Shown: one piece after another, positions 1 through 64,000 of the stretch
How positions within the stretch are numbered: position 1 is the stretch's first letter
How the letters are laid out: each line of letters starts with the position of its first letter
Source: Acholoe squamosa
Lineage: Eukaryota > Annelida > Polychaeta > Phyllodocida > Polynoidae
Length of the DNA stretch: 64,000 nucleotides
Assembly (NCBI GenBank): GCA_949317995.1
Contig: OX439045.1
Span: 41,001,693-41,065,692, forward strand
Direction of reading: 5' to 3'
Notes under the pieces: generated by a model
The model's database searches: none
What the model was told of the DNA's origin: nothing
What the model saw: only the letters and a program-made list of their open reading frames with translations
Made by a program: the position numbers and the translations under genes

Positions 1-2530
1 TTATCTCCTTGTTAGACGAGGTTGTATTCCCCATTCCTGAAAAAAAGGAAAGAAAACACGATTTCTTATTCATTGAGGCAATATTTGGACCATAAATTAC
101 TTTAATACAAGATCTAATTGAGAGCAACAGAACATAATCCTAGCTACGAACTATCTATTTTAGTGCTAGATCAGGTTAATGCTGTATTCCTTTGCTGTCA
201 CAAAGAAAGTTTGAAAAAAGTCATTTTGTCCGACAGATCTATAAGATTTAGTAGACAAAGAGACTCTCACATACATGAACCTTAGAATATTTCATTTTAT
301 CTGATGATAGTAGTAATCTGCGGTGTGTAATTAATTGCTCAGCAGTGATAAGCACATAGATGTACTAGATGGCCCCTGGTACTAAAGGTATGATAATGCA
401 TATTCAAATGTGTGTTGTTTCATATAGCTTTTTATCATAAATGGTATCGAAGAATTCCATGATGATGTACACAGTAACTTAGGTGGAGATGGAAATGAAA
501 TGAAGTTATGATTAAAATAAATAATCGTTTTAGCAAACTTTACATTGGACGAGAAAGCTGAGTCAATGCAGACACACCAAAGTGTCTGAGGTATAGAGTT
601 ACCAAAGTCCTCATCTCACAATCTGGTCAGACTATTGACACATGTACATGTAATGGGACTCTTCAAGTTAACCAGAACTTGATCAGATTTCTGAACTATT
701 TTTGAGTTTTCAAATGCTCTTCCCAATCATGTATCCAGCGCCCATGATGAATCATTATATCGGGATTCTTTCCCTTTGCATGACTAGATTATCTGCAATC
801 TTCTGCCTAGTCTAATCTACGAGCAATCTCACTGCAAACTGTAAAGACCTGCTTAGTCAATGATCAATATTATTTGATCTCATATTGCTAATGTGATTTG
901 GAACCTACATTAATTATACAATTATTTAACTTGCCGGTACCTTGTGACCTGACTCAAACTTGACATATGCTGAACAAAGCTTTTGTACAATTTGCAGCCG
1001 AAACAATGTGCAAGGCATTACAAAAACTATCATATGAATAATGTTTGGAGATATTTAGAGCCATTCTAGCTTAATATTAATCTGTTTGGGCATAACAGAG
1101 TAACCACGTGTGTATACGCTCTGTGCAGATTCCTCACTTTACCACATTCAAATTGAAACTCATTTTAGAATCCGTATTTGAAATTGAATTTGCATAGAAA
1201 TCATTGCAAAGAGGGCCTCCGATTACACAGACATCTATTGTAACAATGATATCGCTATGAGATGTGCTGGGTTTCTCAGGATCACGTAGGTTCTAATTCA
1301 ATCAGACCAATGGATAACTAGACCTAGAGTAGACATTTTCGAAAAGTTATCAATGCTGTCTCGCCATTCTAGTTTCACAAACATGATAAATGGAATTTGA
1401 ATTGAACCTGGGGGATTTGGATTTGGCGTTATCTTGACTTGGATATTGTCAATTTGAATTCTCAGTTACATGTTATGAAGCGCATTTGTCTAAATAAGTG
1501 ATTCTTTGCTCTAATGGGCCAAGAGCTGGACAATGCATGAAGCAGTCCTTGCCAATATGTCATGTATTCCATTGCCAATATGTAGAGGTTATTCATAATC
1601 TTGTCACATTGACCATACATGCATCAATAGGCCTATCGTATGAGAATGTATGGCTATCCTAGCTTCCTCTAGGCTACCGTGTGCAATGTGGAGAATCGCA
1701 AAAACACTACTATTATAAGCCTGTAATCTTGAAATGATCAGGTCCCTACTGCGTGGAGCATTATTTCGACAATTCACATAGCCAATTGGTACACATAAAT
1801 TCTCCTTCATCAACAGCATATTTCAAGTACGATACGTAAGAGTGCCACTACCAAGTTATGCCAATGTAAAATTCCCATAATGTCCCGCCTGTCTTCCTAT
1901 TCTATGTAACTAAAATGTTGCATAGCAAGGGGTGCTCTGTATATCACTTCTTAGTTACTTGTTGAAGTCTTTAGCAGCTATCAGGGGACTCCTTCTGGCT
2001 GCAGACCAAGAACTTAAGTGAACATAAGGACCACTTGGGCCCTAGCCCTGGCCTCGATTCATGACTCATATTGATGGTGGTGCCACTAGTACTAGGTGTT
2101 GTTAATTGGAAATTAACCTATGTATCAAGCCTCCTTAACGGTTACATGGGCCAAGATGTAATTCAGGTAAGAAGCTATATGTGTGGAAGATTCTAGCAGT
2201 GTGTGAGCTCTATTTGATATACACTGAGGGATTAAAACGGCAAGTCAGTGTAGACATTAAGGAGCCTGATGAGAAAGCTGTTCAAAAAGAAGGACTCAAC
2301 TTAAGTTATATAAACATTAGTAACCCCTATGATCTAATGATAAAGTCCTATCATCTTTATATCAACAGTCCACATTAAAGAGTCCTCTTCTTCTAGTTGT
2401 AAATCAAAATGAATCTATTCTGTTGTTACTAGGTTAAAACTGTTATGATTATATAAGAAGTTATCAATTTTATCAGAATTATTATTTGGACTTGTGGGGT
2501 TCAATTCGAACATTTCCCCTCCACCTAAGT
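1..2530. other. No gene recognised
   Basis: AT-rich sequence. The longest reading frames on either strand are under 75 codons, resemble no family I know, and have no convincing splice-site partners. I see no tandem repeat and no foldback here. Confidence 0.6.
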
Positions 2531-2835
2531 ACACTGTAAAAACAGTGTTTAGGGATTGAACACCAGTGTTGAAGACTTAAACACTTGTTTAAACACTTAT
2601 TTGTCCCACTTTTCTAAACGCTTCTTTAGTGCTAAATGCGTTCAATTTTAAACGCGTTTAACTATAAAGTGTTTAACCAAGTGTTTAAATGCTAAACACT
2701 TAAACACTTCAGCGTTTAGATGTTTAAGTACAAGTGTGCAAAACATGAACACCTAAACACTTCAAGTGTTTAGGTGTTTAAATGCGGGTGTTGAGAAAAT
2801 TTGGTGTGTATCTTTAAATACCTTTTTTGCAGTGT
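2531..2835. repeat. MITE-like foldback element rich in TAAACACTT
   Basis: The left end ACACTGTAAAAA and the inverted right end ACACTGCAAAAA form short terminal inverted repeats. The inside is packed with both orientations of TAAACACTT/AAGTGTTTA, so the single strand can fold in many ways. A relative with the same terminus and motif lies at about 15,620-15,842. There is no coding capacity. The superfamily is uncertain; the CACTG-type end is hAT-like only by appearance. Confidence 0.6.
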
Positions 2836-2915
2836 ATCAGGGGGTTCTGTATCATTCTTATTATCTTATCAATTGGACGCGGCTATACACTATACATACT
2901 TTTATTCCCTTTCCA

Positions 2916-2920
<5 letters not shown>

Positions 2921-2987
<67 letters not shown>
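2921..2987. repeat. (AT)n microsatellite
   Basis: About 33 uninterrupted AT dinucleotides. The Tyr-Ile string read through it is not a gene. Confidence 0.97.
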
Positions 2988-2989
<2 letters not shown>

Positions 2990-4183
2990 TTAGTTTCACT
3001 GCTCCCCTTAGGAGGAGGTTTTATTTCCATACCCAGGGTTTAATACCTTGAGAGCATCTCTGGAGGGTGACATCCGTCACAATTGACTATCTAGCCCAGT
3101 ACAGTAATCGGTCAGGCTTTAGTTAGTGACTTAGTGTGCAGCCTGTCAACACCACAGCTACTTGGGAGTTGGAGGTACTCAATTGACACTCACGCCATGC
3201 TTACTTTAGTAGCACTATTATGATAACACCATCACTCCCCAAGGTAAGCTGATTTAGGTTAACGCGAGAACTAACAACGCTGAGTTTACACCATTAAAAC
3301 ACCAGTAAGAAAACATGCCAGTCTTGCCACTAACGATGCGTCTTTGGTAGATCTTGAGACATTTAGAATACGAGGCCTGCATATACCCAGGATTCTACCC
3401 ACAGCAGGACCTGAAGTGCATCGCTATAGTTTGTTTTTGGCGATTATAACAGAGATTGGCCACTTGGAGTGAGAGCTGAATGGGTCAGGGTGGTAGATTA
3501 AATATTTTTAAAGCTGTTCATACAAGGAGCACTCTGAGACTTTCATAATTTAGATGAGGTGGAGAGAAGAGGTGTAAAGAACGTGTTGGTCTTATGGCTA
3601 GGTAAATACACTTTAGGACCTCTACTTATTAGTTTCTCGATGTGCAGTATTTTGGTAGTCAGACATGATAACTCTTGTTTTGTATACCCTATACAGCATT
3701 TTGGGCCTATGAGATACAGATGGGCGTTTGCCCTTTATTGTCTATATACAATGAATAGACGGAGTACATCGATGATGTGTCTATCCACCCTTTACGCGTG
3801 AAGAAACAGGTTGGATTATTAACGAATCTGAGTGGAACTCTGTATCATGGTCTTCCAGTGTTAAAGATTAAAAAAAAAAGACTGTAAAACATTGTTCATG
3901 AAACTAACTAACTCTGAGTGTGGAGAATGTCATCAGCATGGAGAATGGGAGGGTGTTTCTCCACGCCCATCTTGGGAATCGCATTCCAGTACTAATCTAC
4001 GTTCCTTCCATGAAATAATACATGTATCAATAACATGTCGGCAGCGTAAAGCTGCATGGCTTTGAATAAAAGCCGTCTCTCATTAGCAGCTGGGAAAGAA
4101 AAAGGGGTCATGTAGGGTTTCTGTCCTGATTTGAAATAGTTCTATAGTAGATTCCTGTGAAATAACGCCCAGGATTCTAATCC
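2988..4183. other. No gene recognised
   Basis: Unique-looking sequence with a short A-run near 3870. No supported exon or repeat. Confidence 0.5.
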
Positions 4184-4450
4184 TATACTGAGAAAATACT
4201 CTTACTCTCTTGAGTCTGTATCCAGACTCTGGCACTGTCGCCAAAATGAAGATGATTTGAGACTCAGCCTGACCCTGTGGTTGATACTCAGGCAGAGCCA
4301 GAGTATCACCCCAGGCTCAGCCTGGACCAGCCTCAGGATCTGCCCGAGTATCATGCCAGGCTCAGGCTGAGTCTCAAATCATACTCATTTTGGCGACATT
4401 GCCTGAGTCTGGATACAGACTCAAGTGAGTAAGAATATTTTCTCAGTGTA
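4184..4450. repeat. 267-bp foldback MITE
   Basis: The two halves are near-perfect inverted copies. The left arm starts TATACTGAGAAAATAC and the right arm, read in reverse complement, starts TACACTGAGAAAATAT. The match continues for about 90 bases through blocks such as GAGTCTGTATCCAGACTC and GTCGCCAAAATGA. It is non-coding, with only a short central loop. Confidence 0.8.
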
Positions 4451-4649
4451 CTCACATGCATGGTAAAATGAGTATTCACAAATCAGCAGCTTTTAATATC
4501 ATCCTTGCCACAAAATTTATAGTATATCATGTTCAGTAGGATTTGAGGAATGATACATTTCTTTAAAGAGTGTTGGCCGTTTTTGAGGTTGTGGTTCTAG
4601 TTTATTGTACAATAATGTGGCGAAGTCAATTCCCAGCAAATTGTTGTTA

Positions 4650-5256
4650 TCTGTCGCCATGATTGGTCATCAATGGTGACTCCTTTCTGAGTGATAACTC
4701 ACTGCGTCATCTTTCGCCACTGTGTGTCAGTCTCACATGGCATGGCAATTTATCACAACAGTCACCAACATGATCTCACTCACTGCGTGAGTATGTGCCA
4801 CCCCTTGTCATCCCTCACAAAGCAGGTGACTTATCACCACCATCGCCAACATGGATCTAACTCACTGCGTGAGTATGTGCCACTGCCTGTCAACTCTCAC
4901 TCAGAATGGCGGCTTATCACAAGCATCGCCAACATGGATCGGACTCACTGTGTGATTATGTACCACTCCCGTGCCACTGGCATCAACTCTCACACATAAT
5001 GGCGACTTATCACTACCATTGCCAACATTGGTCTCACTCAATGCGTGAACTTGTGTCACTCCATGTCAATGATCTCTAAGGATTGCATCATCTGTCACTC
5101 ACTCTCACTCAGAATGGCAACTTATCACCATCATTGCCAGCCTTTGTCTCACTCAATGCATGAATTTGTGTCACTCCAAGTCAATGCTCTCTGAGGATTG
5201 CATCATCTGTCAATCACTCTCACTCACAGTGGCAACTTATCACCACCATTGCCAAA
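4650..5256. repeat. Degenerate tandem array
   Basis: Diverged units carry the recurring blocks CTCACTGCGTGAGTATGTG, TATCACCACCATCGCCAACA and CTCTCACTCAGAATGGC, spaced roughly 85-110 bases apart. The 102-codon frame through it (4691-4999) is low-complexity and not a gene. Confidence 0.75.
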
Positions 5257-5638
5257 GGTGTTGAGACAGCACCACTGTTCCACATGTAGCCTATCTAGGA
5301 AGTGTGGGCATGAAGTATAAGTCCCATACGTATCAAATGTGCTTTGTTTCACACTGATTTCCATGTAATACTTCAGAGTTGAATCAAACAAGATTATATA
5401 GAGAGAATATCAATTGAATTTAGATAGAGGTATCTCTAAAATGAAAGCAACTATCCAAAAACACCTTTTCTCTGGTTACAGGAAAAATACATAGGGAAAT
5501 ATCAACATGAACACCTTGTCTGTGGTTAGAGGGAAGATACATATGGCAATACCTTCTCTGGCAAAACATACTTTGATCTGGCAGATGTGAGGCTGCATGA
5601 TTACCAATGTCGATGATCATGAGCTTTTCATCTAACAA

Positions 5639-6308
5639 GGTGAGTGATCACCAGCGTCGCCATCACTGGTGAGTCTGAGTGATCACCACTCTCGCCATCC
5701 ATGGTGAACCTGCGCTATGACGTGGTGCGCGTTTCATCTAGCGAGGTGAGTGATCAACCGCCTTGCCATCCCTGGTGAGTGTGAGTCATCACGATCCTCG
5801 CCAACCATGGTGAACATGCGCTATGGCATGGTGTGCGTTTCATCTAGCGAGGTGAGTGATCACTCGTGTTGCCATCCCTGGTGAGTGTGGGTGATCAAGA
5901 TCCTCACCATCTGTGGTGAACCTGTGCTATCACGAGGTACGCGTTTTATCTAGCGAGGTGACTGATCACAATCCTTGCCATCCGTGGTGAATGTGCATTA
6001 TGACGTGGTGTGCGTCTCATCTAGCGAAGTGAGTGATCACTCATGTCGCCATCCCTGGTGAGGATGAGTGATCACTCATGTCGCCATCCCTGGTGAGGAT
6101 GAGTGATCACTCATGTCGCCATCCCTGGTGAACATGTGCTATGACGAGGTGCGTGTTTCATCTAGCGAGGTGAGTGATCACCCGCGTCGCCATCCCTGGT
6201 GAGTCTGAGTGATCACCATCCTCGCCATCTGAGGTGAGGCCATGTGATCACCACCATTGCTATTCCTGGTGATCTTGTGCTATAGCGACGTCGTGTTCCA
6301 TCTAGCGA
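5639..6308. repeat. 106-bp tandem array with ~35-bp subrepeat
   Basis: Six units each end in CATCTAGCGA and begin GGTGAGTGATCAC. The first unit is exactly 106 bases. Later units lose or gain the internal ~35-base block that carries TGATCAC, GCCATC and TGGTGA. Around 6030-6130 this inner block is itself repeated three times nearly identically, so the array has two levels of repetition. It follows a related array at 4650-5256. Confidence 0.9.
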
Positions 6309-8190
6309 CATGTGTGAGCCACTTCACACAGGTTGACGAGGAGTCACAACAATTTGCTGGGTTCTATGCTGATAGTCCCATTATTCCTAGAACACTGTAT
6401 ACAAAAGGAGAAAATTGTCCAATATAAACAAATTGGCGCCATTTTTAATAGGGGTGATGCACAGAACCCCCTTGATGTTGAGACTATGCACTTGGAGCTG
6501 GATCAGCAAGACCACTGACCCGTACATAGAAAGTTTGATAAGTCCTCCTATATCACTGGGGGCAATGTGTTGGGAGGGCTGCACAAATCCCAGCTGGATT
6601 TAGGGATAAAGTGAAATGGTTTTCTGGTCTTAACCCTAAGGATTACATACATGACATAACAGAGAGTACAAATGTACAATGCATTCCATGTCATTCATGT
6701 TTGGTTCTATAGGATTCTATAGTGCTACTGTGTAAGTTTAGTGTTCTCACTATGCAGGGCATACTCTGCAGTCTTCCAAGGTTGATATACCTGTTAGAAA
6801 GAATATATAGCTAAGCCAAGATTAATTCTCTTTTGTTGCACTTTGAAGCAGTTTTGGTCAAGACTACTTGGCTCCAGAGACACACTGATTGTATTACTTG
6901 TGTAGAATTCCATTGTGCATAGGGGGCGTGTGACCAAGTGCCTGTATTGCTCATGAGTTTCTATATCTCAGAATGGTATATAAAATATACATACATGCTA
7001 GAGGCCCATTATCAATAGCCATTGAAGGTACACTTATAGAACCTACAGCTTTCATGTACACCTATATGGATCTATAACGCCTGCTGCCAGAATGCTGATC
7101 TATATACAAACTCTGACAAAATCAACATGGCAGCCCTCTATGTGGGAAGGACCAGGTGACGATCAATGAACACCAGCCTTCACTCCTGTGAACTAATACT
7201 CGCCCCTAAGTGCATATATTATAAGTGGTGGTCATGGGCATTTAGCACCTAGCTGACATAACTAAAAATCTAGGCCGAGGTGGTGATGGTGATATGCAGC
7301 ATTGTCCCTTGAAAGAAGAAATTGCCATTGAATTAATGATCTTTGGGGGTGAGAGAAAAAAAGCCCCCCCCCCCCTAGTCTGATAGACTGGGGCAACTTT
7401 CACTGGACCTCTGTGTTCATTTCATATCATTATTGAACACATGTGAAAGAGCTCTACAACTTTTGCTCTTCAATATTTGATAAAGGTCGAAGCCAACATA
7501 GCGATTTAGGGCTCCAATATCTCTGTGATTTAGTCCGTTGGGTTTTATGGCCTTCCTGGGGATATATGTGAGCCAGCAAGCAGAAAGGACAGTTACTGTG
7601 GGATTTAGTACCCGATTTAGCCACCAGGGGGCACCACTATGGACTAGAATAGGAAAAATATGACTAAAACTGTTATAGGCTACTTTTTTATGGAGAATTC
7701 AATGGTTTTTGATAAAATGTTCTATTTTGGGTGGAAAGGTTCCAAATTTGGCATGTAAAAAGAATGTTTTTGGGCCAAAATAGGCATTTTGTTGATTTCT
7801 GTTGCCATGGAAACATGATTTACATTCTAAATAGGAAAATCAATGATTCCGTTTGAAGGAACATCCCACAAGGTTTACTATGGCGAAAACAGAATGAAAA
7901 TACCATTTCTAGATCAAAAGTTATGGGCAAAAGAATAAAAATTTATACGAATTTAGCTAATTAGCATAAATTATGCTAATTAGCTATATATCTCATGACC
8001 AATTAGACATAGAGCTTATTAACATTCTTGAAATGGTCACACCTACACATATCTAGCAAGCCATTCCTCCAAAACTAACAGGAGTATCTTCTCATGCTAT
8101 GTATCACTGTAAAGCTAATGATTTGAATTTTAAAGTTGACTTTTAGCACGGAGCACCATTTCTCCTTGCCTCTACACATATAACGTGAAG
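6309..8190. other. No gene; one diverged repeat fragment
   Basis: No exon can be supported. There is a C-run near 7370. At about 7600-7830 the blocks AGCCACCAGGGGGCACC and GTTGCCATGGAAAC appear. They recur inverted near 13,510-13,710, so both stretches probably derive from one old interspersed repeat. Confidence 0.45.
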
Positions 8191-8387
8191 ATTACCGTAG
8201 TGGCTTGTTTAAGTGCGTATAGATTTCAATGCCTCTCCATCTCCTGGGCTCAGACAAGACCAGCACTTATTCAAGGCATAGATTATAGTGCCAATATCAA
8301 TTTTCAATCCACTGCGCCCCTGGTGCTTTTTTAAGAACGGCGCTCATTCATCAAAGACCCAGCACTTAAACTGGCCATTACCGTAAT
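8191..8387. repeat. ~197-bp MITE
   Basis: The ends form ~26-bp imperfect inverted repeats: ATTACCGTAGTGGC followed by TTTAAGTGC on the left, and ATTACGGTAATGGC followed by TTTAAGTGC on the right in reverse complement. It looks related to the MITE at 33,090-33,276, which shares TTTAAGCGC and AATGAGCGCC blocks. Confidence 0.7.
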
Positions 8388-8550
8388 GCCTATTGGGCCT
8401 TTACTTACTGTGGGATTCAGTATAAGTTGAACAATCCTTCCGATATAGGAACTCATAAACTCCCTTTGAGGGCAACAGACAAAATTACAGAGATATTAGT
8501 GCCCTTAATCGCCATGTGGGATTCGACCTTAAGGAAGCGTTTGATGACAG

Positions 8551-8680
8551 TGAACAAGTAACCAATGGATAACTCATGACGCGTGGGGGTTATCGGCGGA
8601 TAATAACACGAGGCCGTAGGCCGAGTGTTATTATCGTTGATAACCCCCACAAGTCATGAGTTATCCATTGACTACTTATT
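8551..8680. repeat. Long-arm palindrome of composite element
   Basis: Arms of about 60 bases pair around the centre GGCCGTAGGCC. They contain CAATGGATAACTCATGAC and GTGGGGGTTATC and their inverses. The same hairpin occurs at 23,471-23,600. Paired changes between the two copies (for example CTCATGAC against CTGATGAC, matched in the opposite arm) keep the stem paired. Confidence 0.85.
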
Positions 8681-9014
8681 TTATACCACGAAACCAATAA
8701 ATAATCAATATTATACCAATAAATTCAAGTTGAAAACAAAAATTATTCCCCCTCCCTGGGACTCGATGCCAGCCATTGTGTGTACACGATCGGTACATAC
8801 ACCTCCTCGCCCGGCAGTGGAGAGCGGCAGCGCACACGGCGAAAAAAAGATTTCAATGCTTCTCGTGGTTATGTTTGTGTATAATACACCTCGTCGCCCG
8901 CCAGCGGACAGCGCACATGGCGAAAAAAGATTTCAATGCGTCTCGCTGTTATGTTTGTGTATAATACACCTCGTCGCCCGCCAGCGGACAGCGACAGCGC
9001 ACACGGCGAAAAAA

Positions 9015-9089
9015 GATGCATCCAGACTGGGACGCGATCCATGTACCTCTCACGGCTGAGCGCAAGGCGCTAATCGCTAGGCCACCGCG
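9015..9089 (-). repeat. tRNA-derived (SINE-type) module
   Basis: On the minus strand this reads as a tRNA-like unit with an A-box-like TGGCCTAGCG stretch and a degenerate B box (GATCGCGTCCC). It is followed by the T-run of the flanking GCGAAAAAAG block in reverse complement. It is more diverged than the copies at 23,938 and 24,107. It is a repeat component, not a functional tRNA gene. Confidence 0.6.
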
Positions 9090-9212
9090 TCTCCTCCTCC
9101 CAGCGCGTCTGGCTGTTATGTTTCTATACTAAATACACCTCGTCGCCCAGCAGCAGACAGCGACAGCGCACATGGCTTTGTATCATATCCAGACTTGGTT
9201 CTAACCAAGCCT

Positions 9213-9290
9213 CTCTCGTCAGTCCCTGTGGCACAATGCATAGGGAGTTGGATTAGGGATCTGAGACTGTAGGTTCGAGCCCTGCCCTGG
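9213..9290 (+). repeat. tRNA-derived module on plus strand
   Basis: It begins CAGTCCCTGTGGCACAATGC and carries a B-box-like GGTTCGAGCCC. The equivalent at 24,311-24,387 has the better B box GGTTCGATCC. Both are followed by GAAAATTT and then GTGGGTTTTAACATG. Confidence 0.55.
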
Positions 9291-9532
9291 CCTTGAAAAT
9301 TTCGTGGGTTTTAACATGTAACATATGACATGTAAGGACATGAGGTTATCAATGTAAGGCGTGCGGTTATCCAGGATAACCGCACACCTTACATGGATAA
9401 CCGCACGCCTTACATTGATAACCGCACGCCTTCCAAAATTGATGTTACAGCCTATAGGGTGTGCAATATCGACAGATATGTGGATGGGAATAGACCCCAA
9501 AAAGCACTGTGTAAGCCAGAAATCGTGGTATA

Positions 9533-12500
9533 ATGGAAGATATGTCGATGGGGGGTGGTGCAATCCAGTTTCGCCATGCCCCCTCTAGTAACTGCGTTTA
9601 CGGCATCTACCTTTCTGCATACAACTTATCGCTATTCATATTATTATAAATAACTAGTCTATAACTAATGACAGAGCAGGTAGGATTCTAAAGTATTGGT
9701 AAAGGACATGATCCATTACGTGTATTACACATATAATCGGGCATTAGCATAGTTGGGCAATTATCTTGATGCCCTATCTGTGTAACTAGGTTCTTAATGG
9801 GCAGCGTGTAGATAGTTATCTTACATGGTGCTGATAAAAAATATGATTACAGCACTGAGACACCACAAAGTCGTGAAGAGATTAGGTGAAAAAATTATGG
9901 TTCAGGTAACGTGACCGTAGGAAGGTTTGATTATTTTGAAGTTAAATCTATGATGGATAACCTCGCTGCCTGCCACATCGACTCGCCTTTTGGGACGTAT
10001 TTGGAACTTTTTGAAAGGTTTGAAAATGGTTTGACAACTTCTATGTTCTTCCTATGTCAAATTTCCTGTAAGCAAATTAGTGTACAGCTAGAAATAAAAT
10101 CTGGTTAAGCTGGAGTAAAAACGTGTTTTTACGTTGGAAAAGGTGGGGTAGGTTTGCCAAATGCTATCCACATGGCTTCTGGCGTTGGTAATACTCAACC
10201 ATGTATGGAGAATGAAGAGACCCTACCAAAAATCTATACCAAGATATCACACCAATTCTCACATCGCAGAGAAATAGTTAGCAAGCTATTATTTTCACGT
10301 TAGCTCCATCCAGCAAGAACCCTATATCACTACACAAGCAAGGTATGAATAATGCAGTGTAACCACATATTTATCATGTGCTTTGTGGGTGGAGGGCAAA
10401 GCAAGCCATGTATTTGTATGCCAGAGCTTGTATTTATAAGCTGGGTGTGTATGTTTTCATTTCTGCACAGCTACCTGCTTTCTTGACTCGTGTAGGATAA
10501 TACCTTGAGGATGAATGAGTTATTCCTTCAACCTGTAATTCTATACTTGTATTTATAAGGTGGCAGACTTCCAGACAGGTATTGCTTCCCACGTGTTTGG
10601 CGGAGTCTGGTGTTTGGTATCATGGTCTCAAAAAGAGTGGCCTCAGTTGCGAGGAGATAATTATGACCATGGGTCAATTTAGAATGGGCCACTGATGGAT
10701 ATTGGAAATTAATCCAAGGGTTCTTTTAACAGAAGACAAAGGACAATAGACCTTACAGTGTATCTTTTGATAAGTTTTTAACATTGTCTGCTTCTGTTAT
10801 GGGCGGGAGAAGCTTAAGAATTTCCTATATCTAAAATAATCCTGTCATAGATGTGGGATGTGCACCTTACATGTAAATGGAATTAATTAAGGCTCTAAAG
10901 ATGAGACCAACTGCCCTTTTTCTTATTCAGTAATGTAAATTGCTGATGCAAATCTATTAACATGACACTGACTGCTGAAGCCCGGCTACAGACATTCCCG
11001 CATGCCTTTTGCACATTCCTGGAATAACAGTTTAAGGTGACTTGGTCAGTTGGGCAGAATCCTGTTTCGTTTTGATATGATCTGCCACATCAACCGAAGC
11101 CACAGACTAATTAAATCTTAAATAGAAATTCAAATTCTACCAATGGTGGCATAATGCCTGTGAAAGAAAAGGAGGAAGAAATGCCCTTGGAATTGGGAAC
11201 AATTAACTATTAATTTTGTATAATGAAGATATCCTGCGGCGTGCAATGTGCAAGACGTATAAAAATCTAGTTGTTAAATAATTAGTGTGTACAAGTAGGG
11301 AAAAGAAAACACGTAAGTGTAAACAGTATCATGTCCACTGGATCTGCACTTTACATTGCATTTTGATTCTGAAATACCTCTAGCTCAAACTCCTCTTTAC
11401 AATTTGCTGGGTAAAAGATAACTAACTTCAAAGCATTAGTCCAATTGTGAATTGGGACTGTTGCCACTTACATGTCATGAAGGTACATCTAAACTCTACT
11501 GGTTCTTGGTCCAGAAGCGTCTATAGTGTCTCTGTATTCCACAAGTATTCCAATGTTTGAATCAAAGGACTATGGTGATGTTCATGCCCAAAGTAGGTCT
11601 ACTAGAATAAGCGCTGTTCAAAGCCTGCCACTTTGTTAGTTGGTACTTCCGTAGACCAGCCTATCGTTTGATCCAGCATAGACCCCCTGTGCTCCCCCCT
11701 TCCCCCTTTACCCCCTCCCCCTCCAACCATTCTACACTACCCCCCCCCCTCCTGCACACCCCCTCTATCCGGATTAATGCTTGGATCGGCATGAGACAAC
11801 ACCAGAGTACCCGTTGTCTGGGGATAATCTCGGGGATTTAAAGCCAACATTTGGACCTTAATACGATTGTCTAATCACTCCAAGCAGTGTTATGTCATTT
11901 AGAAATAGATTTATACCGATATACATGAATTCTATATTCTGTGTTTTACAGTGACTGTCTGCGTTAAAAGTTGTATATGATATTCCTATGTATGTCAGTG
12001 TGTGTAGAATTAGTGCCCCGACCCCACAGATCTGTATAATTTATGTTTGGCTTACTGCCTATATGTACAGCTCTGCATGAAGGCGTTACAGCCTTGTATA
12101 TGTGTATTTAGACAGATATATCATTAATTTTCCCTGTCGATTCTCTCTAAGACCACAGTTTACCATACCATATTACAATAGGGGAGCTAAAGAGGTTGTT
12201 AGATGGCCAGATAGTGGTGGATGAATGTCATCGATGATTACATTTGAGATACATAAGGGCAAGTGACAAGGGAACTTAAAATCAGATGTGAGTGAAGCTA
12301 CCTTGGGCAGTAACTATCCATGTACCAAGCCGAAAGGGTTTTTAGCTTGGGTTGGTTGGTTTAAATCAGGAAGAATTCAATCTACATTCTTGGGCAAATG
12401 GCCAAATTATATTTTTTCAGACATGAACCCATCAGTTAAGGTCTTATCGCTCTAAAGCTGAATCCCACCAGATTATTCTATTTGGATAGTGATTCCTTTC

Positions 12501-12612
12501 TCAAATTGGTCTGAGTGGGGTTGACAAAGAACACTTAAATGATTGAGACATGATACTAATTGGCAACAGCAATACTTCATATAATTTATGTGTGGAGATG
12601 TTATAGAGTAGG
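9533..12612. other. No gene recognised
   Basis: About 3 kb of AT-rich sequence without a supported exon. 11,690-11,765 is C-rich low-complexity. The short frame at 9911-10,108 has no recognisable domain. Confidence 0.5.
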
Positions 12613-12685
12613 TCTTGAAACCCCATAATAATTATTAATTGTCTCGGATTGTGCTCTTGAAACCCCATAATAATTATTAATTGTC
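12613..12685. repeat. Exact 31-bp direct duplication
   Basis: The block starting TCTTGAAACCCCATAATAAT and ending TTAATTGTC occurs at 12,613-12,643 and again at 12,655-12,685 with no differences. The period is 42 bp. Confidence 0.9.
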
Positions 12686-13121
12686 AAGTTCCCCTTAGAA
12701 TTGGCTTGGCAGCCCAAAAATCAATCAGCCTAGTTTTTTGTCCCCAATTCAATAATCAATTTTTTTTGGGGTGAAATTGTTTAGGACCGGGTTGCATCAG
12801 CAAGCCACTGTGGGTCCAATGGGGGCCAGGCAATGGTTGCCATTAGGTTAGACATAGGATTCATAATGGATAGCCACGTGTGAAGGAGCCACCTTGTCTG
12901 TTGGCTTCCTGATACATCCTGATTGGATCTGATAGCAGATCGTGCTTTACATGGTCATCCTGATAAGCTGTTACCTGATTAATGCCCATATCACCTGTCG
13001 CTACCTGCGTTAATACATGCTGACTACTATCTCAGTGGTCCTCTGCATAAGGGAGATAAATGTGTGGCGTTGTTCCTATTTTGGTTTTAGCTTATTTGGG
13101 TCTCTTGTCTGCATTAAGTAA

Positions 13122-13166
13122 CTTAAGGTGACTCGAAGGAAATAATTTCCTTCGAGTCACCTTAAG
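13122..13166. repeat. Perfect 45-bp palindrome flanked by TTAA
   Basis: Two 22-base arms, CTTAAGGTGACTCGAAGGAA plus AT and its exact inverse, are separated by a single A. TTAA lies near each outer edge. It resembles two transposon termini fused head to head, or a strong cruciform. Confidence 0.95.
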
Positions 13167-15619
13167 GCAAGCAAAAACACCCCTCTGCAGAGAAATTCAT
13201 TATCAAAGTTCATCTCAAGATCTTGAAAATGAGACATCATTGGCTTAAATATTCCTAGTAGTTATGTCAGAACACCTTCTTGACAATAGGTCATTATTCA
13301 TATCTAAAATCGACGATCAAGCTCTAAATACATTATAAACCATAATAATGTCTAAAAACACAATAAATCAGCCTTTTTCATAACAAATACATAACAATAT
13401 GGTGATCTTTATCATAGATTTTGATCTAGAAAGAATTTTCCATTTGAGTTTTTGGTGAGTATCCCCGAAAATTGGCATAAAAAAATCTGCAAATTTTGAT
13501 TATTGGAATGGTTGCCATGGCAACCAGGAACAGGCATATAGGTTGATTTCTCATGAAAAATGTTCTTTTTACCATCCAAATATGGGCTATTTCTACTGAA
13601 AATGGTGCATTTTAAATGAGACTATTGAATTCTGCATAACAAATTAGCTTAATGTATTTTTATAATGATTTTAGAGTAATTTTGCCCCTCCAATGCCCCC
13701 TGGTGGCCAAATGGGGAATTAAAAATCCCTCACGGAGGGGTGTTCTCCCTTGATGGGTCACGAATCACCATCATAACAAAAACCCACAGAATCATTTTAG
13801 GACTTAGTTTATTCCTACCTTTTCTCAAGATAAGCTTGAGATAAGATGAGATATGAAAGCTTAGGACTCGAGCTCTCAAAGACTGGGCCACCTCGATATA
13901 ACATCACCCCAAATATAAAACTAGGCAGCCCATATTTCAAGATCGTTCCGTTCCTATAACATCGTACCCTGTTATACAAAACACCTCAGGGCTAGTTATA
14001 TCTGAGTATGTCCATAACAATGCTTGAGCTGTTTACCTTTGGGCACCTATTTATTCTGCGACACACATTATCATGCCGTGCAAAAGGCTTCCCGGATGAT
14101 GGTTCTTATAATACTTATAGATCACCAAGGTATATATGGTTTTGTTCACAGGTGGCTAGGACACAGGGATAGGCCGCGTTGTCCTTTAATGAGATATGTT
14201 ATTATTTATCTTCAATGTGATATTAGCAGCTGATCTGAAAATATTTATGAAGACAATATACTGTACCACACGAGCGGATATCAGCCATATGGTTATGCTT
14301 AGAACCAGTGGTCACATATGAAGTCAACGCAACTGTCAAACTATGCCTGCTCAAGCAGGTTTAACGACTAGGCGTTCGGTCTTCTTTCCTTTCTTGTTTT
14401 TTTTTTCTGTGTGTGTGTGTGGGGGGGGGGGGATTAAGCGTTCTGTAACTATCTAGAATTTTTCAATGTCATTTCGAAAACTGGTTTTGGACCTCGTATT
14501 CCCCCCCCCCTTAGTTTATGGAGAATATAACATCAGTTGCGCCTATACCGGATGTAATTCATGTATGATGGAAGCCAGGGAAATGTAAACCAAGCCTCTA
14601 ATCACATTAAAGTAACATCGTTTAAAAGTTGGTAATTACTTAAGAAACCCGTCATTGAAGCACAAAGTCTGCTTTTCATGTAGGGAAAATTAGCATAAAT
14701 TAGGGCTTTTGATGTCCACTCCAAGAATGTCAGATATGTAAGTGATCTCCATCTACATCGCCTCTCTAATAAACACACACTATGCTTCATGGTGAAATAA
14801 AAGCTCAGGAGTAGGAGATTAGAGATGTGAGCCACAGAAGATTTACCCTGGACTTTATGAACTATGCCACATAATATAGGTATACCTGACAGTGAACATG
14901 CAGGCACAAATTTCCTCTACATGTATATAACACACAGTAGGCCCGCAATGCCATTTAATAAATACCCCTTGAATATACATGTATATGAAAAAAAAATCAT
15001 TTGGATTTGATTAGCAGAGCACTTACTGGTTTAAAGAGGGGTGTCCATCCGACATGGGAGCCAGCTTGGCGACACGATGTGCCCCACTGTGCCTGCTGGC
15101 TCAATGAGAAGTGTTAGCAGTAGGTGGTCCTGGTCCTCTGCTGGTTGTGGTGGACGAACTGTGGTGTCCAGCAGTGGTCAGCTGTATGGAGTTAAATGTG
15201 CCCAAATTGGACCGTGATAGAACAAGAGGTTTTTTCTCATTTTTTCATATTTTAAAAACATTTTCATTACTTTTTGATTATCTTTCCTGTGTCCTTTTCG
15301 TGTTCTTCCCCTATCTCATAGTTGCCATTTCCCATCATTATTTTACAATGAAATCAAATAATTTGATACATCCACTGATATGTGCCCTAACATTTCCTAT
15401 ATAAATGTGAAAAAAAAAATTAAAAAACAATCCGACCTACCGACCCTAGCTCTTTGAGCTATGTTACTGGAAACATACCTTTTATTTTCTTTGACCTGAT
15501 TTAGGGGAATAGTGCAATACAACTATATACTGGGCATTTAATGACCCAACGATAGCAGATGACTTTGAGTAGATAGTCCATTTTAGAGCAGAGCTGTCAC
15601 CTAATGTATGTTATAATAA
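13167..15619. other. No gene; low-complexity and old repeat remnants
   Basis: 13,175-13,748 starts with AACACCCCTC and ends with its inverse, so it may be a diverged foldback element. It includes the GTTGCCATGGCAACC and CCCCCTGGTGGCC blocks seen inverted at 7600-7830. There is a T/GT/G low-complexity tract at 14,395-14,433 and a C-run at 14,500. The reading frames at 14,602-14,907 (-) and 15,111-15,404 (+) show no domain and no splice context. Confidence 0.45.
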
Positions 15620-15842
15620 AAATATTGTCTAAACGCCTGAAAAATATAGGAGTTACACACCTGAACACCTTGTTTTCTGTCCGTTTACTGTCTAAACCTG
15701 TAAGTATGTTTAGTGAAAATGTTAGATGTCTAAAATTTCAATGTTTAAATCTTGAACACAAGGTTGAACCAAAATGTTCTATATGTTTAGGTCTCAATAG
15801 GTTTAAAACCTAAACGAATTTTTGTATGCGTTTTACAGTGTA
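15620..15842. repeat. Second copy of TAAACACTT foldback family
   Basis: Repeated TAAAC/GTTTA blocks end in GCGTTTTACAGTGTAA, which matches in inverse the ACACTGTAAAA start of the element at 2531. The left end is too diverged to place exactly. Confidence 0.5.
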
Positions 15843-15860
15843 ATGATAATACTTAAGCTT

Positions 15861-16558
15861 AAAAAATTCGTTGTAACCAAATTTCGTTATAACCAAGTTC
15901 AGCAACATGGGAACGAGCTTTACTGTCATAAAAGAATTCTTGGTTCAAAATCATTATACATTTATATGTAACATAGTTCTGTTACAACGAATCCTGTTAC
16001 TACAAATTTTTGTTTAAATGATAAACAAATATAATTTTCCAAATTTGGCTCCATACATTGCTAGACTAAAAAGATTCTCCAATTTTGGAAAAAGGTAGTG
16101 ACGTTATAATCATCTCTGCAAAATTTGTATGGGTGGTAGGCAGGAAAGGAAATGTTTAGCCTGTGTACAGGGTTTCTCATATCGCCCACTGGAGTCATGG
16201 GTGGCACTGGGGTGGGGGGGGGGGTCATTAAAGGAAAGTTAGAGCCTGTGTACAGGACTTCTCACGTCGCCTACTGGAGCCATGGGTGACACTGGAGTGG
16301 GGGGGGGGTGATCTAAGGAAAGTTAGAGCCTGTTTACATGACTTCTTACGTCGCCATGGGCGGCGCTGGGGGATGGAGGGGGCATGAAAGGGGCTCTTGG
16401 GGGTCAAAATAACTTTGTTATAACCAAGTTCATGTCAATAGTTCTAACCGAGATTATTCATTAGAGAAATGTATAGGAGAGGTTTGTGATCAGGCATTTT
16501 TGTTTGTTATAACCAAATTTCGTTATAAGGGAGTTTGTTATAACCACGTTTCACTGTA
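15861..16558. repeat. Interspersed repeat with GTTATAACCAA motif and an internal triplication
   Basis: AAATTTCGTTATAACCAA-type blocks lie at both ends (near 15,885 and 16,510) and near 16,415. Between them, about 16,142-16,390, is a ~95-bp unit in three diverging copies. Each carries GCCTGTGTACAG-like, TCTCACGTCGC-like and ATGGGTGGCACTGG-like blocks; the first two end in a G-run. The diverged dispersed ends plus a younger internal expansion suggest a transposon relic. No coding capacity. Confidence 0.6.
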
Positions 16559-17900
16559 GTACAAACTAGCATGGAATATAGCAGTGGACCTACTCTAGTT
16601 TGGACAGTTTTAACTCCATACACGTGGTCCCGATGCAAGGGAATGACCAGTGGCGGTCAACTGTGGCTTAAGGCTCCACTCCAGGATCGATAGCACTCTA
16701 TTTGTTTTAAGAGAGAGTTCTGGTCGGCGCCCAATATATACATACTGATCAATAAGCACTAGGTATTGAATATAATGCAGCCAAATTATGTCCCACGTGA
16801 ACCTGAAGGCTCTATTCCTTGAACTGCCTAAATCAAGTTCCTTGAATGGAAGAATGATCCACGTAGATTTGGGCACATAATAATATGAGTGGTAGTACCT
16901 AGCTGGAAGGGAAAGGAAATACTACGAGTTCACTTTTCATGATGGCTTCTTTTGTTAGGCTTAGTATAGATTTTAAATACTCTGCCATGCGTATCTGTAG
17001 TTATGCTATTATAAAAGGGAACAGCAGCCCTCCCTGTAGTAGTCTATAACGTCACAATAGACCAAATGCACCAGACGCATTGGAATTAAAGTGCACAACA
17101 TCATTATAATCATCATGTAGGATAAAACAGTCGGGCTATTTAGTGTTAATGATTAAAAGAAAGTTCCAGATGAAAGACCCGAAACAAGACACATATTAGC
17201 TGCATTTATTTACAGGTTTAGATAATACTGTGCAGTCATCACTAGGGTGCATTTGCTCTATTGTGACGTCCTAGACTGCATCAGAGACGCCTGCTGTCTG
17301 TCCTTATGATAGAAGATGTTGTAATGAGGGTGACAGAATCTTTTTATTCAAAACTAAGACGACCTAAAAGAAGCCATCTTGGAAATTGAGTGGCCTCTTA
17401 AAGTTAAAAATTGACAGAAAATAAAATGAATAAAACCGAAACACCAAAGTCCATACGGTTTGATGGGAGATTGGTTTGAAACTCAATTTTGCCTTTTTAT
17501 TTTTCTGTTTTCATGCAGAACATGATAATGCAATTTAAAACAGTCTACGTTATCCATCACCTGTAAATAAACATTAGTATGAATAGTATAGAAGCCTTAA
17601 GATTTGTCTTTCCTCGTGAAACACCACTCACGTTCAGTTATCTCTACATCATATATGAAGCTTAGACTACGTGAGACACGTGCTAGAGACAAACACAGAC
17701 GGATAAGGAGAGATTTCACTGCCTTGTCAGAAGTCACAATACATAATCAGCACAGCTATATTCCAATTACAGATAGGAGATGGCGTTTAGGTGTTTTCCA
17801 TATAGCTCTCTTTTTTCTTCAGTATCTAAAAGAGAGCTATGGAGTACTATAATTCAGCACCATACTACTTAATCAAGCAATGGCCTCATCATTACCTTGA
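16559..17900. other. No gene recognised
   Basis: Frames at 16,610-16,876 (-) and 17,604-17,852 (+) have ordinary composition but no domain I recognise and no clear exon partners. Confidence 0.45.
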
Positions 17901-17901
17901 A

Positions 17902-17912
17902 CAGAGAGAGAG

Positions 17913-17956
<44 letters not shown>
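17902..17956. repeat. (GA)n microsatellite
   Basis: About 27 GA units with one GCGA interruption. Confidence 0.95.
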
Positions 17957-17958
<2 letters not shown>

Positions 17959-18937
17959 ACAATGATGCATGGATGAAAATCTGAGTTCCTTCGTTAAACT
18001 AAAGCGGCGGCCGTATTTGATATGGAATATAGCAATATCAGCTCCCTCCTATGGTTTACACACTATATAGGAAATGGAGGGGTCTGGACATGAGAAGTCA
18101 CTTTCGGAAAGGAGTGGACGTTCTAGTAGGACTATTTTAAAATTCAGTGCAATTGCGTCGTGGCCTTCTCAGATTCAGACCCTATTCGTCTACATCAAAC
18201 ACAGGTAATGGCTGCAGAAATAAATTCCAGCAGACTCTAAAGGGTCTGCAATTGTGATGACATAATGCAAGGTGACAAGTGATTGATTAATGGTTTGATG
18301 AAACAATGAGTTTGAATAACGACGATATATAACTAATGACGACATTAGCGGGGTCCCTATGTGCGATGTCATGTCTCCCATGTGATTTTCATTACTGGTG
18401 GTCTACAGACGCCATATTTGTGTACATACATAGGAGATCTTGATCCTCTATTCCCTTATTAATACCACATAGTAGGAAGCCTTTGGGTTATACAGCTGCC
18501 AACAGCACTTTGTCATTCTACCTCCCAATGATCCCATTGTTTTCTTTCAGCTGAGCACCACTCAGTCTAGTAGAACAAACATGGCTTCAGGTCTAGAGGT
18601 TATAGCGTTGGGCTGGTATAGCCGATCCCTAGGATGTTAAGCCAAATAGATCAACTGCTTATCCTCACTGACTATTGTGCAGGTGTATATGGTTAGGTTG
18701 GAATATTCCAGGTCTACTAGAAGCTTGTCAGCCATTCATTATTGTCAACATCAATAAAGCATTTAATTCCGGGAACCTCGCTATACAAAGAGGGTAATTT
18801 GACATGTTCATATAATTGCTAATAAATCAACCATTTCTGATTACAGATATAACAATGATATACAGTTAGTAAGTATAACCAGGCTTTAAAATTTGATTAT
18901 GAATGACTCTGGAGGGTACTTGAATACATCGTGACAT

Positions 18938-19038
18938 CGCATCCTCTGCAGTGCTTTATCGCATCCTCTGCAGTGCTTTATCGCATCCTCTGCAGTGCTT
19001 TATCGCATCCTCTGCAGTGCTTTATCGCATCCTCTGCA
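18938..19038. repeat. 22-bp tandem array
   Basis: Four identical units of CGCATCCTCTGCAGTGCTTT plus AT, and a partial fifth. Lack of divergence implies recent expansion. Confidence 0.95.
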
Positions 19039-21769
19039 AGTTTGCCCAACACAGTATATGGCCAGTATATGCTGTGCTATTAATTTGGCCATACCTACAA
19101 AATTTTAGTGAGCAGTGACAGGCGAGAACTGCAGATCTCCTACCACTGCTCAGCTTGGGAACACAAAGCTGGCACACTATTATGCTCTTCATGTCTACTA
19201 CAACCATCAGACTGACATTCAGCAACAAAATCACATTCTGTTGCTGAATGCTACCACAAACCCCTGTCCTATACTATAGCAGCTTCATATTTACCACTAC
19301 AACAGTATAGGTGCTGGATATGGGCACTGTTATGGTTCTAACACCAGTGCACTCACCTTGCTCCCTATAAAACCATGCCCTACACTAACATTACAGAGGG
19401 CGAAATGTTAATCTGTTTTGAAATACCCTCCATGTATCGTAATAGTCAGGGCGAGTGTATGGTTCAATGTGTTGTTCAGCCAATCGTCTACCTAACGTTA
19501 TACATTCTGTCAGATTGTTGTGATGTACTCAAGAGAGCAGAGCTTGAGGGATCGTTTAAAAATTAATATCAATGGAATGTTATGGCATACAAGTTCCTGA
19601 TGATGTAAATTAGACCTATCTGATAGACTTTTTCACAAGAAATTGTGTAATCATGTAAAAGAGTACCACTTTCTGTGCTGCTGCCCAGACCGTTTTGTCT
19701 CTCTCAGCTATAATAGATTGATACTGTTGCCACCGTGTGGAAAAGGTAAGAACTATACCACAGTCATGACCTCCATGTCCCCTGCAGTATTTATCCATCA
19801 GGTGATATGAGCTAAAATTAACGACGAGCAAACATATGCAACACATGAAATATTTCACTTTTTTATCAAGTGTTAGCAATGAGTGACACAATTAGTATGA
19901 GAATGGACCTGTGTCTGTATATTATTTCAAAACATTTTGGTTTGTAACTGTTTTCAAATATCCCCCTGTACAGTTGGTGGTCAGTCGGGAGTAGTTTTGA
20001 GAAGATCGGAGATAAGAGATAAGATAAGGGTCCAATTGAGGCCTTCTACTTCTGGCCCCTGGTTTACAAATCTCTCTGCTTTTCTTAAAGAGGTAATTTC
20101 TATTACTAAATAGGCTGATTTTTTTTTCTATATTTCATCAAGTCATTTCCTGATTTGTTTTATATTTTCTGTAAATTTTTCTTATAACTTATCAATGATT
20201 TTGAGACTTTGGGTAATAGAAAATGGGAGAGAATTTTCTCAGAGGTTTAGAGCCCCACTGCCTCTGCCCACATCACCCTCCCGGCTGGGGAGGTTTCAGA
20301 TACGACTGACCTAGGCCTGCTGTATTACATATCACGCCGAATTCCGCCCTCTGTTGATTATAGGGGCCTACAAAAAATCAAAATTATTAAATATACCCAA
20401 TAACTATTTTTCGTAGAAATGATACAGTTAGAAAAAAGAGATTGAATGGGATATCATTGGATTATGCTAGCTTATCGTCTGTGTATGAACACACATTCCA
20501 CTACTTTACCTCCTGCTGTTGGGCAAGTATGTATTGGCGTTTGGGTAGAATAATTGGCAGCATTGCATTCCAAAATAAAGCTCTACTCAAAGGGATGTGG
20601 TTAAAAAAAGTGACCTCACACGACCCTATTCCTGATGTGGATAATATAACAACAAAGGCAAAATAGACAAAGGCAAATATAATATTCTGATTGTGTATGC
20701 TAGTTTGTCTAAATACACATTTGGGTTGCTATACAAATTATTCTCCCAGATCCTCCTTATACTAGACTAGATCAAGGAGTTCGTCTAGTTCCAATCTCCT
20801 TCATCAGAGGGGGTGCATGGCGTGTGCATACTTCTCTATGACTGTATACTTGTGGTGATGTTGGTGATCAGCAGGTGAGATAGCCACCTACCTCTCAGGT
20901 GGGCTTCCAGTTCTACACCTGGCTGCATGTGTACACCTCAGGTAAGTCAATATCTCCTGTAGTACAGCCTTCTATAGACATACCTGTCCATATACTAGGA
21001 AATAGCCTAAAGGTGAGCTTCAAGCAATATGCCAGCTTAATAGCATTTATGAAGTTTATTTTCCCTCGTCAGCAATCTACAGAGACATGTAAAAGAAATC
21101 TGTTATAAATATATATGTTAAGGCCTCCAATACACAGCTATCTGCCATCTGAACACACCTCACCAGCAAATCATATAGCATTGCAGCTTGCCACACACAG
21201 AGGGACATGGCAGTAATATAATGGAATCATCCAAGTTGCCATTTATTTGAAGCTGGGAGTGACTGTATGGACATGAGTAAAGAAGGTTATTTTTGAAAAT
21301 GAGGAGTGTTAGATATTCAATACCGTATTCAGCCTCTCGCAAACCCGTCAAAAACAGGTACACGTACATGATCACTGTCCTCCTTCTTTTTTGTAGAACA
21401 GATTTAAACTTCATTTGGTCTAGAGGTACATTCATCATGTAGTCATAGGCACGGTGTGTACATCTCAGTCCGTTGAATGTAATATCATTATTGTATAGTA
21501 ACCTATGTACATACGGTGGTATATTACATAATTACCCTTGTTATAAGGTGATTTATCATAATAATAACATGACCAAACAGTTAATGACCAGATCGTCATT
21601 TAGAAAATGTTGTTATGATCTGGCCATTTAAATTCTTACTGGTATTCATAGAACTGTAAAAGTATAATAACAATATTTTGAACAATTTGGGACACTATAA
21701 TCTACTTTAAGTACAATTATAATTGTTTCCCTCCCCCTGAACTTACAATTGGTTTTTACAACATGCATT
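19039..21769. other. No gene recognised
   Basis: Reading frames up to 92 codons (19,616-19,891 -, 21,160-21,438 -, 20,442-20,666 +) have no recognisable domains. No tandem repeat or foldback stands out. Confidence 0.45.
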
Positions 21770-21924
21770 GGTACAGTTAGATTCCAACTAAGTTATACAT
21801 TGATAGAGTTGATGTAGGATTCACTAAATATGGTCTTAAATCTTCTGTTTATCATACACATTATAATATCGGTTTCTAGATATTATCCCGGTTTACAACT
21901 TGCATAGTTATTTTACAATATAAA

Positions 21925-23250
21925 TTATACATTGATGGATTCATTTAGGCATTTCTTAGATATAGCCTTGAATTTTTCTTTCTCCCTTATATTTCTGATA
22001 TCGGTTTCTAGATTATTCCATGTTTGTGCACATAGACACTCAGGAGATTTTGTATATGCTGTACAATTAATTTTCATATAATTTAATACGGGAGCACTGG
22101 AGAATCTAGTAATTCTTACAGTCGGTTTAATATATTCCTCCATTGTTGATCTTTTATAGGCAAGCATTTTAATATGATAAAGTCTTCTAGCTTCTAGCAT
22201 GGGAGTATAAGTTTCTCTATGTACAAAGTTGGTAGGGATCAATAAATGAACGTCTAGACAGGTCTTTAAACACTTGTTTTGTAGTCGCTGTAATTCTAGT
22301 AGCAGTATATCACAGTAATCGATAATTGGTATAATATGCATTTTATACATTCTTATTCTTGCTGTGGTTGATAAATATTTCCTAGTTTTATATAAAATTA
22401 ATGATTTAAAGCGAGCATTTTTTATAACATTTCTCACATACATATTAAAATTCATTTCTTGTTCCAGGGTAACCCCTAGGTATTTGTACGATGAGACGTT
22501 CATTAAGGTTTTCCCATTCAGAACAATTTTTGGCTTCTGTATTCTTTTTAACTTAATTGCAGAAGCAAAGGTCATGATTTTAGTTTTAGATTCATTCATT
22601 GTAAGTTTGTTTGCCGCAGACCAAAAAGAAAAAGTATTTAGTGCAGTAGAAAGTTCATTTGTTAATACATCCATATTTTTTCCTGATACGTATAGTACTG
22701 AGTCATCAGCATATAGCAAGGTTTTATGAACATCATTTTCAGAGATACAGTCATTAATATACAATAAAAAGAACAAAGGACCCAAAATTGAGCCCTGTGG
22801 TACTCCACATGATAAGTTTACTCTCTCAGAGTGTTTGTGTTAGCTATGGAACATTGTTGTCTCCTTGACAGATAATTTTCAATTAAGGTTAGATTTCTAT
22901 TCCTGACTCCATACTCTTCAAGTTTATTTAATAATATCAATTGGTTCACTGAATCGAAAGCCTTTTTTATATCTATAAAAGCAGCCATTGTTACATTGCC
23001 CTCATTCATGTTTTTTAATACATTATCAACTAGTACTGAAATGGAGTCAAGTGTAGATTTACATTTTTGGTAGCCACCTTAGTTTTTCGAGAATATATCA
23101 AATCTATCTAAGTGATTGCTTGGTTTGTTGTGTATGAGTCTCTCTAGTATTTTACCTGGAACAGGTAGGACACTAATCAATCTAAGATTTGATACATTGG
23201 ACGGATCACCACCTTTAGGTAATGGAGTCACCGTGGCAATTTTCCAGCTA
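21925..23250 (-). pseudogene. LINE ORF2, reverse transcriptase part
   Basis: The minus-strand translation shows the RT blocks in order: LISVLPVPGK, AFIDIKKAFDSV, CGVPQGSILGP, then LLYADDSVLYVSG (YADD active site at 22,702-22,713), then VSSYKYLGVTL and the C-terminal region through LNESINV. It copies RNA into DNA at a nicked target in an active element. Here the frame is broken by stops near 23,080 and 22,815. The 286-codon stretch from 22,785 to 21,925 is the longest intact piece. The catalytic YADD is preserved. Confidence 0.88.
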
Positions 23251-23264
23251 TCTTCAATCCATTA

Positions 23265-23464
23265 TTTTCTGCAATACCATTTATCAATAATTATATACCT
23301 AATGCATCATAATATATTTGGTATCGTTGGAAAGCTCTTGACATTATGAAAGTTTTGATATCAGAATTATCTTAATCTGGTTAATATTAAACCAATGGTG
23401 GTATGTAGAACATAGATACATGCTTAAGAGCGCACTTTTGCTAATCTGGGCACGTAAGGGTTAA
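23265..23464. repeat. Right-hand fragment of piggyBac-like MITE
   Basis: This matches the last ~195 bases of the complete element at 52,950-53,677, including TATACCTAATGCA, TTGGTATCGTTGGAAAGC-like and GAGCGCACTTTTGCTA blocks. It ends at GTAAGGGTTAA, the element's terminus plus TTAA. The left part is missing. It abuts the LINE on one side and the composite repeat (23,471) on the other. Confidence 0.75.
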
Positions 23465-23937
23465 ATATATTGAACAAGTAACCAATGGATAACTGATGAC
23501 GAGTGGGGGTTATCGACGGATAATAAGACGAGGCCGTAGGCCGAGTCTTATTATCGTCGATAACCCCCACGAGTCATCAGTTATCCATTGACTACTTATT
23601 TTATACCACGAAACCAATAAATAATCAATATAATACCAATAAATTCAATTTGAAAACAAAAATTATTCCCCCTCCCCGGGACTCGATCGAAGCCAGCCAT
23701 AGTGTGTGTACACAGGTACATACACCTCCTTCCCCGGCAGCGGACAGGCAGCCAGCGGCACACGCCTAAAGATTTCAATGCGTCTCGCGGTTATGTTTGT
23801 GTATAATACACCTCTGCGCCCGGCAGCGGACAGCGCACACGGCGAAAAAAGTTTTCAATGCGTCTCGCTGTTATGTTTGTGTATAATACACCTCTGCGCC
23901 TGGCAGCGGACAGCGACAGCGCACACGGCGAAAAAAG

Positions 23938-24012
23938 ATGCGCCCTGGCCGGGATTCGATCCATATACCTCTCACGGCTGAGCGCAAAGCGCTAACCGCT
24001 AGGCCACCGCAC
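23938..24012 (-). repeat. tRNA-derived (SINE-type) module
   Basis: On the minus strand: A-box-like TGGCCTAGCGG, B-box-like GGATCGAATCC (one base off consensus), then CGCATC and a T-run, the usual Pol III stop. It is a tRNA-derived Pol III unit within the composite repeat. The cloverleaf is incomplete, so it is not a working tRNA. Confidence 0.7.
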
Positions 24013-24106
24013 CTTCTCCATTCACTGCATCTCGCGGTTATGTTTGTGTATAAAATACACCTCGTCGCCCGGCAGTGGACAGCGACAGCGCACATGGCGA
24101 AAAAAG

Positions 24107-24182
24107 ATGCGCCCTGGCCGGGATTCGATCCATATACCTCTCACGGCTGAGCGCAAAGCGCTAACCGCTAGGCCACCGCGCC
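24107..24182 (-). repeat. tRNA-derived module, tandem second copy
   Basis: Nearly identical to the module at 23,938 and about 169 bp downstream of it. The flanking TATGTTTGTGTATAAAATAC block is duplicated too, so the whole ~170-bp unit expanded in tandem. Confidence 0.7.
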
Positions 24183-24310
24183 TTTTCCGTTCACTGCATC
24201 TCGCGGTTATGTTTGTGTATAAAATACACCTCGTCGCCCGGCAGCGGACAGCGAAAGCGCACACGGCTTTGTATAATATCTAGACTTGGTTCGAGCCAAG
24301 CTTCTCTCGC

Positions 24311-24387
24311 CAGTCCCTGTGGCGCAGTGCATAGGGAGTTGGATTTCGGATGTGAGACTGCAGGTTCGATCCGTACCCTGGTCTGGA
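24311..24387 (+). repeat. tRNA-derived module on plus strand
   Basis: CAGTCCCTGTGGCGCAGTGC contains an A-box-like element, and GGTTCGATCC is a good B box. It is followed by GGTCTGGAAAATTTTGTG. Same position and orientation as 9213-9290 in copy 1. Confidence 0.65.
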
Positions 24388-24604
24388 AAATTTTGTGGGT
24401 TTTAACATGTGACATGTGACATGGGAGAGGCGTGCTGTTATCCTGGATAACCGCAAGCCTTACCTGGATAACCGCACGCCTTACCTGGATAAGCGCACGC
24501 CTTCCAAAATTGATGTTACAGCCTATAGGGTGTGCAATATCGACAGATATGTGGATGGGAATAGCCACCAAAAAGCACTGTGTAACCCACAAATTGTGGT
24601 ATAA

Positions 24605-25998
24605 CAGTAGATAAATAATCAATGGCAGATGACTTAGATGTATCTATATCAGACAAACATTTTATGATTTCTTCATCAGAAAAAATTATGTCTGGCATGT
24701 CTACCTCGCAGCGAGTACCTTTGAAGTTAAAAATAGTTTGGTGTTGTTCTGCAAGTCTAGGTCCAATCTCTGCGAAAAAATTATTAATATAGGTAGATGT
24801 ATCATTAATCGAAATTACAAGGCCATTTTCATCTGTTAACATAATAGATTTGTTATTGCCTTTTTTTGAAGGTAAAATTTCTTTCATAGTACTCCAGACT
24901 TTTTTCGAATCATTTTTGAAAATTTCAGACAAATTAGAATAATAAGACTCTTTGGCCTGTTCGATTTCTCTGTTAACTATGTTTCTACACTCTCTGGCTC
25001 TGTGCCAAGAGATGATATCCATGCGTTGTCTAGCTAATTTTAATAACACATTTTTGTCGTTAATCCTTTCTAGAAGTTCATTGGACATCCATGGATTAGG
25101 CTTATCTACAACTTTAAAGCTTTTAACAGGACATTGTAAGTCAAGCATTCTTTTTATCATATTTTCCAGTATGTTCCAGCAAATATTTGGGTCATTTGAT
25201 TGATTAAAAAGATTCCAATTACAATTTTCTAGGTCTGAGTAGAATTTTTCTAAATCTAACTTATTGAAAGATCTTCCGAGGAAAGTTCTATAATTCTTCT
25301 TTACATGTATTTGAGATTTCTGAATATGTATGTAAATGGTCTGACAAATGTATGTTCAATGGACCACTAGAGGTGATAGTATCACAGTTTGAAAAAATCA
25401 AATCTATACACGTGTTTGTACCTGATGTGGTTGTGACCTCATTAACGAGTTGTACCAGATGAAAATGATCAAAGGTTTCTATGAGAAGCTGTTTCTCAGG
25501 TGTATTGGTTAATATGTTTACATTGAAGTCTCCAAGAATGAAAATATCATATCCATCTAGATTATCGATTTGTAGAAGTAAGGCTCGCATGGTTTTACAA
25601 AATTCCATAAGATTACCTGAGGGTGGTCTATATATATTACAGACAATACATTTTTTATTTGTTCCTTTGGCTGATAATAGCCATTGAACTTCTATGTTTT
25701 CATTAATTCTATTTAAGTTTTTGAACTTGTCTACTGAACATGATAGCCCCTCATCAACATATGTGCATAGGCCACCTCCTCTATAAATACTGATACGGTC
25801 TTGACGAAAGAGATTATATCTTGGGAAGCTATATAATTTGCTACAATCAGTCTCGTTCAACCATGTCTCAGACAATAGTATAATATCTATAAAGCTATCA
25901 TTTAATTCTTTTTTGATCTTGGTAAACTTATTTCTCACACTCCTTGCATTCATATGTACAATCGAGAAACCTTTTTTAAATTTATTTTTTAAAGACAT
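24605..25998 (-). pseudogene. LINE ORF2, endonuclease and linker
   Basis: The start (25,998) reads through FSIVHMNARSVRNK, LLSETWLNE, RGGGLCTYV, CNIYRPPSG, FILGDFNVN and HLSDHL, the signature of an apurinic/apyrimidinic-type endonuclease that nicks target DNA. A frameshift near 25,290 is followed by the linker frame 25,160-24,605 (for example NPWMSNELLE, KKVWSTMKEILPSK, YINNFFAEIGPRLAE), which in CR1-type elements joins endonuclease to RT. The coding sequence then stops abruptly at the composite repeat. Confidence 0.88.
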
Positions 25999-26330
25999 GT
26001 TAATTTTAAAGAATCATAAATGAATGCGACTCTACATGTAAACAACCTCATCCTATATGAATGCTCAATCTCTCTGCCAATTCATATTTCTATGGACCAG
26101 ACAATCCTCTGCCATACGCGATAAAAAATTTCATACCTCCCTCCCACCACGGGCTTACAGCTCTTCTGGCTACCCATGTTGACAATATATGAGTTTTGCA
26201 GTTAAAGTTTAGAGGCTATTACATCATTTCATCTATGGAACTGTTAAACATAATACAGAAGAAAAGATTTAATGTTGACAAATTATGCCGTTTAATCAAT
26301 TCAGGAACTTATTATTCCTCATCTGGGTTT

Positions 26331-27670
26331 TTAGCTTCTTTGGACAGTTGTACTCGATTTCTGTAAGATCTGCCCCATAAGGTTTTCACCCTTGATGTTT
26401 CCAGTCGTACACTGATTTGCCTGTCCAAAATGCATCTTCACCCCCCATATCGGGTGGAAGCTAGCTTCATACAAGTTTTTATCCCCAGTGGAGATTAGAT
26501 AGTCTGTCATACATGGTATAGAGAATTTCTCTTTGTTGATTTCTTGCATGACTGTAGCAGCCATTTTGTTCCATTCCATTGTAGGTCTGATTTTCCTGGC
26601 TTCATACATAATTTCAACCGGATCTTCTAACTTCTTCAAGGATAGGACCAGGTTATTCTGACCACATGCTTGGGCTTTAGCTACTTGGTACGCCTGCTCA
26701 GAGCTGTTGTACTCTACTCCTCTGTAGGACATCTGACAGTGGTAGAGGTTTGATAGTTTGTGGTGATGCGATTTGAACATAAGCCCCTCTGGCGTTTCAG
26801 CTTCATTTGCTCTCTGCATATTTAGGTCCTGGTAGAGTAGTTGGTGGAGTTGGTTATGTTCAAACGGTTTCTTGTCTATGATGATCTTGCGCTGTCTCAG
26901 CTGTGTGTTATACCCCAGTCTCTTTGCCAAGTAGTGCATAGCACATAGATCATTAAACTCCCGCTGTTCAGTCTCCCCTAGCTCGTCCCCTATTGATACA
27001 TGTTTGTATAAGAACTTGCCTTTTAGGTTCTTCAGGAGTTTCATCAGCTTAGCCTTTGTATACACATTGTTGAACACAATTTTAATCGGTCGAAAGGTCT
27101 TCTTGTTTTTATCATGGGCGCCGCCATCTTGGTTTCTTGTGGTAGGTGCTCCTTCGCGACTGCAACTTTGTATGCTTTCGGTGCCGAAATCCGCGGGCAC
27201 ATTCCTAAGTAGTTGGTTGACTTTCTCCAATAAATTTTCATTATCGGATTCTTCTAAACCTTTAATTATGACTATTTTCCTCTTGATATCTTCGTCAATT
27301 TTCTCAAACCTCTGTGTATGTTTTAGTAACAATTCTGTTTGGGCCTGAATATTCTGCGTGTGAGCTGTCATGGCCTCCCCCGTCTCCTTGACAGTGGTAG
27401 ATACCGTATCCAGTGTTCCTTCTGTGGAGGTAAGCCTGGTCTTTATACCGTCCAGAGTAGAATTAATGGTGGTGGTGGTTTTATTTAGGGTATTTATGGA
27501 GTCAATGAACCCATTGAGACTGTGCTTCATATCAAGTTGCAACTCCTCCACCGTCTTGACTCATTTATCCATAGAATTGACTCAGCAATAACATCCTTTA
27601 AAGTGGCTTCAGGCGACAGCATTTCTTTCACTTTCCTCCTGGTCTGAGACCCCTCTCTAGTGTTTGACAT
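26331..27670 (-). pseudogene. LINE ORF1: coiled coil, RRM-like region, C-terminal NADAR (YbiA-like) domain
   Basis: The open part (27,551-26,331) codes 406 residues. Residues 1-90 are heptad-like coiled coil. 91-182 look like an RRM-type RNA-binding fold (KIVIIKGLEE; RPIKIVFNN). 183-235 resemble the L1-ORF1 C-terminal domain (GETEQREFNDLCAM). Residues ~256-399 match the NADAR/YbiA/DUF1768 family: LSNLYHCQMSYRGVEYNSSE, QAYQVAKA, KIRPTMEWNKMAATVMQEIN, LISTGDKNLYEAS, IWG, GENLMGQIL. Family members are N-glycosidases acting on riboflavin intermediates or ADP-ribosyl adducts. The glutamate of SSEQAYQ and the Trp-Gly are present. The likely true start is at 27,670 (SNTREGSQTRRKV), cut off by a frameshift and TGA near 27,575. 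ORF1 normally binds LINE RNA; what NADAR adds is unknown. Confidence 0.8.
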
Positions 27671-27908
27671 TATGTAAAAGGTTTCTTGGTACCCTTATGT
27701 AGCAGTGTGTCAAGTTTGGCTCAGTTCCTATATGTTTATCCTAATAAATTTGCCAAAATTCTACAGCCCTGGTTTCAACCGCTCAACCCTGTGCCGCCAT
27801 TTTGTTCTACCTTCTACCTTCTAGCTATAAGGTTATAATTTTCCAATCATTATGGGGGAAAATGACATAATTTCTAAAGGTTTAACAAGGCGCTTCCCGT
27901 AGGGCCTC

Positions 27909-28259
27909 AATTAGCCTACCCAGTATTCCTGGAGGGTATCTCAAAAAGATTTGGAATTGATCCTGTCGGAGGTGATAATTCTAAAATTGAACTCACTGAC
28001 CTTCTGCAGTGGATTCCCTCTTGTATTGTAAAGAGGGAGTCAGTTATAGGAGTGGTATAGGAGGGGTCCGGTCTCTTATTTTGCAACTCGACCTATTTCC
28101 GTGCAGTTCACTTGTAGCAGAGGTCAAGCAGGGAAGTCTGTTCTTAGGGTGAGAAATGTAGGAGAACTGCAGGATCAAATAGTTACGGTGAGAACTGGTT
28201 TCCCAATCTTTTTGAGATACCCTCCTGGGCGTTTGGAGACTCTTCAATGTAGCCTAATT
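27909..28259. repeat. ~350-bp MITE
   Basis: The inverted ends share AATTAGSCTAC at the tips and GGAGGGTATCTCAAAAAGAT further in. No coding capacity. The frame at 28,101-28,328 (+) is incidental. Confidence 0.7.
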
Positions 28260-30114
28260 AGAGCAGTGGCGGAGCAAGATCCAAAGGATTACTGTCAAAC
28301 ATTGTTCACACCGGAAAATAAACATTGATATGGTTTGCAGGATTTTTCTTCTTTGTTTATTTAGCAAACCTAATTCTATGTTTTGATCACGAGTCGGTCC
28401 CATTATCAAGCAATACGAGTCAGCTGTCTCACAACGGTATGACACTTATATGTACATGTATTGTGTTTCAATTTCATATTGAGCTAGCTATATATATGCC
28501 GACATGCCTATTCAACACGACTGGTCGGTTTGTTGATAGAAGGTACTCCTTGTAGGCTACAAAATATCTCACCAATATATCGTACATATACATATAGTAC
28601 ACTTTGTGATATGAGGTTAAGTGCATTAGAATTGAGTAGCATAAGTTAACACCACAGACATAAATTTTGTTCTTTTGAATTGACCTTGAATTTCATTTAA
28701 CTTTCTGTTAGAATAATTAGATCTAAAAGAATGCAATGGGAACAGAACGTCGCATGCATGTACACTTGGTCTTCTAGCAGATAAAAAAAATCTCTACCTG
28801 GTTCCAACGATATTGAATCCTTTAGAATACCACAAATGGACACCATAAATTTCATGAAATATGAGAGTAAACACTGGTAGGCGTTTAACCTGACTCTGAC
28901 ATGGGAGGAGCTAAAGGTATCGGGGATAAATATTGACAGTTACCAGGATGTAGGCCTATGATATAAGAATGTCACAGTGGGAGATGTGCATGGATCAGGG
29001 TGTATGTGGATTAGGGTGTACATGGACAGATTAGGGTATCACTGAGATAGCGGGTTGCAGATTACACTTACAGATTACTCATACCCTGCTGACATATATA
29101 CGATTACATTATCTATACATCCTAAGCAGTTCAAATTAACTGGGAGATTCAAACACTTCCCGTAATATATGAAACCACGTATAGGAATTCCAATAGTCAC
29201 ATTCCTTCGATTATGTTAAGACTTTGGTTACGACCTTCGCATGAAAAATACTTGCTCAGAAAGAAGCATTCCCCCAAATTCTATATACCGGGGTATGACC
29301 TAGCAGATCCTTGCGTATAAGGCACGGCTGACACCTGGGGCTAGACCCTTGATGTACCTAATCTGTTTTAAGTCAGGGTGCGCCTTGTAGGATAAAATTA
29401 ACTGATCTAAATCAAGCCCCATGTCACCTGATAAGATTCCCTCAAGTTGGAGGTGAGCCTTATACGTGAGGTGCACCTTACACGTTAGGTAATAAGGTAG
29501 GGTTGGCAGTCTTACTTAATTACATGGCTATTGTAAACTAGGTAAGTCCATCACTGACTGTCGGGGATTTGTTTTGTATACAAAGATGCCTGTAGCGAAA
29601 ACAGTGATGACATTCCCCATAGCATTAAAGCCCGAATTTTGTCAGTGCCACCTTGCTTGAGGCCTGTTACAAAGTGTCTGCAGGTGATGAAAATGGGTAA
29701 ATCTTTTTCTGGTATCTAAGTAGTTTTCTTCATTATTTTGTTAATATATTCATTTGTGTTTGTAAAACTTTACAGATTAAACCAGCCTGTCGATTTCTTA
29801 ACAGATATATCACTCCAAATATCATCATCTATATCTGTCATTCTGATACAACCCCCTTCCAGTCCAATCTCTCTACAGGCAATAATTTTGCCCACCCCCT
29901 AGAAGAAGTAATCAAGTAGAATGAGATACTATGTATTCTTGTCTCCCGAGCAGCTCCTGCCAAGGTTGCATGTTGTTAAATTATTGACCTGGCCTTAGTG
30001 AGCTGCTCTTCGAGGGTTTGTTGGCTTCACCTGCTCACCTCACCCTCTACCAAGCCCCCCCCCCCCGCCGCTTTCCTCGTGGTCATTACATAAACTCGGA
30101 ATACCTGCTCATCC
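28260..30114. other. No gene recognised
   Basis: No supported exon. There are short C-runs at 30,055-30,066. I see no repeat in 28,260-30,050. Confidence 0.45.
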
Positions 30115-30625
30115 CTAACTGGGTACCCCCCAACATTTGGTATAATCACACAAACCAGATCTGAGGTTCTGCTCACCCCATACTGGGTGTACTCATACAA
30201 ACCAGGTCTGAGGACCTATTCATCCCACATTGGGTGTAGACCCCACAACCATGTGGTAATCACACGCACCAGGTCTGAGGACCTGGTGACTACACATTGG
30301 GTGTAGACCCCACTACCATGTGGTGATCATATAAACCAGGTCTGAGGACCTGTTCACCCCACATTGGGTGTAGACCCCACAACCATGTGTTAATCACACA
30401 ACTGAGGACCTGGTGACCACACATTGGGTGTAGACCCCACAACCATGTGGTAATCATATAAACCAGGTCTGAGGACCTGTTCACCCCACATTGGGTGTAG
30501 ACCCCACAACCATGTGATAATCATATAAACCAGGTCTGAGGACCTGTTCACTCCAAATTGTATGTAGACCCCACAACTATGTGGTAAACACATGAACCAG
30601 TTCTGAGGATCCATTCACTTCGATG
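30115..30625. repeat. 67-bp tandem array
   Basis: About 7-8 units contain GGGTGTAGACCCCACAACCA, TGTGGTAATCA and CCAGGTCTGAGGACCTG. The distance between successive GGGTGTAGA blocks is 67 bases where the array is regular (30,231 to 30,298). Outer units are diverged. The minus-strand frames across it only translate the repeat. Confidence 0.9.
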
Positions 30626-31805
30626 CAAAAGCTGTCTACATCTAGTTTGGATGTGAACAAACCAAAACTAATTAGGCCTACAACGTGTGTTAGTCTATAC
30701 AGTTATCAATGGGGATCATTGTGCTGCAATTTCGGCAGAGGTGCTACTGGAGAAGAATCACTTTGAAATCAATCACTGCAAATTATTATTGATATCAGTC
30801 CCAATGCAAAGAAGCCCGCATAGGATTCCGTCGTGTACACGGTATGTTAAATTACAAAATATTTACTCTAATTGAAATATCAAAGCCCCACATGACAATA
30901 ATCTCAATTCCTGAATCACAAGCATATCTCAAGCTACATTTATAAGCACGATAACATGGACACGACATTAGCAAAGACCACATTTCCTCGTAAGTCACGT
31001 GCCATCTCAACCCCATAGATAAATGAACCAAAGAATAATTACATTGGTATGACATAGGCAGAACAAACTATCGCGTTTAATATTGATTACTCATTGGTTA
31101 CTTCCTACATTCAATAATAGATCAGCCCTTTCCCAACCCCTATCCCATTGACCGACTGTGATTGCTGTGTGGGCTGGGATGTGACTCCTAATCCAGGTTC
31201 TACCTGTAGATATTGAATAGAATGGTCTCTATTCAGGGACCCTTTGTGCTCTGTTTGCTGGAGGGAATCAATAAGATAATACCTGCAGCATGAATAGGCA
31301 GAGGGCGAGTTGTGGGGTGGGTGAGTGGAAGGAGTACATCTTCGCTCATCTACATCTACAAGGAGCGGCTCTGAGCAGCTCACTCGTTGTGTTCTAGTGC
31401 CTATTCATCATAGGAATATTGAGCCTTATGTCAGTGACTACTGATACAGAGATACCTTATCTACCGGGTGACGGTGGTAGTATTAGGCCTACCAGGTACA
31501 TATCACTGGGGGATAGTTACCCTGTACTTTAATAGTAGCCACATACCAGTCGGCACCATCTGTCGGTGTCATATCTACATACTGCATTGTATCACATGTG
31601 AACTCGTAAAGGTAAATACTGTTGGTTTCTGATCAAGTGATATGTGCATGCACGACACTTACTTTAGAGAAGCCGGCATCCAGTCCATGCCAGCATTATG
31701 CTATTGTATTGCAACATGTGGAAAGGAAGGTATGACCTACCACGTCCCCATTCTTTCAGGATTATGGTCAGGACAATATTTTGTCATTTATGACCTGTAC
31801 TGGGG
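30626..31805. other. No coding sequence recognised upstream of the AK5-like gene
   Basis: This may hold promoter or 5' non-coding exon sequence for the gene at 32,201, but I find no start-site signal I can defend. Confidence 0.35.
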
Positions 31806-32109
31806 AAAAGGAATTTTATTCCCTCTGGAGGCCATTTCTTAACACACTACGACTGCTCACCTCCAAGTCGTAGTTGGGGCCCTTAATTTAGTGATATTAC
31901 AAACCAATGATATTGGTAATGTAGTGTCTGTAGCACTACGACTGACCTACCAAACTCTAAGTAATAGATACATAAGTCCTGATTGAACAGAACCGTCGTA
32001 GTGCACTACCTACGATTACTAACACTAAATACTCGGGTTTTAAATCATACTCACTGTGTGCAGTCGTAGTGCCTTAAGAAATGGCCTCCTGAAATAAGGT
32101 TCCCTTTCG
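31806..32109. repeat. ~300-bp MITE just upstream of the AK5-like gene
   Basis: Inverted ends of about 45 bases: GGAGGCCATTTCTTAA followed by CACTACGACTGC on the left, and the same blocks in reverse complement on the right (GCAGTCGTAGTG, TTAAGAAATGGCCTCC). CACTACGACTG or its inverse recurs several times inside. It ends about 90 bp before the first coding exon at 32,201. Confidence 0.8.
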
Positions 32110-32200
32110 CAGATCGCATCACACAAAATGATATATCATAAATGGTAGGGCATAAAGTTAAGATGACTGACATCTGTATTTTCCTGATATTTACTCCAGA

Positions 32201-32919
32201 ATGTCCAGAGACACGCCGCCCGTCCAGGATTATTTGACAGAAAAGAAAGTCCCTGATCTATTCCAGGTAAGCACAGTTTGTTTCATGATGCTCTGTGTCA
32301 TTTAGATCTCAAGTTCTTGAGGATTACTGTAGGTCAGGTTCAGTGCGTTTTTTTTTTATTTCCATATATTGCCGTTTTGCATTTCCGCTGGCCTTTCTTG
32401 TATAATTATGACAATTAGACATTACATAATATGCACACTATCTACATGATAGGGGCTTGCTACCCGGCAGTAGCCCCAGATGTAATGATATGGTTTTCGT
32501 CACCTCACCAGCTATTTGGAATGGCATGATTTTATATATACATTGTATTAATGCAACAGCAGCATGTTCGTTAATGTGGTAAAGTACAGTTTAATCAGAC
32601 CAATAGAGAAGAATATCAGTAATCAGATTTTTTATTCTCTTCAGCTTTTATTCCGCAGTAGAATATCTATGCCCCCATAGAGTATGTATTCTTCTGTTTG
32701 TTTCATTATTTACAGGCATTAACAATAGCCCTACTGTACCACCAACCAGATAACCATGTAGACTACCTTCTCACTTGTTTGGATCACATCCAACAAATTG
32801 GCTTTGAAAATGTTGTCTGGGACACATTCCTGCCTGAGAAACGGATAGCTTCCCGTGTGTTCCACCAGAAGGCACCACTGCCGCCGGTGAATGGTGAGCT
32901 CAATGGTGTGGACAAATGA
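32201..32919 (+). CDS. Small protein related to the N-terminal domain of adenylate kinase 5
   Basis: Coding exon 1 is 32,201-32,266 (MSRDTPPVQDYLTEKKVPDL then FQ), with donor GTAAGC. Exon 2 starts at 32,716 after TTTACAG in the same phase and reads ALTIALLYHQPDNHVDYLL, then CLDHIQQIGF, VVWDTFLPEK and APLPPVNG. This order (EYL-type helix, LF, helix with HQPDN, then WDTF...LPP.NG) matches the non-catalytic N-terminus of AK5, an R2D2/RIIa-like dimerisation helix pair. Reading through exon 2 ends at TGA 32,917-32,919, giving 89 residues. A strong donor (ATG|GTGAGC at 32,893/32,894) would instead splice to 34,023, which in phase adds EEGPVT and stops at 34,042 (87 residues). No nucleotide-binding P-loop exon is visible downstream. 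I infer a stand-alone N-terminal-domain protein, perhaps a partner or scaffold, with no kinase activity. An upstream non-coding exon is possible because CTCCAG precedes the ATG. Confidence 0.72.
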
Positions 32920-33089
32920 GTGCCTTTGAACAGCTATGTTGGACTATTAGAAATTACATGGCCCTTTCTCATGGGGTGAGAATTACTTGACAACTTTACT
33001 TGTGCATTTATTTATACAATTACCATTGATCTTAAATCCTAATTTCAATTTTCATGTTAGTTTACATCCTTCTATTATATATTTTTACT

Positions 33090-33276
33090 TACCATATCGT
33101 CGTGTTTAAGCGCTGGGATTTGAATGAGCGCCTGTCTCAAATAAGCGCCGGGGGTACAGGGGTCATGAAATATTCCTTAAGCATTAAAATTGATTTTGAT
33201 TGAGCGCCTGTCTTCTATGAGGACTGGGGAAATGAGGCCGCTAAATCAATGGGCGCTTGAATACGGCGATACAGTA
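33090..33276. repeat. 187-bp MITE in intron/3' part of the AK5-like gene
   Basis: Ends TACCATATCGTCGTGTTTAA on the left and TACTGTATCGCCGTATTCAA on the right in reverse complement, each followed by GCGC. The interior repeats GAGCGCCTGTCT. Family related to 8191-8387. Confidence 0.8.
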
Positions 33277-33591
33277 TCTTACTGAAGCTGTTTGTTTGTC
33301 AATATGTTATTAATAACTAGTGATCTAGACCTTTATAATACTTAAGAAATTGTTGTATACCAGTTTACTAATTATACTGTATATCTGTTGTCATGAGTAC
33401 CTGAGAGACAACTTGTGTGAGTCATGTTATTGACATTATTGAATTTCATATACCCACTGCTTTGGACATGAACTCGTTGTGCACGGTCAACATAACTTCT
33501 ACAATTATTTGTCAAAGGTTAATCATACGACATGTATATTCTGACTCCTGGTGAAAAGCATCATGTATCACTTGTTGTTAAATAAGGGAGT

Positions 33592-33907
33592 GGTCTTTAT
33601 TTATCAATAGGGAGGGGGGGTTGTGCGGACGCGCGAACATTTTACATGCCCCCCCCTTCGATTGCAGTCAAAACTTGTTATCCCCGCCCCACCTCCCATA
33701 CCAGAGGCATGGAGAATTTTCGTGCCCCTCTTTGATCTAAAGTAGCATGCTGGCTTTTTAGCTTAAAAGAGGGTCAAGTTTTTACGCCCTCAACTAAAGA
33801 GGAGTCGACATTTTTACCCCCCCCCCCTCCTTCAGGAGGGGTCAGACCGTCAAGAAATTGTGCACCCCTCTCAAACTCACCATCCCCCCTTTTGATAAAT
33901 AATAACC
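33592..33907. repeat. ~316-bp MITE with TTTATTTATCAA ends
   Basis: Left GGTCTTTATTTATCAATAGG and right (inverse) GGTTATTATTTATCAAAAGG, both followed by G-rich sequence. The interior is C/G-run rich. Confidence 0.65.
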
Positions 33908-34022
33908 ATTAATAACCTTACAGACTCAAGCTCAGCCTACATGTTCCTGTGCCGGTTTTAGAGAAGTTCTTTAATTTTTACAATATATATCTTTGACAGT
34001 GCCTTTATACTTCATGTTTCAG

Positions 34023-34042
34023 AAGAAGGACCTGTGACTTGA
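34023..34042 (+). CDS. Possible terminal coding exon of the AK5-like gene
   Basis: It follows the acceptor CATGTTTCAG. In the phase left by the donor at 32,893/32,894 it reads EEGPVT then TGA. The 3' untranslated region would run to the AATAAA at 34,445. This depends on use of that donor and needs transcript evidence. Confidence 0.45.
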
Positions 34043-34444
34043 TGTGATGTCAAACAGTATTTATCTCGACCTACTGCCACCGTCCCCCGTCTTCACCGTC
34101 CTGTTCCTAGTTTTGTAAATTTATTGGGACCTCTGCGTCCGATATCAGTTTCCAATGTAAATACTTATTATACTATAGCCAGAGCATGAAGTACCATTGT
34201 GACAACATTAATGGAAACAAATGGTAAATGCGATTGAAGTGTGTAAAAATGTCATTAATTTGTACGTATTTTACTGACCTATATACTTGGAATCTGAGAA
34301 GAATTACTGGTATTTTGAAAGCTTTGATAAATTGATTTGCTTTAATGATAGTGGGAATCTCCGGCCTACCTATCGCATAAATAGTGTTCTGTGATATGAT
34401 ACATAGATAGATCCAATATTCTATACGATGAAACTTCTGAGCCA

Positions 34445-34450
34445 AATAAA
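34445..34450 (+). terminator. AATAAA polyadenylation signal candidate
   Basis: First canonical AATAAA after the possible terminal exon of the AK5-like gene. Confidence 0.4.
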
Positions 34451-34894
34451 ATGTTATAGGTTATTGGTTGGAAAAACTCAGTATTATTATTATTTTAGTG
34501 TTTCCGCCATAGTATTCAGGTTGTTAATAAGCCGTTTATGTTCATATTCATACATGCATATTCTTCAATGGAGCTACAATGCAAATAGTTGTAAAAGGAA
34601 AGAGAAACGCCTGAACATGTGGCTACAATCAAACATTACGTGTTTTTTTTTCAACGTTTTGGAATACTTAGGGTAAAAAAAGAATTGTTTGTTTAAAAAA
34701 AATTTCTAAAACCTTTTATTGTGCACCTTTTCTACATTTTCCCAATATTAATTTTTGTTAGTTGCGTTTTGAAGGACAAAATCACATGTTTTAATCTTTG
34801 TAGGCACTGGGAGTATGACAGGTCTGTTTACCATCTCGGATTCCAGTGCCGAAATGTCGACACAACGTGAAAGGGATGAGGGCAGTTTGACATC

Positions 34895-35303
34895 TAGGGG
34901 CCGTTCAAATATTGGGGGGAGGGGGGTCATGAAGTTTGTTACACTTTGTTACAGATGGAGGGGGGAGTCTGCCCAAGTGTTACATAACATAAGTAAAGAA
35001 TACATCATATGGCAAAATTCGACAATTTAAAAGCATTTAAGGTTATTTTAGAGATCTTCCTGTAATTCTTGTGAAATTGAGGGGTGTCAAATAAATCTAG
35101 GATTATTGATCAGAAAAACATGCATATTGTCCCTTGGAATCCAAAGATATATCTGGATAATTATTGATACGTAGGTGGGGGCTCTGACCAGTGTTACATA
35201 AATAGGGAGGGGGTTGGTAATTTTGTTACAAAGTGTTACAATGGTGGACGAGGGAGTCAAAAAGTGGCCAAATTTGTGTTACGTGATATTTGAACGGCCC
35301 CTA
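34895..35303. repeat. ~409-bp MITE with GGGGCCGTTCAAATAT ends
   Basis: Ends TAGGGGCCGTTCAAATAT and TTAGGGGCCGTTCAAATAT (inverse) match over 18 bases and are followed by GGGG or CACGTAAC. The GGGGCCGTT tip resembles the tip of the Harbinger element at 36,702 (GGGGGCCGTTGCAC), so it may be a distant Harbinger-type MITE. That link is inference from tip similarity. Confidence 0.75.
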
Positions 35304-35749
35304 AGGCCGAATCCCACATGGTGATTTAGGCATCTCTGCGGTATTGTCTGTTGTGTTATATGGCCCTTGCTGAGTCCGTAGAACGTAAATTCTGACCCGC
35401 ATCAAACCCACCAGCCCCCCCCCCCCGTTGTTAAAAAATGATCACTCCCTAACATAAATCTACAATGGTGCTACTGAGTTTTTGCATAGGAACGTAGCTG
35501 TGTATAAGAAAAATGTCATTGTGCATACCATTTCGTTTTCAATATCTTGTGTACTCCAGATGATAGGTTGGATATATAAACTGTGGTGCCAGAAAAATAT
35601 ATATTGCTGTTTGGAACAAATAATACGCCCACAAACGTATCATATTACATAGGCCTATTCGTTTGTGCATTTCAATTAGTATTTGAAGGAACGCGTAGTT
35701 TTTGCTTCATAATGTCGATAGTCCACTTGGCCTCTGTCATGCAATTGCG

Positions 35750-36050
35750 CCATACATTTCCAACATAAATTTCTGCGACAGAGGCCTATAGTGGACTATG
35801 GGTGTTATACAGTGAAGTTATAATTAGTGCTGACTGTGATGTGGGTCCATTGTAGTAACAAGGTTTTAATGTGCACAGTAGGCCTATTCCGTGAGGAACT
35901 CATAAAATGAAAATACTGATGACAAATAACGTAATTACCATTTCATTAAGATGAAATTATGCCTGTAAACCGGTGTTTCCTACATAACACCCATAGTCCA
36001 CTAGGCCTCTGTCGCAGAAATTTATATGTGTGTAGGAAATGCATGGCCCA
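35750..36050. repeat. ~300-bp foldback element
   Basis: ~60-base arms contain AAATTTCTGCGACAGAGGCC and GGACTATGGGTGTTAT. A third partial copy of the arm (ATAGTCCACTTGGCCTCTGTC at 35,717-35,739) lies just outside in inverted orientation to the left arm, so smaller hairpins can form too. Confidence 0.8.
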
Positions 36051-36249
36051 GCATGACTTTCACAGGGTTTCTTTACTTAGAAACGTGATGCATTCATGGC
36101 CCCATATGGATGCCCTCAAAACCCTGTCATTGGTTTAAACAGATTCTGTTTCTAAACCATGGATGCACTCAGACTCACTCAGGGACCACTGACCTCGTCT
36201 TTCCTAGTAAGGGACCTTGCATTTAGAATAGCCGAGGACAGAGGGGGGA

Positions 36250-36520
36250 GTGCAATTCTGTCCCCATAGCTCAACACCTTTTGAAGACCTTGAACCCCCT
36301 AGTCCCCCAACATTATGCCTATACTGGGTGCTCAACAAATTTTAGGACATCACGCCGTCACTTTTTAAGAAGGATGGCATGTCACTCCATCACTTTTTAT
36401 GTATATGCCAATGTACTGGGTACCTTTGATAGCCATCCATCACTTTTTAAACCCCCTGTGTCACGAGCATCACTTTTTAAAACCCCTGTGTCACAGCGTC
36501 ACTTTTCCCCATGTATAGGC
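36250..36520. repeat. Short degenerate repeat of CATCACTTTTTAA
   Basis: Blocks ATCACTTTTTAA and CCCCTGTGTCAC recur four to five times at irregular spacing. Confidence 0.5.
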
Positions 36521-36701
36521 ACAACATTCAAGAATCAAAACTCAAACTAAAATGCCATACCAGTTGAAAGTTAGAGTGTCTGCAGTGAAATCTTCAAGGA
36601 CATTTTATGGTAAATCTATTGCAAATCAATTATCTTTCTGTACCACGTAAAATACGGTTTGTAAAACTAAAGGTATCATTTCCCGTGTGTCCATGATAAC
36701 A

Positions 36702-36870
36702 GGGGGCCGTTGCACAATCAGCGTGAAAACCGGTTTCCTCGTTCTGCTAGTGTCTAAGTGTTGCACAAATGTTTTCTCGCTCTGCCATTTGGTCCGTTTT
36801 TGCAGAGCGAGAAAAAAAGTGTTGCACAATCTTTTCCTCGCTGTGCGAAAGTCGCTGTGCTAAAATTTTT
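36702..36870. repeat. Left terminal inverted repeat and subterminal motifs of Harbinger element
   Basis: GTTGCACAA occurs at about 36,709, 36,764 and 36,822, each followed by CTCG..CTG.GC-type sequence (TTTCTCGCTCTGCC, TTCCTCGCTGTGCG). Likely recognition sites for the transposase and/or SANT proteins, by analogy with known Harbinger elements. Confidence 0.7.
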
Positions 36871-37028
36871 GGGTGCACAGCGAGAAAAAAAAGGCAGTTA
36901 CTCTGGAGTCACCGCCTTTTTGGTTTTTAACATTGGTCCCTATGGGGACAGTCGTTCTGTGATTTGGAATGGAACCAGAGTAACATTTTGGAGGGAAATT
37001 TAAAGTGTGACAACTACACTGTGTCAAA

Positions 37029-38883
37029 ATGGATGTCCCAAGAGACAGTCTGGGAAGAAGAAAGCGAAAGTGCAAGAAAAGAGATACTCCCTTCACTTTA
37101 TTCTCTGATGAAGAGTTTACAGCAAGGTACAGGCTCAGCAAGGAGGTAGTGATGGAGCTGTGCCAGGACTACAGGCTACACAGCAAGTTCAAGGGGAGCA
37201 AACGTGGGGGAGGCCTCTCCTGCATAGAGAGGGTAAGCTGAAATACCTTCTTTTTTTTCATTGTGGTCTGGATGGGGGGGTCCCCCTTCTGACATGTCGA
37301 CTCGATGAAATGGTCATGTCACATATCACTTGATGTCACATGTCACCTCTGTCATGGCCCAACATGTCAATTTCAATAATTTTATGTCAATAATTTTTTT
37401 AGTCATGTCAGTAAATCCCATGTCACATGTCTGTTTCAAGAAATGAGCATGTCACCAGTAGAATTTTGTAGTCCACACCCATGACTAGACGACCTTTTAT
37501 CATGAAGAAAGAAATTTTCTTAATTTATTTATTTATTTCTCCCCTTTTCCTAATACTCTGACATTGATTTCCTTTTTTTTCTTTCAGTTCTGTTAAGTGT
37601 TACGGTATTTTGCCACTGGGAGTTTCTTCGTGCTGACTGGGGACTCCCAGAAGGTATCCAAGTCCGTAGTGTGTAATTCAGTGAAAGATGTCGCTCAATA
37701 CTTCGTCAAGAACCGGCACAAGTATGTGAAGTGGCCCCACTCTTTTGAATCGAAACTGCTTGCGGCCTTGAAGTTATACCGCCACAAAGTCAAGAGGAAC
37801 CAAAGAGAGGTCGAACAAGAGACACCGTTTGTATTTGGATACGTGGATGGCACCCACATCCCAATCAAGTGCCCCTCCAGAAACGAGAGCGCATACGTTA
37901 ACAGAAATCAGTATCACTCCATCAACACCACTGTGAGTTTTTCACCTTTTTCTTACCTTCTGTGGAGTCCTCTTGATTTTTGTTTCCTTAATAAAATAAG
38001 GTTCATCTTCCTCTTTTTTTGTCCTGCACCTCTAGAATTATTATGAAACATATCATCTGTAACAGAATATGGTTAGATGGAATTTATTTCCCTTTTCCTG
38101 ATTTTTATTTCTTTCTTGGTGCAGATTGTCTGTGACTATGACAAACGGATATTGTTCATAGACCCTCGCTTCCCAGGATCGGTGCATGATGCCTACTGTC
38201 TCGCGGCGAGCCCCGTTGGAGATGAGCTCGACCAGGAGATTTGGGGGGATTTTGTTCTCCTAGGAGACTCGGGGTGAGCTTCCTTTCTTAGTCTTTGTCT
38301 CTACTTTTCTTTCACAGCATGCAAAACACTATAACATGTGGCTATCTTCTACTTTTGGCAGATATGGGTTGCGTCGGCACCTCTTCACGCCCTATAAGGA
38401 CGAGACTTCACCCAAGAAGACCGCATTCAACAAGTGGCATAAGAAGAGCCAGGTTCGAGTCGAGCAGTGCATCGGTATCCTGAAGCAGCGTTGGAGGTGA
38501 GTGTAACTCTTTCCCACTCATGAGAAAAAGAAAGGAACTAATTATCTGCGCTTTAACATATTACCTTCCGATATTTTTTTTCTGTGTCATCCTTTGTCCC
38601 TGTCTAAAGCTCCTTTTTTTCTGTTTTTTTTTTGTCTTTCAGGATCTTGGACTCCTCCGCAGGTTACATGAGGCACGAGCCAAAGAGGTCTTCAGACATC
38701 ATAACCAGTTGCGCCTGCCTTCACAACGTGGCCATGGATCATGGCATAAGGATTGTAGATGACCCTGCTGATCCCTGGACACCAGTCCGTCTTCCCCTTC
38801 CCCAACCAAGACAGCTTTCCCGAGAACAGGAAAAGGAGCGTATCAAGTGCTTCCGGGACGAGTACTGCAACAAATACTTCTGA
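37029..38883 (+). pseudogene. PIF/Harbinger DDE transposase (DDE_Tnp_4 type), five coding exons
   Basis: Exons: 37,029-37,232, 37,588-37,932, 38,125-38,273, 38,362-38,496, 38,643-38,883, all GT-AG with matching phases. Exon 1 is the basic N-terminus and start of the helical region (DVPRDSLGRRKRKCKKRD). Exon 2 has YFATGSF, then GYVDGTHIPIKCPSRNES with the first catalytic Asp. Exon 3 has DPRFPGSVHDAYCL and ends LLGDSG, which continues into exon 4 as YGLRRHL. Exon 4 has VRVEQCIGILKQRW with the catalytic Glu. Exon 5 has SDIITSCACLHNVA, the usual C-terminal signature. Total about 357 codons, normal for the family. It cuts and pastes the element in the nucleus. The first acceptor leaves an in-frame TAA at 37,594-37,596, so the copy is probably broken unless another splice is used. 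AATAAA follows at 39,168. Confidence 0.88.
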
Positions 38884-39135
38884 AAAGTGTGGCACCTTGC
38901 ATGCTTCAAGTTACAACGAAAGTACTTTGGCTCTTTGTCTGTGATACCTTATAATTAGGATGTGGTACACATGTATGTCACAACGAGAGAGTTTCAGCTT
39001 GTCTGAGATATTTACCTTAATGTACATAAAGATGTACCTGGCGGACAGGCCTCACATGAAATATTTTTCTCTGACATTTTTTCCTGTTCCTTTTGTGAAA
39101 GAAAACTTGAACACGCGCCGTGAAAGAAAAAAAGT

Positions 39136-39173
39136 TTTATTTATGTACATATACATAATAACCTGTAAATAAA
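39136..39173. terminator. Convergent polyadenylation signals
   Basis: AATAAA on + at 39,168-39,173 (transposase) and AATAAA on - at 39,141-39,136 (accessory gene ending at 39,251). The two transcripts would overlap by a few tens of bases in a 370-bp gap. Confidence 0.6.
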
Positions 39174-39546
39174 CTGTATTTTTGTCAAACTTGTATAAGA
39201 TTGTCCATTTCTCTTTATCATATATATCTTTGTCACATTTAATCCATACTTCATAACTGATTTTTGGTCTGAGCTCTTATGGCTTCCCTCTCTGCCTTCC
39301 TCCTTTTCTTCTCCTCACACAGCTGCAGGTATTCGCTTCTGGTGCAAACCACAACTTTCTGCCCTTGTTTAGGTCTAACTTTGGGTAGAGCAGTCTTTGA
39401 CTCGTCTTTCTTCCTCGCTGCTGCTTTCTGTTTGGATAAATCCTCCATTTTCTTCCTTAATACTGCTTCTTCTTTCTCCCTCTTTCTCTCCTCCTTCATC
39501 TTTGCCTCACGTTCCTCCTTCTCTCCTCTTTCTTCTTTCTTTCTTC

Positions 39547-39795
39547 TGTAGAGGTCGGCGGAAAATGTCTTGGAGAAACCGGGAGTCGAACCCGGGACCC
39601 TCCAACCTGCAGGCGGAAGCTCTACCGCTGAGCTACTTCCCCGTCTGACATTCTCTACCTTCCACCTACATCTGGATCGGTATAATACACAAGGGGGGCA
39701 GCTTATACCGGCTGACCAGCCCCTGAGGGCTGGTGCAACCGGAACGGGGCAGATGGCCTACCGCCATGGACTTACAGCCAGAGCTGGCCCCTACA
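39547..39795 (-). repeat. TRIM 3' LTR (minus orientation)
   Basis: 249 bp, TG...CA ends. It differs from the other LTR only by CTACCGCC against CTACTGCC (plus strand). The tRNA-Cys-like gene sits in the downstream part of the LTR. Confidence 0.9.
39571..39642 (-). tRNA. tRNA-Cys(GCA)-like gene in 3' LTR
   Basis: Identical to the copy at 40,312-40,383, described there. Lies inside a mobile element and is probably not a host tRNA gene. Confidence 0.7.
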
Positions 39796-39803
39796 CTCCT
39801 CCC
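39796..39803 (-). promoter_or_regulatory. Polypurine tract of TRIM
   Basis: GGGAGGAG on the minus strand, immediately 5' of the 3' LTR. This is the standard place for plus-strand DNA priming. Confidence 0.75.
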
Positions 39804-39960
39804 AACCAGCTTCAACCATGGCCAACCAGCACCAAGCATTCCTCCCAACCAGATCGATTGGGCTTTATCAAGCAGTGTGAGGCACTCCTGACTTCCCAGT
39901 TGACCTACCAGTACACAGTACTGCCAGGGTCGAAGCGTATCTGTATTATACCGTTCCAGG

Positions 39961-40081
39961 CACCTACACCTGGATTGGTATGACACACACATAGGGGGGA
40001 GCTACCACCGGATGCCAGCCCCTGGGGGCTGGGATCTCCAGAAACGGGGCTGCTGGCCTTACGGCAGAGCTGGCCCCTACA
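39961..40081 (-). repeat. Diverged partial LTR inside the TRIM
   Basis: Blocks CACCTACACCTGGATTGGTA, CAGCCCCTGGGGGCTGG and GAGCTGGCCCCTACA correspond to the upstream (U3-like) half of the LTR, without the tRNA part. It is bordered by its own CTCCTCCC (a second polypurine tract, 40,082-40,089). This looks like a relic of an older LTR retained by recombination or template switching. Confidence 0.7.
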
Positions 40082-40272
40082 CTCCTCCCTACCAGATTCA
40101 ATATAGGGTTCAGTACCCTATAGGTACCAGATACCCGGGACTAGTACTGAGTCGCATACCGGCCACCTGTTTCCAAGTCTCCCCAGTACTAGCAAATTGA
40201 ATCGTCATTCGTGTCATACCAGCCCAGGTACCGAGTTCTCGTAGTCCCCCCTCACACGGGTCAGGACCAACT

Positions 40273-40286
40273 CGGTTTCTCCACCA
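40273..40286 (-). promoter_or_regulatory. Primer-binding site matching the LTR-encoded tRNA
   Basis: TGGTGGAGAAACCG on the minus strand, one base from the 5' LTR. All 14 bases are complementary to the 3' end that the LTR tRNA would have after CCA addition (CGGTTTCTCCA + CCA). The genome after the tRNA reads AGA, not CCA, so the TGG can only reflect a mature tRNA. Confidence 0.82.
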
Positions 40287-40287
40287 G

Positions 40288-40536
40288 TGTAGAGGTCGGC
40301 GGAAAATGTCTTGGAGAAACCGGGAGTCGAACCCGGGACCCTCCAACCTGCAGGCGGAAGCTCTACCGCTGAGCTACTTCCCCGTCTGACATTCTCTACC
40401 TTCCACCTACATCTGGATCGGTATAATACACAAGGGGGGCAGCTTATACCGGCTGACCAGCCCCTGAGGGCTGGTGCAACCGGAACGGGGCAGATGGCCT
40501 ACTGCCATGGACTTACAGCCAGAGCTGGCCCCTACA
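40288..40536 (-). repeat. TRIM 5' LTR (minus orientation)
   Basis: 249 bp with TG...CA ends. Contains the tRNA-Cys-like gene 24 bp from its internal end. Followed on the outside by target duplicate CTTC. Confidence 0.9.
40312..40383 (-). tRNA. tRNA-Cys(GCA)-like gene in 5' LTR
   Basis: 72 nt fold as a full cloverleaf: acceptor GGGGAAG/TTTCTCC (7 pairs with two G-U), D stem GCTC/GAGC, anticodon stem TCCGC/TTGGA (one mismatch), loop CTGCAGG with anticodon GCA (Cys) after a U33, 5-nt variable loop, T stem CCGGG/CCCGG with loop TTCGACT, discriminator A. A box TAGCTCAGCGG and B box GGTTCGACTCC fit consensus, and TTTT follows six bases downstream (Pol III terminator). It therefore looks transcribable. 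It reads in the same sense as the element. Whether it is charged and used in translation is unknown. Confidence 0.8.
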
Positions 40537-41689
40537 CTTCCTTCCTTCTCTCTTTGTCTTTATCTTTTGTTGGTACTTTAGTGGTCTTCATTTTGGTCTT
40601 AGCCTTGGAGAAGTCGGCAGTACCTGGTCTCTACAGATGGTTTTCTGTTATGCCTGACTGTGTCTTTGGTTTGGTAGGGTCCAGCTCCATGGGAGTAACT
40701 CCTGGAATACCTGAAAACATACAGATGTTTCCTGAGTCTCAAAAGTACATAATATTTTTTTTTTCTCGCTGTGTTTGGAAAAAAAAATTAGATGTCTTTT
40801 ATTCTAAACTCAATAAGAGGTTGAATAAGGTAGGGTACAGTGACTACGGTAGTCCATCCTCACCTCGAACTGCCTCTGGTTTCAGATATTCTAAAGCTTT
40901 CTGCTGGGTCTTGGACAAAAGCAACTTCTTTGCAGGTGGTCCGCTTCCTGTCTTTTTGATCTCCCTTCTTAGTGTATTGTACTGTAAGTAAATAGATTAG
41001 CATAAAAATTTTGTTATTTTGCTTATTTCTCTTCACTAACTTTATTGTTATGTTGAAAAAGAAAAATTTCACTTCTCTCCTACCTTTTGCTTCATCTTTT
41101 GGGTGAAATCAGACGCCTTATCAGAGCACTGTCTGACAGTCCGGTGAGTGTGCGCTTCCGAGTTAACGTACACTGAAAGAATTAAGAAGAAAGTATTAAA
41201 TTTATAAATTCTTTTTTTATGAAGTAACTTGCCTTGAAAAAAAAGGGGAAGATATAAGATTATTCTATCTAAGTAATAAACTTACATGCCACGTCTCTCC
41301 ATGCTTGCCGCCTTATGTCCCTCCCTCCTCCTGTGCCGCTGAAGTGGAACTTTATAGCGTCCCGGTTTAAGTTTATTGCATCCATTAGGGCTTCTACTTC
41401 TTTCGTCTTCCACCTTTCTCTGGAGACAGGAAGGTCGTTTCACATAGGGAGATCTTCTGCTTCACTTTCGGAGTCACTGGTGTTGGACTGATGGTCAGCG
41501 TAAGAAGCTCCTACCAAGGTATCGTTTGCTTGCTTTTCTCGATGTGCATTTTCTGGCTGGTAAAGGACTGTAGAGGCCTCTGAGTCAACCGAGAAATCCT
41601 TATGCTTCAGTATCATTTGTGTTCTTTTCTTAGGTCTCTTATCAGGCTGACCCTGCTGTCATAACATGGAATAAAAAAATTATTAATTA

Positions 41690-42714
41690 GCCTTTGCCAA
41701 CCGGTGTCACAACGAGAGAAGTAAGGGACAAAGCACAGCGACTATTGGCTAACTTTTAACGTTGTGCTACGTCGTACGTGACCCGCCATTATCCTCTTAT
41801 TAAATTAACTTTTAGGCCCTTTTTTTATGCTCTGCATGCTCTCCTTTGTGTTCAGGACTTTCTCTGATGTTCAGACTTGAAGTTGGTCAAGCTTTTTTAC
41901 ATACCTTGTGCTTCTTAGGAGGCATATCACCTGTAGATTTGGACATGTTGTTCCACGATGTTCTGTCAATTATGACGTCATAACATGAAATCGAGAGTGC
42001 TGCCCCCTACGCACAACGACCTTTTTTCTAAAAAGTCGTTGTGAAGGAGGGCGAAGCATTAGAATAGATAAACAAAGCTTTTTCAGTCTTGTTCTTCTTT
42101 AACTTCAAGCTAATATACTATTCAGTACGTTATCAGAGGAACAAGAGGTCACACAGGCTTTCACCTCAAACTTTTTATTACATATCATGACCAGAAAGTG
42201 ACTAGGAAAAGTGGACTTCAATAGTGTGGCCACTGTAGCACCTTATTGCTTTTCAAATGGTTTTGTGGTCGAGGAAAAGCCGATAACTGTTTCAAAGGCA
42301 TAAAACTCTTAACTACACTGTACCTCATGACTTTTCAGACTACTTAGTGAAGGGGTCATGGTATAAGACATCAGTGACTTATTATGTTAGGAAGTATCTG
42401 TTTTTTTAAGCTTAAGTACTAGTAAAGTAAACCAAAGTGGGTGTTCTCTTTTGTTCACCCGAAAGAAATGTTCCCTACATGAAAATATGTCTGTCCACTC
42501 TCCAACCGCATCATGCATTACAGAAGGAGTCTCGTTGTGGCCAAATAAAAACATTCCTCTATGTAGGTTGAAGTCATAAAACATACAGCGTCATAATCAG
42601 TTTGTTTCTCTCTTGAAAAATTAGATTTTCTTAATCTGAAACCATTGTACCATAACAAAGTGGAAAACGAACATGAATACTCTGACTGTGAAAGTCACAT
42701 GAAAGTAACATTTT
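41690..42714. other. Spacer between Harbinger accessory genes P and Q
   Basis: No exon recognised. It contains Harbinger-subterminal-like motifs (CACAACGAGAG at 41,709, AAGCACAGCGACT at 41,734, GCACAACGACC at 42,011 next to its own inverse AAGTCGTTGTG), perhaps shared promoter or binding sites for the two genes. Confidence 0.45.
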
Positions 42715-45700
42715 CTATTTCTTTTTCGATCCATTCTTTGGGGCCTTCCTTTTTTTCTTAGGCTGTCCTTTGGTAGCCTCTGCTACCCTTTTCCTGGTCG
42801 CAGGACCCGGCTTAGGATCAACAGCCAGGTGAAGGGAGTGGAGAGTTTCTGCCGCTGTGATCACCTCTTTGTCAGGTTCAGGCTCTGTTAGTTCCTCTAG
42901 AGGCTTCTCCTTCTTCAGTACCCCTTCTATGTTACTGCAGTCGAGCACTACTCCCCCTGAGATATATCTATGTGGACCCTCTTGATTTTACGCGGAGGAG
43001 GGTGTGTTCTGGCACATGTAGAAAGAACCACACATAAACCAAGTCTTCCTTCTGGAACTTCATCGTCTACGTTTATGAGAGAAACCTCGAGGTCTTCTTT
43101 AGTCTGAATAGCGCCTTGCTGCAAATGTGGCTGTTCTTTTCCAGCCTCTTTTTGGGTGTCTTGTGCTACCTCTTTCACTGTCTCTTCACCTCCATCTTCT
43201 TTAAGTTTTGGACATGGTACTACTTCGCTGTCCTCTCCTGCCTCACAGCTTACACCTTCAGTTTTATCTCCTTCTGCCGCCTCTTTCTGTAAGTCAGTTC
43301 CTCTGAGAGTTTGGCCATCTTGACCCCCATCCTCAAGGACATCATTCCCTCCCTGTTCTAGTCCTTCGTTATGAGCCTGCATGTCAGTGCTTCCCTCTTT
43401 CATAAGATCACTACCTCCCTGTGCTTCTATGTTAGAACCTGCATCACCCGCGTCACTATGGGAGTCTTTTCCAGGCTCTGAGAGGTCAGTATGCCCCTGA
43501 TTGCCTTGCTCAATAAGCTCGTTATGCGGTACATTCAATGGCTGGGTGACCTGATTTTGAGGGTCATCACCTGGCGGAGAAGGAAGTTGAGTCCTTCCTC
43601 TCCCTCCTCTTCATAAAGAACCTCTTGGTAAACAACCTCTCTGTTCATGTTGTTTCCCGCGTCTCCTTGATCGTGCTCTAGAGGCTCGCTTTTAACCACA
43701 CAACCAGCATACGATCCTCCCTGCTGCTCTTCCTGTTCTTGGGCTGCAGGTTCCCCCGCTAAAACCAAAGTTAGAGGGGAAGCTTGGTTTACGGTGGGAC
43801 CTGTGACTAGTTCTCCATTGCCATTGACATGAAGGAGGTTTTGGGCCACTGTTGACTGGTCTGCAGAGGGATCGAGCGTCAAAACTGTGAAAAACAAGGC
43901 AAAAACTTTTTTTGTGCTTTCTTCAGAACAAGAGTGAAACATAACTATACACAGGTGAGAAGAAAAATCTTCCCTTATGTCCCGTAGAGAAAATAAGAGA
44001 CCTTCGCCCCTTTTTCTTTATGATACCAGCCAGATTTACCTTACAGCTCAGTTTCTCTGTCTTTACGGTGTTTTCTTTTATTCTGTTTTTCCAATAACTT
44101 ACAACTTCCCAATCTTTTTGGACTAACTATATGAAAAAGCACAGATAGGCCTGGAGGTCGTTGCACAAAGAGCGTGCCTTCGTTCTGCTTTTTTCTCTCG
44201 TCAGTACGAGATTCACAAAGAGACTTATTGGATAGGACAAGATACATTTAGACTATGAAAAAAAAAAAAAATACTTACCTTTCAAGGCACCTGAAGACGA
44301 AGGTTTAACAACAAGTGGAAAAGTAGGAAACTCAGGAACAGGCGGGGTCTGCGTGGTTTCACACATCATCATGACAGGCCTCCTTTGGAGCCCGTCGGTC
44401 ATGTGAATGACCTTACCGGAAACTGTAGGATATAAAAAGTTGAAACGAATAAAAAAACTTATGCCAACTGTATAAGTCACGCTGTGACGATCTGTCTCGT
44501 TGTGCAAACAAATAAATATAAGTATTTTTGTTGGTCAAGAAAAACTTCAGATGAGAGTGAAAATGAAATAAAAAAAGGAAATGCCAGACACCTAGACACT
44601 TACTGCTACACATATTTTTTTTCTCGATTTATGACATGTCCACCCAAATAAAGCCTTACCGTTTATAAGTTGAGCCACATTACGGCTGCAAGTTGCCTGA
44701 GTGTCAATGATAGACTGCAAGTGACGGCTGGTAGTTTCCTGCGTTTTCACGATGGACTCCCTGTCTGACACTATCCTCTCAAGCACTGTTCCTAGCCTCT
44801 CATGCACCTCTGTGCATCGACTCAGGAAGGACATCATGTTATCCACGTTGTCCCGTCTGTGTACTTCCATAGTGGTCATAAAAGACTCGATATTGGCTAA
44901 TCTGATTTCCTGGTTCTTAACCTGATTTGCTATTTCTTCTTCTTTACTCGAGGCATCTGTGGTTTTTGATTCAAAGTCTAATTTCTTTCCTCTGCCCCCA
45001 GAGTTTTTCTTCTCAAGAATCGGTGGACTACGCCGTACTTCCTTTTTGACTTCCGACTTTGGAGTAGAAGTGAGGGGGACTTCCTGTTGAATACCGGTCA
45101 AGTCCACTATGTCGGTGTCTGTTGACACAACGTCTACTTGCATGTCATCAGATCTGTCGTCTCCTGTCAAATCAACGTCAAAGGCAGCAGCGTTCCTGAC
45201 TGCCCGAACACCTGGTTTCTTGAAAGGAGCCTTAGCGGTACCTCTTCCAGAGGGAGAAGGAGCAGGTTTAGCCTTCGCTTCCTTTGTATTTGCAGCAACT
45301 TTGGCCTTTGTCGCTTTCGGTGTGTCAGTGACCTTGGCCCCACCTGCTGCTGCTGCAGCCTTACCCGGTTTCTTGAAAGGCACCTTGACTGCCGGAGACA
45401 CAGGTCCTTTCCCTTTTTTAGGCATGGGACACTGAAACTGTGCCAACAGCTCCTTCACTGAAGGCACAACCAAAACTTTAAGGGGAGACGGAGCAGCACC
45501 TTTAGCTTTAACTCTAGACTGCACAGCAGGGGACTTCTTGGCCTGTTGCCTTCGTTTCTTTTCCTCTTCCACGGGATCCGTGTAGTAGACTATTTCCCCT
45601 CCTTGCCCTGAAAAAAAAAAAATTCTATTGTTCAAGGGAAATTGTGGTCCAAGAAAATACACATTGTCAAGAATAGAACAACGTGAGGTATCGCTATCAA

Positions 45701-46929
45701 AGAGAGAAAGAAGAAGAAAATAGGTCAAAAGAACAAACAATATTAGGTCTGCTGTGTTTTACTATGAATTTTGGGAAAGCGTAGACCCATCCTAATATTT
45801 ATGCATTTTTCTTGAAAACATTTATTTATTCAAAGGAAAAAAAATGCCTGTGCTGAAAACACAATATTCAATAAAAGTAAAATTCAGGACGCTCACAATA
45901 AGTTAAAGATAGGGCCTAGTTTCATTCTTAAAAGAAATTTCTTTCTGTCTTACCGGCAATTCTCTCGACTCCCTTATACTTCAACAACATCATGTCGGTC
46001 AAGGAGCATCCTTCACATGGTTTTCCTTTCTCTATCAGGTATAGATATTCCTCGTTCTGAAAAGCATGAGAAAATAATGAGGACAAGAAAATGAAAATTA
46101 ATGGGGAAGGAGGTCAGAAAGATACAGAAGAAATAAGACATCAATTTAAGTTACACTAACTTATATTTTGAAAGGTGTAGCAAATCACTATCAAGAGTAT
46201 AATATATTTTTTGTTCGCTCACCTTTGCCTTAAGCTTAGAGAAATAATCATTCACGTGATGCTGCATTTTGTCTAACTCCCGGTTCGCATTCTTGATGCT
46301 GTTCACTGTGGCTGCAAGAGATCAAAGGAGACATAGAATATCTGAGAAAAAGAACAGCTCTCTTCATGAAAAACACACAGAAGGCACTTAGTTCTGTTTA
46401 ACTTTGAGGATAAGAGAAAAGATAAAGATTTTTTTCTGTCATAATGTCAAACTTAATAAAAAAAAAACTCACCTAGAACTGTGTCCCAACCTTCTCTCCT
46501 CAGCTGTGCTCCATTCTTCCCCCTAGCCTTGATATACGGCTTCTGATTGAGGAGGGCAAAGAACAGCGCTCTATGCTCAGCTTCAGTCCAGTATATGTCT
46601 CTGGCCCTCTCTGTCCCCCGGGAAGTTAAGTTCGTTTCAGGCCTGCTGGAGGGACCCGCCTTAGATTGTTTTGCCTTAGCCTTTTTCACCTTACCCTTTC
46701 GAACAGGGCTATCTTCCTCTGAGAGTTCACTAGAATCCTCTAAAATGTATTCCTCTTCTTCCTCTCCTTGCTCTAGTCCTTCTTCCTCCTCGTCTGATCC
46801 TTCTGTTAGGGTGTTAGTTTTCAAAATTTCTGGTAACTCGAACGACCTGCTGCCCGTTTGGGTCGCAAGATCGTACTCCTCTTCCTCATCGTCTTCGTCG
46901 CTTGAAGACAAAGCATAACAACGGTCGTA
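42715..46929 (-). pseudogene. Harbinger SANT/Myb-like accessory gene Q
   Basis: Minus-strand exons with consistent phases: 46,929-46,473; 46,311-46,223 (89 nt); 46,056-45,954; 45,607-44,660; 44,422-44,279; 43,885-42,715. First visible exon: acidic tract (SSSDEDDEEEEY), then SANT/Myb-like ERARDIYWTEAEHRALFFAL and LRREGWDTVL. The 316-codon exon has basic Ala/Lys/Pro-rich sequence (FKKPGKAAAAAGGAK), DVDLTGDD and DTDIVDLTG repeats that resemble SUMO-interacting motifs, and a C-terminal coiled coil. The last exon is a long Gln/Glu/Gly-rich acidic region ending PKKKRKAPKNGSKKK, a nuclear-localisation-type tail. Frameshifts near 43,600 and 42,957 break the last exon. The exon carrying the ATG is not found. 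Presumed role: DNA-binding partner of the transposase. About 970 codons, far larger than usual Harbinger Myb proteins. Confidence 0.72.
44153..44230. repeat. Internal inverted copy of the Harbinger right terminus
   Basis: GGTCGTTGCACAAAGAGCGT, then GCCTTCGTTCTGCTTTT, then GAGATTCACAAAGAGACTTA: about 72 of 76 bases match the inverse of the right end (47,567-47,642). It lies in an intron of gene Q. With the true right end it would bracket a 3.5-kb sub-element. Confidence 0.8.
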
Positions 46930-47429
46930 CTGAAAAAAGAAAATATATATATTTATTTTCAGGAAAAAAGAAAATTAGGGGGGAGGAGAGGGGGACTTTT
47001 TTTCAGGTACTGTTAATTATGAAAAAATGAATCTAAGAATGTCTGAATAACTCGATTTTTTCTCTTCTTTGCCGTAAAATTCGAAGAGAGGGAGAAAAAA
47101 AAAGAAAATGAAAAGAAATAACAAGACAGAGAGAGAGACACGCTCAAAAGATGTAAGAGCGAACCAAATTACCCTATTAACGCCCGACCCGGCAGAGAAA
47201 GAAAGCTAACAGAACGACGGAAAAGGAATAACAGTCTAAGAACAGCATGTCATTGTCTTCTTCTGAACAACATCTACCTTATAGAACACTATTTTAAAAG
47301 AAAACTTATTTCTGAAGCGTAGTGAGACATGATATATCCCTCTGTTTCGTTGATCGAAGCTGGCCTCTTGTTGACATCAGCGCGGGCACCAGAAGTGACG
47401 TTCTGCCTAACTGGGTCAAAATACGCGGG

Positions 47430-47642
47430 TGCCCTGTCGTTTTTTCTCGCTGTGCTAGAGTCTCGCTGCAGCAGCGAGGAAACCACAGCGAGTCCTGTTT
47501 TTTTGGTCTCGCTGTCACAACGACTCTCGTTGTAAAAAGGCAGAACATATTGTGCAACGGTCAGAAATAAGTCTCTTTGTGAATGTCGTACTAACGAGAG
47601 AGAAAAGCAGAACGAAGGCACGCTGTTTGTGCAACGACCCCC
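47430..47642. repeat. Right terminal and subterminal repeats of Harbinger element
   Basis: Inverse motifs of the left end: TTGTGCAACG twice (near 47,551 and 47,628), several CTCGCTGTG/CTCGCTGCAG blocks, and CTCGTTGT. Tip GTGCAACGACCCCC. Confidence 0.75.
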
Positions 47643-48128
47643 AGATAACGAACCATGCATAAAGAAACGGTCTATCTCATGTAACCTATTTTCTTAAGAC
47701 TGGGTGGGAACTGCAGGGAGCGTACTCAGTTTTTAACTCAGGAACATAACGCACTCCTCATCCTCTTCGAACCTTCTCCACCCTTTTGTTGAAGAAGGAC
47801 CGTTCCCATACTGCAGTCTCCCAGTCTGGGATGTGGGAGCTACCTCTCCTCCTGCCCATACACAGACACTCTAGCTCCGCCCCCCAGACTGGAAAGGCTG
47901 TCAAATTGGGGGAGTCTTTTAACTCCATAGCTTATCCCACACATTGATAATTGGAATATCTAAAAGGCCAAGAACCAGAGCCAATCTAGTACAATCTACC
48001 CAAACAGTCTTAATTTTGGATTCTTGAAAGTGTCGAGTATCAAAGGAGAGAGACGGAGAGACAGGGACAGACATACAGAGAGACAGAGGAGTTAAAGAAG
48101 TCATTCAACGAAGAGAATTAGGAGAAAC
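47643..48128. promoter_or_regulatory. Upstream region of the SLC6 gene
   Basis: Lies between the Harbinger right end and the SLC6 start codon. It contains a purine-rich GAGAGACGGAGAGACAGGGA stretch near 48,050. No TATA box or other core element that I would defend. The Harbinger insertion puts foreign DNA within 490 bp of the start codon. Confidence 0.35.
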
Positions 48129-48291
48129 ATGGAGTCAAAACCTCAGATACTGGAGGGAAGAGTTGATCGTGGCAGGGAGAAGACGAGAAGATGGGACAAC
48201 AAGCTGGACTTCTTTATGGCCGCTATAAGCTCTACTGTAGGGTTAGGGAATCTATGGAGGTTCCCATATATAGCCTATAGGAACGGTGGAG
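48129..48291 (+). CDS. SLC6 exon 1: N-terminus and TM1
   Basis: Start ATG gives [10 protein letters not shown], then the conserved [10 protein letters not shown] and TM1. Donor GGTGGAG|GTAAGT, phase 1. The cytoplasmic N-terminus before WDNK is only 21 residues, short for the family. Confidence 0.9.
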
Positions 48292-51200
48292 GTAAGTAAA
48301 ACATGACCATCATATACGACAAAATGTCTATACTGTTAACAGGATTAAAATGCCCAAAATACACGAAGCTTTAAGGTAATTATGGACCCTCCCCCTGCAT
48401 GCTTTTATAAGGTTAAGATTGGTCATGGGCTTCAAACCTAAGCCTAGTGGCAATGTGAAGTATATTAATAGAAGCAGGTACCAGAATAGAGTCCAAAAAC
48501 CACCCACCGTTACCAACCCATCCTTTACATTGCCACTACCTAGCTAGCTGGTCTGCCGACCAATCCAGCAAAGTCTTACAAAAAAAATCCTCATAGGGAG
48601 GGGGCAATGGTTTAACAATTCCAGGTCTGGGGTATAGTGAGTGGCGAGGAGGAACATCAAGAGGAGAGGGGAAGGGTAGGGTATGAATGCCTGTATCTGA
48701 TGGACGTAAGGGGCATTGCTGATTTGTCTCCTTTTCTTGAGGATGTCCATCAATCCCCTACTTGCTGATCCTTTCTCCCTTCCTTGCCCTCTACATAATG
48801 TCATTCAATTCATTCATCTCCCCAATCGTTCATCTCCCTTCCCACTGCCTTCCTCCCCCCACCTTTCCTCTACTATCACCCTCCCACCAGTTAGAGGATG
48901 CAGGGGTGCACACTCAGTTCTAGGGGAACGTTCAACAATTATGTCACTGTATAGGGGCTCTTTGTATATAAAACAGTGACAAGGGGGTGGGTGGGTCATG
49001 AAAAATGCCTAAATAACAGTGACATAATTGTTGAACGTTCCCTAGGTTGTAGTAAGGGAATGGTGGGTTTGGGTTGAAAGGAGGATGAGACTGATATTAA
49101 GAATAGTGGGCTAAGGGGAGGATGAAATCTGGTAGTAGAGGAATGAAGGGGTTAGGGGAGAAAGCAGGATGGGAAAGGCATTAAGGAAGTGGTAGGGATT
49201 GGGATGAGGGCAGTAGGGGATGGGATTGGGGGTTAGGGCAGGATAACTGTGACTGGCAGTAGGGGATGGGACTAGGGCTAAGGGCAGGATGAGATTGGAA
49301 ATGAGGCCCCCCAGGTTCATCTCTTCTCCATTTTCAATCTTTTTCCAGTGGTGGATTTAGACGGGGGTGCAGGGTGTGTTCCCCCTCCTTTTTAGCAGTA
49401 GAGTTTATTTACTCCCCAAATCTAGCCAAAATTTTGGTATCAAACAAGGGGCACCCCCTCCTTTTCAACATCTTGGATCTACCATTGTCATTCTGCAACT
49501 GGAAATTGGACACCCATATTGTAGTAAGTGATACTAAATCAGCCAACAGATTGGGGCATAAAATTGCACCAGAAAGCACCAAATGCCGTCTAGAATTCAA
49601 AATTTTCCTGGGAGGCATGCCCCTGCCCCTGTCATAATCACTTTACGGCACATGTTTACAAATTCACTAGCTTCACTTGTGATGAGTCCACCAACCAATT
49701 TAGCTACATCCCTTGGCCAAAATGTGTGCCACCCCCTTTCTCAAAATCCTGGATCCGCTCCTGGTACCAGTTGCCCCCCGAGAGGACCGCAGTGAATAGT
49801 TGGTGTCATTTCATTGGTTGATAATCAAACCAGCTAAGGCCGTATAATACAGCAACATTCAAGTGCCATCGCTCAATAGCTCTTGTCAGTTATGGGATTC
49901 AGCGTCACCATCGCACAATAATGATTCAGTGTCTTGCTATATTAAACTGTTCATTGACCTCATTGCCTTAATTAATTAATTAATCAATTTCCATCATTCA
50001 CCAACTGCTTATATCTAGTCGTTAATCAAACATGTGGATGAAAAACATAACATGGCAATCAGCCAAATATATACAAGGATCTAATGTATCCATTATATCC
50101 TATTTGGCATACTTTCTCTCAATTAAGTCGGTCTCTTTGCAGTCTTTGAGGTCTGTGGGCAGGACTAAACTAAACTAGCCTAAACTAAACCAAAACTAAC
50201 TAAACTAGACTAGACTAAACTACTAGACTAAGTCTGACTCAAGTATTGAGTTTCATATATTATTCTGAATGACTGAAGAAACCGCAGCAGTATCCTGCTA
50301 TCAGGATGGAGTGATTTACCTCGAAAATCGAGCTTATAAATTATAAATCAAATCAAATTCAAGCACTACAAATGAACAAGTAATCTCCATCTAATGGCCA
50401 TAATTTTCAGCTTATGTCTATATTATCTCCACTACTTGCTACTCCCGATACGCCAGGGGCCCAAAGTGTGATTTTGCCAGCTTGTTCTTGGGAAAAGTCT
50501 TGATCAGCTGTTTGGCCCTACAAACCTGATGTAGAAATAAGCTTGTTCTAAACAGATGAAAAAACGATTTCTCTACCGTAGAAAGTGTGTATAAAGAGGA
50601 TGTGTACCAATTACTCACGTATGCCAATTCTCCACGATAAGGGCTGCGTCCACTGCGACGGATGGACCATCCGTCTCCCTTCATCCGTATTTTGCTCCAT
50701 AGAAAACAATGATAAAATCGACGGATGAAACCGACGGATGGTCCATCCGTCGGCAGTGGACGCACCCCTATAGGTGATGCCTTGCTTTGTTTTCTGCAGC
50801 TATACTGCACACTCCTTCTTTTTTGAGGTTCTAGCCCTTGTAATGGGTTTCCGATTCCTTTACCCTTTCCTCCCCTGGCGGGGGTCTTCTTTTTGGCTGG
50901 CTGCTCATTGGCTGGCTGCACCAGTTCCGGACTGTGGATTTTGCCTCTTTATTTTGTTGTCAAAGTTAGACTTTTCAATCATTTCAGACTCAATCTCAGT
51001 CTCCCCTCCTGTCGATGAAAATCCTTCTGGAAGTTCTAGGGTTGCCTTTTGTCTGGGTGGTTCTTTCTCTGGGATAATGTGAAACTCACTGTACAAATAT
51101 TTTTTCTCGCCTATCACGACCCCATCTGGGTGAATCTCTGTCTCTAGCTTGTCAATTTTTTCGCTATAGCTGCTGCCTTCCTGCATTTCGACTTACGTAC

Positions 51201-54200
51201 CCTCAGTGGCCTTGGATCATCTTCACTTATAAAAAGTCCTTTGAGACCTGTCTTGTCATACTGGAGATTTGACTTAGTCTTGAGAAGTCTCTCTCTTCTA
51301 CTCTTCTACTTTGTCGTAAAACATGCAATGATAGCAACAGACCCAAGATTACCCCCCCCCCTCATCTTCATCTTGGGTTTCAGTCTCAGTCCCAGAATCA
51401 TCTCGCCCTTTCCTCTTCTTCAGCCTTGCTACCCGCAGTATATTCTCCTTCTTAAATGGGATCCTAGCGCCTTGGCTAGTCTGAAGATGAAGGCATTTAA
51501 GCCAGTGTTCTCGTTTGTCACCATTTGTCATCCTGACGACCTAAGTCATCAGTATGACGACTCTGTATTGACAGTATTGTCATAGTGATGACTTAGGTTG
51601 TCAGGATGACGACCTAACATTGTCATTTTGACCACCTAAAGTTGTAGTTTTAGGTATTGTCAACCTGAGGACCTAAAGTCGTCACTCTGACTAGTTTCGG
51701 ATCTTCCATGTTTTCAGTGCACTGGTATACATGCAAAGTTGGTATAGATAATCACCATCATAGGGTGGACATTATATCATATATAATGTTCCTGTGGCAT
51801 ACTGGCAACGACCAATATTGACCATAGCCCCTATGAGAAAGGGTACAGGGTTTATAAGCATGCTATGGTTATAGACTGGAGAAATTGGCAATGAATCAAG
51901 TTGATAAATGGTAAATGCATGTAGAATTGTTTTTTTGTACATTGGCTTCATAATTTTTGGATGAAATGTTATCACTGTTATGGTTTATCAAAGAGGACCG
52001 TTTTATTTACTTTTGCATTACAATTTGTATATATCATGGTGCCCCGTTTAGACATGCAACGCTTAAAGGTTGTATACAATTATATATAAAAGATGCAGGT
52101 TTCAACAAAGCCCATTATATGTCATGAACTAATTATTTCATTTTTTCACTTTTCCTAGCGATGAACAGGAGAATGGAGAATGGAATAGTTACTTACTATA
52201 TCATATTTAAACCTATATTTGTGTTTCAATAAACACTTCTCTTGAGAAAGCAGTTTCACATAATTATCTAAGCATGACCCCCATCCCCCCTTCAACACTA
52301 AAGAGATCGAGTGTTTCCCACACCTCTCTATTAATCTCATCCTTTTCTAACTGCATGTTGGCAAAAGAAATGTTGAAAAAGGCATTATCTGTAGACTTTC
52401 GTGGCTTCTTTACCACCTTTTTGTCACTCTTTGTTTCATTCATTGTGAAGTGGATGTCAATGGCATCCCTTCAATGATTACATCACCTGTGTCACATAGG
52501 GTTGAGCATGGTGTTGTGGTATGCACATTCTCTGGAGTTGGATCTGACAGAATCAGGGGTGTGTATACATGTGGGAATGGTACCTCATGTTAACCGATGG
52601 TTGAACTCTGACCCTGTTTCATAGTACTATGAAGTCCTACCCTAGTCTGGTATGTTGGAGTGGGTGTGGAGACATGGTATTGTTTGAGTTAGAAACAGTC
52701 TGCCCTCCCATGTAACTGTATCCACATTTCCACCCAAGTATTTCACGATGGGGGAACTAAATTTGAAGAGCTTGGTTCCAAAACGCAACAAACCCATTTT
52801 GGGCGTTTTGAGAGACATTTATCATTCCAAAAAATTGAAGAGGGGGTGGCCAGTTTTGTGAGTACCAATATCTAGGGGACCATAAATAAAACCCCTCCAC
52901 ATTTCTTTTTGAAATCCTTGAGTCTTCCTTCATGGATAAATTAAGTGGTTTAACCCTTTCATGCTCAGAATTATTTTGAGAAAGATGATTTATTCAACAA
53001 ACTTTGATAGTGGAGGCTTTTACCTATATGACGTCCAGATTAAAGTACCGATTCAAATGGTAAAAAAGAGGGCAGTAAAATAGCTTTCAGAAAATGTAAT
53101 ATGAAGCATAGGTTACATTATTATATAAGGCATTAGGGAATGATGATGGCACAAAAAGTTTAAATGGGCTTATTTGGATGAAGACCTGATGAAGGTGCCC
53201 AGAATATCATGATTTTCTTTCTTTTTCTTTTTGCTGGAGAATAGGCTATTTTCAATTCAGAAAGTGCTATTTTGACATTTCAAACATATTGACTAAAATT
53301 GAAAATAATATGTATTATGATTGGGCAAATCGAGAAAATCGCATAAAACTATTATTTCATCAATATTTATGGGATCATTATCAATATTTTCATGAATTTA
53401 ATGAATTTTCTGTCTCTATTCTCATGGCCAGAGAGCACACTTTTCATGTATTTTGAGCCTATTTTCAACTCATTACTTTCTGCAATAGGGCCAATAAATA
53501 ATTATATACCTAATGCACCCTGGCAAATTTGGTATTGTTGGAAAGCCCTTGACATTACGAGTCTTCTGGTGTTAGAAGTACCTCAGTCAGATAAATAATA
53601 AACCCATGATTGTCTGTTGAACAGATATACATGCTTATAAGAGCGCACTTTTGCTATTCTGGGCGTGTAAGGGTTAATCCCATTTTTTTCCAAAACGCAA
53701 TAAATCCCCAAACCGTTTTGTTCTAAAATGCAATATAAATCCAACATGACTCTTTTTTGTATCCACATAATAGCCACAAAAGTTTTCTTTTCTATATTTG
53801 AATTTCCTCATTTAATTGGCTATAAATGAAACATTTTCAAGTAGTTTGTTTACACTGATTGTACTTTCACAGACAAAAGATGATTTATCATAATATTTTT
53901 TTGCAAAATGCATGAAATCCTGTTTTGTTCCAAAATGTAATAAATCCACAATGTTTTGTTCCAAAACGCAGTAAATCCATCACAACAGCTTTCACATCTG
54001 TATACCTCTCTCCTCACCAGCAAAGTTGGTTTTTATTGGGAATAAGGTTATAAAATTTACAAAACTCAATGATATGACATTAACAGATCATTCAATCCAT
54101 GGAAATAAGGTTATTTACTCGTCGAAGCTCTGGGAAGGATAACCAAGTCGATAACTGCTGTTTAGCCGACCGTCACAGAGTGACCTGGCACTTTATTAAA

Positions 54201-57200
54201 GAAAGAAAAAAAAGAAAAAAGAAAGTTCTTGTCTTGCACTGTCTGTCTGCCATGCATGGCTGATGCTTGCTAAATGCTGCTATCCCCACGGAGGGGGGAG
54301 AGTGTATAGGGGAACTGTTCTACACCAGATGGTGGTAGTGTAGCATCTAGTGTCAATAGGCCAATAGATCACACCCATGTGATCTATTTGGACCATTAAT
54401 GAACATACATATCATGACAATGTTGGTCTGAGTGGATTTATTGTGTTTTGGAACATTCACAAAATCCACAAAATAAAATGATTTTACCTTACAATTTACC
54501 ATCACAGGTGCCTTCTTGATTCCATTTGTGTTGATGATCATCCTCATTGGCTTTCCGCTTGTGACCATGGACCTGACACTGGGGCAGTATGGACGTAAGG
54601 GACCAGTGGGGGTGTGGAACCTCTGCCCTCTCTTCCAAGGTAATTTTTTTTCTGTTCAAACATACAAACAAAGAAGGATTACGTCTACAATACATGTAAT
54701 TTAATTCCTTTACTTCTATTCAAAAAGGTGGGCTCACTAAGAAGAAAAGTACTTGAAAATAAAAGATACTTTATACAAGGCTATCTTTATATCTTCATCC
54801 CGTATCAAAATACAAGCGGTGTGGGACCAAAGATAGAAGTGGTGAGGATAAATGACCGGTTTCAATTTCGATTTTATAAGATGATAGGGGTTCATAGAGT
54901 ATTGGGCTCTTACTCTACTTCCGAATGGCACCAGATGTCTTCGCACTGCTACTTGCGTTACTTCCATTCATATCTCTACCTATGGTTTTCTCCACATCTG
55001 GTATATATGTTATCAATATAGCTCATGATAATAACTTCTGGGGTATCATTCCGTGTGCATAATGCGCAGCTTATACATGAAACTAATCCCCTGTGTCCAA
55101 GGGTATCATCCCAAAGTTTTGGTGTATACCTTTTGTGAGGGATAAATTCCTTACCAACCTGTGCAGAAATAAGCCCAATGTGCCTCACAGAGTTCTCTCA
55201 AAGTGCACCCTGGTATAATATGATACGAGATCACCTTATGTATGAGATGCTATTTTATATTTATCGATCATTATAGGTATAGGTTGGAGTATGTGCATCA
55301 TGAACTTCCTGTGTACGACGTACTACGTCATGCTGATGGCATACTCTATTTACTATGTTGCTGCCTCCTTCTCGTCCACTCTGCCATGGGCAACTTGCGG
55401 CAACCCATGGAACACACCCTGTAGGTATTGACAAAAATGTTGGGAAATGTCAGATATTTTAAAAAGACATTGTTTATCAGCAAAAAGAAAAGATCGATAG
55501 GAATTTTGAATGATGCCCCCCGTAAAAAAAAAGAATTTTTGGTCATTATACTATGACTGAAGGCCCAAATAGGCCTACTAGGTATAGGTGCCCAATAAGC
55601 CGTATTGAATTTTGTTGACTCTGGCATTGTATGCATGCACAGTGGTTTCTACTCCCCTTAGAATGATTAGTGTTGTAGATAGATTTTTTTATATTTCCTA
55701 TGTGTGTCTGGTGTCCACATGTGTGGGCAGAGACACATGTTTTAGTTTATCAAACGGGCTTTTACAATAAGTGTCTTCATCATGGATATGGCCTTAGCTG
55801 TCAGAAGGGCGTTAACTATAGCCATTCCTCTCCATTTGCTCCTCCTTTTATTATGTTTCAGACTGTCTGGATGAGGCCATGACGTGTCGACGAGCAGGTG
55901 GTAGCTGGATGAATGAGTCCTGTGTAACAAGTTTGAACGTTGGTCAAGATAACATAACCAGCATAGCTATAGACGGACCCACCTCGTTTCCCAGTGAGGA
56001 ATATTACAAGTAAAGCATAATTTCATAATATAATTATGTTTTGATCCAAAAATGTTCAAATCTGGGAATTTGTACTTTTCATCTGTCTGACAAGATCCCC
56101 TGTCCTATTCCCAAACTTCTTTTAACATTTTAATGTGCCTTTCTCTGATATTTGATGTATTTTATAATGGTTTCGAGGCAAGACGAATAGTCGCAGGGTC
56201 GTTTGGGAAGGTACATGTACTTCAATTTAAAACTCTCTTTTTTTCTTTTCCTTTGCTACAGCCATCACGTGCTGGGTCTATCCAGTGGTATAGATGACAT
56301 GGGCGGGGTACAGTGGCCCCTAGCACTGTGCCTTCTACTCGCGTGGATCCTGATCGTGGTAGGACTCAGCCTTGGAACCAAGTCATGGGGAAAGGTATGC
56401 GCAATGCTATACTGCTATTAAATCAAAAGCAGAACAAAATAGGACTGGGTATTATATCAAACGTTATCAATAAAAGTTGTTAACAGATATGCAAAAGCAT
56501 AATTATGACAACCTAAGTACAAAAAGAAAGATACACAAGCTATATACATACCTTCATAGAGAAGGATAGTCGTTCATGGAGGAAGATATTTTGATAGATG
56601 GCCGAAATAACATGTCTTGACAATTGCTGGATTAATCAAAATTTCTTTTCAGTTGAGTTACGTGACGGCACTGTTACCATACGTGGTGATGTTGGCCTTG
56701 CTCATACAGGCCTGTTTAAAAACAGGAGCCGACAACGGTATATTGTATTTCATAACTCCTACCTGGAACAGACTGGCAAATATACAGGTATGTCTTATGA
56801 TTTCATTTCATATGCGCCCCAAAAACTCATCTTGTTTACAACAAGGAAATCTATACGATTTCGGTCAAATAAAGCACTAGCATGATCAATCTTGCAATGT
56901 CTTTTCAAAAGAGAGTTTTGTGACAGTAAAAATCTTGATAGACGTATAAATGGACATAAATCCTACCACTCCCCCAAATCCTTTCCTTCTTCTATGTTTT
57001 TCTCAAGGGACCCTTTTTGATGTTTGCTGATACCACTGACTGTTATCTTCAAAGGATCGGCTAAACTGATAAACTAGAAAATGTCACACCCTCAAATGCT
57101 ATGAAATAAACAAATACAGTATAATAGTACACTGATCCCACTTCAATGTTAAACTACTTCCCCAGCCATATGTATATATTCATCAGACATATTCAGTTAA

Positions 57201-60200
57201 ATCCACCCTTCCTCCTGCAGGTATGGAGTGACGCTGCCATTCAGGTGTTCTTCTCTGTTGGATGCTGCTGGGGAAATTTCATCACTATGGGTAAACACAA
57301 CAATTTCAGGAACAACTCGATTGTGTAAGAGCTCTTACTCCATTAAGATACGGTCATCTATTGTGGCATCCATTCATAATTTATAGAGCCAGCCTTTAGA
57401 CATAGTCCCGTGTGAGTATTGAGCTGTGACTTTCTTTTCATATTTCTAGTGATGCTGGCATCCTAGTGGTCGGGGACTTCCTCACAAGTGTATTCTGTGG
57501 ATTTGTCATCTTTGCAATTCTTGGACAAATGGCGGCTCAGATTAACCTACCCATCGATCAAGTGGTGGCTTCAGGTAAACTGCTGTAAACTCAAATTTGT
57601 ATTCAGGTTCGATCTGTTTTCAATAGTCTATGGCTTTCACCAAAAACTTCCAACAGCAATGTTGTATCTCTATTTGATTATATGAAGTCTTTCAAACAGT
57701 AGTATAGAGGGGAATGTGTTCTATTTCAACGAGTTGATATTGAGATTTGTTAATGCCCTACTAATATAATAAATCTCAACCATGTCTTCGTATCACTGGA
57801 CGCGCTTGGTTTAGCATTGAAATATACAAAACGGTACCTAAATATAGCAGCGTCCAAAAATAACTGTTCCTTATGCTTTGTCTACAGCGTCTCCGGGTCA
57901 TCGGACGCGCTTGGTTTGGCATTGAAATATACAAATACCAGAGTGACCCACTGACCTCATGTATGGGTGTAGAATATACTTAGCGGTTATGTACCAGGCT
58001 ACCTATATATTTCCACATATGATTATAATCTGTTATTATCTATCAACCCTACGTTATCATAACCGGTAAAGCAATGCACTTAATAATTGTACATAATTTT
58101 ATCTAACCAGGCCCATGCTCCAGACCCCCTTTCAATGACAGTCAAACAGCCTAGATATATTTCCACTGTGATCATCTCTCATACCTATCATTCATATCAT
58201 TCATATCATTCATATCAAGTATATTGTACAGTGAGTCACTATCAAAATGGTAGTATTAGATGATATTAAGTCACAAAAGGGTCTAAAGGTTTTTTGTACA
58301 AATACTCGTTCTATATACGGTAAAAGGACAGATACTTTTAGGCTAATTACTTTTTCAGATAACACTGGCATTGTAGAATCATGGTTAAAACCTTCTGTAC
58401 TGGATGATGACTTACACATCCCTGGGTATCAATATGTAAGACTAGATAGGTATCCAAGTAGAGACAAAAACGCAGGTGGCCTTATGCTGTATCTAAAAGA
58501 TCATTATATTGCTATCCCTGATCTTACGTGCTCTTTTATAGAAAATGACTTTGAAATACTGTGTGTAGATGTTCAAATAAAATGTTATAAAATATAAGAT
58601 CTTTGTATGCTATCGACCACCTGATAGTAAGGATAAAGGTGCAATATATAATAAATTAACCACCCTTCTGAAAAATGTAACAAAAAATAGAAAACTTATA
58701 CTAATGGGAAATTTCAATGTTAATTTATTATATAAAAAGGATGTTGAAGACGCTACTGTGAACGAATTCTGTACCGGTAATAAACTGTTCCAAATTATGA
58801 AAGATATCACTAGACCTGTATCAGGAACCATATTGGATCATATTTATACAAATGTACATAATATTGCCTACTCTGGCTTGGTCGATGTACACATCTCGGA
58901 CCATACCCCCATATTCATGACTTTAAAATGTGAAAAAGTCAAATTAAAGAAGAAGATTGTATATGCTAGGTCCTATAGAAGATATGACTTCCTAGCTTTC
59001 AAAAACATGCTCACACAACATGACTGGACTGATATAGTAGTTTTAAATGATATCAATGATATGTGGAATAAAATCATAAATGTAATTTTGACTAAACTAA
59101 ACACCATATGCCCTATAAAGAGGATGAACATACCAGATTACACACCACCATGGCTAACACAACAGATACTAGAACTAATGAGGGTACGAGACAAACTCTA
59201 TAGAAAGGCCAGGTCCACTAAATCAAATGGTGACTGGGCTGCTGCTAAGCATTATAAGCTCATAGTAAAACGAGAACTTTTTTACAGCCAGAAGCATGAA
59301 ATTGAACTATTATTAAGATTTAGAAAAACGGATCCAGCTAAATTCTGGGATGCCATACACAAACTTTTGCCACATAAAACAAGTAGTACCCTTATTAAAC
59401 TTAGGAATCGGACTACTAACTTAATTGTTCCTCCTGATGCATGCGCTGAGTACATAAACAGCTTCTTTGTAAATATTGGTGAAGACTTAGCAAAAGCTCT
59501 ACCACCTGGAGAAGGGGCACAAGCAGCCAATGTACCATATGGAAATCCAACCTTGAATACTAACCTCATGTATGATATCTCTTACATTGATATGATTAAA
59601 ATGATAAAAGGGATTAACATCAAGAAACCTTCTGCTATAAAGAATTGTAAATCATATATAATCAAGGATGCATTTTTTGCCATTGCGGATGTAATATTGG
59701 TATTATATAATCAGTGTCTACCTACTTCGGTATTTCCGACTGTCTGGAAAGCTGGGACTGTAATTCCCCTTCATAAAAAAGCAAACTCTCTTGATGTGAA
59801 TGACCTTAGGCCTATAAGCTTACTACAAATACCAGGAAAAATCCTGGAAAAGATTGTTTGTAATAGACTCCAGTCTTATATGAAAAACTGTAATCTACTT
59901 TGCCCATCACAGCATGGATACAGAACTGGACATTCCACTCAGTCAGCCATAACGGAACATCTATCCACTATTATTAATAACATCATATTAAATAAACCTT
60001 CATATTGTCTATATTTAGACTACAAAAAAGCTTTCGACACTGTCTCACATTCAAAATTACTAGGGAAAATGTCTGCTTTAGGTCTTGACTTTGCCACCTG
60101 CTAATTCTTTGAAAATTATCTTAATAATAGAACACAAAATACTATTGCAAATGATGTACTGTCCACCTCTAAAAATTTGAAATATGGAGTACCGCAGGGA

Positions 60201-62009
60201 TCAGTCTTAGGTCCTGTGCTAGAATTAGAAAATTTGCTCTGGATATTTTCAAAAGTATGATATTGCCAACTTTCGACTATTGTGATTTCATATGGGATAG
60301 AGATTACAGGGGAGAAACAAAAGAATTACAATTACTACATAATTGGGCCTTAAGGGTTGTTTATAAAGTTAAATTGGAAGAAAATCCAACCATGACAACA
60401 GAGCAAATTAAAAACACAAGTAAATGTATGGAACTTGCCGATAGAAGAGATCAACATCTTTTATTCTATGCCTTTTTCCTGTCAAAATGTGAAAATCTAG
60501 TTGACAATAGAAATATACCCGCCCGTTTCCATCAAGGAAAAAGATTGTTATTACCACACTGTCTTAAACCTCTTGTTATCAGAAGCGCTTTATATAGAGC
60601 TTGTGCCAGGTGGAATCAACTAAAAGCAAAATATACAACCATTGAGACCCTATCTGAGTTTAAAAACTCTATTAAGAAAGACTACCCAGACTGTTTCATG
60701 TAATAATTTGTGTGACTATGAAATATTAATTCTCATCCTCATCTCATCTCATCATTAATTGATCGCTAATGTTCTTTTGAAATCTTTGATACGGTATTAA
60801 TGATGTACTGTTAATGCATATTGCAGTTATTGGGCCATTACTGATTAATTTTATATATCAAGACTGTCTTAATCAGAGTTGAAACATGAAGGGGGCTTGG
60901 TATAACTACCACAATGCGTGGGCACCAGGTTTCAATTGCACTTACTCTGTAAATGTAATTATCCCAATAAACAACTTTTAAAAAAATGTCTCATAGATCA
61001 CTACTAAGGTAGCCAATCTTTGCCAAAGTGGTCTCTGTGGCATTCAATGACCACCAAATTTACCTTGTAGGCTAATTTGTTGTTATTTATTTTGCGTATG
61101 TCTCAGGCCCAGGCTTAGCCTTTGTTGTGTACCCCCGTGCTGTGATGGCTCTGCCCTTGTCCCAGCTGTGGTCCGTGCTTTTCTTCCTAATGCTGACCAA
61201 CCTGGGTCTAGGATCTGCCGTAAGTATATATGAGGACAAGTGATGGGTGATTCACGTTATAAATATGCTAACAATGTACAGAAGTCAATGCACATTAACG
61301 TGTTATATCATTTAATCCCAAATTGAATATGAAAGGTCCATAGGTTTGACCAAGAACCTCCATAATTATCACACTCCCAGTGTGATAACCCTACCCTGTA
61401 TCATACTTCTCTAGTATATAGGTAGGTCAATACAATAGACTGCATAAGCATGCAGGCGAAATTCTAAACTCATTTTCTCTCTAACATACACGGTTTAGAT
61501 CCCTCAGCTGGCCAATATTCTGGGTTCTCTAACAGAGGAAATAGAAGTCCTGAGCTCTAAGTGGAATCGCCTTATCACCCTTATCTGCCTGGCTTCTGTT
61601 TCCTTCCTTATAGGACTGGTGTACACTACAAATGTAAGTAAAGCTTCAGGTATATATGCACCTTATTACATGTATTTGTTCTCCTGCAAATGTAATATTT
61701 TCACTGTATATCATAATCAAATTAATTTTCTAAAATTAAGCTTATTGGCAATGTGACGAAGAATTTACACACCCACTTTTTAGCAACTATCTGCAGCCTA
61801 TAGCATACTTTTAGTCATGTGCTAATAATTACTGTAGGCTAAAGCTAACACGCCTTTGTAACAATTTGAATCAAAATGAAAAAAAAAATGTCATGTTCAA
61901 AACTTGCAGGGAGGTATATACGTGTTGACGCTGATGGATTACTATGGACCCCCGTTTTGTCTAGTTGCAATTGGCCTGTTCGAAGTCTTGGTAGTCGCAT
62001 GGATATATG
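48129..62009 (+). CDS. SLC6 family Na+/Cl- dependent transporter (amino-acid/neurotransmitter type), 3' end outside window
   Basis: Eleven exons joined in phase give 477 residues covering TM1 to TM10 of the 12-helix LeuT fold; family members are about 600-650 residues. Exons: 48,129-48,291; 54,508-54,639; 55,277-55,420; 55,862-56,009; 56,262-56,394; 56,653-56,787; 57,221-57,324; 57,450-57,574; 61,107-61,219; 61,499-61,633; 61,910-62,009. Hallmarks: [19 protein letters not shown] (TM1), [10 protein letters not shown] with the EL2 disulfide cysteines, [29 protein letters not shown] (TM6), [18 protein letters not shown] (TM7, chloride-site Ser kept), [13 protein letters not shown] (TM8). It imports substrate across the plasma membrane with Na+ and Cl-. 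TM1 has Gly rather than the Asp of monoamine transporters, so the substrate is probably an amino acid. TM6 [10 protein letters not shown] is closest in style to glycine and B0,+ transporters. Subfamily is inference. Confidence 0.92.
48920..49045. repeat. 126-bp MITE in SLC6 intron 1
   Basis: ~34-bp near-perfect inverted ends CTAGGG.AACGTTCAACAAT followed by TATGTCACTGT, around a ~55-bp loop. Confidence 0.85.
49345..49764. repeat. ~420-bp MITE in SLC6 intron 1
   Basis: Short inverted ends: CCAGTGGTGGATTTAG on the left and CCAGGAGCGGATCCAG on the right (inverse). A related internal block TCTTGGATCTACCA is at 49,470. Confidence 0.55.
50165..50236. repeat. (CTAAA)n-type minisatellite
   Basis: Irregular run of CTAAA, CTAGA and CCAAAA units. 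Confidence 0.8.
50640..50770. repeat. ~131-bp MITE in SLC6 intron 1
   Basis: Inverted ends AGGGCTGCGTCCACTGCGAC on the left and AGGGGTGCGTCCACTGCCGA on the right (inverse). The GGATGGACCATCC palindrome is present in both arms. TA flanks each side. Confidence 0.85.
50790..51560 (-). pseudogene. Decayed coding-like fragments, unknown element
   Basis: Minus-strand pieces read like protein: 51,531-51,349 ([20 protein letters not shown], then [15 protein letters not shown], then an acidic tail) and 51,186-50,905 ([34 protein letters not shown]), with a basic continuation near 50,900-50,800. Their frames are separated by stops. Composition suits a transposon ORF, but I recognise no domain. It lies antisense in SLC6 intron 1. 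Confidence 0.35.
51515..51700. repeat. Degenerate repeat of GACGACCTAA
   Basis: GTCAT/GACGA/CCTAA blocks recur about every 30-38 bases in both orientations. Confidence 0.55.
51701..52775. other. SLC6 intron 1, nothing recognised
   Basis: No exon, tandem repeat or inverted repeat that I can support. Confidence 0.5.
52776..53985. repeat. Older repeat of CCAAAACGCAATAAATCC units, split by a MITE
   Basis: TTCCAAAACGCAACAAACCC occurs at about 52,778. After the inserted MITE, TTCCAAAACGCAATAAATCC-like blocks recur near 53,687, 53,718, 53,930 and 53,960. The MITE at 52,950-53,677 entered this older repeat. Confidence 0.6.
52950..53677. repeat. 728-bp piggyBac-like MITE with TTAA target duplication
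   Basis: TTAA flanks both ends. Termini CCCTTTCATGCTCAGAATTA and (inverse) CCCTTACACGCCCAGAATAG match at most positions. A TTAA duplication plus CCCT tips is the piggyBac pattern. No transposase. A right-end fragment of the same family is at 23,265-23,464. Confidence 0.8.
54508..54639 (+). CDS. SLC6 exon 2: TM1 end and TM2
   Basis: Acceptor ATCACAG. Reads [20 protein letters not shown], then [18 protein letters not shown]. Donor CCAAG|GTAATT, phase 1 to phase 1. Confidence 0.93.
55277..55420 (+). CDS. SLC6 exon 3: TM3 and start of extracellular loop 2
   Basis: Reads [20 protein letters not shown], then [20 protein letters not shown] and GNPWNTP. The donor must be CCCT|GTAGGT: the alternative eight bases later would create a stop in exon 4. 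Confidence 0.88.
55862..56009 (+). CDS. SLC6 exon 4: extracellular loop 2
   Basis: [20 protein letters not shown], then [10 protein letters not shown]. The Cys closes the loop-2 disulfide. Asn of NES and NIT are likely glycosylation sites. Donor ACAA|GTAAAG, phase 2. Confidence 0.88.
56262..56394 (+). CDS. SLC6 exon 5: TM4
   Basis: [20 protein letters not shown], then [17 protein letters not shown] and GTKSWGK. Donor GGAAAG|GTATGC, phase 0. Confidence 0.92.
56653..56787 (+). CDS. SLC6 exon 6: TM5 and extracellular loop 3
   Basis: [19 protein letters not shown], then [17 protein letters not shown]. 45 codons, phase 0 at both ends. Confidence 0.92.
57221..57324 (+). CDS. SLC6 exon 7: TM6
   Basis: [20 protein letters not shown], then [14 protein letters not shown]. 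Donor ATTGT|GTAAGA, phase 2. This helix lines the substrate site. Confidence 0.92.
57450..57574 (+). CDS. SLC6 exon 8: TM7
   Basis: [20 protein letters not shown], then [20 protein letters not shown]. Donor TTCAG|GTAAAC, phase 1. Confidence 0.92.
57798..57935. repeat. 33-bp direct duplication in SLC6 intron 8
   Basis: GGACGCGCTTGGTTTAGCAT... at 57,798-57,830 recurs with one change at 57,903-57,935. Confidence 0.85.
58247..58597 (+). pseudogene. LINE endonuclease N-terminal fragment
   Basis: [49 protein letters not shown]: the first half of an AP-endonuclease. A one-base shift near 58,590 moves the rest ([13 protein letters not shown]) to the next frame. Confidence 0.82.
58593..60216 (+). 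pseudogene. LINE ORF2: endonuclease end, linker and 5' half of RT
   Basis: [13 protein letters not shown] and [10 protein letters not shown] finish the endonuclease. [20 protein letters not shown] and [16 protein letters not shown] form the linker. [39 protein letters not shown] and [16 protein letters not shown] are RT blocks. TAA at 60,102-60,104 interrupts the frame, which continues to [14 protein letters not shown] and then breaks off. Confidence 0.88.
60218..60703 (+). pseudogene. LINE ORF2 C-terminal fragment after an internal deletion
   Basis: Starts [20 protein letters not shown] and continues to [10 protein letters not shown] and DYPDCFM. It joins directly to the [10 protein letters not shown] block, so the YADD catalytic region and the thumb start are missing. 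Confidence 0.82.
61107..61219 (+). CDS. SLC6 exon 9: extracellular loop 4 and TM8
   Basis: [20 protein letters not shown], then [18 protein letters not shown]. The Asn-Leu-Gly-Leu-Gly-Ser stretch is the usual Na2-site region of TM8. Phase 1 to 0. Confidence 0.92.
61499..61633 (+). CDS. SLC6 exon 10: TM9
   Basis: [20 protein letters not shown], then [20 protein letters not shown]. 45 codons, phase 0. Confidence 0.92.
61910..62009 (+). CDS. SLC6 exon 11: TM10
   Basis: [20 protein letters not shown], then [13 protein letters not shown]. Donor ATATG|GTAAAT, phase 1. TM11-TM12 and the C-terminus are not seen before the window ends. Reading through the donor would end after about 20 residues (ESNHYPMNF, stop), unlikely to be the normal product. 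Confidence 0.88.
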
Positions 62010-62868
62010 GTAAATATAGACAAGAAAGACTTGCTTCTGAGTCAAATCACTATCCAATGAATTTCTGAAGGTAGCCAAGTGCTAGTTAAATTCCCAAGAC
62101 CCGAATAATGTTGAAGCAGTCATTGGCCTATAATATAGAAAAAAATGAGCCAATAAAAATATCACAACAATAACACAAATCCTGGAAACATACCCAAAAT
62201 AGTGGAAATACATGGTCAAAAATCATAGAAAGTGTGCAAATAGGCCTTGGTGGAGTTTTGAGATGTCTGAGAAAAAATTATGTAGTATCTCAAAAATATT
62301 TTTTGTGGATAGTGTATAGGTCTTGGGGTAACTGCACATGAAATATTATGAGTTAAATATGAAAACCGTTGCTATGGCAATGCCCAGGACCTATCTACCT
62401 GGAAACGATGTCCTCCCGAGTGACCATTCGGGGTATTTTCCCTTTATTGATTCAAAATGACCTATGATATGCTTCTGGTCCACTGTTATTATGATTTTGC
62501 TTGTAGTACTGGGTCTAATAGTTGGGTTGGGAGTATTGTAGTCAGACGTAACAGGCTTTTTGCCTTTCCCTCAGGTCATTTTCCTATAGGGCCTAGCCTG
62601 GAATTCAAGTAAATCTCAGATTCTAAGATATTCATTTCTTTCTGTTTTATATAAAAGCTGAACAGACTATGGTAGGAACTATTGATTATATGGAATACAA
62701 TGCCCACGGCATGTACTTTCAGGTGGTATATAGTTTTGATGGGGGAAAAATCTGTAATTTCTGTTCAAAATACCTTGTAGTTCATCACTCGCCTGGACAT
62801 TATGTTCAGAATTGTGATCAAATTCCATTAAAAGTAGGCCATTTTATGATAGCAAGGAATCAGCTGAC
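62010..62868. other. SLC6 intron 11, no exon recognised
   Basis: I looked for the TM11 exon (a GADRF-like start in phase 1) and did not find it. Confidence 0.5.
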
Positions 62869-63990
62869 ACAGATAACAATGTGAATTCCATCATCTACTG
62901 CTCAAGATGGTCCAGATCTGTGATCTTCAATGAGATAAAATGATTATTTCTGTAGGAAATCAAACCCTCAACATGGCATGTTACTCAATGGTCACTCGCC
63001 CGGACACAATTTCACCTGGACAAAAAAGCACTTCCCATCCCTGATACTGCAAAGGTTTAGCAGCAATCAATTGTCCATACATTGAGTACTAAGGTATATG
63101 TAGGGGGTAAATAACAGGCATAGTTAGGATATTTGAATATCCCTATTGTGCAGAGGAGGGGCAGGAATATTGAATTTTGTGTGAGGACAAGAAATGTAGG
63201 CAGAATCATGATAAAAACCGTTAAAAGTATTCTCATTTTACGATAATAAGGTCACATCTGACATAAAGAAACATGTTATTTTCATGATCTACAGGTCAAA
63301 ATGGTCTAGATCTGAGATTGTCATGGTAATATGACAATTGTTTCTGTAGAAAATCAAGCCCTCGACATGAATTATTACTCAAATGTCATTCGCCCGGACA
63401 TATGCCAAGAATCTCTACAAACATTTATTATAAGTACACTCATTTCATGATATAAAAGACACATCTGACATACATAACAATGTGATTTCTGTAATCTACA
63501 GGTCTAAATGGTCTAGAGCTGTTATTTTCATTAAGATAAAATTTTAATTTCTGTGGGAAATCAACCCCTCAACATGGCATGTTATTCAATGGTCACTCGC
63601 CCGGACACAATTTCGCCCGGACAAAATAGCACTTCCCATCTCTGCTACTGCAAAGGATGGAGAGTAATCCATTGCCCTATATATTGGGCACTTAGGTATA
63701 TGTAGGGGGTAAATAACTGACTTAGTTAGGATAGTTAAATGTGTTAATCCTACACAGGAGGGGAAGGAACATGATTTTTCGCCCGGACAAGGAAAAAGGG
63801 GGATTTTCAAGGAAAATCACTTATTGCCCCCTCACAGTGAAGTTTATGGAGGAAATCAAATTTTGTTTTCAACATACTTTACCCCCAATATGTAGCAAAT
63901 CTTTTAAGGCATAATTGAACCCATTTCACTTTTAGTTATTTAATGGGGGGAGGCCAAGTGACCAAATTATCGCCCGGACAGACCACTTTA
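62869..63990. repeat. Tandem/dispersed repeats with CGCCCGGACA motif
   Basis: A unit beginning near ACATAACAATGTGAATTCC, continuing through GATGGTCCAGATCTGTGAT and GGAAATCAA.CCCTC.ACATG, and ending TCACTCGCCCGGACACAATT, starts at about 62,869, 63,265 and 63,473. Units 1 and 3 continue with AAAAGCACTTCCCATC and GGTATATGTAGGGGGTAAAT; unit 2 is shorter. CGCCCGGACA recurs alone at 63,600, 63,781 and 63,971. Confidence 0.8.
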
Positions 63991-64000
63991 CAAAAAGTAA

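Follow-up and report, generated by a model that had tools for sequence, protein, structure and literature searches.

A Helenus-type TRIM family of Acholoe squamosa with LTR tRNA genes complementary to its own primer-binding site, and its possible self-encoded primer

We identified in the annelid Acholoe squamosa a TRIM retroelement whose LTRs each contain a tRNA-like gene, and whose primer-binding site (PBS) is complementary to the 3' end of that same tRNA followed by CCA. The best explanation, which the sequence comparisons below make probable, is a Helenus-type TRIM that provides its own reverse transcription primer as a free LTR tRNA. The wider statement that the primer is encoded by the element in either form, as a free LTR tRNA or as a fold-back of the element RNA, is quite likely to hold. 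The primer of most LTR elements and retroviruses is a tRNA taken from the host, and Tf1-type elements are an exception; Tf1 primes with the 5' end of its own mRNA and uses no tRNA, which sets it apart from the priming proposed here.

The element was found in a window of 64,000 nucleotides, the whole stretch of DNA that was analysed (assembly GCA_949317995.1, contig OX439045.1, positions 41,001,693 to 41,065,692). It spans positions 39547-40536 of the window and measures 990 bp. It is read on the minus strand, which makes the right-hand LTR its 5' LTR, and the order in element sense is 5' LTR (40536 to 40288), one C, PBS, internal region, PPT and 3' LTR. The features are as follows:

40288..40536, minus strand: 5' LTR, 249 bp, TG...CA
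40312..40383, minus strand: tRNA-like gene of the 5' LTR (ARAGORN, Rfam, cloverleaf), 3' end CCCGGTTTCTCCA
40303..40306, minus strand: TTTT, putative Pol III terminator of the 5' LTR, starting five bases past the tRNA
40273..40286, minus strand: PBS TGGTGGAGAAACCG, with spacer base 40287, complementary to the element's own tRNA-CCA
39796..40287, minus strand: internal region, 492 bp
39961..40101, minus strand: degraded duplicate of U3 and PPT within the internal region, in pieces of 82-90% identity, without the tRNA
39796..39803, minus strand: PPT GGGAGGAG, abutting the 3' LTR
39547..39795, minus strand: 3' LTR, 249 bp, one difference from the 5' LTR
39571..39642, minus strand: tRNA-like gene of the 3' LTR (ARAGORN, Rfam), identical to that of the 5' LTR
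39562..39565, minus strand: TTTT, putative terminator of the 3' LTR
39543..39546 (left) and 40537-40540 (right), no strand: target site duplication CTTC, flanking both element ends

An earlier sequence-only reading had described 249-bp LTRs with a single difference, a CTTC duplicate, a tRNA gene in each LTR, and a PBS one base inside the 5' LTR with 14 bases complementary to the tRNA-CCA. All of these were recovered; the TTTT, which it had placed six bases downstream of the tRNA, starts after five. Both LTR genes are called tRNA-Cys(GCA) by ARAGORN, and the Rfam tRNA model scores 52.3 bits (gathering threshold 29, E 2.3e-08), with boxes A and B present as judged by eye. The Rfam scan of the window returned no RNA family other than tRNA, 5S rRNA included. 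The pairing between PBS and tRNA covers 14 contiguous bases, namely the last 11 bases of the tRNA and CCA; base 15 mismatches and base 16 pairs again. Within the internal region there is no open reading frame of at least 120 aa in element sense, and a 143-aa stop-to-stop frame of the opposite strand overlaps part of it. The CTTC duplication is weak taken singly, because the flank is CT-rich. The relic of U3 and PPT at 39961-40101 is what an origin of the element from a fused dimer might leave behind.

Other features were noticed around the element. A multi-ORF stretch at 42948-47693 (minus strand) is probably itself a mobile element, because it recurs, by eye, inside an LTR-element copy (L195); Pfam gave nothing above cut-off on the two pieces of it that were scanned. 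Reading frames at 21925-26013 (minus) and 58235-60703 (plus) resemble, by eye, pieces of a non-LTR retrotransposon endonuclease and reverse transcriptase. A weak DDE_Tnp_4 match at 37597-38046 (plus; E 0.00068, below the Pfam cut-off) is perhaps a piece of a Harbinger-like transposase. Elsewhere in the genome, GTTCTACCCCCATGTTCTCCA and close variants, met in the search for altered tRNA base 66 described below (L116 read), recur often paired ~12 kb apart; they probably represent the LTR of a long element that has nothing to do with the TRIM.

The LTR tRNA combines G3:U70 and A73, which we take to be alanine identity features, with an anticodon of the Cys type whose stem contains a mismatch, and the nearest host sequences are those of host tRNA-Ala. 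Judged by its acceptor and T arm, it is better described as tRNA-Ala-like than as the tRNA-Cys(GCA)-like gene first proposed. Other subfamilies of the element carry the anticodon CGA (Ser-type) or TGC. The acceptor pair 6-67 is A-U, U-A or U-G across the three tRNA types (with the TAT tRNA idealised), and it stays pairable in all of them, so that the fold is kept. If charged, such a tRNA could mistranslate, given its alanine identity features and its Cys- or Ser-type anticodon.

The 1.48-Gb assembly (63 contigs) was then searched for all copies, as had been suggested from the window alone. With the element as query, 3380 first-look candidates came up, and 40 of them were scored. Full-length (990-base) matches at 99-100% identity numbered 42, counting the window copy and overlapping tandem copies, and these young copies retain the match between PBS and tRNA. 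Exact LTR-PBS junctions of the group number at least 1,812 in the genome; the exact junction was absent from IMG/VR in a search that possibly left out near records. Tandem LTR-internal-LTR-internal-LTR arrays were seen at three loci (L002, L003 and L006), and at L002 a single CAGT duplication encloses the whole array. An assembly artefact, which the sequence-only reading had raised as a possible source of the direct repeats, is unlikely, because the copies lie on many contigs and eight of the nine evaluable distinct long loci, the window copy included, have their own 4-bp duplications (L006 has none).

A pattern for tRNA 3' ends with TTTCTCCA, designed to exclude the window's own tRNA type, gave 3,050 matches against 7 in the reversed control. 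The samples read were taken from matches listed in contig order, up to 100 per pattern, and lean to contig C1; the loci read belong to several subfamilies, whose anticodon loops are GCA, CGA or TGC and whose LTR ends lie 429-741 bp apart. Most copies read carry the tRNA. Many loci consist of a solo LTR or a 3' LTR and lack a PBS. Where present, the PBS reads TGGTGGAGA, then A, C or T, then ACC, save for point changes (e.g., L021 and L034), and is followed mostly by GAG, after which the sequences diverge. In most copies read, as in the window, the LTR tRNA fails to pair with PBS base 15 (exceptions L052, L130 and L168); at L130 the PBS matches its own tRNA over 20 bases, counted by eye.

Several known systems share parts of this arrangement. 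Cassandra and Ajax likewise have a Pol III gene in a TRIM LTR, and Cassandra, like the present TRIM, reportedly forms tandem arrays; their gene is a 5S rRNA gene whose small RNA is not described as a primer, whereas Rfam finds only tRNA in the present LTR. Lund and colleagues are said to have complemented a PBS-impaired MLV vector in 1997 with an engineered tRNA-like primer, also matched to its PBS, but in a laboratory construct. Tf1-type elements, named as self-priming in the accessible part of PMC6934838, resemble the present proposal in using an element-derived RNA as primer. The closest fit is given by Helenus, a group of TRIMs of 311-1263 bp with tRNA-derived LTR sequence, for which the accessible text of Kojima (2024, PMC10886601) states that complementarity between LTR tRNA and PBS could not be found. 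Helenus as described in that text and the present TRIM have in common a size within this range, two LTRs, a PBS, a PPT and no coding region; an LTR tRNA-like sequence with boxes A and B as putative Pol III promoter; 4-bp duplications (in the animal families of Helenus); a presumed Gypsy helper; and a tRNA unlikely to serve its nominal isotype. The present PBS differs from Helenus as there described in being complementary to its own LTR tRNA over 14 bases and in differing with it between subfamilies. As far as that text defines the group, the present family is a Helenus and departs from its no-complementarity statement. A literature search to which most subscription papers were closed found no report of an LTR element carrying its own tRNA primer or a self-matching LTR tRNA. 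Only the self-match is new, tRNA-bearing TRIM LTRs in animals being already known from Helenus.

The PBS-tRNA match goes beyond chance: it includes eleven tRNA-specific bases, the element occurs in many copies, and differences in the PBS go along with differences in the tRNA. The match may nevertheless reflect the use of a host primer, since the LTR tRNA resembles host tRNA-Ala. A first alternative, which we consider unlikely, makes a host tRNA-Ala the primer, acting through a 10-nt PBS or as a rare Ala-AGC variant, and leaves the LTR tRNA as an Ala-derived Pol III promoter only, as in other Helenus. The other Helenus elements, for which the accessible text of PMC10886601 gives no self-complementarity, would be in keeping with it.

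A host-type Ala pattern gave 218 matches, many of them in one array on C12, and we read 20 host Ala genes, 4 further ones and an array variant (L229). The array, at C12 ~51451334-51477175, is a large tandem array of host tRNA-Ala(AGC), with spacings often of ~290 and ~390 bp among the matches listed. All seven Ala-TGC genes and two of the three Ala-CGC genes end in GGCATCTCCA, the remaining Ala-CGC gene ends in GGCGTCTCCA, and 13 of 15 Ala-AGC genes end in GGGTTCTCCA (L190 and L229 differ). The LTR-tRNA 3' ends to be compared with these are GGTTTCTCCA, GGTGTCTCCA and GGTATCTCCA. Over 10 bases the three PBS types find exact matches in host Ala-AGC, Ala-CGC (L178 type) and Ala-TGC; position 67 is A, G or T in the host Ala classes too, and a 10-nt PBS would therefore fit a host primer. 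The match ends there: the 24 host Ala genes other than L229 pair with at most 10 contiguous PBS bases and break at base 11 or earlier, against 14 contiguous bases for the element's own LTR tRNA, as set beside the first 20.

PBS base 11 is therefore informative. It is A, the partner of LTR-tRNA U66, in 1,800 of the 1,812 junctions (1,783 + 17, with 12 exceptions); these junctions share CTACA-N-TGGTGGAGA and CC, and as the patterns fixed the other PBS bases, the count speaks to base 11 only. The PBS records the primer used, since the primer is copied into it (PMC4549124, accessible part), and routine priming by the common host Ala tRNAs should thus have left its own base, G or C, at this position. 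Four of the 12 exceptions have the Ala-AGC type; the Ala-TGC and Ala-CGC types are not represented among them. Within a subfamily, moreover, the three PBS types are not freely interchanged, which also argues against host priming.

A point for a host primer is L229. This Ala-AGC variant shares its last 13 bases with the window tRNA and ties with it over 14 bases including CCA, and three members of the array carry the 3' end CCCGGTTTCTCCA, one of which (L229) was read. Its acceptor stem contains a C-U mismatch, and it would serve the TTT type only. Among the host tRNAs read, none had a better PBS match or a match over 18 bases.

Two further searches for host tRNAs were made. A host tRNA with a 16-base PBS match (T stem CTCGG) was sought among 26 matches; the 20 regions read (21 matches) held no stand-alone host tRNA, 19 matches lying in clear element LTRs and two (L045 and L048) in fragments that look element-derived. 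A host tRNA starting with GGAGAAR was sought among 47 matches (control 7); the 30 loci read (28 places) included none, and they were element LTRs or diverged LTR-like copies except for three chance matches (L061, L070 and L076). Two loci of this search, L081 and L083, proved to be TGC-type LTRs, and this prompted the co-variation test.

Co-variation of the two sites was assessed in 57 copies that were picked solely for their PBS junction, so that the tRNA played no part in the choice; they comprised 17 of 17 of one pattern, the first 24 of the A type and all 16 of the C type among 100 listed. Besides the window type, a second tRNA type has the 3' end GGTGTCTCCA with PBS TGGTGGAGACACC, and a third has GGTATCTCCA with PBS TGGTGGAGATACC. 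In 51 of 56 scorable copies tRNA base 67 and PBS base 10 were concordant (T/A 23, G/C 14, A/T 14). A script scored 50 of the 54 properly parsed rows as concordant (T67/A10 23, G67/C10 14, A67/T10 13); by eye, L125 was concordant, L149 discordant and L131 unscorable, its tRNA end being missing. Predicted duplexes were best with the element's own tRNA, except that the TAT and TGT tRNAs tie on the TAT PBS. Self-priming as first proposed is supported by this concordance, and the tie with L229 over 14 bases counts against it.

Some observations count against self-priming. The five discordant copies (L120, L121, L149, L166 and L168) are among them, and so is the mismatch of the LTR tRNA with PBS base 15 in the majority of copies. 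Altered tRNA base 66 was found in 598 matches (control 41), and the eight read were four host Ala-AGC genes, three element copies and one other repeat. Two of the three element copies have a PBS, neither of them concordant; L113 and L114, picked for the altered base 66, keep A at PBS base 11.

A tree was built without the tRNA 3' end and the PBS, leaving out L125, L131 and L149. In it the G/C copies form one group and the A/T copies another, and 3 changes are needed at tRNA base 67 and 5 at PBS base 10. As there are only 1-3 independent pairs, a sign test has no power, and significance was not reached. The co-variation argument amounts to about two complementary independent switches, not 51 events. 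This small number is what one would expect if tRNA and PBS came from one old host primer tRNA by shared ancestry only, so that the match is a relic and the junctions described below are DNA rearrangements. We hold this second alternative to be very improbable: the two switches seen are complementary, PBS base 11 fits the LTR tRNA across nearly all junctions, and the young copies keep the match.

Junctions of tRNA-CCA with antisense LTR were met in a search confined to tRNAs that have C or T two bases past their end. Of 80 matches, 31 read tRNA end plus CC, and 20 were fetched, 19 of these 31 and one host variant; one CC match (C11:22880725) has a T arm unlike the element's. All 19 consist of LTR-tRNA sequence, CCA, one spacer base and an antisense LTR end. 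Extension of a tRNA primer to give minus-strand strong-stop DNA would produce this order, which lends support, not proof, to priming by the LTR tRNA. At L213 and L220 a GCA-type tRNA is fused to a CGA-type LTR, and at L226 a TGT-type tRNA to a TTT-type LTR, so that the two parts come from different copies. L212, L223 and L230 hold the 3' part of the tRNA only, with the T loop typical of the LTR tRNA and not that of the host Ala genes read, which is a further point against a host Ala primer.

In 15 of the 19 junctions the sense arm, judged by eye, extends upstream of the tRNA 5' end into the LTR. This counts against self-priming by the free tRNA, because a fully processed tRNA would not do so, and it is what would be seen if the primer were instead the 3' end of the element RNA, cut at the end of the 3'-LTR tRNA, CCA-tailed, and folding back or acting in trans. 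Six junctions with near-identical arms (100-102 of 101-102 positions: L211, L215, L216, L218, L222 and L224, some perhaps duplicates) point the same way, as does L216, where PBS sequence precedes a shortened sense LTR. This third alternative nonetheless appears improbable. A TTTT lies in the tRNA tail of 54 of the 57 PBS-selected copies (53 by script, L125 by eye) and suits a short Pol III transcript, the differing arms of L213, L220 and L226 show that cis pairing cannot explain all junctions, and DNA rearrangement could account for them. The CCA complement is also present in every PBS, and the same junctions could result from recombination between inverted copies via the 10-13-base inverted repeat (microhomology). 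Such a repeat can drive rearrangement, as the relic explanation would have it: at L217 the U5 tail that separates the tRNA end from the PBS has been flipped in place between the two inverted repeats.

A helper element is presumed for the TRIM. The PBS was found behind other LTR ends in 130 matches (control 5). Of the 100 listed, 86 read GACA-A-TGGTGGAGAAACC, and the ten read (L195-L204) continue with CTC; this group looks like another LTR family. No tRNA was found in the stretches of this family that were read, nor in L195. In L209, RVT_1 (E 6.8e-30) and an aspartic protease are above cut-off and gag is below it, the matches lying over stop-bounded frames in a stretch that stops short of the 3' LTR and integrase. 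On our reading the L209 family is Gypsy-like, and it has 13 PBS bases in common with the TRIM. A different LTR-like end followed by PBS TGGTGGAGACACCGACAT was seen at L205 and L210 (C13:5502839-5509338); it fits the G67-type tRNA over 14 bases by eye, with weak gag and RT matches nearby on the other strand.

Taking the favoured explanation, that the LTR tRNA itself is the primer, the cycle would run as follows. Each LTR would be transcribed in element sense as a Pol III-type tRNA gene, and the transcript would be trimmed at the tRNA 3' end and then receive CCA. The last 13-14 bases of the tRNA-CCA would anneal to the PBS one base past the LTR in the TRIM RNA, and probably also to the RNA of a Gypsy-like helper with the same PBS. 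The helper reverse transcriptase would extend the primer, and the helper integrase would yield the 4-bp duplication. We propose that every round copies the primer back into the PBS, which would let the LTR tRNA determine the PBS sequence and make the two change in step.

Our wider reading is tentative: a family of at least 1,800 copies would encode its own primer, primer and PBS would form a locked pair in three versions, and the Gypsy-like helper family may be primed by the TRIM tRNA. If so, the element would be freed from the host tRNA pool, and primer and PBS would be seen to change together. Such a family would also offer a reason for the presence of tRNA genes in the LTRs of some TRIMs. 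In genomes of this kind, many predicted tRNAs may then serve as primers and not in translation. Should the TRIM tRNA indeed prime its helper, the supposed parasite would supply the element on which it depends.
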